Below are positions 1 through 38,679 of a stretch of 38,679 nt of DNA, one piece after another (the stretch's first letter is position 1; every line of letters starts with the position of its first letter). The position numbers were made by a program, and so were the translations under genes. The DNA lies in NCBI GenBank assembly GCA_003140235.1, contig PLJN01000041.1, forward strand, positions 161 through 38,839. The letters run 5' to 3'. The stretch comes from Acidobacteriaceae bacterium (GTDB lineage Bacteria; Acidobacteriota; Terriglobia; Terriglobales; Acidobacteriaceae). The notes under the pieces were generated by a model. It searched no databases and was not told where the DNA came from. It saw only the letters and a list, made by a program, of their open reading frames with translations.

Positions 1-869
1 TATTTCATTTTTTCCATGCCATCGGCGGGTTTGATGGAGATGCCGCCGCTGTCGAACGTGACTCCTTTTCCGATCAATCCCAGCACCGGCTTCTCCGGAG
101 CGCCTTCAGGTTCATAGCGCATTACGATCAGGCGCGGTTCTTCTTCTGATCCTTGAGACACGCTCCAGAAAGCGCCCATCTTTAATTCTTTGATCTTGTC
201 CGGGCCCCAGAGTTCGCATTTGAGTCCCACGCTGTCGGACATCTTTTTTGCACGGTCGGCGAGCATGGTGGGGGTCATGCGATTACTCGGCTCGTTGACC
301 AAGGTGCGCGTGAAGTTCTGTGACTCTCCGACAATCTGCGCCTGCTGGATGGCCTGTTGCAGTTCGCTCTGGTCAGCTGCAGCGGGCGCGACCACGGAGA
401 CTTCTTTCATGCTCAAGTCTTTGCGGTCAGTGCGGTATGTGTCCGGATCGAAGTCAGCGACGAAGGCGCCTTCGACGATGGCCCGCGCAGCGTCATCACT
501 CTTAGTGGGTAAGCCGGGTAACGCAAAGGCGCAGCTCTTGATCATCCGGGAGCGCAAGAAGCGGACGGCTGTCCCTGCAGCCCGGCGCAACTCGAATGAA
601 GTGAAGCTCGGCGCTTTGCCGCCGCCGACTACGAGAAGCCGTTGGGCTTTGAGTCCGGACGGACTGTGCAGCAACACTGTCTCAAGAGCCTTGCCGGTGA
701 TTTCTCCGCTGGCGATGAGTCCCGCCACGGCTTTATCCAGCGCGGCATCTTGTTCCAGGCCGGTGAGCTTGGGCGTGTTCTGCTGTTTCTCTGCGTGGTC
801 CAGCGCTATTACCACCAGGCACTCGGTTTCAATAGCGGAGGGGCTTCCTGCAACCAGTTTGATATCCAT
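1..869 (-). CDS. pepA: Leucyl aminopeptidase (M17 cytosol aminopeptidase), 5' part, runs off the window
   Basis: The reverse-strand frame is open from an ATG at 869 to the window edge, giving about 289 residues without a stop. It begins MDIKLVAGSPS, continues through the alpha/beta N-terminal domain of M17 peptidases (VVGGGKAPSF, NEPSNRMTP), and enters the catalytic domain at VLGLIGKGVTFDSGG. In this family the Lys and Asp of that motif bind the two metal ions. The enzyme removes N-terminal residues, preferentially Leu, from peptides in the cytoplasm. The remaining metal ligands and the carbonate-binding Arg lie outside the window. An alternative in-frame ATG lies at 890, but 869 has a GAGAG just upstream and gives the usual start of the family. 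It follows smpB by 33 nt on the same strand, so the two may be co-transcribed. Confidence 0.9.
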   Translation of the reverse strand, partial: MDIKLVAGSPSAIETECLVVIALDHAEKQQNTPKLTGLEQDAALDKAVAGLIASGEITGKALETVLLHSPSGLKAQRLLVVGGGKAPSFTSFELRRAAGTAVRFLRSRMIKSCAFALPGLPTKSDDAARAIVEGAFVADFDPDTYRTDRKDLSMKEVSVVAPAAADQSELQQAIQQAQIVGESQNFTRTLVNEPSNRMTPTMLADRAKKMSDSVGLKCELWGPDKIKELKMGAFWSVSQGSEEEPRLIVMRYEPEGAPEKPVLGLIGKGVTFDSGGISIKPADGMEKMK

Positions 870-902
870 ATTTGTTCTCTCGGGCTCCATGTCAGGTAAG
901 AA

Positions 903-1430
903 TCATTGTCTGCGCGAGCGCGCCACGGCATCGCGGGCTTCTTTGTCCGCGGTGCGACGGCGTTCGGTCTCTCGTTTGTCCCAGGATTGTTTGCCTTTTG
1001 CCAGGGCAATCTCGCATTTGAGCTTGCCATTCTTGAAGTACATGCGAGTGGGGACTAACGTGTAGCCTTTCAGTTGGGACTTGGCGAGCAGTTTTCTTAA
1101 TTCGTCTTTGCGGACGAGCAATTTCCGCGTCCGTGTGGGCGCATGGTTGGCGTAACTGCCGTGTTCGTACGCTCCAATGTGGGCATTGAGCAGCCAAAAC
1201 TCGCCATCTTTGACCAGCGCATAGGCGTCCTTCAGGTTAGCAAGGCCTGCACGGACGGACTTAACTTCCGAGCCGGTCAGCACCATGCCCGCTTCCATTT
1301 TGTCTTCGAGGAAATAATTGTGGCTGGCGGAGCGGTTGACCGTGGCGTCGCGCTCACCGGAAGCCACGGGGTCGCGCTTGACGTTCTTGGGCTTGCTGGG
1401 CTCAGTTTGATGGAGGGCTTGGCGGACCAT
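903..1430 (-). CDS. smpB: SsrA-binding protein SmpB
   Basis: SmpB binds tmRNA and brings it to stalled ribosomes for trans-translation. The diagnostic core is clear: SHNYFLEDKMEAGMVLTGSEVKS, then LRAGLANLKDAYA-like sequence, NAHIGAYEHGSYANHAPTR and the basic tail GKQSWDKRETERRR. The length of 175 residues is slightly above the usual 150-160 because of a lysine/proline-containing N-terminal extension. The frame stays open upstream to 1478, but the ATG at 1430 was chosen because the extra 16 residues resemble no part of the family. It is divergent from the secretin gene at 1626. No tmRNA gene (ssrA) was recognised nearby. Confidence 0.93.
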   Translation of the reverse strand: MVRQALHQTEPSKPKNVKRDPVASGERDATVNRSASHNYFLEDKMEAGMVLTGSEVKSVRAGLANLKDAYALVKDGEFWLLNAHIGAYEHGSYANHAPTRTRKLLVRKDELRKLLAKSQLKGYTLVPTRMYFKNGKLKCEIALAKGKQSWDKRETERRRTADKEARDAVARSRRQ

Positions 1431-1485
1431 GTGTGCACTTTGGCGTGTCGCTAAAATTTTTATGCTAGCACAGCGCAAGAGTTCC

Positions 1486-1509
1486 TCCTAAGGCCGTTCT
1501 GTCTTAGGA
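1486..1509. repeat. 7-bp perfect inverted repeat between smpB and the secretin gene
   Basis: TCCTAAG (1486-1492) and CTTAGGA (1503-1509) are perfect inverted copies around a 10-nt spacer, in the 195-nt gap between divergent genes and just upstream of a TATAAT box. It could be an operator or a small hairpin. Nothing in the sequence identifies a regulator. Confidence 0.4.
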
Positions 1510-1528
1510 AGGGCGGGGATTGCGGGTG

Positions 1529-1534
1529 TATAAT
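1529..1534 (+). promoter_or_regulatory. Candidate -10 box for the secretin/pseudopilin operon
   Basis: A perfect TATAAT lies at 1529-1534, about 92 nt before the secretin ATG. No good -35 hexamer is visible at 16-18 nt upstream; the TTAGGA at a 19-nt spacing is weak. This would therefore be a promoter with a poor -35 or one helped by an activator. Confidence 0.4.
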
Positions 1535-1625
1535 CCCAATTTCTGACCTTCTGCGGCCGCTAACGGAGGGCAAGCAACTGCTTTCCACCTTCAGGCCGTA
1601 GAAATTCCATATTCGCAAGGAGCGT

Positions 1626-4025
1626 ATGAGAAGTTTAAGGACCGCGCTCGCAGTACTGGTTCTGGTTGCGTCCGTGATGGGCGCCGGCGATTCCGCCAAA
1701 ACACTGTTCAAGAAGGCAGTGGACGCGGACGCGCGCCAGGACTATGAGGCAGCCTATGAGTTTTACAAGGCGGCCTATGATAAAGACCCCAAGGAACTGA
1801 AATATCGCGTGCCCTATGAGCGTACGCGCTTCCTCGCTGCGGCTTCGAAGATCAAACGCGGGCAGAAACTGCGCGACCAGGGCAAGTTACAGGAGGCGCT
1901 TGAGCTTTTCCTGCGCGCAATGGAGATTGATCCCAGCAACGACCTGGCCGGGCAGGAAATTCGCCGCACACGGCAGATAATCCAGGGGCAGCCGCCGCCC
2001 GGGACCGCCCAGCCGCAGGCAGCAGCGCCCAAGGTTGAGGATCTTCTGCGCCTGCGTATCGAGAGGGCACGCTCACCTATAGAACTCGCACAGCTCTCCG
2101 ATGTCCCGATAACGGGACTCAAGATGACCAATGAAGATACCAAGGTCGTTTATGACACGCTGGGCAAGCTGGCAGGTCTGAATGTTTTGTTCGATCCGGA
2201 ATACCAGTCCAAGCGCATACCGGTCGATCTGCAACATGTGACATTGCGCGAGGCGCTGGATATTGTCTCCATGGAGTCGCACACGTTCTGGCGTCCGGTC
2301 ACGCCAAATACGATTTTTGTGGCGCAAGACACGCTGACCAAGCGTAAGGAACTTGAGCAAAACGTCATCAAAACTTTTTATCTGGCAAACAACGGCGGAG
2401 GCACTACCGCCGGCACAGATCTGCAGGACCTCGTGGCCACCATTCGTACCATTCTGGAAGTGACAAGAATCCAGGTCGTCCCCTCACAAAACGCGATCAT
2501 CATGAAGGGCACGCCCGACCAGGTCGCTTTGGCGCAGAAGATCATTGACGATCTGGACAAAGCCAAGCCTGAGGTAGTAATTGACATTGTGGTGGCGGAG
2601 GTAAACATCGGCAAGACACGCCATTTGGGAATTCTACCTCCCCAGAACGCTGCAGTAACCCTGCAGGGGACAGGCACCACCGGTGGCACCACTCCGACTG
2701 CCACCCCGCTCACGTTGCAAAGCCTGGAGCATCTTGTAGAAGGCAATTTCGGGCTAACGATTGACGGTGCCACGGCCCAGTTGATGTCGTCTGGAACCGA
2801 CAGCAAGGTACTGCAAAACCCCAAAATCAGAACTACGGACAATGAGAAAGGCTCGCTCAAGATTATCGCCAAAATCCCGATCGCAACGGGTTCGTTTGGT
2901 ACGCCGCTGGGAGTTACCGGTGGCGCAAGTCTTGGTGTGAATACGCAATTTACCTTTATAGACGTCGGCGTGATCATGGAGATTACGCCGCATGTACATC
3001 CGGACGGCCAGATCACGCTCAAAATCTCGATTGAGCTCTCCAGTAAGAGCGGCGACTCGGCCCCTATTGGCGGCATAAGCCAGCCTATTATTAGTCAGGA
3101 TAAGATCGAGCAAACCATCCGCTTGCGAGACGGCGAAGTGAATTTTCTTGGCGGCATCAGGGAGGAAAACGAATCAAAAACCGCCAGCGGTGTGCCTATC
3201 CTGGGATCAATCCCGCTCTTGAAGTATTTCTTTTCCCAAGAGCAGAAGTCAAAGACAACCGACGAACTCGTTTTTATCGTAGTACCGCACATTATTCGCG
3301 GGCAGGAAATTTCCGAGTTGAATCGCCGCGGTTTAGACGTTGGCACCCAATCGGGCATTGAGTTACGGCAAGCGAACATTCAGCCTCCTGTCAAAACAGA
3401 CAGCGATCAACAAGCAGCGTCAGCAGCGCAGCAAGCGCCGCCGCAGGCCACCGTCGTTGCTCCGATCCAGCAACCGGCCGCTCCGGTACAGCAGCAAGTC
3501 GTTCCAGCGCCTGCCGTACAGCCACCGGTCGTGCCGCCAGGTGCTGCGATTCCGGCGGACGGGACTCAGCAGAACAGGCCTTCGGCAGCGTTTTCTGGCG
3601 ATAGCGGGATGGCCAGTTTCCGTCTTAGTCCGCCGAACCAATCGCCGACGCAGGGAAGTACCTTCGCTCTCAATGTGACGCTGGCCAACGCCCGCGATGT
3701 CCACTCGATTCCGTTGCAGGTAACCTACGATCCCAACGTGATGCAGTTTGTAAGCGTCTCGAATGGCGGCTTTTTGTCCAAAGATGGGCAGACGGTGACG
3801 CCGCCGGTGAATCGCGATGATCCCGCAACCGGAACATTGCAAGTGATGGCCCAGCGTGCTCCAGGAACTGCTGGCGTTTCCGGCGAAGGCACCGTATTCA
3901 GCCTGGTATTTATTGCCAAGGCCAAAGGCTCCGGTGTGGTCTCAATCACCATTCCGGGAGCGCGCAATAGCCAGAACCAGCCGATCCAGGCGCAGGGGGC
4001 GCAGGCCGCCATTACGGTGAATTGA
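1626..4025 (+). CDS. Secretin (GspD/PilQ superfamily) with N-terminal TPRs and C-terminal cohesin domain
   Basis: This 799-residue protein probably forms the outer-membrane channel of a type II secretion or type IV pilus-like system. A signal peptide (about 1-20) is followed by TPR-like helices (about 25-115). A secretin N-domain follows (TGLKMTNEDTKVVYDTLGKLAGLNVLFDP, about 160-240), then a second KH-like N domain (about 245-315) and the secretin channel domain (about 320-560) ending VPILGSIPLLKYFFSQ, the classic C-terminal signature. After a Pro/Gln/Ala-rich linker (about 590-660), residues 662-799 resemble a cohesin fold (FRLSPPNQSPTQGSTFALNV, IPLQVTYDPNVMQF, GEGTVFSLVFIAKAKG). AAGGAGC precedes the ATG. 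Two pseudopilin genes and a damaged third follow directly. The fusion of a cohesin to a secretin is unusual outside a few phyla. Confidence 0.88.
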   Translation: MRSLRTALAVLVLVASVMGAGDSAKTLFKKAVDADARQDYEAAYEFYKAAYDKDPKELKYRVPYERTRFLAAASKIKRGQKLRDQGKLQEALELFLRAMEIDPSNDLAGQEIRRTRQIIQGQPPPGTAQPQAAAPKVEDLLRLRIERARSPIELAQLSDVPITGLKMTNEDTKVVYDTLGKLAGLNVLFDPEYQSKRIPVDLQHVTLREALDIVSMESHTFWRPVTPNTIFVAQDTLTKRKELEQNVIKTFYLANNGGGTTAGTDLQDLVATIRTILEVTRIQVVPSQNAIIMKGTPDQVALAQKIIDDLDKAKPEVVIDIVVAEVNIGKTRHLGILPPQNAAVTLQGTGTTGGTTPTATPLTLQSLEHLVEGNFGLTIDGATAQLMSSGTDSKVLQNPKIRTTDNEKGSLKIIAKIPIATGSFGTPLGVTGGASLGVNTQFTFIDVGVIMEITPHVHPDGQITLKISIELSSKSGDSAPIGGISQPIISQDKIEQTIRLRDGEVNFLGGIREENESKTASGVPILGSIPLLKYFFSQEQKSKTTDELVFIVVPHIIRGQEISELNRRGLDVGTQSGIELRQANIQPPVKTDSDQQAASAAQQAPPQATVVAPIQQPAAPVQQQVVPAPAVQPPVVPPGAAIPADGTQQNRPSAAFSGDSGMASFRLSPPNQSPTQGSTFALNVTLANARDVHSIPLQVTYDPNVMQFVSVSNGGFLSKDGQTVTPPVNRDDPATGTLQVMAQRAPGTAGVSGEGTVFSLVFIAKAKGSGVVSITIPGARNSQNQPIQAQGAQAAITVN

Positions 4026-4051
4026 GTATTTACAATAGGAACACGGCAGTT

Positions 4052-4504
4052 ATGAAATTCCGGTCGCAACACGGCGTTACATTGGTAGAACTGATCGTTG
4101 CCACCACGATCATACTGATCCTGATGGGAGCGGCGGTCCCCGTGGTTCGTTTTACGGTGAAGCGGCAAAAGGAGACTGAACTGCGCCGCGACCTGTGGGA
4201 GTTTCGCGCCGCCATCGACCGCTACAAAGCGGCCGCCGATAATAACGCATTTCAGATCAAGCTGGGCACGGAAGGATATCCGCCGGACCTGGAGACCATG
4301 GTAAAAGGCGTGGACATTCAGGGGAAGAAAGTCCGCTTCCTGCGGCGTATTCCCATTGATCCCATGACCGGCAAGGCGGATTGGGGACTGCGTTCCATGC
4401 AAGACGAACCCACGTCTGAATCGTGGGGCGAGCAAAACGTGTTTGACGTCTATTCCAAATCCGAGGGCACAGCCCTGAACGGCACGAAATACAAAGACTG
4501 GTAG
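4052..4504 (+). CDS. Type II secretion-like pseudopilin (GspG-type prepilin)
   Basis: This is a 150-residue protein with a prepilin N-terminus: a short basic leader, then HGVTLVELIVATTIILILMGAAVP. The prepilin peptidase would cut after the Gly, leaving the conserved Glu at position +5 in VTLVE. The globular part has the GspG pattern (LRRDLWEFRAAIDRYK, GYPPDLETMV, FLRRIPIDPMTGKADWG). The reading frame also has a TTG at 4022 overlapping the secretin stop, but the ATG at 4052 puts the leader at the expected length and has AATAGGA upstream. It follows the secretin gene by 26 nt and precedes a second pseudopilin by 5 nt, so these form one transcription unit. Confidence 0.87.
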   Translation: MKFRSQHGVTLVELIVATTIILILMGAAVPVVRFTVKRQKETELRRDLWEFRAAIDRYKAAADNNAFQIKLGTEGYPPDLETMVKGVDIQGKKVRFLRRIPIDPMTGKADWGLRSMQDEPTSESWGEQNVFDVYSKSEGTALNGTKYKDW

Positions 4505-4509
4505 CGACC

Positions 4510-4917
4510 ATGAAAAAGTTTTCCAGAAATCGGCGGCACGAGCGCGGTTTTACTCTAATCGAGCTGGTCATCGTAAGTGCGATCATTGTTATCCTGGTGG
4601 CGATCGCCATACCTGTGTACAAAACCCACCTGCTTCACGCCAAGGAAGCCGTGCTCAAGGAAGACCTGTATACCCTGCGCAATTCCATTGATCAATACAC
4701 CCAGGACAAACAGCGCGCGCCCCAGGCGCTGGAAGATGTAGTGGCCGCCGGATATCTCAAGACCATTCCCAACGATCCGTTCACTTACAAAGCCGATTGG
4801 GTTACCGTGTCCGAAGACACATTGCAAAGCGCGGACCAGACCCAGCCCGGAATTTCCGACGTCCATAGCAATGCAAGCGGGATCAGCTTGGACGGTATTT
4901 CCTACGGCAGTTGGTAG
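4510..4917 (+). CDS. Type II secretion-like pseudopilin (GspG-type), second copy
   Basis: This 135-residue prepilin has the leader MKKFSRNRRHERG followed by FTLIELVIVSAIIVILVAIAIP, a textbook prepilin peptidase site with Glu at +5. The body carries the GspG features KEAVLKEDLYTLRNSIDQY, RAPQALEDVVAAGYLKTIPNDPFT and a C-terminal SYGSW. Major pseudopilins of this type assemble into the short periplasmic pseudopilus that pushes substrates through the secretin. It starts 5 nt after the preceding pseudopilin gene. A damaged copy of the same family follows immediately, indicating tandem duplication. Confidence 0.9.
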   Translation: MKKFSRNRRHERGFTLIELVIVSAIIVILVAIAIPVYKTHLLHAKEAVLKEDLYTLRNSIDQYTQDKQRAPQALEDVVAAGYLKTIPNDPFTYKADWVTVSEDTLQSADQTQPGISDVHSNASGISLDGISYGSW

Positions 4918-4937
4918 GACGCCGCAGAGGAAACTCG

Positions 4938-5335
4938 ATGCCTCCCGAACCACGACCGATCAACCTCAAAAAAACACCGAGCCTGACCATTCTGCTGGCT
5001 ATCGCCATGGTCAACGTATGCGGTTGCTTGTGTTACGGGCCTGGACAAATGCTTCGCGCCAGGGAAGCCGTCCTGAAGGAAGACCTGTACACTCTGCGCA
5101 ACTCGATTGACCAATCACCCACGACAAACAGCGCGCGCCGCAATCCCTCAACGAGTTGGTCGGCGCAGGATATCTCCGAGTTGTTCCCACCGACCCGTTT
5201 ACCCGTAACGCTGATTGGAAAATCGTGCTCGAAGGTCCGCCGCCAGGCAAACACCTGATCCAACCCGGACTCGCAGACATCCACAGCAATTCCAGCGAGC
5301 TCGGTGCCGACGGTACAGCCTACAGCAGTTGGTAG
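4938..5335 (+). pseudogene. Frameshifted third pseudopilin (GspG-like) copy
   Basis: Starting at the ATG at 4938 (AGAGG upstream), the frame reads a hydrophobic segment and then REAVLKEDLYTLRNSIDQ, nearly identical to the preceding gene. It then loses register at about 5115-5116. From 5117 the -1 frame resumes the family exactly (ITHDKQRAPQSLNELVGAGYL, PTDPFTRNADW, GLADIHSNSSELGADG, then YSSW) and ends at 5335. Comparison with the upstream copy shows one missing base in the codon for the Tyr of IDQYT. The N-terminus also lacks a GFTLIE-type prepilin motif and instead has SLTILLAIAMVNVCGCLC. It is either a decayed paralogue or a diverged pseudopilin-like gene carrying one sequencing or assembly error. 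Confidence 0.8.
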
Positions 5336-5403
5336 GTCATTGCATTGACGCCGCGGGTGAAGGCCTGAAATCCCACGCATGATTTCTTGGTAGACTGGTA
5401 ATC

Positions 5404-5847
5404 ATGAGTATCCGCAAGAGACTTCTATTCTTTACATACTTCCTGTGTCTGCTACTGTGCGCGACCCTGACCTTGTCCTCACCTGTCCGGAGCGAGGCGC
5501 TGCCGGTCAACGCCACATCGAGCATGCAGGATTCGTATGTCATGGACGGAGCAGCAGGTCCCTGCTCCCTGGATCTGACAGTGACCGATGCCACCGGAAA
5601 GCCGGTGTTTGCAGCGCTCATCAATGTTCATATCGCGTATCGCTTCGGCGGTTTTCACACGCTGGACTTGAGCGTCTACAGCAACAACGAGGGCCACGCA
5701 AAATTCATTGGTCTACCGGAAAAGGTGCGGAAGCCGCCGCTAGAGTTTCGTGCGCGAAAAGACGAAGCCAGGGGCCTGGCGGTCTACGATCCAGCCACCG
5801 ACTGCCACGGGAAACGCGACATCGTGCTGCAGAAGCCCGGATCTTAG
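5404..5847 (+). CDS. Small secreted protein of unknown function, Ig-like/carboxypeptidase-regulatory-like fold
   Basis: This is a 147-residue protein with a clear Sec signal peptide (RKRLLFFTYFLCLLLCATLTLSS, cleavage near residue 30). The mature part contains LDLTVTDATGKPVFAALINV and GHAKFIGLPEK. This is the beta-sandwich pattern of carboxypeptidase regulatory-like domains, in which a substitution follows 'TDATGKPV'. Two Cys residues (PCSLDL and TDCHGK) could form a disulfide in the periplasm. It has no recognised partner; neighbours on either side belong to other units. The function is unknown, and the fold assignment is inferred from pattern only. Confidence 0.65.
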   Translation: MSIRKRLLFFTYFLCLLLCATLTLSSPVRSEALPVNATSSMQDSYVMDGAAGPCSLDLTVTDATGKPVFAALINVHIAYRFGGFHTLDLSVYSNNEGHAKFIGLPEKVRKPPLEFRARKDEARGLAVYDPATDCHGKRDIVLQKPGS

Positions 5848-5865
5848 CTCTCCGCCGCGCACACT

Positions 5866-6183
5866 CTATGTATGCGAGAGACTGTCCGGCTGTCCTGCCG
5901 GGGCGGCCAGCATGAGCGGCTCTTCCGGCATTACGATCCAGCTTACGATGTAGGCAATTCCTCCGCAAAAACCAAACAGTGTGCAGACCACACAGACAAC
6001 TCGCACCAGCGTGACATCTAAATCAAAGTATTCCGCGAACCCCAGACAGACTCCGGCAATCTTTTTGCCCTCGCGCCGGCGCACCAGACGCTGGCGCGCG
6101 ACGACCCCGGCAACTCGTTTGCCACAATAAGCACAAAGCTGAGCATCTTCCTGGATGACTTTGCCGCAATAGTTGCAATACAT
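5866..6183 (-). CDS. Zinc-ribbon and PspC domain membrane protein
   Basis: This 105-residue protein begins with a zinc ribbon formed by two CxxC knuckles (Cys3/Cys6 and Cys17/Cys20). A PspC domain follows: LVRRREGKKIAGVCLGFAEYFDLDVTLVR, then the hydrophobic stretch VVCVVCTLFGFCGGIAYIVSWIVMPEE. PspC domains are found in envelope-stress membrane proteins; fusion to an N-terminal zinc ribbon is common in small proteins of this phylum. It probably sits in the inner membrane with one or two segments. The upstream gene on the same strand is the TPR protein at 6233-7447, 49 nt away. The specific role is not known. Confidence 0.85.
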   Translation of the reverse strand: MYCNYCGKVIQEDAQLCAYCGKRVAGVVARQRLVRRREGKKIAGVCLGFAEYFDLDVTLVRVVCVVCTLFGFCGGIAYIVSWIVMPEEPLMLAAPAGQPDSLSHT

Positions 6184-6232
6184 GGTCTGTTCTCCTGTTT
6201 ACAAGTACGCACCATGGCGGGCGTTGGTTCCG

Positions 6233-7447
6233 TCAATGTCCCTGATAGGGTTTATTCAGGCGCTTGCGGGCTGTGTCCGCTTCATTGCTGGAGGAATCCA
6301 GCGCAATCGCGGCACGATACTGCTTCAAAGCTTCGTCCCGGTGGTTTATCAGGTCAGAAACTTCTCCGGCAGAGAGCAGGGCGCGCTGGCGCAGCTCTTT
6401 GTTTTTACTGTTACTGTTGCCGGCGGCCTGGTAAGCCTGGACCGCTTCCGGAAGCTGGTTTTGTCCGCGCAACGCATCGGCGTAAGCGTACGCGCCCATC
6501 TCGATGTGTGCGTTCGGGTACTTGCCCTGCTTGCAACGCTCCAGCAAAACGCGAAACGCAGTGACGGCCACGGGGCCCTGGCCGGCGTCTTTCATCAGAT
6601 TGGCTTCTTCCATGGCAAAAAGAAAATTTCGCGGATGGTCCTGCACCAGCGAGTGCGCCACCTGAATGGCTTCCTTATAGCGCTGCTCACGCCGCAGAAA
6701 AAGCGATAATGCCACTCTGGCGTCCGAGCTTCCTTCGCCTCCGGCTTTTGCGACCTCAAACAGATAGCTCAGGCCTTTATTTTTGTCGCCGTGGATTCCG
6801 GTGACACCGGCCATGATTTTCATCGGGGTTGAAAGGCTGCCCACGACATAGTTATGTGCGCCCACAATGGTCTTGGCATCCACAAAATCCGGCTTGAGTC
6901 GCAACACTTCCTCGTGGTCGTGGCGAGCGGCCAGGGCGTTCCGCAGGGCGGAGAACCAGGCGTGCTCAACCAGGGTGAGGTAAGTGGCGCGCAGTCCCTT
7001 GGTGGCCCCGCGGGTATAGAGCGCCTGAACGTCATTGGGATTTGCCTTGAGGCGTTTTTCTGAAAGGTCGAGGGCCTTGTCGGTAAGATCTTTGATCTGC
7101 TGCTTGACTGGCTCAGGCAGGAATATTTGTTTGCTGGAAATGAAACTCTCATGCGTGTACAGGCTGGTGTCCAGGGCGTCGTACTCATAGAGCTGCTGAT
7201 AGAGGACCGCTTCCAATAAGTGGTTCCAGGCATTGGGATCGTCCGGATGGGCGTCGGCAACTTTCTGGAAGTCCTGGATCGCCTGGTCATACTCGAGGCT
7301 ATAGAAATGATCAAACCCGCTCCGGGTAAGAGCGTCCTGAGCCGGTGGCTGGCCTTGGGTCTTGCCGTTGATTGGCCACGCAACGAGCGCTAGAAAAAGA
7401 AACACTACTGGAGTAAAAGCCGGGCGACTAAGTTGATGAGGTTTCAT
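6233..7447 (-). CDS. Secreted or membrane-anchored TPR-repeat protein
   Basis: This is a 404-residue protein. Starting at the ATG at 7447, a hydrophobic N-terminal segment (FTPVVFLFLALVAWPINGKTQG) acts as a signal peptide or anchor. The frame is open further upstream to 7573, but that part is not signal-like and was excluded. The body is built of helical pairs with TPR character: GFDHFYSLEYDQAIQDFQKVADAHPDDPNAWNHLLEAV near the start, and YADALRGQNQLPEAVQAYQAAG and RDEALKQYRAAIALDSSSNEADTARKRL at the end. TPR proteins are protein-interaction scaffolds; no catalytic domain is visible. It is divergent from aroA and may share a transcript with the PspC gene downstream. Confidence 0.8.
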   Translation of the reverse strand: MKPHQLSRPAFTPVVFLFLALVAWPINGKTQGQPPAQDALTRSGFDHFYSLEYDQAIQDFQKVADAHPDDPNAWNHLLEAVLYQQLYEYDALDTSLYTHESFISSKQIFLPEPVKQQIKDLTDKALDLSEKRLKANPNDVQALYTRGATKGLRATYLTLVEHAWFSALRNALAARHDHEEVLRLKPDFVDAKTIVGAHNYVVGSLSTPMKIMAGVTGIHGDKNKGLSYLFEVAKAGGEGSSDARVALSLFLRREQRYKEAIQVAHSLVQDHPRNFLFAMEEANLMKDAGQGPVAVTAFRVLLERCKQGKYPNAHIEMGAYAYADALRGQNQLPEAVQAYQAAGNSNSKNKELRQRALLSAGEVSDLINHRDEALKQYRAAIALDSSSNEADTARKRLNKPYQGH

Positions 7448-7585
7448 GGACCAGTGTAAGCAGTTTATCTGATTTTCTGCCGTATGCGCCGGACGAAGGA
7501 GAGCAAAAATGTCCCAGTGGTTTATCATCAAAACGATGCCTCGTGAACGTGAAACTGCCCGCGCTGGACACATGGAGCTTCTTCA

Positions 7586-8857
7586 GTGATTGTCCGGCCT
7601 GCGAAAAACATTCTCGGCTCGCTGCGGCTGCCGGGCGATAAATCGATTTCTCACCGCTATGCCATGCTGGCAGGAATCGCCCATGGCGTCACGCGTCTCG
7701 CCAAGTTCTCCACCGGCGCCGATTGTGCCAGCACACTGAGTTGCCTGCGGCAGCTTGGCTGTACGGTCCGCAGCGAGAACGGGGCCGTTGAAATTGAAGG
7801 CAGCCCGCACTGGCGCCAGCCCGCTGAAAGTCTGGATTGCGGGAATTCCGGCTCGACCATGCGAATGCTCTCCGGCTTTCTTGCCGGGCAGGATTTTGAA
7901 TGCCATCTCCATGGGGATACTTCACTGTCCCGCCGCCCGATGGGCCGCGTGATGGCTCCCTTGCGCCTGATGGGGGCCGAGATCACTGGCGCCGAAGGTG
8001 ATCGTCCGCCGCTGCACATTCGCGGAGGAAAACTGCGCGCCATCGAGTACACAACGCCCGTAGCCAGCGCGCAGGTCAAATCCGCTGTCCTGTTTGCTGG
8101 ACTGTTAGCAGACGGAGAGACCACGGTCGAAGAACCAGTCAAAACACGCGATCACACCGAGCAGGCGCTGCGCGCCTTCGGAGCTGAACTCTCACGCCAG
8201 CGGAACCGCATGACGATTTGCGGCGGCCAAAAGCTTCAGGCCATCGAGGCCGCTGTCCCCGGAGATATTTCTTCCGGGGCGTTCTTTCTTTGCGCGGCTG
8301 CGATCTTTCCTGAGTCCAATCTGGTGCTTGAGGACCTGTTGCTGAATCCCACGCGCGCTTCGGTGCTGGATGTTCTTACGATGCTGGGAGCGCGCATTTC
8401 TGTGATCAATCTCGACAACCGCCACGGCGAGCTTGTTGGGACGGTGAAGGTCGAACACGGCACACTCAAGGGAGCCACGATCCAGGGCGCGCAGTCAGTT
8501 GCGCTGATCGACGAACTTCCAGTACTGGCCGTGATCGGGCCGTATACGCGAGACGGAATCGAAATCCGCGACGCCAAAGAGTTGCGCGTAAAAGAATCAG
8601 ACAGAATTGCCCTGGTCGTAAAGAACCTGCGGGCCATGGGCGCAGAGTGCGAAGAGCGTGAGGACGGCCTGCGCATTGCCGGACAGCAAAAGCTGCACGG
8701 CGTCGAGATCGACTCCGGCGGTGATCATCGTATCGCCATGGCTTTTACCGTGGCAGCGTTGGGCGCCGAAGGTGAAAGCACAATCAACGGCGCGGAGTCC
8801 GCGCGTATTTCCTTTCCCGAGTTTTTTGAGATGCTGGAAGGCGTCGTCGAGCGATAG
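7586..8857 (+). CDS. aroA: 3-phosphoshikimate 1-carboxyvinyltransferase (EPSP synthase)
   Basis: AroA transfers the enolpyruvyl group of PEP to shikimate-3-phosphate, the sixth step of the shikimate pathway to aromatic amino acids. The 423-residue length is normal. Signature motifs are intact: LRLPGDKSISHR (PEP and S3P binding Lys), CGNSGSTMRMLSGFLAG, SAQVKSAVLFAGLLADG, TRDHTEQALRAFGA, and the C-terminal IRDAKELRVKESDRI and DHRIAMAF. The start is GTG at 7586, with GGAG eight bases upstream; the nearby ATG at 7572 is out of frame. The gene stands alone between divergent and convergent neighbours. Confidence 0.95.
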   Translation: MIVRPAKNILGSLRLPGDKSISHRYAMLAGIAHGVTRLAKFSTGADCASTLSCLRQLGCTVRSENGAVEIEGSPHWRQPAESLDCGNSGSTMRMLSGFLAGQDFECHLHGDTSLSRRPMGRVMAPLRLMGAEITGAEGDRPPLHIRGGKLRAIEYTTPVASAQVKSAVLFAGLLADGETTVEEPVKTRDHTEQALRAFGAELSRQRNRMTICGGQKLQAIEAAVPGDISSGAFFLCAAAIFPESNLVLEDLLLNPTRASVLDVLTMLGARISVINLDNRHGELVGTVKVEHGTLKGATIQGAQSVALIDELPVLAVIGPYTRDGIEIRDAKELRVKESDRIALVVKNLRAMGAECEEREDGLRIAGQQKLHGVEIDSGGDHRIAMAFTVAALGAEGESTINGAESARISFPEFFEMLEGVVER

Positions 8858-8917
8858 CAGCCCATGCGTGACAAAAATTATATCGGGATGCGAAGAGGTT
8901 CTCAAAATCAGGCATCA

Positions 8918-10219
8918 CTAACACACCAGACTCTCACGAGAAAGCTTAAGGCCGTCCAAATTTCCCAGAACAGTGACGGCAATTTTTTCCGGCTGGAAGA
9001 GTTCGTTGGACATTTCTGCAATCTCTTCTGCCGTGACGGCTTCGATCTGGTCGATGGTTTCATCCAGACTAAAGAAACGTTGAAAGTACATTTCCTGCCG
9101 GGCCAGATTGGACATTCGAGAAGTGCTCGATTCCAGGCCCAGCATCAGGCTGCCCTTTAACTGGTCTTTGGCGCGACGCAGTTCCTCGGCGGGCATTGGG
9201 CCTGCTTTCAGTTCGCGAAATTCTGCCAGGACTGAATCCACCACTTTGGGCGTGGACTCCAACGACGTTCCGGCACAGACTGTCAGGCAGCCGGTGTCGC
9301 GATATGGATTGAGGTCACTGTAAATGCTGTAGGCCAGTCCCTGCTCTTCACGGATCTTCTGAAACAAGCGTGAACTCATTCCTCCGCCCAGCACAGTGTT
9401 CAGCACATAAGAAACGTAGCGCTTTTCGTGCGAGATAGGATGTGAGGGAACTCCCATGCAGAGCTGTACTTGCTCCAGTGATTTCTTGTTGCGTGTAATC
9501 ACGCGGGGCGTAATCGCCGGCGCCGGCTGGTGAAAGCCGTTGGGCACGCGTGCCAGTTCAGCAAAACGGGCTTTGATCAGGTCAACAAATTTGCGGTGGT
9601 TCAGGTTGCCTGCCGCGGAGATGATCATGTTATTCGGCGCAAAGCGCTGCCGGTAAAAATCGAGTACGTTGTCTTGTTCAAAGGAGCGCACGGTTTCTTT
9701 GGTGCCCAGAATCGGCTTGCCCAGAGCGTGGTCCTTCCAGAAACTCTGAGTAAAGATTTCGTGGATGAGGTAATCAGGATTGTCCTCGTCCATCTTGATC
9801 TCTTCCAGAATCACGCCTTTTTCGCGGACAATGTCTTTGGCATGGAATACAGGGTTGAGAATAAGGTCGCTCAGGATATCAATAGCCACTGGCACGTGCT
9901 CGTCCAGCACCTTGATGTTGAAGCAGATGGTCTCTTTGCCGGTGAAGGCGTCAATGTTGCCGCCGATGGAATCGACCTCGCGTGCAATTTGTTTTGCGGA
10001 GCGGCTGGTGGTCCCTTTGAAGACCATGTGCTCCACAAAGTGGGAGATGCCGTTGCGCTCGGCAACTTCGTCCCGTGAACCGCTCTTCATCCAGATACCG
10101 ATGGAAATGGACCGGATGTGGGCCATCTCCTCGCTGATCACGGTCAGACCATTGGGCAGGACTTCGCGCCGTATGTTGCGCGGTTCATTGACCGGACGTT
10201 TGAGTGCAGTAGCTGACAT
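8918..10219 (-). CDS. M16 family zinc metallopeptidase (processing-peptidase-like)
   Basis: This 433-residue insulinase-family peptidase has an intact inverted zinc motif HFVEH at residues 60-64 and the distal glutamate in ILEEI about 76 residues later. The C-terminal half has the paired M16 domain (GVPSHPISHEKRYVSYVLNTVLGGGMSSRLFQKIREEQGLAYSIYS). There is no signal peptide, so it is predicted cytoplasmic and resembles the PqqL/YmxG-type bacterial homologues of mitochondrial processing peptidase. The ATG at 10219 has AGGAG nine bases upstream and is preferred over the in-frame start at 10261. It converges on aroA. Confidence 0.93.
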   Translation of the reverse strand: MSATALKRPVNEPRNIRREVLPNGLTVISEEMAHIRSISIGIWMKSGSRDEVAERNGISHFVEHMVFKGTTSRSAKQIAREVDSIGGNIDAFTGKETICFNIKVLDEHVPVAIDILSDLILNPVFHAKDIVREKGVILEEIKMDEDNPDYLIHEIFTQSFWKDHALGKPILGTKETVRSFEQDNVLDFYRQRFAPNNMIISAAGNLNHRKFVDLIKARFAELARVPNGFHQPAPAITPRVITRNKKSLEQVQLCMGVPSHPISHEKRYVSYVLNTVLGGGMSSRLFQKIREEQGLAYSIYSDLNPYRDTGCLTVCAGTSLESTPKVVDSVLAEFRELKAGPMPAEELRRAKDQLKGSLMLGLESSTSRMSNLARQEMYFQRFFSLDETIDQIEAVTAEEIAEMSNELFQPEKIAVTVLGNLDGLKLSRESLVC

Positions 10220-10365
10220 TTTGCTCCTGGTTAGATTCTCACATAGTTCTCTTGGTCGCACAGTAAATATATGGTGTTTAGTTTCAATGACTTACCCCAG
10301 AACCTCGGTTTCTGAGGAAATGGCCGCTGAAGCTGTAAAATTGACCTTGGAAGGGTTGTAGAAGC

Positions 10366-11457
10366 ATGGCTGAGATCGAGCAAACCGGACTTCTGGGCCT
10401 TGATTTTCAAGAGCTTAGCGGGGTTGTGCAAAAACACGGCCAGCCGGAATATCGGGCAAAACAGCTCTTTGAGGCCCTTTATCCTCAGAGGATCAGCAGC
10501 CTGGATGCTATTTCCACTCTTCCCAAGCAGTTCCGGGTAGCCCTTCAAGAAGAAGGTTTGGAAATCCGCCGTCCGGTCATTGAAAAGACCTTTCGCTCCA
10601 CCGACGGGACCATCCGTTATCTGGTCGCGATGCCTGACGGTGAGACCGTGGAAACGGTTTGGATGCCCGAGGGCGACGGCGGAGAAGCCGGCGACGGCAG
10701 CAGCGCCGACGAAAGTGACTGGCAGCGCGCGACCATCTGCGTCTCCAGCCAGGTTGGCTGTGCCGTCAACTGCCAATTCTGTCTCACGGCCGCGCTGGGA
10801 GTGAAACGCAATCTGAGCGCTGGCGAGATTGTTGGCCAGATCACCGCTGTGCTTCAGGAACATTCGGTTGATCTGGAGCGCCAGCGGGTGAATATTGTTT
10901 TCATGGGGATGGGCGAGCCCTTCCTGAACTATCCGCAATTCATGAAAGCGGTGCGGCTGCTGGTGGAGGGCGTGGGTTTTCCTGAATCCCGTATGACGGT
11001 TTCCACTTCCGGCATTGTGCCGCGCATACACGATTTTGGCGGCGAAGCGGTCCGGCCCAAACTGGCTATTTCGCTGAACGCACCGAACGAGGAAATTCGC
11101 ACAAGCATCATGCCTATCACTCGCAAATGGGGACTCGATCTGCTCATGCAGGCCGCGCGAGAATTTCCGCTGCGCAACCGCGAGCGGATCACGTTTGAAT
11201 ACGTTCTGCTCGACGGAGTGAATGACAGTGCGAACCACGCGCGGCAGCTGGTTGAACTGGTCCGCGGAATTCGCTGCAAAGTGAATTTGATCGCGCTGAA
11301 CCCTGGTCCGGACATTCCTTTTGGAACTCCGGCCGAGTCCGCTGTGCAGACATTCCAAAGCGTGCTGGTGCAAGCTGGCATTCCGGCGTTCGTTCGACGT
11401 CCGCGTGGGCGCGATATCTACGCTGCCTGCGGGCAGTTGAAGCGAACCGCGGGATAA
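10366..11457 (+). CDS. rlmN: 23S rRNA (adenine2503-C2)-methyltransferase RlmN
   Basis: RlmN is a radical SAM enzyme that methylates C2 of A2503 in 23S rRNA and A37 in some tRNAs. The radical SAM cluster motif is at Cys132-Cys136-Cys139 (GCAVNCQFC), followed by NIVFMGMGEPFLNY. The methyl-carrying Cys is in the C-terminal YAACGQL (about residue 355). ITFEYVLLDGVND and LIALNP are further family motifs. The 363-residue length includes a short acidic, glycine-rich insertion (about 102-117) before the cluster, which many homologues lack. The ATG at 10366 was chosen because MAEIEQTGLLGLDFQEL matches the N-terminal helical domain. Confidence 0.95.
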   Translation: MAEIEQTGLLGLDFQELSGVVQKHGQPEYRAKQLFEALYPQRISSLDAISTLPKQFRVALQEEGLEIRRPVIEKTFRSTDGTIRYLVAMPDGETVETVWMPEGDGGEAGDGSSADESDWQRATICVSSQVGCAVNCQFCLTAALGVKRNLSAGEIVGQITAVLQEHSVDLERQRVNIVFMGMGEPFLNYPQFMKAVRLLVEGVGFPESRMTVSTSGIVPRIHDFGGEAVRPKLAISLNAPNEEIRTSIMPITRKWGLDLLMQAAREFPLRNRERITFEYVLLDGVNDSANHARQLVELVRGIRCKVNLIALNPGPDIPFGTPAESAVQTFQSVLVQAGIPAFVRRPRGRDIYAACGQLKRTAG

Positions 11458-11469
11458 GGGAATTCTTTC

Positions 11470-12486
11470 TCATGCGAACAGTCTCAACTGCGCCGGGCCG
11501 CGAGTTACGGACATAACGCCAGTTTTGCGCTGTTCGCCTCGTCCTCCGATGCCATATTTCTCGCAATACTTTTTCATCAGAGCGGAGATTCGCTTACGGT
11601 ACTCCGCTGGAAGAAAGGCGCTGCCGGCGTAGCGTTTTTGGTACAGCGAAACCAGCTCCGGGAAGCTCTCTTTCAAAAACGGCATGAATACCTTTGCCGA
11701 GCACGGTTTCAGAAACAGGGAATTGGCGAACACCGATTTCGCTCCGGCAGCGGCCGCTGCTTGCACCACTTTCTCCAGGTCGGCGGGAGAATCGGTGATT
11801 GCCGGCAGTACCGGCGCACAGTTTACGCTGACGTGCACTCCAGCCTTCGCCAGCGCCTGCACGGCCTTGAGACGCAAATCAGGACGCGGCGCTCGCGGCT
11901 CCAGGAGTCTTGCCAAATCGTTGTTTACTGTCGTGACTGTCATGTGAATCGTCAAATGGTTGTGTTCCGAAATCGTCTTCAGTAGATCCAAATCGCGCAC
12001 AATCAGGTTGGACTTGGTGACCAGTCCGATCCTAAGTCCGCTATGCTGCGCGAACTCTTCCAGAAGCGCGCGCGTGATTCCAAACTTTCGCTCCGCCGGC
12101 TGATACGGATCGGTCGCGGTCCCAATGGCAATGCTCTCTCCGGCGCGGACTTTTTTCAGTTCACAGCGCAGCATCGCTCCGGTGTGCTGCTTTACGAATA
12201 TCTTGCGCTCGAAATCGAGACCGTCGCGCAGTTCCATGAATTCGTGTGTGTAGCGCGCATAGCAGTACTTGCAGGCAAATTCGCATCCTCGATAGGGGTT
12301 GATGGTCCAGGCAAACGGCATACGCGGTGAGGCGCAGCGGCAGAGCACGGACCGATTGTCGAGCGTCAGGTACTCGACGTTGTGGCCCGCGTCCAGGGCT
12401 TCGCCTTCGGCGGCAAGTTTTGCAATCCCGACCAGCCGTGCGCCGGGCTCGATTTGGGGGAAGAGAGAAACAGCCGGGTGGTCCAT
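11470..12486 (-). CDS. Radical SAM protein of the SplB-related Rv2578c/PA0069-like family
   Basis: This 338-residue protein carries the radical SAM motif CEFACKYC (Cys68, Cys72, Cys75) within INPYRGCEFACKYCYAR, typical of the Rv2578c/PA0069 family related to spore photoproduct lyase. It continues with IGTATDPYQPAERKF, LVTKSNLIVRDLDLL and HMTVTTVNNDLARLLEPRAP. The family's substrate is not established. Relation to SplB is by architecture and does not show DNA-repair activity. The ATG at 12486 follows AAGGCG; the in-frame extension to 12624 crosses the promoter and was rejected. A TTGACA/GATAAT promoter with a palindrome lies immediately upstream, giving a very short 5' leader. Confidence 0.88.
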   Translation of the reverse strand: MDHPAVSLFPQIEPGARLVGIAKLAAEGEALDAGHNVEYLTLDNRSVLCRCASPRMPFAWTINPYRGCEFACKYCYARYTHEFMELRDGLDFERKIFVKQHTGAMLRCELKKVRAGESIAIGTATDPYQPAERKFGITRALLEEFAQHSGLRIGLVTKSNLIVRDLDLLKTISEHNHLTIHMTVTTVNNDLARLLEPRAPRPDLRLKAVQALAKAGVHVSVNCAPVLPAITDSPADLEKVVQAAAAAGAKSVFANSLFLKPCSAKVFMPFLKESFPELVSLYQKRYAGSAFLPAEYRKRISALMKKYCEKYGIGGRGEQRKTGVMSVTRGPAQLRLFA

Positions 12487-12503
12487 AATATTCGCCTTTT
12501 GTT

Positions 12504-12528
12504 CGCTATTATCTTCTCGATAATAGCG
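12504..12528. repeat. Perfect 10-bp palindrome (candidate operator) in the radical SAM promoter
   Basis: CGCTATTATC (12504-12513) and GATAATAGCG (12519-12528) are perfect inverted arms around TTCTC. The palindrome lies between the divergent radical SAM and beta-helix genes and overlaps the spacer and -10 box of the minus-strand promoter. This is the position expected for a repressor binding site. The cognate regulator is not identifiable from the window. Confidence 0.6.
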
Positions 12529-12536
12529 ATTGTCAA
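12508..12536 (-). promoter_or_regulatory. Sigma-70-like promoter for the radical SAM gene
   Basis: On the minus strand a perfect TTGACA (12536-12531) is followed by a 17-nt spacer and GATAAT (12513-12508), five of six matches to the -10 consensus. Transcription would start near 12501, about 15 nt before the ATG at 12486. The perfect palindrome at 12504-12528 overlaps it. Confidence 0.65.
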
Positions 12537-12557
12537 GGCGGCTGTTAGACTCCCCCC

Positions 12558-13730
12558 ATGAGGCCGTTTTCGTTGAAGATCGCTGGCGTGGCCATCCTTT
12601 TCGCCGCTGCCAGCGCGCTGGCACAGAGCGTGCAATACGCCAACCGCTTTCCCGGCACTGACCTCGGAGAAAAGATCTCGCAATGTATGGCCGCTCTTCC
12701 GGCCAAGGGCGGCGTTTGCGATGCCCGCGATTTCTCTGGTGATCAAACCGCCGCTGCTGGCTTCACCGTGGGAACAAACGGCAAGCCAGTCGAGCTGATG
12801 CTGGGACCGGTCACTCTCACGGTTGGGAAAACCATTCACGTGCAAGCCAAAAGCTCCATTGTCGGCATGCCTGCCGCCATGGGGATTGGTACTGACCAGT
12901 CTCCAACAGTCATCAAAGCCGCTGACCGCAGTGCGCTGAGCGCCGTGGTGCAGATCGATGGACCGCTGTCCGTACTGCAAGACCTGACTGTGGACGGGAA
13001 CCGTAAAAACGCTCCCGCCGGCGGAATCGCAATCCTAGTCAGCAAAGCCAACCGCGTGGAGATGTTCCGCGTGACCGCGCAGAATGCTCCGCGCTATGGC
13101 ATTGAGATTTACTCCAGCGACCAGAACGAATCGTGTTGCGCTAAGTTGTCAAAGATCATGGCCATTGCCAACGGTGCGGCTGGCCTGCATATCGCAAATA
13201 CCGCGGACGTAATGGTGTCCGTGTCAGAATTTGAAAACAACGGCACGTTCGGCATTGAGCTCAACAATGCGCCTACCACCCGGATCGAACACTCCGACGT
13301 CGGCGGCAACTTGGGCGACGGAATCAGGATCTACGGCTCGGCGGCTTCTCCGTTGCAAAGCAACCGGCAAATTATTGTCGGCAATCAATTCGGCAACAAC
13401 GGCCAGCATGACATCAACGTGATTGGCTCTGTCGGACAAAAGCATGTTTCCGGCGGCCATCTGATCTCATCGAACGAATTCATCGGCAGCGACAAGCGGA
13501 GTGCCGGCTACGATGCCATCCACATCACCAACAGCGAAGACAATAACATTACCGCCAACAACTTTTCCGATACGCGCGCTCATCCCTTCCGATCATGCGT
13601 AACCATCGCCGGCGACCGAGAAACCAAAGACCTGGTCACCGGGAACTTTTGTCGCGCGACCAATGCGGCGATATCCGCCTTCATTGGGACGGCCAACACA
13701 GTGTTTTCGGCCAATCAACCAGCCAAATAA
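12558..13730 (+). CDS. Secreted right-handed beta-helix (pectate-lyase-like fold) protein
   Basis: This 390-residue protein starts with a signal peptide (MRPFSLKIAGVAILFAAASALAQS). The segment VQYANRFPGTDLGEKISQCMAALPAKGGVCDARDFSG is the usual opening of pectate-lyase-superfamily proteins of this phylum. It then carries beta-helix repeats such as VLQDLTVDGNRKN, GIEIYSSDQNES, GLHIANTADVMVSVSEFENNG, FGIELNNAPTTRIEHSDVGGN and ISSNEFIGSDKR. Such folds often bind or cleave polysaccharides, but no catalytic signature is recognisable. The ATG at 12558 is preferred because it directly opens the signal peptide. It is divergent from the radical SAM gene and converges on the AhpD-like gene. Confidence 0.8.
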   Translation: MRPFSLKIAGVAILFAAASALAQSVQYANRFPGTDLGEKISQCMAALPAKGGVCDARDFSGDQTAAAGFTVGTNGKPVELMLGPVTLTVGKTIHVQAKSSIVGMPAAMGIGTDQSPTVIKAADRSALSAVVQIDGPLSVLQDLTVDGNRKNAPAGGIAILVSKANRVEMFRVTAQNAPRYGIEIYSSDQNESCCAKLSKIMAIANGAAGLHIANTADVMVSVSEFENNGTFGIELNNAPTTRIEHSDVGGNLGDGIRIYGSAASPLQSNRQIIVGNQFGNNGQHDINVIGSVGQKHVSGGHLISSNEFIGSDKRSAGYDAIHITNSEDNNITANNFSDTRAHPFRSCVTIAGDRETKDLVTGNFCRATNAAISAFIGTANTVFSANQPAK

Positions 13731-13736
13731 CAACGT

Positions 13737-14267
13737 TCATCCGAGGTCAGGTTCGCACAGGAACGTTTCGTTGAACCGGTTGGTGAAATTGGCAACGCAC
13801 ACCGTCAGCGCAATTTCAACGATCTGTTCTTCTGAGAAGTAATTCCGCAGCCCCTCCAGATCGCCATCGCACATGGTCGTGGACGCGCGGGTGATTTTAT
13901 CGGCAAAAAGAATCACCGCTTTTTCCTGGTCATTGAACAATTTGCTGCGATGATAATGGGTGAGCGCCTGAATCTGCTCGTCCGTAATTCCAATCCGCTT
14001 CGCCGAAGCGGTATGGGCCTTGGTTCAATACTCGCAGCCATTCACCAGGGACGTTTTGAGGTAAGCAAATTCCTTCAGTTTCTGCTCCACGGTCCCGGGG
14101 CCAGTGATGGCCGCGTAGAACGGGAGGAAATTCTTCAACACTTCGCCCTTATGAGCCATGGTGCCAAAGAAGACCGGAATCTTTCCGAATTTTGCTTTCA
14201 TGCCTTCAAAAATCGGCTTCAACTCGGCCGAAGCTTTTTCTTCAGGTAACGGTTTCACTGCTGACAT
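13737..14267 (-). CDS. Carboxymuconolactone decarboxylase/AhpD-like protein, candidate selenoprotein (in-frame UGA)
   Basis: Read through one UGA at 14027-14025, the frame encodes 176 residues of a CMD/AhpD-family protein: MSAVKPLPEEKASAELKPIF at the start, VNGCEY-UGA-TKAHTASAKRIGIT in the middle, FNDQEKAVILFADKITR and FSEEQIVEIALTVCVANFTNRFN at the end. The UGA replaces the second Cys of the CxxC motif. In characterised AhpD this is the peroxide-attacking residue, with the His four residues later, which is kept here. Both halves are in the same frame and both match the family, so this is not a frameshift. A SECIS-like hairpin follows the UGA. AGGAG precedes the ATG. Selenocysteine is the favoured reading; a Cys-to-stop mutation is the alternative. 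No sel genes are in the window. Confidence 0.75.
13995..14011 (-). promoter_or_regulatory. Candidate bacterial SECIS hairpin after the in-frame UGA
   Basis: On the minus strand the sequence CCGCTTC-GGC-GAAGCGG forms a perfect 7-bp stem with a 3-nt loop. It starts 13 nt after the UGA at 14027-14025, placing the loop at about +21. Outer CCAA (just after the UGA) and UUGG (just after the stem) could add four pairs. A short stem with G in the first loop positions at this distance fits known SelB-binding elements. The hairpin lies within the coding sequence, as bacterial SECIS elements do. Confidence 0.6.
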
Positions 14268-14289
14268 GTTGTTTTCTCCTTTGAATAAA

Positions 14290-14410
14290 GCAATTGGCAA
14301 TTAGCAAATAGCAATTAGCCAAATCACTCGTCACTCGCATTTTTCAATCTCTGCGACTCTGCGTACGCCTCAGTAAAACGCTCTGGCTAATTGCCAATTG
14401 CTAATTGCTA
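14290..14410. repeat. Imperfect inverted repeat of AATTGC/GCAATT units
   Basis: The gap between the AhpD-like gene and the M16 gene upstream of it contains clustered GCAATT units at 14290-14320 and AATTGC units at 14385-14410. GCAATTAGCC (14311-14320) is a perfect inverse of GGCTAATTGC (14385-14394). The array could fold into a long hairpin with a 64-nt loop or act as a transcription stop for the M16 operon. No T-tract is visible. Confidence 0.5.
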
Positions 14411-14415
14411 CTTTT

Positions 14416-15894
14416 CTATTTCTGCTGAATACTTATGTCAATCGTCGTCACTTTCCCAAACGTCGACAGATCGCGATCAAAGTCTTTCTTGTTGCCCACG
14501 ACCAGCACGGCGAATTTCTCCGGATGAATATATTTCTTCGCCACGCGGTTCACATCCGCGACTGTGACTTTCTCAATCCCGGCGCGGTAGCTTTCCAGAA
14601 AGTCGGCGGGATATCCGTAGAATTCATACGCCATACGCTCGCCCAGAACTTTGTCCTTGGAATCCACCGAGAAGATGAATGAATTCAGCATGGTGTCCTT
14701 GGCTTTTTTCAGTTCGGCTTCGGTGACCTGGCCTTGCATCAGGTCGAGGATTTCCTTCTGCAGGGCTTCGATCGCGACGGCGGTGCTGCTGCTCTTGGTG
14801 CCCATGGCTACGCGGAAAATACCGGGATGGTCGAATGAACTGCCAATGCCGCCGCCTACGCTGTAGGCCAGGCCCATCTTTGTGCGCAGACGCATGTTCA
14901 AGCGTGACGACGACCCGCCGCCAAACAATTCATTCATGGTTTCAATGGCGTAATAGTCCGGATTGCTGCGCTCAATGCCCAGCGTGACCATGCTGATCTC
15001 GCTCTGATTGACGTCATTCTTTTCGATCAGATAAATCCCCGGGGCCGCAGGGTGGGGCGCGAACTCCGGCTTGGGAACAGGAGTGCCTTGCGGAAGCGCG
15101 GCGAACGCTTCGCGCAGTTTGCGTTCCATGTCCGCTGAGTCAAAGTCGCCGCTGATGCCCAGGATCATATTGTTGGGCGCCACCGTGCGCTTGTGGCGCT
15201 CGAGCAAATCGTCGCGGGTGATGGCGGCAATGGTCGCGTATTCCGCCGAGCGGGCGTACGGACTGTCCGCGCCAAACGCCAGCTTGGACGATTCGCGTGA
15301 CACGATGGCGTTGATGTCATCATTGCGGCGCTTGATGCCTGTGTTGATTTGTTTCTTCGCGAGATCGATTTTGTCCTGACGGAATTCAGGGTGCTGCAAC
15401 ACGTCCAGCACTACGGTGAATACCTGATCAAAGTCTCCCTTCAACGACGACCAGGAAAGGGAAGTGGAATCAGCGCCGGCGCCGGCCTCAACCTGGGCGG
15501 CACGCGTTTCGAGAAAGTCGTCGAGTTGATCGCCGGTCTTTGTTTTGGTCCCGCCGGTGCGCCAAGTTTCGGCATAGATGCCGCTCAGGCCGATTTTCGC
15601 CGCGGGATCGTCACGCCGGCCGCCGCGAATGCGAATCACGCCGTCAATCAGCGGCAACTCGTGGTCTTCCTGAAGAAACAGCACCATACCGTTAGGCAGC
15701 GCCACACGCCGTGGCGCCTGAGGATGAAACGCACGAAGCGGCGGAATGGGAACTTGTTTCCATCCGGCTTGATCGGCTTTGGGCGCAGGCTTGGGCGCTG
15801 GTTTGTTTGCCTGGGCCATAAGGGAGACCGACGACAGGGAGAGTGACATCAGCAGAGCAGCACAGAGGACCGACAATTGCTTAAGTGATTTCAT
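14416..15894 (-). CDS. M16 family protein lacking the zinc motif (non-catalytic partner)
   Basis: This 492-residue protein has a signal peptide (KQLSVLCAALLMSLSLSSVSLMAQ) followed by a Pro/Lys-rich segment. Both M16 halves are present (VALPNGMVLFLQEDHELPLIDGV; IETMNELFGGGSSSRLNMRLRTKMGLAYSVGGG). The position of HxxEH instead reads SGIYAETWRTGG, so zinc cannot be bound in the usual way. Proteins of this type normally pair with an active M16 subunit, like the alpha subunit of mitochondrial processing peptidase. The active gene lies directly upstream with its stop overlapping this ATG (TAATG), supporting a two-subunit periplasmic peptidase. Confidence 0.9.
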   Translation of the reverse strand: MKSLKQLSVLCAALLMSLSLSSVSLMAQANKPAPKPAPKADQAGWKQVPIPPLRAFHPQAPRRVALPNGMVLFLQEDHELPLIDGVIRIRGGRRDDPAAKIGLSGIYAETWRTGGTKTKTGDQLDDFLETRAAQVEAGAGADSTSLSWSSLKGDFDQVFTVVLDVLQHPEFRQDKIDLAKKQINTGIKRRNDDINAIVSRESSKLAFGADSPYARSAEYATIAAITRDDLLERHKRTVAPNNMILGISGDFDSADMERKLREAFAALPQGTPVPKPEFAPHPAAPGIYLIEKNDVNQSEISMVTLGIERSNPDYYAIETMNELFGGGSSSRLNMRLRTKMGLAYSVGGGIGSSFDHPGIFRVAMGTKSSSTAVAIEALQKEILDLMQGQVTEAELKKAKDTMLNSFIFSVDSKDKVLGERMAYEFYGYPADFLESYRAGIEKVTVADVNRVAKKYIHPEKFAVLVVGNKKDFDRDLSTFGKVTTIDISIQQK

Positions 15895-17429
15895 TATTTC
15901 TTCTCTCCCTGTGCGGGCGCTGCGGGTGCCTCAGGTTTCGCTGTTTCGATGCGGGCCACGGTGCGGTTGTTTTCGGAGAAAGTTTTGTTCGCGACGCGGC
16001 GAATGTCGGCCTTGGTGACTTTCTTGATTCGGTCAATCTGGCGAAAGACTTCACGCCAGTCGCCATAGAGCGCCTCGGCCTGACCCAGTTGCGTGGCGAG
16101 GCCGGTGTTATCAGCCAGCCCACGAATCAGGTCGGCTTGGGCGCGGGTTTTCACCGAGAGCAGTTCTTCGTCGCTTACGTCTTGCGTTTTCAGTCTTTCA
16201 ATTTCATCGTGGATGGGCCCGGCCATATCTTGCGCGGTGTGTCCATTGGTGGGGATGGCAAAAAAGAAAAACAAATTAGGATACTTGCCGCCGGGATAGC
16301 TGCCGCCCTGCGCCGCAATGGCAATTTGTTTGTCGCGCACCAGCGAGCGATAGAGCCGCGAAGTGCGTCCCTTGGACACAAGATCGGCCAGCACGTCATA
16401 GACAGCATCGTCGGGATCAAGAAACCCCGGACGATGATAACCCTCCACATAAACCGGCTGGCTGCTCTCATGCAGCACGATCAGGCGTTCGGCAGCTTGC
16501 GCCGGCTCCTGTGTGCGTAGCGGCTCCGGAGCAGGCAGGGCCGGCAAACGCCCAAAGTATTTTTCAAAGATAGGCATGGCTTCCGCAGCCCGCACGTCGC
16601 CCGCCACGGTAATCGTCATGTTGGCCGGGACGTAATACTTGTGGAAGAAGTTGATGGCATCGGTCGCGGAGAATGCTTTCAGGTCCGATGGCCAGCCGAT
16701 CACCGGTCGTCCATAAGGGTGAGCCACAAACGCGGCGCGCAGAAACTGTTCGATCAGCCGCCCTTGCGGAGAACTATCAGTCCGCAGACGGCGCTCTTCG
16801 TATACCACATCGCGCTCTTTATAAAACTCGCGCATCACCGGATGAAGAAACCGCTCCGATTCCAGATAGGCCCACAACTCGAACCGGTTCTGCGGAAACG
16901 AGCAGAAGTAATCCGTGTCGTCCCAGTTGGTGGAAGCGTTCAGTCCCACTCCGCCCTGGCTCTCGATGATCTCGCTGTATTCCTCGGGCACAACGTATTG
17001 GTCGGCTTGCTCAATCTCGTCCTTCCAGGCTTTTTCCAAGGCCGCGACCTTCACGGGATCAGGCCCGGTTTCTTTCAGACGTTCCGCCAGATACGCCGCA
17101 TAGGCTTTCTCGACTTTAGCCAGCGCCGCTTTTTCGGCGAGATAGTTTTTGGTGCCGATCCGGTCGGTGCCCTTGAACGCCATATGCTCGAACATGTGCG
17201 CCAGGCCGGTAATGCCGTCCACTTCCTGCGCCGAGCCGGCGTTCACATAGGTGTAAAAAGAAAACACCGGCGCTTCCGGACGCTCCATGATGACGATGGT
17301 CAGGCCGTTGGCCAGTTTCTTGACGGTAATTTTCTTCTCGAACGAGCTGATGTCCTGCCCGCAGGCCGTCAGGGCGAAAAAGAGAACACAAACGATCAGG
17401 GGAGTAAATTTTCGATGACTGATTTTCAT
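15894..17429 (-). CDS. M16 family zinc metallopeptidase, lipoprotein, catalytic partner
   Basis: This 511-residue protein starts with a lipoprotein signal, MKISHRKFTPLIVCVLFFALTAC, with the lipobox ending at Cys23, so it should be anchored to a membrane on the periplasmic side. The zinc motif is intact: HMFEH at residues 78-82 within DGITGLAHMFEHMAFKGT. The distal catalytic Glu lies in the KERDVVYEERR region; an inserted helical, charged segment (about 100-150) makes the spacing longer than usual. The frame is open upstream to 17948, but that part overlaps two other genes and lacks family similarity. The stop overlaps the next gene's ATG by one base, implying coupled translation with the inactive M16 subunit. 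Confidence 0.92.
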   Translation of the reverse strand: MKISHRKFTPLIVCVLFFALTACGQDISSFEKKITVKKLANGLTIVIMERPEAPVFSFYTYVNAGSAQEVDGITGLAHMFEHMAFKGTDRIGTKNYLAEKAALAKVEKAYAAYLAERLKETGPDPVKVAALEKAWKDEIEQADQYVVPEEYSEIIESQGGVGLNASTNWDDTDYFCSFPQNRFELWAYLESERFLHPVMREFYKERDVVYEERRLRTDSSPQGRLIEQFLRAAFVAHPYGRPVIGWPSDLKAFSATDAINFFHKYYVPANMTITVAGDVRAAEAMPIFEKYFGRLPALPAPEPLRTQEPAQAAERLIVLHESSQPVYVEGYHRPGFLDPDDAVYDVLADLVSKGRTSRLYRSLVRDKQIAIAAQGGSYPGGKYPNLFFFFAIPTNGHTAQDMAGPIHDEIERLKTQDVSDEELLSVKTRAQADLIRGLADNTGLATQLGQAEALYGDWREVFRQIDRIKKVTKADIRRVANKTFSENNRTVARIETAKPEAPAAPAQGEKK

Positions 17430-17493
17430 AACTCCATTCTTGTTATCACGCTTCTCATGGCTATTACTCAGGATAGCAGGCAACAGGGGCCCA

Positions 17494-17730
17494 TCAATCT
17501 TCGTCGTCTTCATATTCCTGGCCTTCATACTCCCGCTCAAAGTTGACGCGGCCAGCGTTGCTCGCGGCGATTTGCAGGTAACGGGCCAGCAGCCCGGCTT
17601 GTTTGTGGTCAAGTGTTCCGTCCACGAGGCCCTGCGTAGCTTGCATGATGGCCAGTTGCACGCCATTGGGGTCGTCGAGCGGAGGCAGGTCAAGCTTTTG
17701 CGGCCGGGCCAATTGCATGGCAAGGCGCAT
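17494..17730 (-). CDS. Small zinc-finger-like protein, start codon unclear or gene 5'-truncated
   Basis: From the first available ATG (17730) the frame encodes 78 residues ending in an acidic tail. The core PPLDDPNGVQLAIMQATQGLVDGTLDHKQAGLLARYLQIAASN resembles small proteins common in this phylum, which normally begin with a Cys/His cluster. That cluster is present upstream in the same open frame (NGERCRAPKERGKKFCHM, plus KCC further on). However, between the preceding stop at 17857-17859 and 17730 there is no ATG, GTG or TTG. Either an unusual start codon is used, translation is coupled by slippage from the overlapping gene at 17786-18121, or the 5' end is damaged. The function is unknown. 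Confidence 0.55.
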   Translation of the reverse strand: MRLAMQLARPQKLDLPPLDDPNGVQLAIMQATQGLVDGTLDHKQAGLLARYLQIAASNAGRVNFEREYEGQEYEDDED

Positions 17731-17785
17731 GTGGCAGAATTTTTTACCGCGCTCTTTCGGCGCCCGGCAACGTTCGCCATTGGGT

Positions 17786-18121
17786 TTATCCCCGGGGTTC
17801 GGGCGCCGGCCCCGGAGGCAGCACTTCGGGTTCCTTTGAGCGGACCTGCGAGCGGGTCATGAACATCACGGTCGCGGTCCAAGTGGGCAACAAATCGATG
17901 CCGGGGATAAGTTCCGCGGCGAAGGCCGGCAGCAACGCCCAATGCCATCCCAGAAGCCGCCAGAGAGCTACGCCTACGACCAGGTCGAGAATGTCATCGC
18001 CGGGGAAGGCAGCGCCCGCGAAGAAGAACGGCCACAGGACAATCTGGACAGCATCGGCAATCATGGCAACCGCCCAGGCCAGCTTTTGCTCACGGGACAT
18101 GGTTTTGACAAAGTCCAACAT
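17786..18121 (-). CDS. Small integral membrane protein of unknown function
   Basis: This is a 111-residue protein with three probable membrane segments: LAWAVAMIADAVQIVLWPFFFAG, DDILDLVVGVALWRLLGWHWALLPAFAAEL and the shorter LLPTWTATVMFM. It ends in a Pro/Glu-rich tail. It begins MLDFVKTMSREQK, directly after an upstream TGT-rich gap. No catalytic motif or known domain was recognised. Its 3' end overlaps the open frame of the small zinc-finger-like gene downstream, suggesting the two are transcribed together. Confidence 0.7.
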   Translation of the reverse strand: MLDFVKTMSREQKLAWAVAMIADAVQIVLWPFFFAGAAFPGDDILDLVVGVALWRLLGWHWALLPAFAAELIPGIDLLPTWTATVMFMTRSQVRSKEPEVLPPGPAPEPRG

Positions 18122-18207
18122 CTGTCACACCGCCTAACAGTTTAAGGATACACTCCCCGCAGGGCCGAGTGAAAGACACTTACGAGTTTTTCGGCGGAGA
18201 AAAACCT

Positions 18208-18293
18208 TACCGCTGATGACGCTGATTAAGCAAATTCATTTGTGAGTTTTGTGGTGTCTCAGACGACTTACCTGATTAGCGTCATCAGCGGTA
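18208..18293. repeat. 16-bp perfect inverted repeat in an intergenic region
   Basis: The arm TACCGCTGATGACGCT (18208-18223) is repeated in perfect inverse orientation as AGCGTCATCAGCGGTA (18278-18293) with a 54-nt loop. The 18122-18345 gap contains nothing else recognisable. It resembles dispersed palindromic elements rather than a terminator, as no T-tract follows. Confidence 0.6.
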
Positions 18294-18345
18294 GGGTGTT
18301 CTCCGTGTCGCATGATCTGTTATTACTGCTCTAAATATTTCGCCT

Positions 18346-18420
18346 ATGAAATTCTGCCGGTTTTTTTCCATTCTCTTATTTGCGGCCACGATCACCACCG
18401 CGCAGGACCGCACTGCTTAG
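18346..18420 (+). pseudogene. Orphan signal-peptide fragment, probably the 5' remnant of the S9 peptidase gene
   Basis: An ATG at 18346 opens a 24-residue frame with a complete Sec signal peptide (MKFCRFFSILLFAATITTAQ) that stops at 18418-18420, just where the reverse-oriented NTPase-like cassette begins. On the other side of the cassette, on the same strand, an S9 peptidase fragment starts mid-domain. The simplest reading is that both belong to one secreted S9 peptidase gene whose middle was lost when the cassette arrived. The link between the two ends is inference. Confidence 0.45.
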
Positions 18421-19775
18421 GTCGGGCGCTTTGGGGATGCTTGTCCCGCCGCAGATTTATTGACTGATGGGAGAGACGGCCTCTCCTTTTCCGGGTTGCT
18501 CAAGTACAGATGGACCTTTTCTTCGAGACGTCGTATCTCCTTACGCACTCTGGGAACAGACATGCCAACTTTCTTCGCCAATTCCTTCATTGGACCCTGA
18601 TCGGAATAGAGCAATTTCAGGAATTGACCTTCCGTTTCCGAGAAGACCATTGGACGTTTATCGTTGTAACCGGTCAGCCAACTCTCCAGTTCGTAGGAGG
18701 CTTGCGCACCAAATGTACTTTCAACTGTGCTCCTGGGTTCAGGGAAGTCCGAGTCATCCTCGTGCTCGTCATCAATCGGAGTATTTTCGAGTTGATCAAT
18801 GGAAACACCAATCGACGCTTCGAGGTCATCAGCGATCTCTGCCAGTTTATCAATCGCAACCTGATAAAAATCTGTGACCAAGTCGGGCCGGCGCTTTTTT
18901 CTCACGCGGTCTGGAATGTTTTCCAGGTACTTGAGAAAAATGTCGGGCAGCTTTTGGGCGGTGAAGAGGAGAGCTTCGTTCCGGTCAGTGTACAGATATT
19001 CAAAGACATTTCGCTCTCCGATGCTCAAATCTCCAACTACTCGCTCTAGGGTGGCGTCAAGCCGGGCTAACTTCCAGAGGTGCAATGCAACATCTATCGG
19101 GTTGCCGCCCTCACACTGGCTTCGGAGAGCCACTACGTTATCGCGGATTTTGGCCATCAACGCATCAGGGTGCTCCACTTTGAAGGAGTCGGTTCTGAGG
19201 CATTTTCTCAGGGCGCGTTCCGAATCTCTAATTTCATCGATCGCTTTGGCGATGTCGCTCCGATGCGCGGACGACGCGCCGCCCTTCCCTTTGGAGAAAA
19301 GTCTGCTGATCAATTCCCTTGTTGGTTGCGGAGTGAAGCGGTAAATACCAGTGCGTCGACTCCAGAAATCGGGGGCGAGGCCTGGAAAGCGCGAGAGCAG
19401 CTCATTTGTGAGCCAAATAACGATAGGCACTTTCAACGCTGCCAGAGCATCGCGGTGAAAATTCAATTGCCGTAGCACCGCATCAGCGATCGGCGGGGTC
19501 AATTTCTGCAATCCCCAGAGAACCATCACCTCAGGTCTTTCGGCCAGAGTCTCAGCGTAAAACGCATGAAGAAGGTCGTCTGCTGCCTTCGACGCTGTTA
19601 TATAGACGATGTTTTTCCACACCTCTGCAAGCTCTTTGTCCATCGTCTCGCGGATTTGTTTGCTGATCTCATCATCGTCGCAAACCAGGAGTAAAAACTT
19701 GGATTCGCGTTCCGCGACGATTTCAAAGATGAGATCGTTTACTTGCTTGCTTGCGCGGGCAGGAGCATCATTCAT
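18417..19775 (-). CDS. NTPase-associated protein with APDFWSRR motif and C-terminal HTH
   Basis: This is a 452-residue cytoplasmic protein. The N-terminal region (about 1-160) looks like a degenerate P-loop/STAND-type core without a Walker A: FLLLVCDDDE, VMVLWGLQKLTPP, LRQLNFHRDAL, VPIVIWLTNELLSRFPGLAPDFWSRRTGIYRF. The LNxxRD and APDFWSxR motifs recall bacterial NTPase/TPR proteins of defence-like loci. A helical middle follows (KAIDEIRDSERALRKCL; GNPIDVALHLWKLARLD). Near 395-430 is a winged-helix-like segment (GPMKELAKKVGMSVPRVRKEIRRLEEKV). Its start overlaps the upstream truncated NTPase gene by 8 bp, so the two form one unit. The biological role is unknown; a defence function would be speculative. 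Confidence 0.7.
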   Translation of the reverse strand: MNDAPARASKQVNDLIFEIVAERESKFLLLVCDDDEISKQIRETMDKELAEVWKNIVYITASKAADDLLHAFYAETLAERPEVMVLWGLQKLTPPIADAVLRQLNFHRDALAALKVPIVIWLTNELLSRFPGLAPDFWSRRTGIYRFTPQPTRELISRLFSKGKGGASSAHRSDIAKAIDEIRDSERALRKCLRTDSFKVEHPDALMAKIRDNVVALRSQCEGGNPIDVALHLWKLARLDATLERVVGDLSIGERNVFEYLYTDRNEALLFTAQKLPDIFLKYLENIPDRVRKKRRPDLVTDFYQVAIDKLAEIADDLEASIGVSIDQLENTPIDDEHEDDSDFPEPRSTVESTFGAQASYELESWLTGYNDKRPMVFSETEGQFLKLLYSDQGPMKELAKKVGMSVPRVRKEIRRLEEKVHLYLSNPEKERPSLPSVNKSAAGQASPKRPT

Positions 19776-20513
19776 TTTTCTTTAACTCGGCCATGTGAGG
19801 CGCGTTCTGCTCATACAGGGCGCGTGCGGCAGGGTGTGCCTCGAACCACGCGCGTTTGTCCGAATACTCAATAGCAATCATCTTGTACAGCAACTCAGGT
19901 AGAATCCCGTCACCGGAAAGAGATTGTGATGCCCCCCCACGACACATGTGCCCTAAAGCTTCCCACAGCGGCACCCGATCAACCACAAACTGATAATCAT
20001 CGACCAACTTTTGAAATCCGTCCTGAATTACTGACTCATCGACTTCGAGGCCCGGTTCCATGATGGCTCTTTTACAAATCCCGCGCAACATCCGCATCGC
20101 ATCAATCAGAACACCACCGCTGCAATCCAGCACTTTATCTAGGAGTTGAGATGGGATTGGGTTGTAAGGCATACGCAATTCAAATACCTTACGCATGAAC
20201 TCCTGAGAGGCCGTATTTCGATTGTGCTTTTCATCAAAAAGATCAACGGCGGGAACCCGAATGATGCCGTTATAGGGGAGGCCCGCTATGCGAACGTAGT
20301 TGGAGGTTGCATACGTTAGGAACGGTTCAGACGGAACTTCCACGCTGCCAAGGGGGTGTAGGCGCGATTCTATCTGAAGTCGCACCGCTGTTCCACTAGT
20401 GGCTGTAATGAAGGTCATACACAAGCTAATGTTCCTAAAGTGTCTAGAATCAATCAGATGCATAAAGCACACCAAGTTCAATAAAAATGTAAGTCATTGA
20501 TAACAAATACCTT
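19768..20513 (-). pseudogene. 5'-truncated NTPase gene (Walker A part missing), partner of the downstream APDFWSRR gene
   Basis: The open frame (TTG at 20481) gives 237 residues that resemble the second half of an NTPase: IDSRHFRNISLCMTFITATSGTAVRLQ, NYVRIAGLPYNGIIRVPAVDLFDE, LLDKVLDCSGGVLIDAMRMLRGICKRA. There is no Walker A. Just upstream, in another frame, CKVFVINDLHF resembles a Walker B strand, and it joins this frame if one T is added to the T5 run near 20483-20487. The family-like sequence ends at about 20512, where S9 peptidase coding sequence begins on the other strand. The gene therefore looks cut at the cassette boundary, and may also be frameshifted. Its 3' end overlaps the next gene by 8 bp. 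Confidence 0.6.
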
Positions 20514-21148
20514 ACATGTACTACTACCCCAACTCTTATGCGGAGAATCAGTATCTGGCGAGCCGGGGATACGTGGTGCTGTCCGTGAACTACCGCTTGG
20601 GCAGCATGTACGAGCGCGCGTTTCGCGAAGCTCCGAACAGCGGATGGCGCGGGTCTTTTGAATACAAGGATGTGCTGGCTGGGGCGAAGTATCTTCAAAC
20701 ACTTTCTTATGTTGATCCCAAGCGCCTCGGCATTTGGGGCGGATCATACGGTGGGCTCATGACGGCGCTGGCGCTCTCGCGCAACTCAGACGTGTTTGCC
20801 GCAGGAGTGGATTTCCATGGCGTACACGATTGGTCGGTGCTGGTGCGTCGCACGGCGCCGGACACGGCACCCGACTATAAGGAAGCCCTCAAGCTGGCGT
20901 ATGACTCGTCACCCGTGGCTTCGGTGGCGACATGGAAGTCTCCCGTACTGCTCATGCACGGCGACGACGACCGCAATGTACCGTTCCAGCAGACAACCGA
21001 CTTGGCGCAGCGGTTGCGCGAGAATCATGTTCCGCTGGAAGAGATTATTTTCCCCGACGAGATTCACGACTTTCTTCTATGGAAGACCTGGATTCGCGGC
21101 TACAAAGCCACGGCGGATTTCTTTAATCGGAAGTTGGGCGTTCCGTAG
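20514..21148 (+). pseudogene. C-terminal fragment of a secreted S9 prolyl oligopeptidase-family peptidase
   Basis: About 211 residues of the alpha/beta-hydrolase domain remain, beginning abruptly with YMYYYPNSYAENQYLASRGYVVLSVNYR. The catalytic triad is present: Ser in GIWGGSYGGLMT, Asp in MHGDDDRNVPF and His in DEIHDFLL. The N-terminal beta-propeller and the start of the hydrolase domain are missing; complete members are roughly 700-800 residues. An ATG at 20516 exists but no ribosome site is evident, so expression as a protein is doubtful. The break coincides with the end of the reverse-oriented NTPase cassette, and a matching signal-peptide fragment lies beyond it. Confidence 0.8.
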
Positions 21149-21215
21149 ATATCTCGCGGTGTCGCTGATTGTCAGGTTAAATCTGCACTGGATTCAATCT
21201 TCAGGAGGCAAAGCC

Positions 21216-21725
21216 ATGAAGTGCCGTTGGGTTCTTCGGTCACTGGTCACGTTGTTCGCTCTCTCTGGCATTGTTCAAGTTGTTCAAGCGCAGACTGCAC
21301 TCTCCAACACCGCGGCTGCGGGGCCGGGTTGTCCGGTCGAACTCATGCAGTTCAAGCCTTCGGGCGTCCACATCCATGTGAAGAATGTGAGCGGCAAAAA
21401 TATTGTCGGGATGGTGTTCAATGCCGCGCTGTCCGACGCCACCGAGCGCTGGATATGGCTGCACTGGAACTTTGACCAGACGCGGCCCATCAGGGAATTC
21501 GGTTGGAACAGGGTGATTAAAGACGGTGAAACCAAGAAACTCAGCTGGTGGGCAGACGTCGAGTTCCACCATGGCGGCGGAGCGGCTTTGGTGCTGACCA
21601 GCGTTCTGTTCGAAGACGGCTTCTCCTGGGAAGAAGGCATGGACGGCTCATCCTGCAAGGGTGTCTGGTACAACAACCACAAGAAGGGTTTTGCCAAATC
21701 GATCGCCCTGCCGCCGCGGAATTAG
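21216..21725 (+). CDS. Secreted protein of unknown function
   Basis: This is a 169-residue protein with a signal peptide (MKCRWVLRSLVTLFALSGIVQVVQAQ). The mature part (GCPVELMQFKPSGVHIHVKNVSGKNIVGMVFNAALSDATE, LSWWADVEFHHGGGAALVLTSVLFEDG, SCKGVWY) reads as a beta-sandwich with two Cys residues that could form a disulfide. The ATG at 21216 has a strong AGGAGG-like site eight bases upstream and is internal to a longer open frame that overlaps the S9 fragment. No domain was recognised; similar small secreted proteins are frequent in this phylum. A repeat element follows it. Confidence 0.7.
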   Translation: MKCRWVLRSLVTLFALSGIVQVVQAQTALSNTAAAGPGCPVELMQFKPSGVHIHVKNVSGKNIVGMVFNAALSDATERWIWLHWNFDQTRPIREFGWNRVIKDGETKKLSWWADVEFHHGGGAALVLTSVLFEDGFSWEEGMDGSSCKGVWYNNHKKGFAKSIALPPRN

Positions 21726-21736
21726 ATTTTTGTTAA

Positions 21737-21825
21737 ATCCCGCGCGGAGCGAGGGATCCCTATAGCTACGAGAATCTTGGATCATAGTGATCCCTCACCC
21801 CGCAAAGAACGCGGGGATTCGGGAT
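21737..21825. repeat. Palindromic intergenic repeat, copy a
   Basis: The left arm (21737-21763) matches the ATCCC-GAGCGAGGGATCCCTAT pattern also found at about 26.2, 28.7, 29.6 and 31.1 kb. The right part contains GTGATCCCTC and an inner hairpin CCCCGC/GCGGGG (21798-21816), then GGGAT. It lies in the gap before the pseudokinase gene. Confidence 0.65.
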
Positions 21826-21880
21826 TTCAGGGAGAAAGTCCGATGACCTTCGTAACCCCTGCCAGCCACTGCTTTGCTAC

Positions 21881-21908
21881 TTGGCAAAGCGGAAGTTTGC
21901 GCTATGAT
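21881..21908 (+). promoter_or_regulatory. Sigma-70-like promoter for the pseudokinase gene
   Basis: TTGGCA (21881-21886) and TATGAT (21903-21908) each match five of six consensus positions and are 16 nt apart. Transcription would begin near 21915, about 40 nt before the ATG at 21954. No Shine-Dalgarno sequence is evident before that ATG. Confidence 0.5.
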
Positions 21909-21953
21909 GGTTTTGCTCATCCTCCCCAAGGTACAAGCTAGTTTTGGTTTTTT

Positions 21954-24050
21954 ATGCTAGATACCACTAGTGTACCTACCGACAGCGTTGCCACCGCCCC
22001 GCGGGTGGACCGGCTTGAGGTGATCCAGGAGCTGCCGCGTGGCAGCATTGGTACCGTCCGCAAGGCGAAGAATGCCCGTTCGAGGCGCGTGGTCGCGCTA
22101 CGGCAGTTTGAGGCGCCGCAGTGGCTGGACGACGTCCAAGACCTGCTGGACCATATTCTCGCTGAAGCCAAAGTCGCCAGCACGCTGCAACATCCCAACA
22201 TTGCTACGCTCCATACGTGCGGCTATAAGGACTTCACCGTCTTTATGACCTCGGAGTTCGTGGAAGGTCCCAGCTTGAAGGAAGCAACAGCGGGTCGTCC
22301 GCTGAGCTTGCCGGACGTTCTGGCCGTGGCCAAGCAGCTCGGCGCTGCGCTTGATCTGGCCCACTCCCAGGGCGTGGTGCATCATGCACTGAATCCGTAC
22401 AATCTGAAACTATTGCCCGACGGCACGCTTAAGATTTTGGATTTTGGGCTGCTTAAGCACCGCCATCTGCTTTCCCAGACTCCGACCAAGAAGCTGGAGA
22501 ACGAGCCTTATCTTTCGCCGGAAGAGGTAAAAAACAAGCCGCCGACCAAATCGGCCAACTTGTTCAGCGCGGCAAGCATTCTCTACGAGCTGCTGACTAC
22601 GCGCAGCCCCTTTGCCGGACAGCACCTCGGTGAAGTAGACCGGAACATCACTGATCTGCCGCCGCATCCTCTGAATGTGGCGCATGCGCGTGTGCCGGAA
22701 GCGGTGTCCCGCGTGGTGCTGAAGGGTCTTGCGAAAGATCCAGCCGATAGATTTCAGTCGGGACAGGAAATGGCGGATGCGCTGGAAAACGCCATGAAAG
22801 GCGTGCCGATGCGGGCTTCCGTGTCAACGACCGCGACGGCGAAGGCCCCGGCAACGCAAAGGATATCGGCTCCGGATATTGGCGGACAGACCATCAGGAT
22901 TTCGCCCCCGCCGTCGATAGCGGCGCCCGCGCCAGCCAGAAGCACGACGGTTACTACTACCACCACGAGAACGGCGGCCGCTGCACCGGCGGCAAAAACC
23001 ACGACGACCACCACGACACGAGCGGCGACCTCGGCGGTGAGAGGTGCGCCAGTTGCCGGCAAAAAGCCGTATTGGATATTCGTGGCTGTTGGAGTGGTAT
23101 TAGTTGTTGCGGTCGCCGGTGCATATCTCTACTTGCGGCGTGGACCAGCGCAGCCGCCCGTGGAGAACCCGCCGGCGGAGCAAGCCCTGACCATTCAGCA
23201 AGTCGATGTTCCGCCGCCAACGGACGCCCAGCCGGTGTTGGAAGTCAGCCAGGTGGGCGGATCCAAGCCGGGCAAGCCGGGCAAGAATGCCAAAGGCGCA
23301 GTTGTTGCTTCGACGCCTGCCGCGGTGGTTCCGTCTTTGGGAGCGTTGGACATCGCAGTTTCTCCTGCCGGCGCAGCGGTGCAGATAGAAAGCCAGTCCG
23401 GACAATCGTGGAGGGCCACGCAGGCCGCGAATACGCTTGCGCCGGGAACGTACAAAGTGACCGTGAGCATGGCTGGCTACGCGACCGACACGCGGGTGAT
23501 CAACGTTTCTGCCGGGAACCGCGTGGCGGCTGATGTTCATCTCACCGCGACCAAGGGCTTCCTGACCGTCGGCAGCAACCCCGTTGGCGCAAGAGTTTTC
23601 ATTGATGGCCGGGACGCAGGCAAGTCGTCTCCGGCTGAGTTCATGCTTGATCCCACCGTGCACGACGTCGTGGTGCGCAAAGAAGGTTATCTGGACGCGC
23701 AGAGCAGCATCAAACTTACGGCTGGCCAGACAGTCACGTTCTCTCCAGAGTTGCGCGTGGCCGGACGCACGGACAACATCAAGACCGTGGGCGGATTGTC
23801 CAAGGTGTTCGGCGGCGGATCGTCCGGCATGGCGCGGATGGAGATCAGGACCCAGCCCAAGGGGGCGCAAATCCTGATTAACGGCGCGCCCTTTGCGAAG
23901 ACCACGCCCGTGGAAATCCAGGTGGAACCGGGCAACTACGAAATTACGCTGCAAAAGGACGGCTACAAGTCCGTGCACAAAACTGTGACCGTAGGCCAGG
24001 GCGAAAAGCTCAAGATTGACGAGGCACTCGCACAATCATCCACACAGTGA
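21954..24050 (+). CDS. Membrane-anchored pseudokinase (PknB-like) with three PEGA repeats
   Basis: This is a 698-residue protein. Residues about 20-280 form a Ser/Thr kinase fold, but key residues are changed. The ATP-binding Lys of VAxK is Arg50 (VALR), the first Gly of the P-loop is Pro28, and HRDLKPxN reads HHALNPYN, so the catalytic Asp is Ala145 and the Lys is Asn147. DFG (Asp163) is kept. It should therefore bind a nucleotide poorly and not phosphorylate. A Thr/Ala-rich linker leads to a membrane segment (about 371-392), then three PEGA domains (about 461-530, 531-600, 625-693) outside. An active kinase of the same layout follows 102 nt downstream. A regulatory or scaffold role is inferred. 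Confidence 0.85.
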   Translation: MLDTTSVPTDSVATAPRVDRLEVIQELPRGSIGTVRKAKNARSRRVVALRQFEAPQWLDDVQDLLDHILAEAKVASTLQHPNIATLHTCGYKDFTVFMTSEFVEGPSLKEATAGRPLSLPDVLAVAKQLGAALDLAHSQGVVHHALNPYNLKLLPDGTLKILDFGLLKHRHLLSQTPTKKLENEPYLSPEEVKNKPPTKSANLFSAASILYELLTTRSPFAGQHLGEVDRNITDLPPHPLNVAHARVPEAVSRVVLKGLAKDPADRFQSGQEMADALENAMKGVPMRASVSTTATAKAPATQRISAPDIGGQTIRISPPPSIAAPAPARSTTVTTTTTRTAAAAPAAKTTTTTTTRAATSAVRGAPVAGKKPYWIFVAVGVVLVVAVAGAYLYLRRGPAQPPVENPPAEQALTIQQVDVPPPTDAQPVLEVSQVGGSKPGKPGKNAKGAVVASTPAAVVPSLGALDIAVSPAGAAVQIESQSGQSWRATQAANTLAPGTYKVTVSMAGYATDTRVINVSAGNRVAADVHLTATKGFLTVGSNPVGARVFIDGRDAGKSSPAEFMLDPTVHDVVVRKEGYLDAQSSIKLTAGQTVTFSPELRVAGRTDNIKTVGGLSKVFGGGSSGMARMEIRTQPKGAQILINGAPFAKTTPVEIQVEPGNYEITLQKDGYKSVHKTVTVGQGEKLKIDEALAQSSTQ

Positions 24051-24152
24051 ATGAACGTCCAGTCTGAAACCGCCCTAAAGGCCGGGCCGCCCCAGGCCGA
24101 TCACTAAAGTAATGAGCGCTCTTGCGCGCTCTCCAGTATTATCTTCGCAAGG

Positions 24153-26153
24153 ATGGATAATAAGGTGGAATCGGCACAACCTAATCCAGCGCCGGGGATT
24201 CTTCTGGAGGCCTTTCAAGGCTCCACGAGCCGCTATGAAGTCCAGTCCGAACTGGGCCGCGGCGCCATGGGCGTTGTGTATAAGGCGCAGGACCGGCTGA
24301 TCGGCAGGACCGTCGCGCTGAAAACCATTCCACTGAATGGCACGCCGAAGGATTGCGCTGAACTGTCGGAGCGTCTGGTACGCGAAGCCAAGGCTGCCGG
24401 CAATCTCGATCATCCGAATATCATCACTATCTATGACGTGGGCGTCGAAAAGAGTCTCGTCTATCTGAGCATGCAATTTGTTGAAGGCGCAACGCTTTCT
24501 TCGCTGGTGGAAAGCGGAAAGCTGCCGGCCATTTCCGTGCTGCTGTCTTACGCAGAGCAGATATGCGGGGCTGTGGGATTCGCGCATCGCCGCGGCGTGA
24601 TCCATCGCGATCTCAAACCTTCCAACATCATGGTCACCAACCGCGGCAACATCAAAGTCCTGGATTTTGGTATTGCCAAAACGGGTGACTGCGGTCCCAC
24701 TCAGGCCGGGTTAGTGGTGGGGACGCCAAGCTACATGGCTCCCGAACAAGCGGCGGGCAGGGAAGTGGACCACCGATCCGATATTTTTTCTCTGGGCACT
24801 GTTTTCTACGAACTCTTTACCGGGCGGAAACCGTTTACCGGCAAGGACGTTACGGTCATGCTGCAAAAAGTAATTCACGAAGAGCCGCTTGCGCCTTCGC
24901 GCATTAAGCCATTGCCGCCGGGGATTGAATCCATTATTTTGCGCGCGCTGGATAAGGACCCATTGAAGCGCTTTCAGGATTGCGAAGCGATGCGCGCCGC
25001 GTTCAAGAGACAGGCCGGACTACTGGGCAACGCTCCGCGCATTGGCATTGGAGCCACGCAGTCCCCAGGGCGGTTTGCCGCGCCAGCCGCACCCGGCAAC
25101 TCGTGGGGAGTAACACCGTCGGCCAAGCCAGCGTCCGCCAAGCCCGCTGCCATCGCGAGCGTGGATGGAACAGTGTTTGGCCAGAACGCCCGCCGCACAG
25201 TCCCACCAAGGCGTGCCGCCGGCAAGTCACGCGGCTGGATCATCGCTGTGGTCGCCGCTTTCGTGGTCGTGATTGGAGCGATGGCCACTCCGGCGGTCCG
25301 TCAACGCCTGGGGCTTTTCGGCGAAGATTCGGGTATGAAGCTTACGGTGACGCAAGTCCCCGTGCAGGCTGCACATGCTAGTCTGCACGGCACCGGAACC
25401 AAGGGCGGCCGGACTGTGAAGGGCGCTGGCGCGGAGAATGCGTCCGGCGCGGACGCTGGGGCGATGGGCGAAATCGCGATTTCTTCCAATCCCTCAGGCG
25501 CAGCTGTGGAAATTGACGGCCGCTCCGGACAGTCGTGGAAGACCCCGCTGCTCGTGGACTCGTTGTCACCGGGAATGCATCGCATCACCATCAGCATGGC
25601 CAACTACGCGCCGGAGACGCGGAACGTCGCGGTGATTGCCGGCAATCGCGCCATGACTGACGTGAAGCTCGCTCCCACCAAGGGTTACCTGACCATCAGC
25701 GGCAATCCGTCCGGCGCGCAGATTGTGATCGACGGCCGGGACACGGGCAAAGCCTCGCCCGCAGAGTTTGTGCTGGAACCGGGCGTGCACGCGATTGTGC
25801 TCAGCAGAGATGGCTACCTCGACACTGCGAACAGCTTGAACCTTATCGCGGGCCAGACCGTCACCTACGCGCCGAATTTGCGGGCCACCGGACACGCGGA
25901 CAGCGTCAAGCCGGTCGGCATGTTTGGCGGCACGGCTGCAAGGAATGCGCGGATGGAGATCAGGACCCAGCCTAAGGGCGCGCAGGTCCTTGTCAACGGA
26001 ACACCGTTTGCCCGGACCACTCCGGTGGAGATCCAGATGGAAGCAGGGAACTACGAAATCACGCTGCAAAAGGAAGGCTACACGCCAGTACGCAAAAGCG
26101 TGACCGTGAACCCGGGCGAAAAGCTGAAGATCGAAGAATCGTTAACCAGATAG
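24153..26153 (+). CDS. Membrane-anchored Ser/Thr protein kinase (PknB-like) with three PEGA repeats
   Basis: This is a 666-residue protein. The kinase domain (about 28-290) is complete: P-loop LGRGAMGVV, Lys57 in [12 protein letters not shown] (Asp153, Lys155, Asn158), DFG (Asp171) and [10 protein letters not shown]. After a low-complexity linker comes one membrane segment ([22 protein letters not shown], about 359-381) and three PEGA repeats on the far side, the last ending [20 protein letters not shown]. The PEGA region is very similar to that of the preceding pseudokinase, showing a tandem duplication. AAGG precedes the ATG at 24153. It would phosphorylate cytoplasmic proteins on Ser/Thr, possibly controlled by an envelope signal sensed through PEGA. 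Confidence 0.92.
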
Positions 26154-26160
26154 TTTTTTC

Positions 26161-26338
26161 CATCCCGATCCGCAAAGCGGGAGAGCGATCCCTATCACTC
26201 TGAAAGACCAATGAGGAACAGATTTGCCGCGAATCACGCGAATGCGCGCGAATGAATTCGGACAACTCAATCGTGTTCATTCGCGTAAATTCGCGGCCTA
26301 GGCTTTTTCATAGTGATAGGGCTCCCTCGCTTCGGGGT
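26161..26338. repeat. Composite palindromic intergenic repeat, copy b
   Basis: Outer arms at 26161-26198 (CATCCCGATCC...GATCCCTATCAC) and 26310-26338 (inverse, AGTGATAGGGCTCCCTCGC). Inner arms are GCCGCGAATCACGCGAAT (26226-26243) and its near-inverse (26280-26298). The 30-nt block 26271-26300 is identical to 29729-29758 in copy d. It occupies the 245-nt gap after the kinase gene. Confidence 0.75.
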
Positions 26339-26398
26339 GTCAGAAGGCAAAAAATCGGGCGGCAAAGCGGCCGCCCGATGCACTTCAAACGCGAATTG

Positions 26399-26650
26399 TT
26401 ATCTGCACCGGTCGCATCTTTCGGCGTTGTGCAGGCGGGCGAGCGCAGCGTCGATATCTCTTAGGGCGGCAACGCGTTGGCCGCAGAAATCGTGGTCGGC
26501 CCTTTGCAACTCTTCTCTGGCGACATCGAGCGCGTGGATGGCTTCATGAATTCGTGGGCACCGGTCGAATGCTGGTGTGGCGCTCGAGCGGAACGGTGTG
26601 AGGGCTACGATCCCTACCAATGCTGCTGCGAGAAAATACTTTTTTAACAT
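26399..26650 (-). CDS. Small secreted helical protein of unknown function
   Basis: This is an 83-residue protein. The ATG at 26650 has a good GGAGG site and opens a signal peptide (MLKKYFLAAALVGIVALTPFRSSA). The mature peptide (CPRIHEAIHALDVAREELQRADHDFCGQRVAALRDIDAALARLHNAERCDRC) is predicted to be two amphipathic helices with four Cys residues. Similar 'HIHxAI...ELxxADHDFxGHR' secreted proteins are widespread in this phylum, but no function is established. It is divergent from typA across a 194-nt gap in which no convincing promoter was found. Confidence 0.75.
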   Translation of the reverse strand: MLKKYFLAAALVGIVALTPFRSSATPAFDRCPRIHEAIHALDVAREELQRADHDFCGQRVAALRDIDAALARLHNAERCDRCR

Positions 26651-26824
26651 AAGGTCCGTCCTCCTTTGACGGCGTTTCTGACAACGCGTGAAACAGCGTT
26701 TTGGTTTACCGATGTACTGTCTTCTCCCCGGCTGCACTTTAATCCCGAGCTTTATATCACAGGTCGCAGCCGCATCAGAATGAATTTACGGATAGAATAG
26801 TTATAAGAGAGACACGAAGAGTCC

Positions 26825-26848
26825 ATGTCCTGGAAAGAGCTTTTTTGA
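26825..26848 (+). other. Seven-codon ORF overlapping the typA start
   Basis: ATG at 26825 opens MSWKELF and stops with TGA at 26846-26848, which overlaps the TTG start of typA by two bases. It contains the GGAAAGAG that would serve typA. A coupling or leader role is possible; it may be fortuitous. Confidence 0.3.
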
Positions 26849-28671
26849 ACCCTGCCATTCGCAATATCGCCATCATCGCGCACGTAGACCACGGAAAGAC
26901 CACCCTCGTTGACGCCATGCTCCGCCAGAGCGGCGCTTTTCGCGCCAACGAAGCGGTCGTCGACCGGGTCATGGATTCCAACGAGTTGGAGCGCGAGCGC
27001 GGCATCACTATTCTCGCCAAGAACACGGCCATCTGGTATCACGACGTAAAGATCAACATTGTCGACACTCCCGGCCACAGCGATTTTGGCGGTGAAGTGG
27101 AACGCGCCCTGAAAATGGTGGACGGCGTAATGCTCCTGGTCGACGCCAGTGAAGGCCCGTTGCCGCAGACGCGCTACGTATTGAGCAAGGCGCTCGAAGC
27201 CGGATTGCCGCCCGTGGTGGTCATTAATAAGATTGACCGTCCGGATGCGCGTCCGCAGGAAGTGCTGAACGAGATATACGATCTCTTTATCGACCTTGAC
27301 GCCCGCGAAGACCAGCTCGGTTTCTCCGTGCTGTACACCAACGCCAAGTCGGGAACTGCGTCCACCAGTACTGACGTCGCGGGTGAGGACCTGCGCCCGC
27401 TCTTTGACGCCATTCTAAAAACAACACCGCCGCCGGCCGGGGAAGCCGATGGTCCGCTGCAAGTCCTGGTGGCCAATCTGGATTACAGCGATTATCTGGG
27501 ACGACTGGCGATCGCGCGCGTGTTCAACGGCAACCTGCGCAACCACGAAGACGTAGCCATCGCCAAGCTCGATGGCAGCTACCAGAAAATTAAAATCACC
27601 AAGCTGTCTTCTTTCAGTGGTCTCAAGCGCGTGGATATCGAACTTGCCGAGTTGGGCGACATCGTCGCCATCGCCGGAGTGGAAGGCATTGGCATCGGGG
27701 AAACAATTACGAATGTTGAGAATCCGTCGCCGCTGCCACACATTGTGATTGACGAGCCTACGATCGCTATCCAGTTTACCGTTAACACATCGCCCTTTGC
27801 CGGACGTGAAGGCACGTATGTGACCTCCCGCAATCTGCGTGATCGTCTGACAAAAGAATTGCTGACCAACGTCTCTCTGCGCGTTGAAGAAACCGATGCC
27901 ACTGATTCATTTAAAGTCCTCGGACGCGGTGAGCTTCAGCTTTCTATTCTGATTGAAACCATGCGTCGCGAAGGCTATGAACTCATGGCGGGCAAGCCGG
28001 AAATCGTCACCAAGAAAGTAAACGGCAAACTGATGGAGCCGGTCGAAAAACTCCTGGTCGATATCCCGGACGCATTTGTCGGCGTAGTGATCGAAAAAAT
28101 CGGCGGGCGCAAAGGACAAATGGCCAAGATGCACAACCATGGGTCCGGCCGCGTACGCATGGAGTTCAATATTCCCAGCCGCGGCATGATCGGCTTGCGC
28201 TCAGAACTGCTGACCGACACGCGCGGCACCGTGATCATGAACTCGCTCTTTGATGGCTACACGGAATGGCTGGGCGAAATTCCACATCGCATGACAGGAG
28301 CACTGGTGGCCGACCGCAACGGCACATCGACCGCCTATGCGCTATGGAGCCTGCAAGAGCGCGGCGTGTTGTTTGTGAATGCGGGTGTGGAACTCTACGA
28401 AGGCATGATCGTGGGTGAGAATGCACGCGAAGTTGACCTGGACGTAAACGCTGTAAGGGAAAAGAAACTGACTAACATGCGCGCCTCGTCGGCCGACGAA
28501 GCCATTCGTCTGGTGCCGTACAAAAACCTGACGCTGGAGCAGGCCATCGAATTTGTTGCCGACGATGAGATGGTCGAAATCACGCCGCAATCCCTGCGGC
28601 TACGGAAGAAGATTTTGCAAGCCAACCGGCGGCCTAAGAAACATACCATGTCGGTGGGTGCTGCGGTTTAA
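26845..28671 (+). CDS. typA: Translational GTPase TypA/BipA
   Basis: This is a 608-residue ribosome-associated GTPase involved in 50S assembly and stress or cold adaptation. G motifs are complete: AHVDHGKTT (G1), RGIT (G2), [13 protein letters not shown] (G3), NKIDRPDA (G4). Domains II and III (to about 390) are followed by the EF-G-like domain V and the TypA-specific C-terminal domain ([57 protein letters not shown]). The start is a TTG at 26845, giving [17 protein letters not shown], the normal distance to G1; no in-frame ATG is available. GGAAAGAG precedes it. A palindromic repeat starts right after the stop. Confidence 0.96.
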
Positions 28672-28699
28672 CATCCCGAGCGTAGCGAGGGATCCCTAT
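28672..28699. repeat. Palindromic intergenic repeat, copy c (single arm)
   Basis: This sequence (CATCCCGAGCGTAGCGAGGG followed by ATCCCTAT) starts at the base after the typA stop codon. It matches outer arms of the copies at 21.7, 26.2, 29.6 and 31.1 kb. No inverse arm was seen before the next gene. Confidence 0.7.
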
Positions 28700-28807
28700 C
28701 TGCTCGATGAAGTTGAAAGGCCATGAACGAAGGCCGCGCGGGACCGGAAGCTTTGTACTTCGTCAACGCGGTGGGAGAGTGTTGGGTCGATTGAACTCGG
28801 ATCGAGA

Positions 28808-29632
28808 ATGAGAAGTGTCTCCATAAAGCTTTGTCTTGTGTTTCTTCTCCTTTCGCATTTTCTCGGAGAATCCGGGGCACAGACTCCGCGTGCACAGATT
28901 CCCCGTACACCGACTCCCCAATACACCTTCAAGATCATTCACGTGTTCCCTCATGACTCCACAGCGTTCACGCAAGGTCTCGCGTATCGTGACGGTTTTC
29001 TCTACGAGGGAACGGGGCTTTACGGCCACTCGTCCATTCGCAAGATTCGGCTGGAGACGGGAAAGATTGTTGAACATGTGGACTTGCCGGCGGAGTTCTT
29101 CGGAGAGGGGATTGCGCTGTTTGGCAAGAAAATTCTGCAACTTACATGGCAATCAGAAAAGGGGTTTGTCTATGACCTGGAGGGATTCCATTTTGTGAGC
29201 GAATTTTCCTATGCGGGTGAGGGATGGGGGCTGACGACGAACGGCAGTGAGATCCTTTTGAGTGACGGGACCGATAAAATTCGCGTTCTGGATGGAGATA
29301 CATTTCGTGTAAAGCGGTGGCTGAGAGTACACGATGGCAGCTCTGCGATCACACAGCTGAATGAGCTGGAAATGGTCGAGGGAGAGATTTTCGCGAATGT
29401 ATGGCACACAGATCGAATTGCCCGGATTTCTCCCCGAGACGGGACTGTGACTGGATGGATTGATCTGACCGGCCTTCTAAGCGCGGCTTATCGCATGGAC
29501 CCGGAAGCTGTGCTCAACGGCATCGCTTACGATCCGGTTCGAAAACGTCTATTTGTCACGGGTAAACGATGGCCGAGTTTGTTCGAGATCCAGGTTGTTC
29601 CGAAAACCACGTTCCGCAAATCTTCCCGCTGA
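28808..29632 (+). CDS. Glutaminyl-peptide cyclotransferase (plant/bacterial type, secreted)
   Basis: This 274-residue protein has a signal peptide (MRSVSIKLCLVFLLLSHFLGESGAQ). Mature motifs are those of the five-bladed beta-propeller glutamine cyclotransferases: IHVFPHDSTAFTQGLAYRDGFLYEGTGLYG, LTWQSEKGFVYD, EGWGLTTNGSEILLSDGTDKI, LNELEMVEGEIFANVWHTDRIARI and EAVLNGIAYDPVRKRLFVTGKRWPSLFEI. The enzyme cyclises N-terminal Gln of peptides to pyroglutamate, presumably in the periplasm. The ATG at 28808 opens the signal peptide directly. It is flanked by palindromic repeats on both sides and stands alone. Confidence 0.92.
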   Translation: MRSVSIKLCLVFLLLSHFLGESGAQTPRAQIPRTPTPQYTFKIIHVFPHDSTAFTQGLAYRDGFLYEGTGLYGHSSIRKIRLETGKIVEHVDLPAEFFGEGIALFGKKILQLTWQSEKGFVYDLEGFHFVSEFSYAGEGWGLTTNGSEILLSDGTDKIRVLDGDTFRVKRWLRVHDGSSAITQLNELEMVEGEIFANVWHTDRIARISPRDGTVTGWIDLTGLLSAAYRMDPEAVLNGIAYDPVRKRLFVTGKRWPSLFEIQVVPKTTFRKSSR

Positions 29633-29637
29633 TCACA

Positions 29638-29801
29638 CATCCCGATCCCGGAAAGCGGGAGAGGGATCCCTATCACCGGGAAGAAACGTAGCCGCGAATT
29701 TGCGCGAATAAATCTGGACTGATCGGACTCGTGTTCATTCGCGTAAATTCGCGGCCTAATCTTTTTGGTGGCTATAGGGATCCCTCGCTACGCTCGGGAT
29801 G
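29638..29801. repeat. Composite palindromic intergenic repeat, copy d
   Basis: The left outer arm is at 29638-29674, the right outer arm (CTATAGGGATCCCTCGCTAC...GGGAT) at 29772-29801. Inner arms 29691-29709 and 29737-29755 match inversely at 18 of 19 positions. The block 29729-29758 is identical to 26271-26300. It fills the whole gap between the cyclotransferase gene and the MFS stop codon. Confidence 0.8.
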
Positions 29802-31043
29802 TTACTCTAACTCCTTCCCCTTCGTTTCCGGCAACTGAGTAGCCATCAGCATAGCCAGCAGAAAAGCCACAGCACAGATCGAAAAAGCCCAGCTTAGCCC
29901 CTTCGCATCACCCACTCGGCCTATGGTGTAAGGAGCAACACAACTCAACGCTCGCGCTCCGTTGTAAGTGAATCCCAGCGCGCGCGAGCGGACTCGGGTT
30001 GGAAAAATCTCGCTACCCACAATGCCCGAGCCGGCAAAGAACCCGGTGCCAAAGAAGGCCACAAGCGTGCCCAGGACCATAATGATCCACGGCGCCCGGG
30101 CGGCCGCGTAAGCTGGGATGAGCAGCGCGGCGCATAGCGTATAGATCACAAGAGAGCGCCGCCGTCCCAGCCTGTCCGCCACCCAGCCGTAGCAGAGATA
30201 GCCGGGGAACATGCCGACCAGGTTCAGAACGACTAGCAGAGTGGTCGTGCTCATCAGACCAAAGCCGCGGCCGCCTTTGTCGATGGGCAAGGTCAGGTAA
30301 GGCGGCATCCAGCTAAACAGTCCCCACCACGCGAATAGGCCAAAAACGTTGAGCAGCAACAGGACGATGGTGCTCTTGCGCAGTCCAGGAGAAAAAATCT
30401 CAGAGAAGGGAGCTTTGACTTCACTGATGCGGTGCTGTTTCCACATTTCGGATTCGGGAACGCTTTTCCTGATCCACAGCGTAACAACCGCCGGCAGCAA
30501 TCCGACAACGAAGACCATACGCCAGTTCAGGTGAAGTAAGTCCAGAACGACCCATGCAACGAGCGCTGCCGCTGCCAGACCCCAGGCCCACGCGCTCTGG
30601 ACGATTGAAATGGCGCGTGCACGCAGATGCGTCGGCCACGTTTCCGCCACGAGCGTAGCGCCGGTGTTCCACTCGCCGCCCATACCCAGGCCGAGCAGGA
30701 AGCGAAACGCGATCAACACATAGATTGAAGTAGACAGTCCCGAGCCGAGCGAGCACAGCGAATACGTCAGAATGCTGAGCATCAAGGCTTTGGTTCGACC
30801 AATACGGTCAGCAAGAAATCCGAACAGCACTCCGCCGATTCCCGACGCCAGCAGCATGAACGCGTTGGGCAGCCCGGCAATGGCCTTGGAGTGAATGCCC
30901 AGCGCCGCCATCACATAGATGGAAACGTTGCTGTAAAGCAGCACATCAAAGCCGTCCAGACCCCAGCCCAGAGCGGCAGCCACCAGAGTGCGCTTTTGCG
31001 CGGAGCTGGTTTCAGAGAAGCGAATCAGAGTCGTGCTGGCCAT
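29802..31043 (-). CDS. MFS transporter (aromatic acid/sugar-type symporter, 12 TM)
   Basis: This 413-residue major facilitator has about 12 hydrophobic segments. Features include LGWGLDGFDVLLYSNV in TM1 (the Asp typical of the aromatic acid:H+ symporter group), GFLADRIGRTKALML between TM2 and TM3 (GxLaDrxGRrxxl motif), RFLLGLGMGGEWNTGATLVAETWP in TM4 and the second-half copy YGWVADRLGRRRSLV. The substrate is not predictable beyond a small organic acid or sugar. The ATG at 31043 was chosen; an extension to 31223 would be translated repeat DNA. The gene lies between two repeat elements and is not in an obvious operon. Confidence 0.87.
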   Translation of the reverse strand: MASTTLIRFSETSSAQKRTLVAAALGWGLDGFDVLLYSNVSIYVMAALGIHSKAIAGLPNAFMLLASGIGGVLFGFLADRIGRTKALMLSILTYSLCSLGSGLSTSIYVLIAFRFLLGLGMGGEWNTGATLVAETWPTHLRARAISIVQSAWAWGLAAAALVAWVVLDLLHLNWRMVFVVGLLPAVVTLWIRKSVPESEMWKQHRISEVKAPFSEIFSPGLRKSTIVLLLLNVFGLFAWWGLFSWMPPYLTLPIDKGGRGFGLMSTTTLLVVLNLVGMFPGYLCYGWVADRLGRRRSLVIYTLCAALLIPAYAAARAPWIIMVLGTLVAFFGTGFFAGSGIVGSEIFPTRVRSRALGFTYNGARALSCVAPYTIGRVGDAKGLSWAFSICAVAFLLAMLMATQLPETKGKELE

Positions 31044-31072
31044 TGGCGGAGGATTGTAGCAGTTTTCCCTCA

Positions 31073-31180
31073 CATCCCGAGCGTAACGAGGGAGCCCTAT
31101 CGTCACGAGGATCTCCGGGTGCGACGACGCATAACCTGAAGAGTCTAGCGGGGATAGGGTTCCCTCGCTACGCTCGGGAT
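31073..31180. repeat. Palindromic intergenic repeat, copy e
   Basis: The left arm CATCCCGAGCGTAACGAGGG-AGCCCTAT (31073-31100) pairs inversely with the right arm at 31152-31180. The right arm covers the last codons and stop codon of ribF (31168-31180). It separates ribF from the MFS gene downstream. Confidence 0.75.
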
Positions 31181-32109
31181 ATGAGATAAAAATACCGTTG
31201 CGCGCGCCGCACATCTTTGCCAATCTGTTCTTTCAGTGCTTCCGGCGACGGGAACTTGATCTCAGATCGCAGCCGGTAGAGAAAGGAAATCTCAACCTCC
31301 GTCTGCGCAGTCAACTCAAGCGGATGAAAATCGAGCAAGTGGGCCTCAATGGCAAACAACTCATTCTCAAACGTAGGTCTTGTACCGACGTTCGTGACAG
31401 AGTTGAAGGTTTCGTTGCCGACTCGCGTACGTGTGATGTAGACGCCGTCCATCGGCGTGAGCTCGTCGTAGCGGGTTAGGTTGATTGTGGGGACTGTGTA
31501 CTTGTGACCAAAACCGCGTCCGCGTCCCGGGGTGGAAATAATGCTGAATGGCCGTCCCAGTAAACGGTTGGCTCGGGTGACGTTCCCGGCGTCGAGCAAT
31601 TTGCGTATGCGACTGCTGGACACTGCTTCACCGCGTAGAAGCATGACCGGATCGACCCTGATTTGAAACCCAAAATCGCGGCCAAACTCCGTGAGACTTT
31701 GGACATTGCCTTCGCCTTTGTGGCCAAAGTGAAAATTAGCGCCTTCATAAACTTCGCTGGCGCGGAGCTTGTCAGCGAGAATGCTATGCGCAAAGTCGCG
31801 GGCCGTGGTCATGGAAAAGTCGCGGGTGAAAGGGATCACCAGCAGCGCGTCCAGTCCTGTCTGCGCCAGAAGCGCTTCCTGCTGCTGTGGCGGAGTAATA
31901 AGCTTGGGCGCCACATCCGGCCGCAAAATCCGCAGCGGATGTGGATCGAACGTCACGGCCACGGCTTTGGTGCCGTTGGCACGCGCGTGTCCGACCATGT
32001 CCAGCAAAACCTGCCGATGGCCGCAGTGCACGCCGTCAAAATTTCCCACGCTGACCACGCTCGGGCCAAAGTTCTGTGGAACGTCTTCCAGTGAGCGAAA
32101 GATCCTCAT
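31168..32109 (-). CDS. ribF: Bifunctional riboflavin kinase / FMN adenylyltransferase
   Basis: RibF makes FMN from riboflavin and then FAD. The 313-residue protein has the N-terminal nucleotidyl transferase (SVGNFDGVHCGHRQVLLDM, VTFDPHPLRIL, GEAVSSSRIRKLL) and the C-terminal kinase (GRGRGFGHKYTVPTINL, DGVYITRTRVG, SVTNVGTRPTFEN, EAHLLDF). Its ATG overlaps the stop of the MBL-fold gene as ATGA, so it is the last gene of a translationally coupled cluster. The final residues SRA and the stop codon are encoded by the arm of an intergenic repeat element, so its native C-terminus has probably been altered slightly. Confidence 0.95.
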   Translation of the reverse strand: MRIFRSLEDVPQNFGPSVVSVGNFDGVHCGHRQVLLDMVGHARANGTKAVAVTFDPHPLRILRPDVAPKLITPPQQQEALLAQTGLDALLVIPFTRDFSMTTARDFAHSILADKLRASEVYEGANFHFGHKGEGNVQSLTEFGRDFGFQIRVDPVMLLRGEAVSSSRIRKLLDAGNVTRANRLLGRPFSIISTPGRGRGFGHKYTVPTINLTRYDELTPMDGVYITRTRVGNETFNSVTNVGTRPTFENELFAIEAHLLDFHPLELTAQTEVEISFLYRLRSEIKFPSPEALKEQIGKDVRRAQRYFYLISRA

Positions 32110-32879
32110 GCGATGTCAAACTCCAGCTTCAGGCCGTCATACGCCAGGCGAACGTTTTCGGGAAGACCGTGATTGGTCTCTTCGTGCGGCAAATCATGCG
32201 AGATGTGTGTGAAGAAAGCCCGCTTCGGCTTGAGTTCTTCCACCAGGCGCAGAGATTTGTCGACCGTGGAGTGCGTAGGATGAGGATTGCGGCGAAGCGC
32301 GTCGAGAAACAAAATATCCAAATCCCGCAACTGCGCCATGGACTCAGCAGGCACCTCGCTGAAGTCGGTGAGATACGCAGCGGAGCCAAAGCGGAAGCCA
32401 TGGATTTCAGCTTCACCATGGATCACCCGCACTGACTCAAAGCGCGCGCCAAATAATTCCAGCGGGCCATCAATGTAGTTCATCTGAACGCGGGCAATAC
32501 CGCCGTATTTATAGTTGGCGTCAAAAATGTATCTGAAAACCTCCTGCAACCCTTCAGCCGTCTTCGGGTATGCGTACAGAGGAATCTTGTCGGGACGCTT
32601 GAAGCTCAGCGGGCGCACGTCATCCAATCCCAGAATGTGGTCGGCATGGGCGTGCGTATAAATAATGGCGTCCAGCCGGGTGATGCGTGCGCGCAGGGCT
32701 TGCTGGCGGAAATCGGGAGTGGTGTCGATCAAAACGCAGCGTCCTTCATACTCCAGCATGATCGAAGGCCGCAATCGCCGGTCGTGCGGGTCCGTAGACG
32801 TGCAGACGCGGCAGGAGCAACCAATCGTTGGTACGCCCATAGAGGTACCGCTGCCCAGCACGGTCAGGGTCGCTTTCAT
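32106..32879 (-). CDS. MBL-fold metallohydrolase (PhnP-like)
   Basis: This 257-residue beta-lactamase-fold hydrolase starts MKATLTVLGSGTSMGVPTIGCSCRVC. The GTSxGVPxxGCxCxVC pattern is typical of PhnP-type phosphodiesterases. The metal motif is THAHADHILGLDD. Other ligands are in VIHGEAEIHGFRF, AYLTDFSE and the C-terminal FFTHISHDLPHEE. It probably cleaves a cyclic phosphodiester or similar small molecule, but the substrate is unknown. The ATG at 32879 overlaps the end of the DUF1844 gene (ATGA), and its own stop overlaps the ribF start in the same way, so the three are coupled. Confidence 0.88.
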   Translation of the reverse strand: MKATLTVLGSGTSMGVPTIGCSCRVCTSTDPHDRRLRPSIMLEYEGRCVLIDTTPDFRQQALRARITRLDAIIYTHAHADHILGLDDVRPLSFKRPDKIPLYAYPKTAEGLQEVFRYIFDANYKYGGIARVQMNYIDGPLELFGARFESVRVIHGEAEIHGFRFGSAAYLTDFSEVPAESMAQLRDLDILFLDALRRNPHPTHSTVDKSLRLVEELKPKRAFFTHISHDLPHEETNHGLPENVRLAYDGLKLEFDIA

Positions 32880-33496
32880 TTTGCGATACCGGAGGGCGCA
32901 TCTCCGCCGGGCGGGCGCGCGGGGGCCTTGGCAATGGCGTTGGTGATTTCGATCCACGCCATCCTCAGCTCGAAGAGGACGTTTTGCAGCAAGGTCTGTT
33001 CTCGGTCCGTTAGATTGCCTTTGGTCTTTTCCTGGATGAGAGTGAGCGAATCAATCGTCTGGCGCGCGCCGATGATGTCCACGCGAGGCTGCTCGCCTTC
33101 CGGACGCACCGCACCCATTTGAATAAGCGCCGTCATATAAAACGATTCAACAAGACGCTCAAAGTTCATCCCCGCCGCGGGCGCGGGCTGGCCGGACTGA
33201 CTAATCATCTCGTCAATCTTCTTGCCGGAAGCGGAGTATTCGTCGCGCTGCGACTGCTGTTCCGCTTCAGACGGCGGCTCGGGATATTCTTCCGACTCCG
33301 GCACGGCGTCAGCATCAGCCGCATCAGCGGCGGGCGTTTCGGCAGCAACCGTCTGCGGCGGGGGAACGGGCGGAAGCGGGGGCGGTTCTTCCGGCTGCGG
33401 TTCTTCGGGCTGCGGCGCGATGTCCGTACGCAGCTCACCTTCCGGCGCAAATCTGCGGCGATCACTTACTACAAACTCTTCTTTTTCTTTAGCCAT
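32876..33496 (-). CDS. DUF1844 domain protein
   Basis: This is a 206-residue protein. The N-terminal half is disordered, rich in Pro, Glu and Ala (about 25-95). The C-terminal half is the DUF1844 helical domain: MNFERLVESFYMTALIQMGAV, VDIIGARQTIDSLTLIQEKTKGNLTDREQTLLQNVLFELRMAWIEI. No biochemical role is established for this family; it is frequent in this phylum. The stop overlaps the start of the MBL gene by 4 bp. The start is 6 bp after the end of ygfZ, so it lies within the same minus-strand cluster. Confidence 0.88.
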   Translation of the reverse strand: MAKEKEEFVVSDRRRFAPEGELRTDIAPQPEEPQPEEPPPLPPVPPPQTVAAETPAADAADADAVPESEEYPEPPSEAEQQSQRDEYSASGKKIDEMISQSGQPAPAAGMNFERLVESFYMTALIQMGAVRPEGEQPRVDIIGARQTIDSLTLIQEKTKGNLTDREQTLLQNVLFELRMAWIEITNAIAKAPARPPGGDAPSGIAK

Positions 33497-33502
33497 ACTT
33501 CC

Positions 33503-34558
33503 TCAGTGATTCGAAATTGTAAACGGTAAGCCAGCCACTCTAGCCTTCTTGCCATTTAGGTGAATTGGTTCTGCAGACTCAGCCTCGCGCCGTATGTAGC
33601 CCAGGCCAATGTTTCGCTGGCCGTCAGCCAACGGGACGCAAACCGCCGTGGTGATTTCCGCCAGCGTGCGGCCTTCCACGTCATACTTTCCGGGAGGGAC
33701 CAGGCCGTCGGCAAACTCAAACCCGGTAAACTTGCGATGCACCTGCCCGCGCGACCGTATGCGCTCTACGATTTCCTGTCCGATGTAGCAGCCCTTGGTG
33801 AAGCAGAGGGCGTGGTTCTGCTCGGTTTCCTGGGCCAGATCACGCTCGCGTATGTCCTGGCCGTATTGCGGGATTCCCTGGACTACGCGCCAAAGTTCCA
33901 GAGCGTCCGCGCCTACGGGTTCCGCGCTTGAACGAGTCAGAGCCTCCCAGACTTTTTGCGCGCTGTCCGGATGCAACCAGATTTCGTACCAATTCGGCTT
34001 TTGCTCCGGCCCGCGAACCAAAGTTATTTCCGTGCCGTCGATCGATCGTTTGCCAGTCTGCAATGGCTCCAGTTCAGACGCATCGAGCCCCGCAGATGAA
34101 AGTACGTCTTTGGCTTTGGGCCCACACAGGCCGATGGCGGTGAGCGAGTCGCTGATGTCGGTAAGCTTCACATCATCCATGATGATGTAGCGGCCGAGCG
34201 TCTTGATAAGAGTTTCCGCTTGCGAGCGGTCGGTATCGAGCAGCAGGTCATCGCCCCGGTTGTAAGCGTACAAGTCGCCGGCAATGCGGCCCTGGTGTGT
34301 GAGGACAAAACTGTAGTTGCCGTGGTCCACGGCCAGATCGCGGATGTTGTTGGTAATCATGCCATTGAGCCAGCGAACACGGTCTTTTCCCGTGGCAGTG
34401 ATTTTGGTCCGCCAGCCGAGATCGAAAACACCGGCTGACGAAAGCAGAGTGCGCAATTCAGGTTCCACGCCAACAAAGCGCAGCGCCGTCTCCGCGCCGT
34501 TGTAGACGCCGAGGCGCGCGTTGTTTGTCGCTAGCCGTTGCTGGAGGGCAGTCTGCAT
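33503..34558 (-). CDS. ygfZ: Folate-binding protein YgfZ (GcvT-like, Fe-S cluster maintenance)
   Basis: This 351-residue protein of the GcvT fold has the diagnostic YgfZ motif around the conserved Cys, CFTKGCYIGQEIVERIRSRGQVHRKFTGF. Other matches are GWRTKITATGKDRVRWLNGMITNNIRDL and HQGRIAGDLYAYN. YgfZ proteins bind tetrahydrofolate and help repair or assemble Fe-S clusters, including those of the tRNA enzyme MiaB. The ATG at 34558 was preferred to the GTG at 34561. It is the first gene of the cluster ygfZ-DUF1844-MBL-ribF and is divergent from the atp genes. Confidence 0.92.
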   Translation of the reverse strand: MQTALQQRLATNNARLGVYNGAETALRFVGVEPELRTLLSSAGVFDLGWRTKITATGKDRVRWLNGMITNNIRDLAVDHGNYSFVLTHQGRIAGDLYAYNRGDDLLLDTDRSQAETLIKTLGRYIIMDDVKLTDISDSLTAIGLCGPKAKDVLSSAGLDASELEPLQTGKRSIDGTEITLVRGPEQKPNWYEIWLHPDSAQKVWEALTRSSAEPVGADALELWRVVQGIPQYGQDIRERDLAQETEQNHALCFTKGCYIGQEIVERIRSRGQVHRKFTGFEFADGLVPPGKYDVEGRTLAEITTAVCVPLADGQRNIGLGYIRREAESAEPIHLNGKKARVAGLPFTISNH

Positions 34559-34669
34559 CACAAGTCAGGAACATTTGATTATAGCCAAGCCCGAAAAAGT
34601 GCGCGGGCTATGCGGGCTTTCGCCGAATGGTTGCAAACTGGGCTTAAAGCACGCAACAATGGTTCTCGT

Positions 34670-34897
34670 ATGCCAGAAGATGATAAAAGCCCGAAGAAAA
34701 TGTGGGTCGGAGCCGAAAAGTACCTTCAGTTAGGCTTCACCATCCCCGCGTCCACGTTCGTTGGCTGGATTTTGGGCGCCTTGCTGGCGCGCTGGTTGCA
34801 CAACGATTGGCTGCCTCTGGCCGGTCTGGTGTTCGGAACGGTGGCGGGTTTTGTTTATTTCATACGCATGGCCATGTCGGAGAAATTCAAAGATTGA
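34670..34897 (+). CDS. atpZ: AtpZ/AtpI-family small membrane protein of the F0 cluster
   Basis: This 75-residue protein begins MPEDDKSPKKMW and contains two membrane helices, YLQLGFTIPASTFVGWILGALLARWL and LPLAGLVFGTVAGFVYFIRMA. This is the two-helix hairpin with conserved glycines of the AtpZ/Fo-associated family (DUF-type 'putative F0F1-ATPase subunit'), thought to help c-ring assembly or Mg2+ uptake. An alternative in-frame ATG at 34610 would add 20 residues. The TGA overlaps the TTG start of the next gene, indicating coupling with atpI. Confidence 0.75.
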   Translation: MPEDDKSPKKMWVGAEKYLQLGFTIPASTFVGWILGALLARWLHNDWLPLAGLVFGTVAGFVYFIRMAMSEKFKD

Positions 34898-35328
34898 GCG
34901 ACCTCGCGCAGGTATCGGACGGCGAAGCGGAACAGTTTGGGCAGAGGATTTACGCCCGCCTGGTGCGCTTCATGTACATACTCGTCGGCGTGATCGCTCC
35001 GGTTGCGTGGATTTTCTACGGCTGGGCCTTTGCATTGTTCTTTGTGATCGGATTTGCGCTTGCAATCCTGAATTTTTATTGGCTCAAGCGGACGCTCGAA
35101 GCGCTGGTTGACCGGACTGTTTCCTCTCCGGACGTGAAGCCATCATCAGCGGGAGTGATCGCGCGGCTTCTACTGCGTTACGTTTTGATCGCTGTTGCAG
35201 CGTATGTTATATTCAATAGTTCTGCCATGAGTGCTTACGGCCTCTTTGCGGGCCTGTGTTTGCCGGTGGGCGCGATCATGATGGAAGCCGCGTACCAGGC
35301 CAGCAGAGAACTCTGGCGCCGACTTTGA
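34894..35328 (+). CDS. atpI: ATP synthase subunit I (AtpI-like)
   Basis: This 144-residue membrane protein has four hydrophobic segments: FMYILVGVIAPVAWIFYGW, ALFFVIGFALAILNFYWLK, LLLRYVLIAVAAYVIFNS and AYGLFAGLCLPVGAIMMEAAYQ. The spacing and the NFYWLKRTLEAL loop match the ATP synthase I family, which assists c-ring assembly. TTG at 34894 is the proposed start because it overlaps the previous stop as TTGA and GGAG lies about 11 bases upstream; the first in-frame ATG is inside the first helix. It sits between atpZ and atpB. Confidence 0.75.
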   Translation: MSDLAQVSDGEAEQFGQRIYARLVRFMYILVGVIAPVAWIFYGWAFALFFVIGFALAILNFYWLKRTLEALVDRTVSSPDVKPSSAGVIARLLLRYVLIAVAAYVIFNSSAMSAYGLFAGLCLPVGAIMMEAAYQASRELWRRL

Positions 35329-35356
35329 TTTTTGATTCCCGGGACAAACAACAAGA

Positions 35357-36094
35357 ATGCCTGAACAACTTTGGTTTACTGCTCTCCTGAATAAGGTCTT
35401 CGGCGGACCAATAACCGCTTTTCTTGATAAATTGCCGCCCGTTTTTCATCCTACACATCCTGAAGCCCCGATCACCAATGCTGTGGCCATGGAAGTTTTG
35501 GTGGTGGCGACGCTCATTCTGGTCTTTTTGTTTGTCCGCTCACGCTTGTCCGTTGACAAGCCCGGCTCCACACAGCACCTGGCGGAGATGATGAATGACT
35601 TCATCGCCAAGCAGGGCGAAGAGATCATCGGACATGGCAGCGAAAGATTTGTCCCTTTTCTGGTGTCGTTGTTTCTTTTTATTCTGTTTGCCAATTTGAT
35701 TGGCCTGATACCCGGCTTTATTTCGCCCAGCTCGGAGCCGGCGATGCCGCTCGGTTGCGCCGTCGTCGCGTTTACGTATTACAACCTGCACGGCTTGCGT
35801 GTGCAGGGTCTTGGTTATATCAAGCATTTCATGGGACCGGTATGGTGGCTGGCCTGGCTGATTTTGCCGATTGAAGTCATCAGCACTTTTGCCCGCGTGA
35901 TGTCGCTGACCATTCGTCTTTATGCCAACATTTTTGCCGGGGACATGGTGACCGGCGCGTTCTTCGCGCTCATGCCCGTTGGCATACCCGTTGTGTTTTT
36001 GTTGTTGCACGTGGCTGTGTCGGGGTTGCAAGCTTACATTTTTGTCCTGCTGACCACGATTTACCTGCAGGGAGCAGTTGCTCAAGAGCACTAG
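35357..36094 (+). CDS. atpB: F0F1 ATP synthase subunit a
   Basis: Subunit a forms the proton or sodium half-channels next to the c-ring. The 245-residue protein has five to six membrane helices. The essential Arg is in MSLTIRLYANIFAGDMV, with the conserved LRLxxN-like pattern. Other family marks are FVPFLVSLFLFILFANLIGLIPGF, WLAWLILPIEVISTFARV and the C-terminal GLQAYIFVLLTTIYLQGAV. It follows atpI by 28 nt and precedes atpE by 83 nt. The remaining F0 subunit b and the F1 genes are not adjacent, so the ATP synthase genes are split between at least two loci. Confidence 0.95.
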   Translation: MPEQLWFTALLNKVFGGPITAFLDKLPPVFHPTHPEAPITNAVAMEVLVVATLILVFLFVRSRLSVDKPGSTQHLAEMMNDFIAKQGEEIIGHGSERFVPFLVSLFLFILFANLIGLIPGFISPSSEPAMPLGCAVVAFTYYNLHGLRVQGLGYIKHFMGPVWWLAWLILPIEVISTFARVMSLTIRLYANIFAGDMVTGAFFALMPVGIPVVFLLLHVAVSGLQAYIFVLLTTIYLQGAVAQEH

Positions 36095-36177
36095 ATTGCC
36101 GCTTCGAGCGTGAGGGCCCCGTCCCCCAGGACGGTGTGCCAACCACCCACTGGAAGCGATTTCATAGGAGAGTACAA

Positions 36178-36498
36178 ATGCGCAAAACAATGATGTTCAT
36201 CTTTGTGGCCATGGTCATGATGTTAGTGGCTACGCCCGTGTTCGCCGAGGGTGGCGAATCTGCTGGTTCAACATTCAAATGGGCCATTCCCATCGGCGCC
36301 GGCATCGCTATCGGCATTGCCGCCGGCCTGTGCGGTCTGGGACAAGGCAAAGCGACAGCGTCAGCTGTTGAAGCCCTGGCCCGCAACCCCGGAGCGCGTC
36401 CGGGAATCTTCATCTTCCTGCTGCTTGGTCTGGCACTCATCGAGTCGCTCGGCCTGTACGCATTGGTGATCGCGTTCCAGATCATGAAGATGCACTAA
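36178..36498 (+). CDS. atpE: F0F1 ATP synthase subunit c, with N-terminal signal-like extension
   Basis: This is a 106-residue c subunit. A cleavable-looking hydrophobic N-terminus (MRKTMMFIFVAMVMMLVATPVFAEG) precedes the usual two-helix hairpin: WAIPIGAGIAIGIAAGLCGLGQGKATASAVEALARNPGA, then FIFLLLGLALIESLGLYALVIAF. The ion-binding Glu is in LIES. The Gln of GLGQG and the Glu-Ser...Tyr pattern resemble sodium-binding c-rings, though the Val and Thr positions of the best-studied sodium ring are changed to Leu. AGGAG lies eight bases before the ATG. A terminator follows, ending the transcription unit. Confidence 0.93.
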   Translation: MRKTMMFIFVAMVMMLVATPVFAEGGESAGSTFKWAIPIGAGIAIGIAAGLCGLGQGKATASAVEALARNPGARPGIFIFLLLGLALIESLGLYALVIAFQIMKMH

Positions 36499-36511
36499 AA
36501 GCATCGCGAAA

Positions 36512-36540
36512 AGGCCCGGCCTTTTGGCCCGGGTTTTTTT
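36512..36540 (+). terminator. Rho-independent terminator after atpE
   Basis: A GC-rich imperfect hairpin (CCCGGCC-TTTT-GGCCCGGG, with one bulged C) is followed directly by a run of seven T. It begins 14 nt after the atpE stop. Confidence 0.8.
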
Positions 36541-36578
36541 ATGTTCGGAGCATTCCACCTCGGTTATTCTTGGTTCCG

Positions 36579-37766
36579 ATGTTTTCCGCTGCTGAGCTTG
36601 AGTCACAGAAATCGGAGAGATGGAAGTTCTGTCTGATTGCTGTGTTTTGTGCCTGCCTGTGCATTGACCTCAACGGGCAAGCTACCCAACCACGCTGGAC
36701 GGTAGATCTCCCGCAGCAGTCCGGCCTGCGTCCTTTCGTAACGCAGCTCGATCTTCTTTGGACCAAGCAGCAAGGTGTTGTGTTCCTTACTCCGGATATA
36801 GTGGCCGTATTTCAAGTCAATGAGGTGCAGAAGCCTGCCCGGCTTTCCAAACGCACCGCGAGCGGAGGGGCCGGCAATTTCTATCTGGAAGTGCGGGTCT
36901 TTGATGCCCGGGACGGGCACGCCCTCAAGTCGCTGCGCCTGATTACCAGCGCGAACTTTTCCAAGGTAGTCCCCACACATGACGGGAAGTTCATCATGCG
37001 GCTCGGAGACATTGTGTATCTTATGTCTTCAGACTTCAGCCCGCTGGCGTCCAGAGAATTGCGCTCCAAGAGGGAAGCCCCCACCGAATACTGGCAGGTT
37101 GACGTTTCTTCGTCCGGATCTGAAGTGGTACTGGTCCACAACCAGGTGTTTTCAGCTTCCGACTCTCATCTGGAGAGAGAAGGGAAGGCCCAGTCGGACG
37201 TGGAGATTCTAAACGCGGACACCCTGCAAACGACCAAGGCGTTTACCGTCCTGCACTACCTGAGCGCATGGACGGCCGCAGACGGCTTTCTGGTAACGTT
37301 CGATCCAGCAGTCCCACTCGAAAAGAGAGAGTATGGCTTTCTCGATTACCAGGGCCAATGGTCGGTCTCTCCGGTGCATACCAGCAGGTGCAACTACAAT
37401 ATGGTCGCCTTTGATCCTCGATCGATTGCTGCGTTCGGTTGTGGCCAACTCCTGCTGTTTTCGCCCAAGGGGGAAACGCTTTTTTCCCGAAAGTACGATG
37501 AGAGCGAGCTTGCCGGTTCCGTGGCCGGAGACCAGCGGTATCTGGCGATGGAATTTGACACCATGAGAATGAGAGAAATTCCTTCACTAAAACGGCAAAT
37601 CCCACTGCCTTCGGCAATCCGGATTGAGACCTACAACGTGAGCGATGGCAAGCGGCTGCTGTCCATTAAGGTCAAAAACGATGATGTCTACTACGCAATT
37701 TCGCCGCAAGGTGCGCTGGCCGTTGTCGACGGCACAACCGTCAAACTGTATCAGCTAGCGGAGTGA
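36579..37766 (+). CDS. Secreted protein of unknown function, beta-propeller-like
   Basis: This is a 395-residue protein. After a short charged N-terminus, a hydrophobic segment (KFCLIAVFCACLCIDLNGQ) acts as a signal peptide or anchor. The rest shows repeats of strand-turn-strand form typical of propellers: VVFLTPDIVAVFQV, EVRVFDARDGHALKSLRL, VPTHDGKFIMRLGDIVYLMSSD, VEILNADTLQTTKAF, FDPRSIAAFGCGQLLLFSPKGE, IETYNVSDGKRLLSIKV. No catalytic motif is visible. Such proteins are common in acidobacterial genomes and have no assigned function. A TTG at 36570 is an alternative start. It lies alone between the atp cluster and nuoN. Confidence 0.7.
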   Translation: MFSAAELESQKSERWKFCLIAVFCACLCIDLNGQATQPRWTVDLPQQSGLRPFVTQLDLLWTKQQGVVFLTPDIVAVFQVNEVQKPARLSKRTASGGAGNFYLEVRVFDARDGHALKSLRLITSANFSKVVPTHDGKFIMRLGDIVYLMSSDFSPLASRELRSKREAPTEYWQVDVSSSGSEVVLVHNQVFSASDSHLEREGKAQSDVEILNADTLQTTKAFTVLHYLSAWTAADGFLVTFDPAVPLEKREYGFLDYQGQWSVSPVHTSRCNYNMVAFDPRSIAAFGCGQLLLFSPKGETLFSRKYDESELAGSVAGDQRYLAMEFDTMRMREIPSLKRQIPLPSAIRIETYNVSDGKRLLSIKVKNDDVYYAISPQGALAVVDGTTVKLYQLAE

Positions 37767-37785
37767 TCTTACGCTTGCGTGCAGG

Positions 37786-38679
37786 TCAGTGTCTATCTGC
37801 GTGCATTTGCGGCGATTTGTCGGCGGGAAGAACGGCCTGCGCGCCTTTGGTGGAATAGTCCAGCACACGCCCGGGCGCCACGCCCAGGTAGATGGTAGCG
37901 AGAGCGGCGAGGACCAGTGCCAGCCGCATCACGGCTGAAACCGGCGTGGCCGGAGTATCGGTCGTGGGTTCACGCATGTACATCACGACGATCAGCCGCA
38001 AATAGTAGTAAGCAGCCACGGCGCTGTTGACCACGCCAATAATCGTGAGCCAGACCAGGTTCGATTGTAGCGCGGCAGTAAAGACGTAATACTTGGCGAA
38101 GAATCCGCCGGTAAGCGGAATACCGATCAGCGACAGCATAAAGATAGTGAGCGTGAACGCCATAAGCGGAGAGCGCCTGCCCAGACCGGCATAGTCGTCG
38201 ATGGACACAAGGCTTTCGCCGTGTCCGGCCACGTGGCTGACAACGGCAAACGCGCCCACGTTCATTGCGGCATACGACGCGGTGTAGAAAATAGCTGCGG
38301 CAATGCCGAAACCGCTCGTATGATCCCAGGCGGCGGCAAAGGCAACCAGCAGATATCCGGCATGAGCGATCGAAGAGTAAGCCAGCATGCGCTTGACGTT
38401 GTTTTGCATCAGCGCGCCAAAGTTGCCCACGGTCATGGAAATCGCGGCAGAAATCCAGACCAGCCAAAACCATCCTGGGGCATTTGTGCCAAACAGCACG
38501 CGCAACAAGACAGCAAAGGCCGCGGCCTTGGGGCCGGTAGACATCAGCGCAACAACGGGCGCTGGCGCCCCTTCATAAACGTCGGGCGTCCAGACATGGA
38601 ACGGGGCGGCAGCCACTTTGAATCCCAGGCCAATGATCATCAATGCACTGGCAACGTAGACCAGCGTCATCGGCTCCCC
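37786..38679 (-). CDS. nuoN: NADH-quinone oxidoreductase subunit N, 3' part, runs off the window
   Basis: The frame remains open to the window edge and gives about 297 C-terminal residues of a proton-pumping complex I antiporter-like subunit. NuoN hallmarks are ALMIIGLGFKVAAAPFHVWTPDVYEGAPAPVVALMSTGPKAAAFA (conserved Lys in the membrane), NNVKRMLAYSSIAHAGYLLV, SIDDYAGLGRRSPLMAFTLTIFMLSLIGIPLTGGFFAKYYVF and VVNSAVAAYYYLRLIVVMYM. It is the last gene of the nuo operon in most bacteria, consistent with the absence of further nuo genes downstream here. Confidence 0.95.
   Translation of the reverse strand, partial: GEPMTLVYVASALMIIGLGFKVAAAPFHVWTPDVYEGAPAPVVALMSTGPKAAAFAVLLRVLFGTNAPGWFWLVWISAAISMTVGNFGALMQNNVKRMLAYSSIAHAGYLLVAFAAAWDHTSGFGIAAAIFYTASYAAMNVGAFAVVSHVAGHGESLVSIDDYAGLGRRSPLMAFTLTIFMLSLIGIPLTGGFFAKYYVFTAALQSNLVWLTIIGVVNSAVAAYYYLRLIVVMYMREPTTDTPATPVSAVMRLALVLAALATIYLGVAPGRVLDYSTKGAQAVLPADKSPQMHADRH

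Follow-up and report, generated by a model that had tools for sequence, protein, structure and literature searches.

An in-frame UGA in an acidobacterial AhpD-like gene is very probably decoded as selenocysteine

The window, a stretch of 38,679 nucleotides of contig PLJN01000041.1 from an Acidobacteriaceae bacterium, carries on its minus strand a carboxymuconolactone decarboxylase (CMD)/AhpD-like reading frame that is broken by TGA, which raises the question of whether the locus is a damaged gene or one in which UGA is read as selenocysteine (Sec). A first-pass annotation, prepared from the letters alone, favored selenocysteine, holding that UGA is the sole break between two in-phase CMD/AhpD-like halves and lies at the second Cys of CxxC. 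Translation of 14267-13737 (MSAVKPLPEEK...NGCEYUTKAHTASAKRIG...CEPDLG*) and comparison with full-length homologues confirm both points, where the single internal TGA (14027-14025) is codon 81 (of 177 when the stop is counted) and stands where CxxC has its second Cys (NGC78-E-Y80-U81-TKAH85). A separate downstream gene starting at TTG 13940 was considered and ruled out, since homologues form one continuous protein across the TGA. We consider it very probable that 14267-13737 is a functional selenoprotein gene with UGA 14027-14025 decoded as selenocysteine; the insertion itself is what we infer from comparative sequence evidence on the recoding signal, the machinery, the column, the fold and the active-site residues. 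The features of the gene are as follows.

14267-13737, minus strand: putative selenoprotein gene of CMD/AhpD-like type, encoding 176 residues including Sec81; terminal TGA at 13739-13737
14025..14027, minus strand: in-frame UGA, very probably read as selenocysteine 81; homologues share the column (TGA 57, TGC/TGT 45)
14070..14072, minus strand: Glu66 codon, aligned with PA0269 Glu36 and M. tuberculosis AhpD Glu118
14034..14036, minus strand: Cys78 codon, the first, resolving-type residue of CxxU, corresponding to Cys48/Cys130
14013..14015, minus strand: His85 codon, aligned with His55/His137
14276..14280, minus strand: Shine-Dalgarno sequence AGGAG, 8 nt 5' of the ATG

The product was compared with curated protein models to place it among known families. 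It exceeds the cut-offs of Pfam CMD (PF02627, 55.4 bits against 23) and of TIGR00778, the ahpD core domain (38.8 bits against 27.8), and reaches 81.1 bits with TIGR01926 (peroxidase-related enzyme), 0.7 under the curated cut-off of 81.8 that is passed by the relatives L054 (84.3) and L046 (100.6). The 2005 Sargasso Sea survey (PMC1088965) counted AhpD-like COG2128 proteins with a CxxU motif among its new selenoproteins, and AhpD-like selenoproteins were among the most frequent in GOS in 2008 (PMC2398784), such that the origin in metagenome surveys named by the annotation is correct; a 2026 review has the entry AhpD-like TIGR01926 CxxU (PMC13188914). The window protein resembles this group (COG2128/TIGR01926) in fold family, in having Sec second in CxxC, in its widespread Cys homologues and in a SECIS just past the UGA. 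It differs in scoring below the TIGR01926 cut-off, in forming a small clade with L052-L054 and in being terrestrial acidobacterial, not marine. The second-best model, NF053654 (GroundWater_YciW; YciW-related (seleno)protein), is matched over its full length and has known Sec forms, but with 77 bits where the cut-off is 310 the window protein is a relative and a non-member. Similarly, the AhpD-related family NF041238 (AhpD_rel_CFYUT) has the active-site motif CxYUT where the window protein has CEYUT, but the product scores 21.2 bits against a cut-off of 175 and the model, at 357 positions, has about twice its length. The kind of selenoprotein is already known, and the window protein is a divergent addition within a small acidobacterial clade with Sec/Cys interchange. 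In standard annotation the gene would be broken in two or cut short, and at their cut-offs the NCBIfam models covering related selenoproteins miss this protein.

Inspection of the AlphaFold2 model of the product reveals an all-helical structure (pLDDT 94), for which Foldseek returned full-length AhpD-like matches to 6k40 (D. radiodurans AhpD, TM 0.92), 2oyo (0.90) and the debrominase Bmp8 (0.84). In an alignment with PA0269 from Pseudomonas aeruginosa (2o4d, 2ijc), Glu36/Cys48/Tyr50/Cys51/His55 map one to one onto Glu66/Cys78/Tyr80/Sec81/His85; PA0269 differs in having Cys where the window protein would have Sec and in its shorter N-terminus. AhpD and PA0269 each use a five-residue proton relay of Glu/Cys/His-or-Tyr/Cys/His (PMC3141380). 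The annotation had claimed that the second Cys of AhpD attacks peroxide and is activated by a His four residues on. A His of the activating type is present (His85) and the relay is established, but the cited study does not assign the peroxide-attacking Cys.

We propose that SelB and Sec-tRNA(UCA) would read UGA 14027-14025 as directed by a hairpin with its loop 20 nt downstream, giving a 176-residue, all-helical enzyme of AhpD/CMD fold with a redox pair Cys78-x-x-Sec81 and a relay of Glu66/Tyr80/His85. Sec81 would act as the nucleophile on peroxide or a similar electrophile, Cys78 would resolve Sec81 by forming a selenenylsulfide, which a cellular thiol system would then reduce. Peroxide as the substrate, this order of attack and this reductant are the most likely assignments. 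It is possible, although we consider it the less probable case, that a selenoprotein of AhpD fold instead performs non-peroxide chemistry, for example Bmp8-like reductive dehalogenation, thiol-disulfide chemistry or organometal chemistry. Bmp8 (6ohj, 6ohi) is also a sequence relative and gives the best Foldseek E-value in a full-length alignment, and its reaction indicates that the AhpD scaffold is able to serve other electrophiles; in addition, arsenic-linked AhpD-domain selenoproteins are weak matches, and PA0269 is itself only a weak peroxidase (PMC3141380). Bmp8 is a Cys enzyme with a different known reaction and 24-25% identity in the Foldseek alignment. Against non-peroxide chemistry, its TM-score is lower than that of D. 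radiodurans AhpD, and no dehalogenation or arsenic genes adjoin the window gene. By ORF reading, the neighbors are M16 peptidases, which lie upstream on the gene's own strand, and a convergent beta-helix protein; they are not common to the L052-L054 loci, and operon or neighborhood context was dropped as a clue to function. Peroxide reduction through Sec81 is the chemistry we favor.

The RNA 3' of the UGA folds into a hairpin of the bacterial SECIS type, described by two nested features.

13995..14011, minus strand: SECIS upper stem-loop of 7 bp with a GGC loop, arms 14011-14005 and 14001-13995, loop 14004-14002; from folding and covariation
13990..14016, minus strand: SECIS including a predicted 3-bp lower stem (14016-14014 with 13992-13990) and a 2x2 internal loop; from the MFE and centroid structures

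As the annotation had described, a perfect 7-bp stem with a GGC loop (CCGCUUC-GGC-GAAGCGG) begins 13 nt 3' of the UGA, and its loop starts 20 nt after the UGA. The published bSECIS model (PMC13188914) allows a loop of 3-9 nt, a stem of 4-16 bp, a G within the first two loop positions, a distance of 16-37 nt from the UGA and an MFE of at most -7.5 kcal/mol. The window hairpin lies within all of these limits (7 bp, GGC, 20 nt, -14.4 kcal/mol), the MFE applying to the 43 nt that begin with UGA and giving a z of -2.6 versus dinucleotide shuffles. Versus synonymous recodings, the 42 nt following the UGA in the window gene give a z of -2.7. Folding beyond that of synonymous recodings indicates that the protein sequence alone cannot account for the hairpin. 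An Rfam search of the region returned no SECIS family, the sole matches being sub-threshold, microRNA-type and located at an upstream inverted repeat.

To understand how the UGA position behaves among relatives, homologous loci were aligned. A matching homologue is present in 182 of 200 genomes of the same family, and many of the better matches in these genomes have exactly one stop, nearly always TGA. The annotation had called for a search for Cys/UGA exchange, and it occurs at the exact column: among 102 homologous loci, which include named Acidobacteria, Rokubacteria, a Planctomycete and Halobacillus, 57 have TGA at the column of the window's TGA, 42 have TGC and 3 have TGT, with no other codon observed. 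Random further stops in close relatives, which the annotation would have taken as refuting its reading, are not seen. These loci were partly selected for one TGA, so that 57:45 is no frequency, but the position of the TGA was itself unselected, and in the selected loci it always falls in the window's column. A tree of the homologues requires roughly ten switches between Sec and Cys, four or more of which lie on well-supported branches. The nearest relatives of the window protein are L052 (59%, Cys), L053 (54%, Cys) and L054 (46% identity, UGA). For the half of the gene past the TGA, dN/dS is about 0.19 versus L052 and 0.18 versus L053, which argues for purifying selection on the downstream half, as for translated sequence.

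The hairpin follows the codon. All seven pairs in the window's register are present in 45 of 57 UGA genes versus none of 45 Cys genes, and the bSECIS constraints combined with a minimum stem of 6 bp are passed by 55/57 UGA genes versus 9/45 Cys genes (p about 1e-16); in the deviating UGA genes the loop is mostly displaced by one to three bases. Several pairs alternate between C-G and U-A across the homologous loci (e.g. 31:20, 27:24 and 22:23 sequences), which shows that the stem covaries, and L054 carries a compensatory C-G to U-A change within the window's own stem. UGA genes also fold more strongly than Cys genes relative to synonymous recoding (p 8e-6). A phylogenetic independent-pairs test of hairpin versus UGA points in the same direction, with too few starred pairs for significance. 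L052, an Acidiferrales MAG homologue (match 3001-3528) with TGC in the column, retains 6/7 stem pairs and the GGC loop beside its Cys codon; this near-copy is possibly a relic of lost Sec (a SECIS fossil), or part of the hairpin may be due to constraint on the conserved TASAKRIG codons. That is to say, the family offers an unusually clear natural experiment, with one column, many Sec/Cys exchanges and a SECIS hairpin arising and decaying alongside. Separately, UGA forms occur outside Acidobacteriota in Rokubacteria and Planctomycetota (L056-L060), where the loop (GGTCA or GGG) is displaced by one or two bases and two of the loci do not pass a simple perfect-stem test.

Use of Sec is already on record for Acidobacteriota (PMC1794560, PMC12013277). 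The host draft assembly (4.9 Mb in 204 contigs, 89% complete, 3.45% contamination) was searched for selA, selB, selC and selD, as the annotation had advised, and all four were found. SelB is full length (390 bits, cut-off 242), and a tRNA-Sec with anticodon UCA scores 73 bits with Infernal, in agreement with ARAGORN (SeC(tca)), such that the absence of selB or selC, which the annotation considered fatal to its reading, is not observed. SelD (374 bits) has one in-frame TGA of its own at the catalytic position, in the motif AAGUASK, and two SelA proteins are present (542 and 540 bits). The two full-length selA genes, L015 on C53 and L016 on C176, both far above cut-off in one draft genome, reflect either duplication or bin contamination. 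Across genomes, SelB above cut-off accompanies a verified UGA homologue in 40 of 43 cases versus 64 of the 152 others (Fisher p 4e-10). The three UGA genomes lacking SelB above cut-off (G029, G155, G071) each have SelA at 535-557 bits, which makes an assembly gap the simplest reason for the missing SelB.

This body of evidence bears directly on two other readings of the UGA. It is very improbable that the TGA arose by chance as a nonsense mutation, or through a sequencing error, in an AhpD-like gene of the ordinary Cys type, which would then be a pseudogene or artefact. L052 and L053 do have TGC, one base from TGA, and the host genome is a draft; against this, 56 other loci from many genera place TGA in the same column, the matches listed contain almost no TAA and no TAG, the hairpin is much stronger than synonymous recodings, the half of the gene past the TGA is intact and under purifying selection, and the Sec machinery is complete in the host assembly. 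We reject mutation or error on the strength of the 56 further TGA loci, the covarying hairpin and the downstream selection, and the preference of the annotation for selenocysteine over chance nonsense is upheld by these together with the machinery, the column exchange and the co-occurrence with selB. Bacteria show low-level UGA readthrough, but the probability that this UGA is read as another residue, through near-cognate suppression or a UGA-sense code and hence with no selenoprotein, is negligible given that the gene's own terminal stop is TGA, the exchange partner at the column is always Cys, the hairpin is specific to UGA genes, and tRNA-Sec and selB are present. Decoding as selenocysteine is the reading carried forward here.

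The host genome holds two more UGA CMD/AhpD-like genes, L065 (C110:31511-32014) and L102 (C6:5381-5812), each with one TGA at the same motif position and a bSECIS-type hairpin. Somewhat doubtfully, we suggest that AhpD-like Sec enzymes may constitute a major, several-times-duplicated selenoprotein class of the acidobacterial family (three UGA paralogues here), in which Sec and Cys have exchanged repeatedly and one paralogue keeps a conserved tail-to-tail arrangement with selB. If true, this would imply a functional or regulatory tie between an AhpD-like redox enzyme and Sec decoding. A literature search found no published description of a CMD/AhpD-selB pairing, and the window gene itself does not adjoin selB. 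In 27 genomes a CMD/AhpD paralogue shares a contig with selB and lies close to it, convergently (tail to tail) in 26 of them, the gaps being mostly 50-250 bp (e.g. G115:C23, G004:C9, G003:C114, G011:C1 and G053:C8). Those selB-linked paralogues that were read are of the QHHLASSKR type, some with UGA and others with Cys.

Upstream of the window gene, a promoter scan found none. An imperfect 30-nt inverted repeat lies directly upstream of the gene at 14289-14413, with arms that are 87% complementary and separated by 62 nt. The repeat is made of heptamers like GCAATTA/GCAATTG, with five matches there and none elsewhere in the window.
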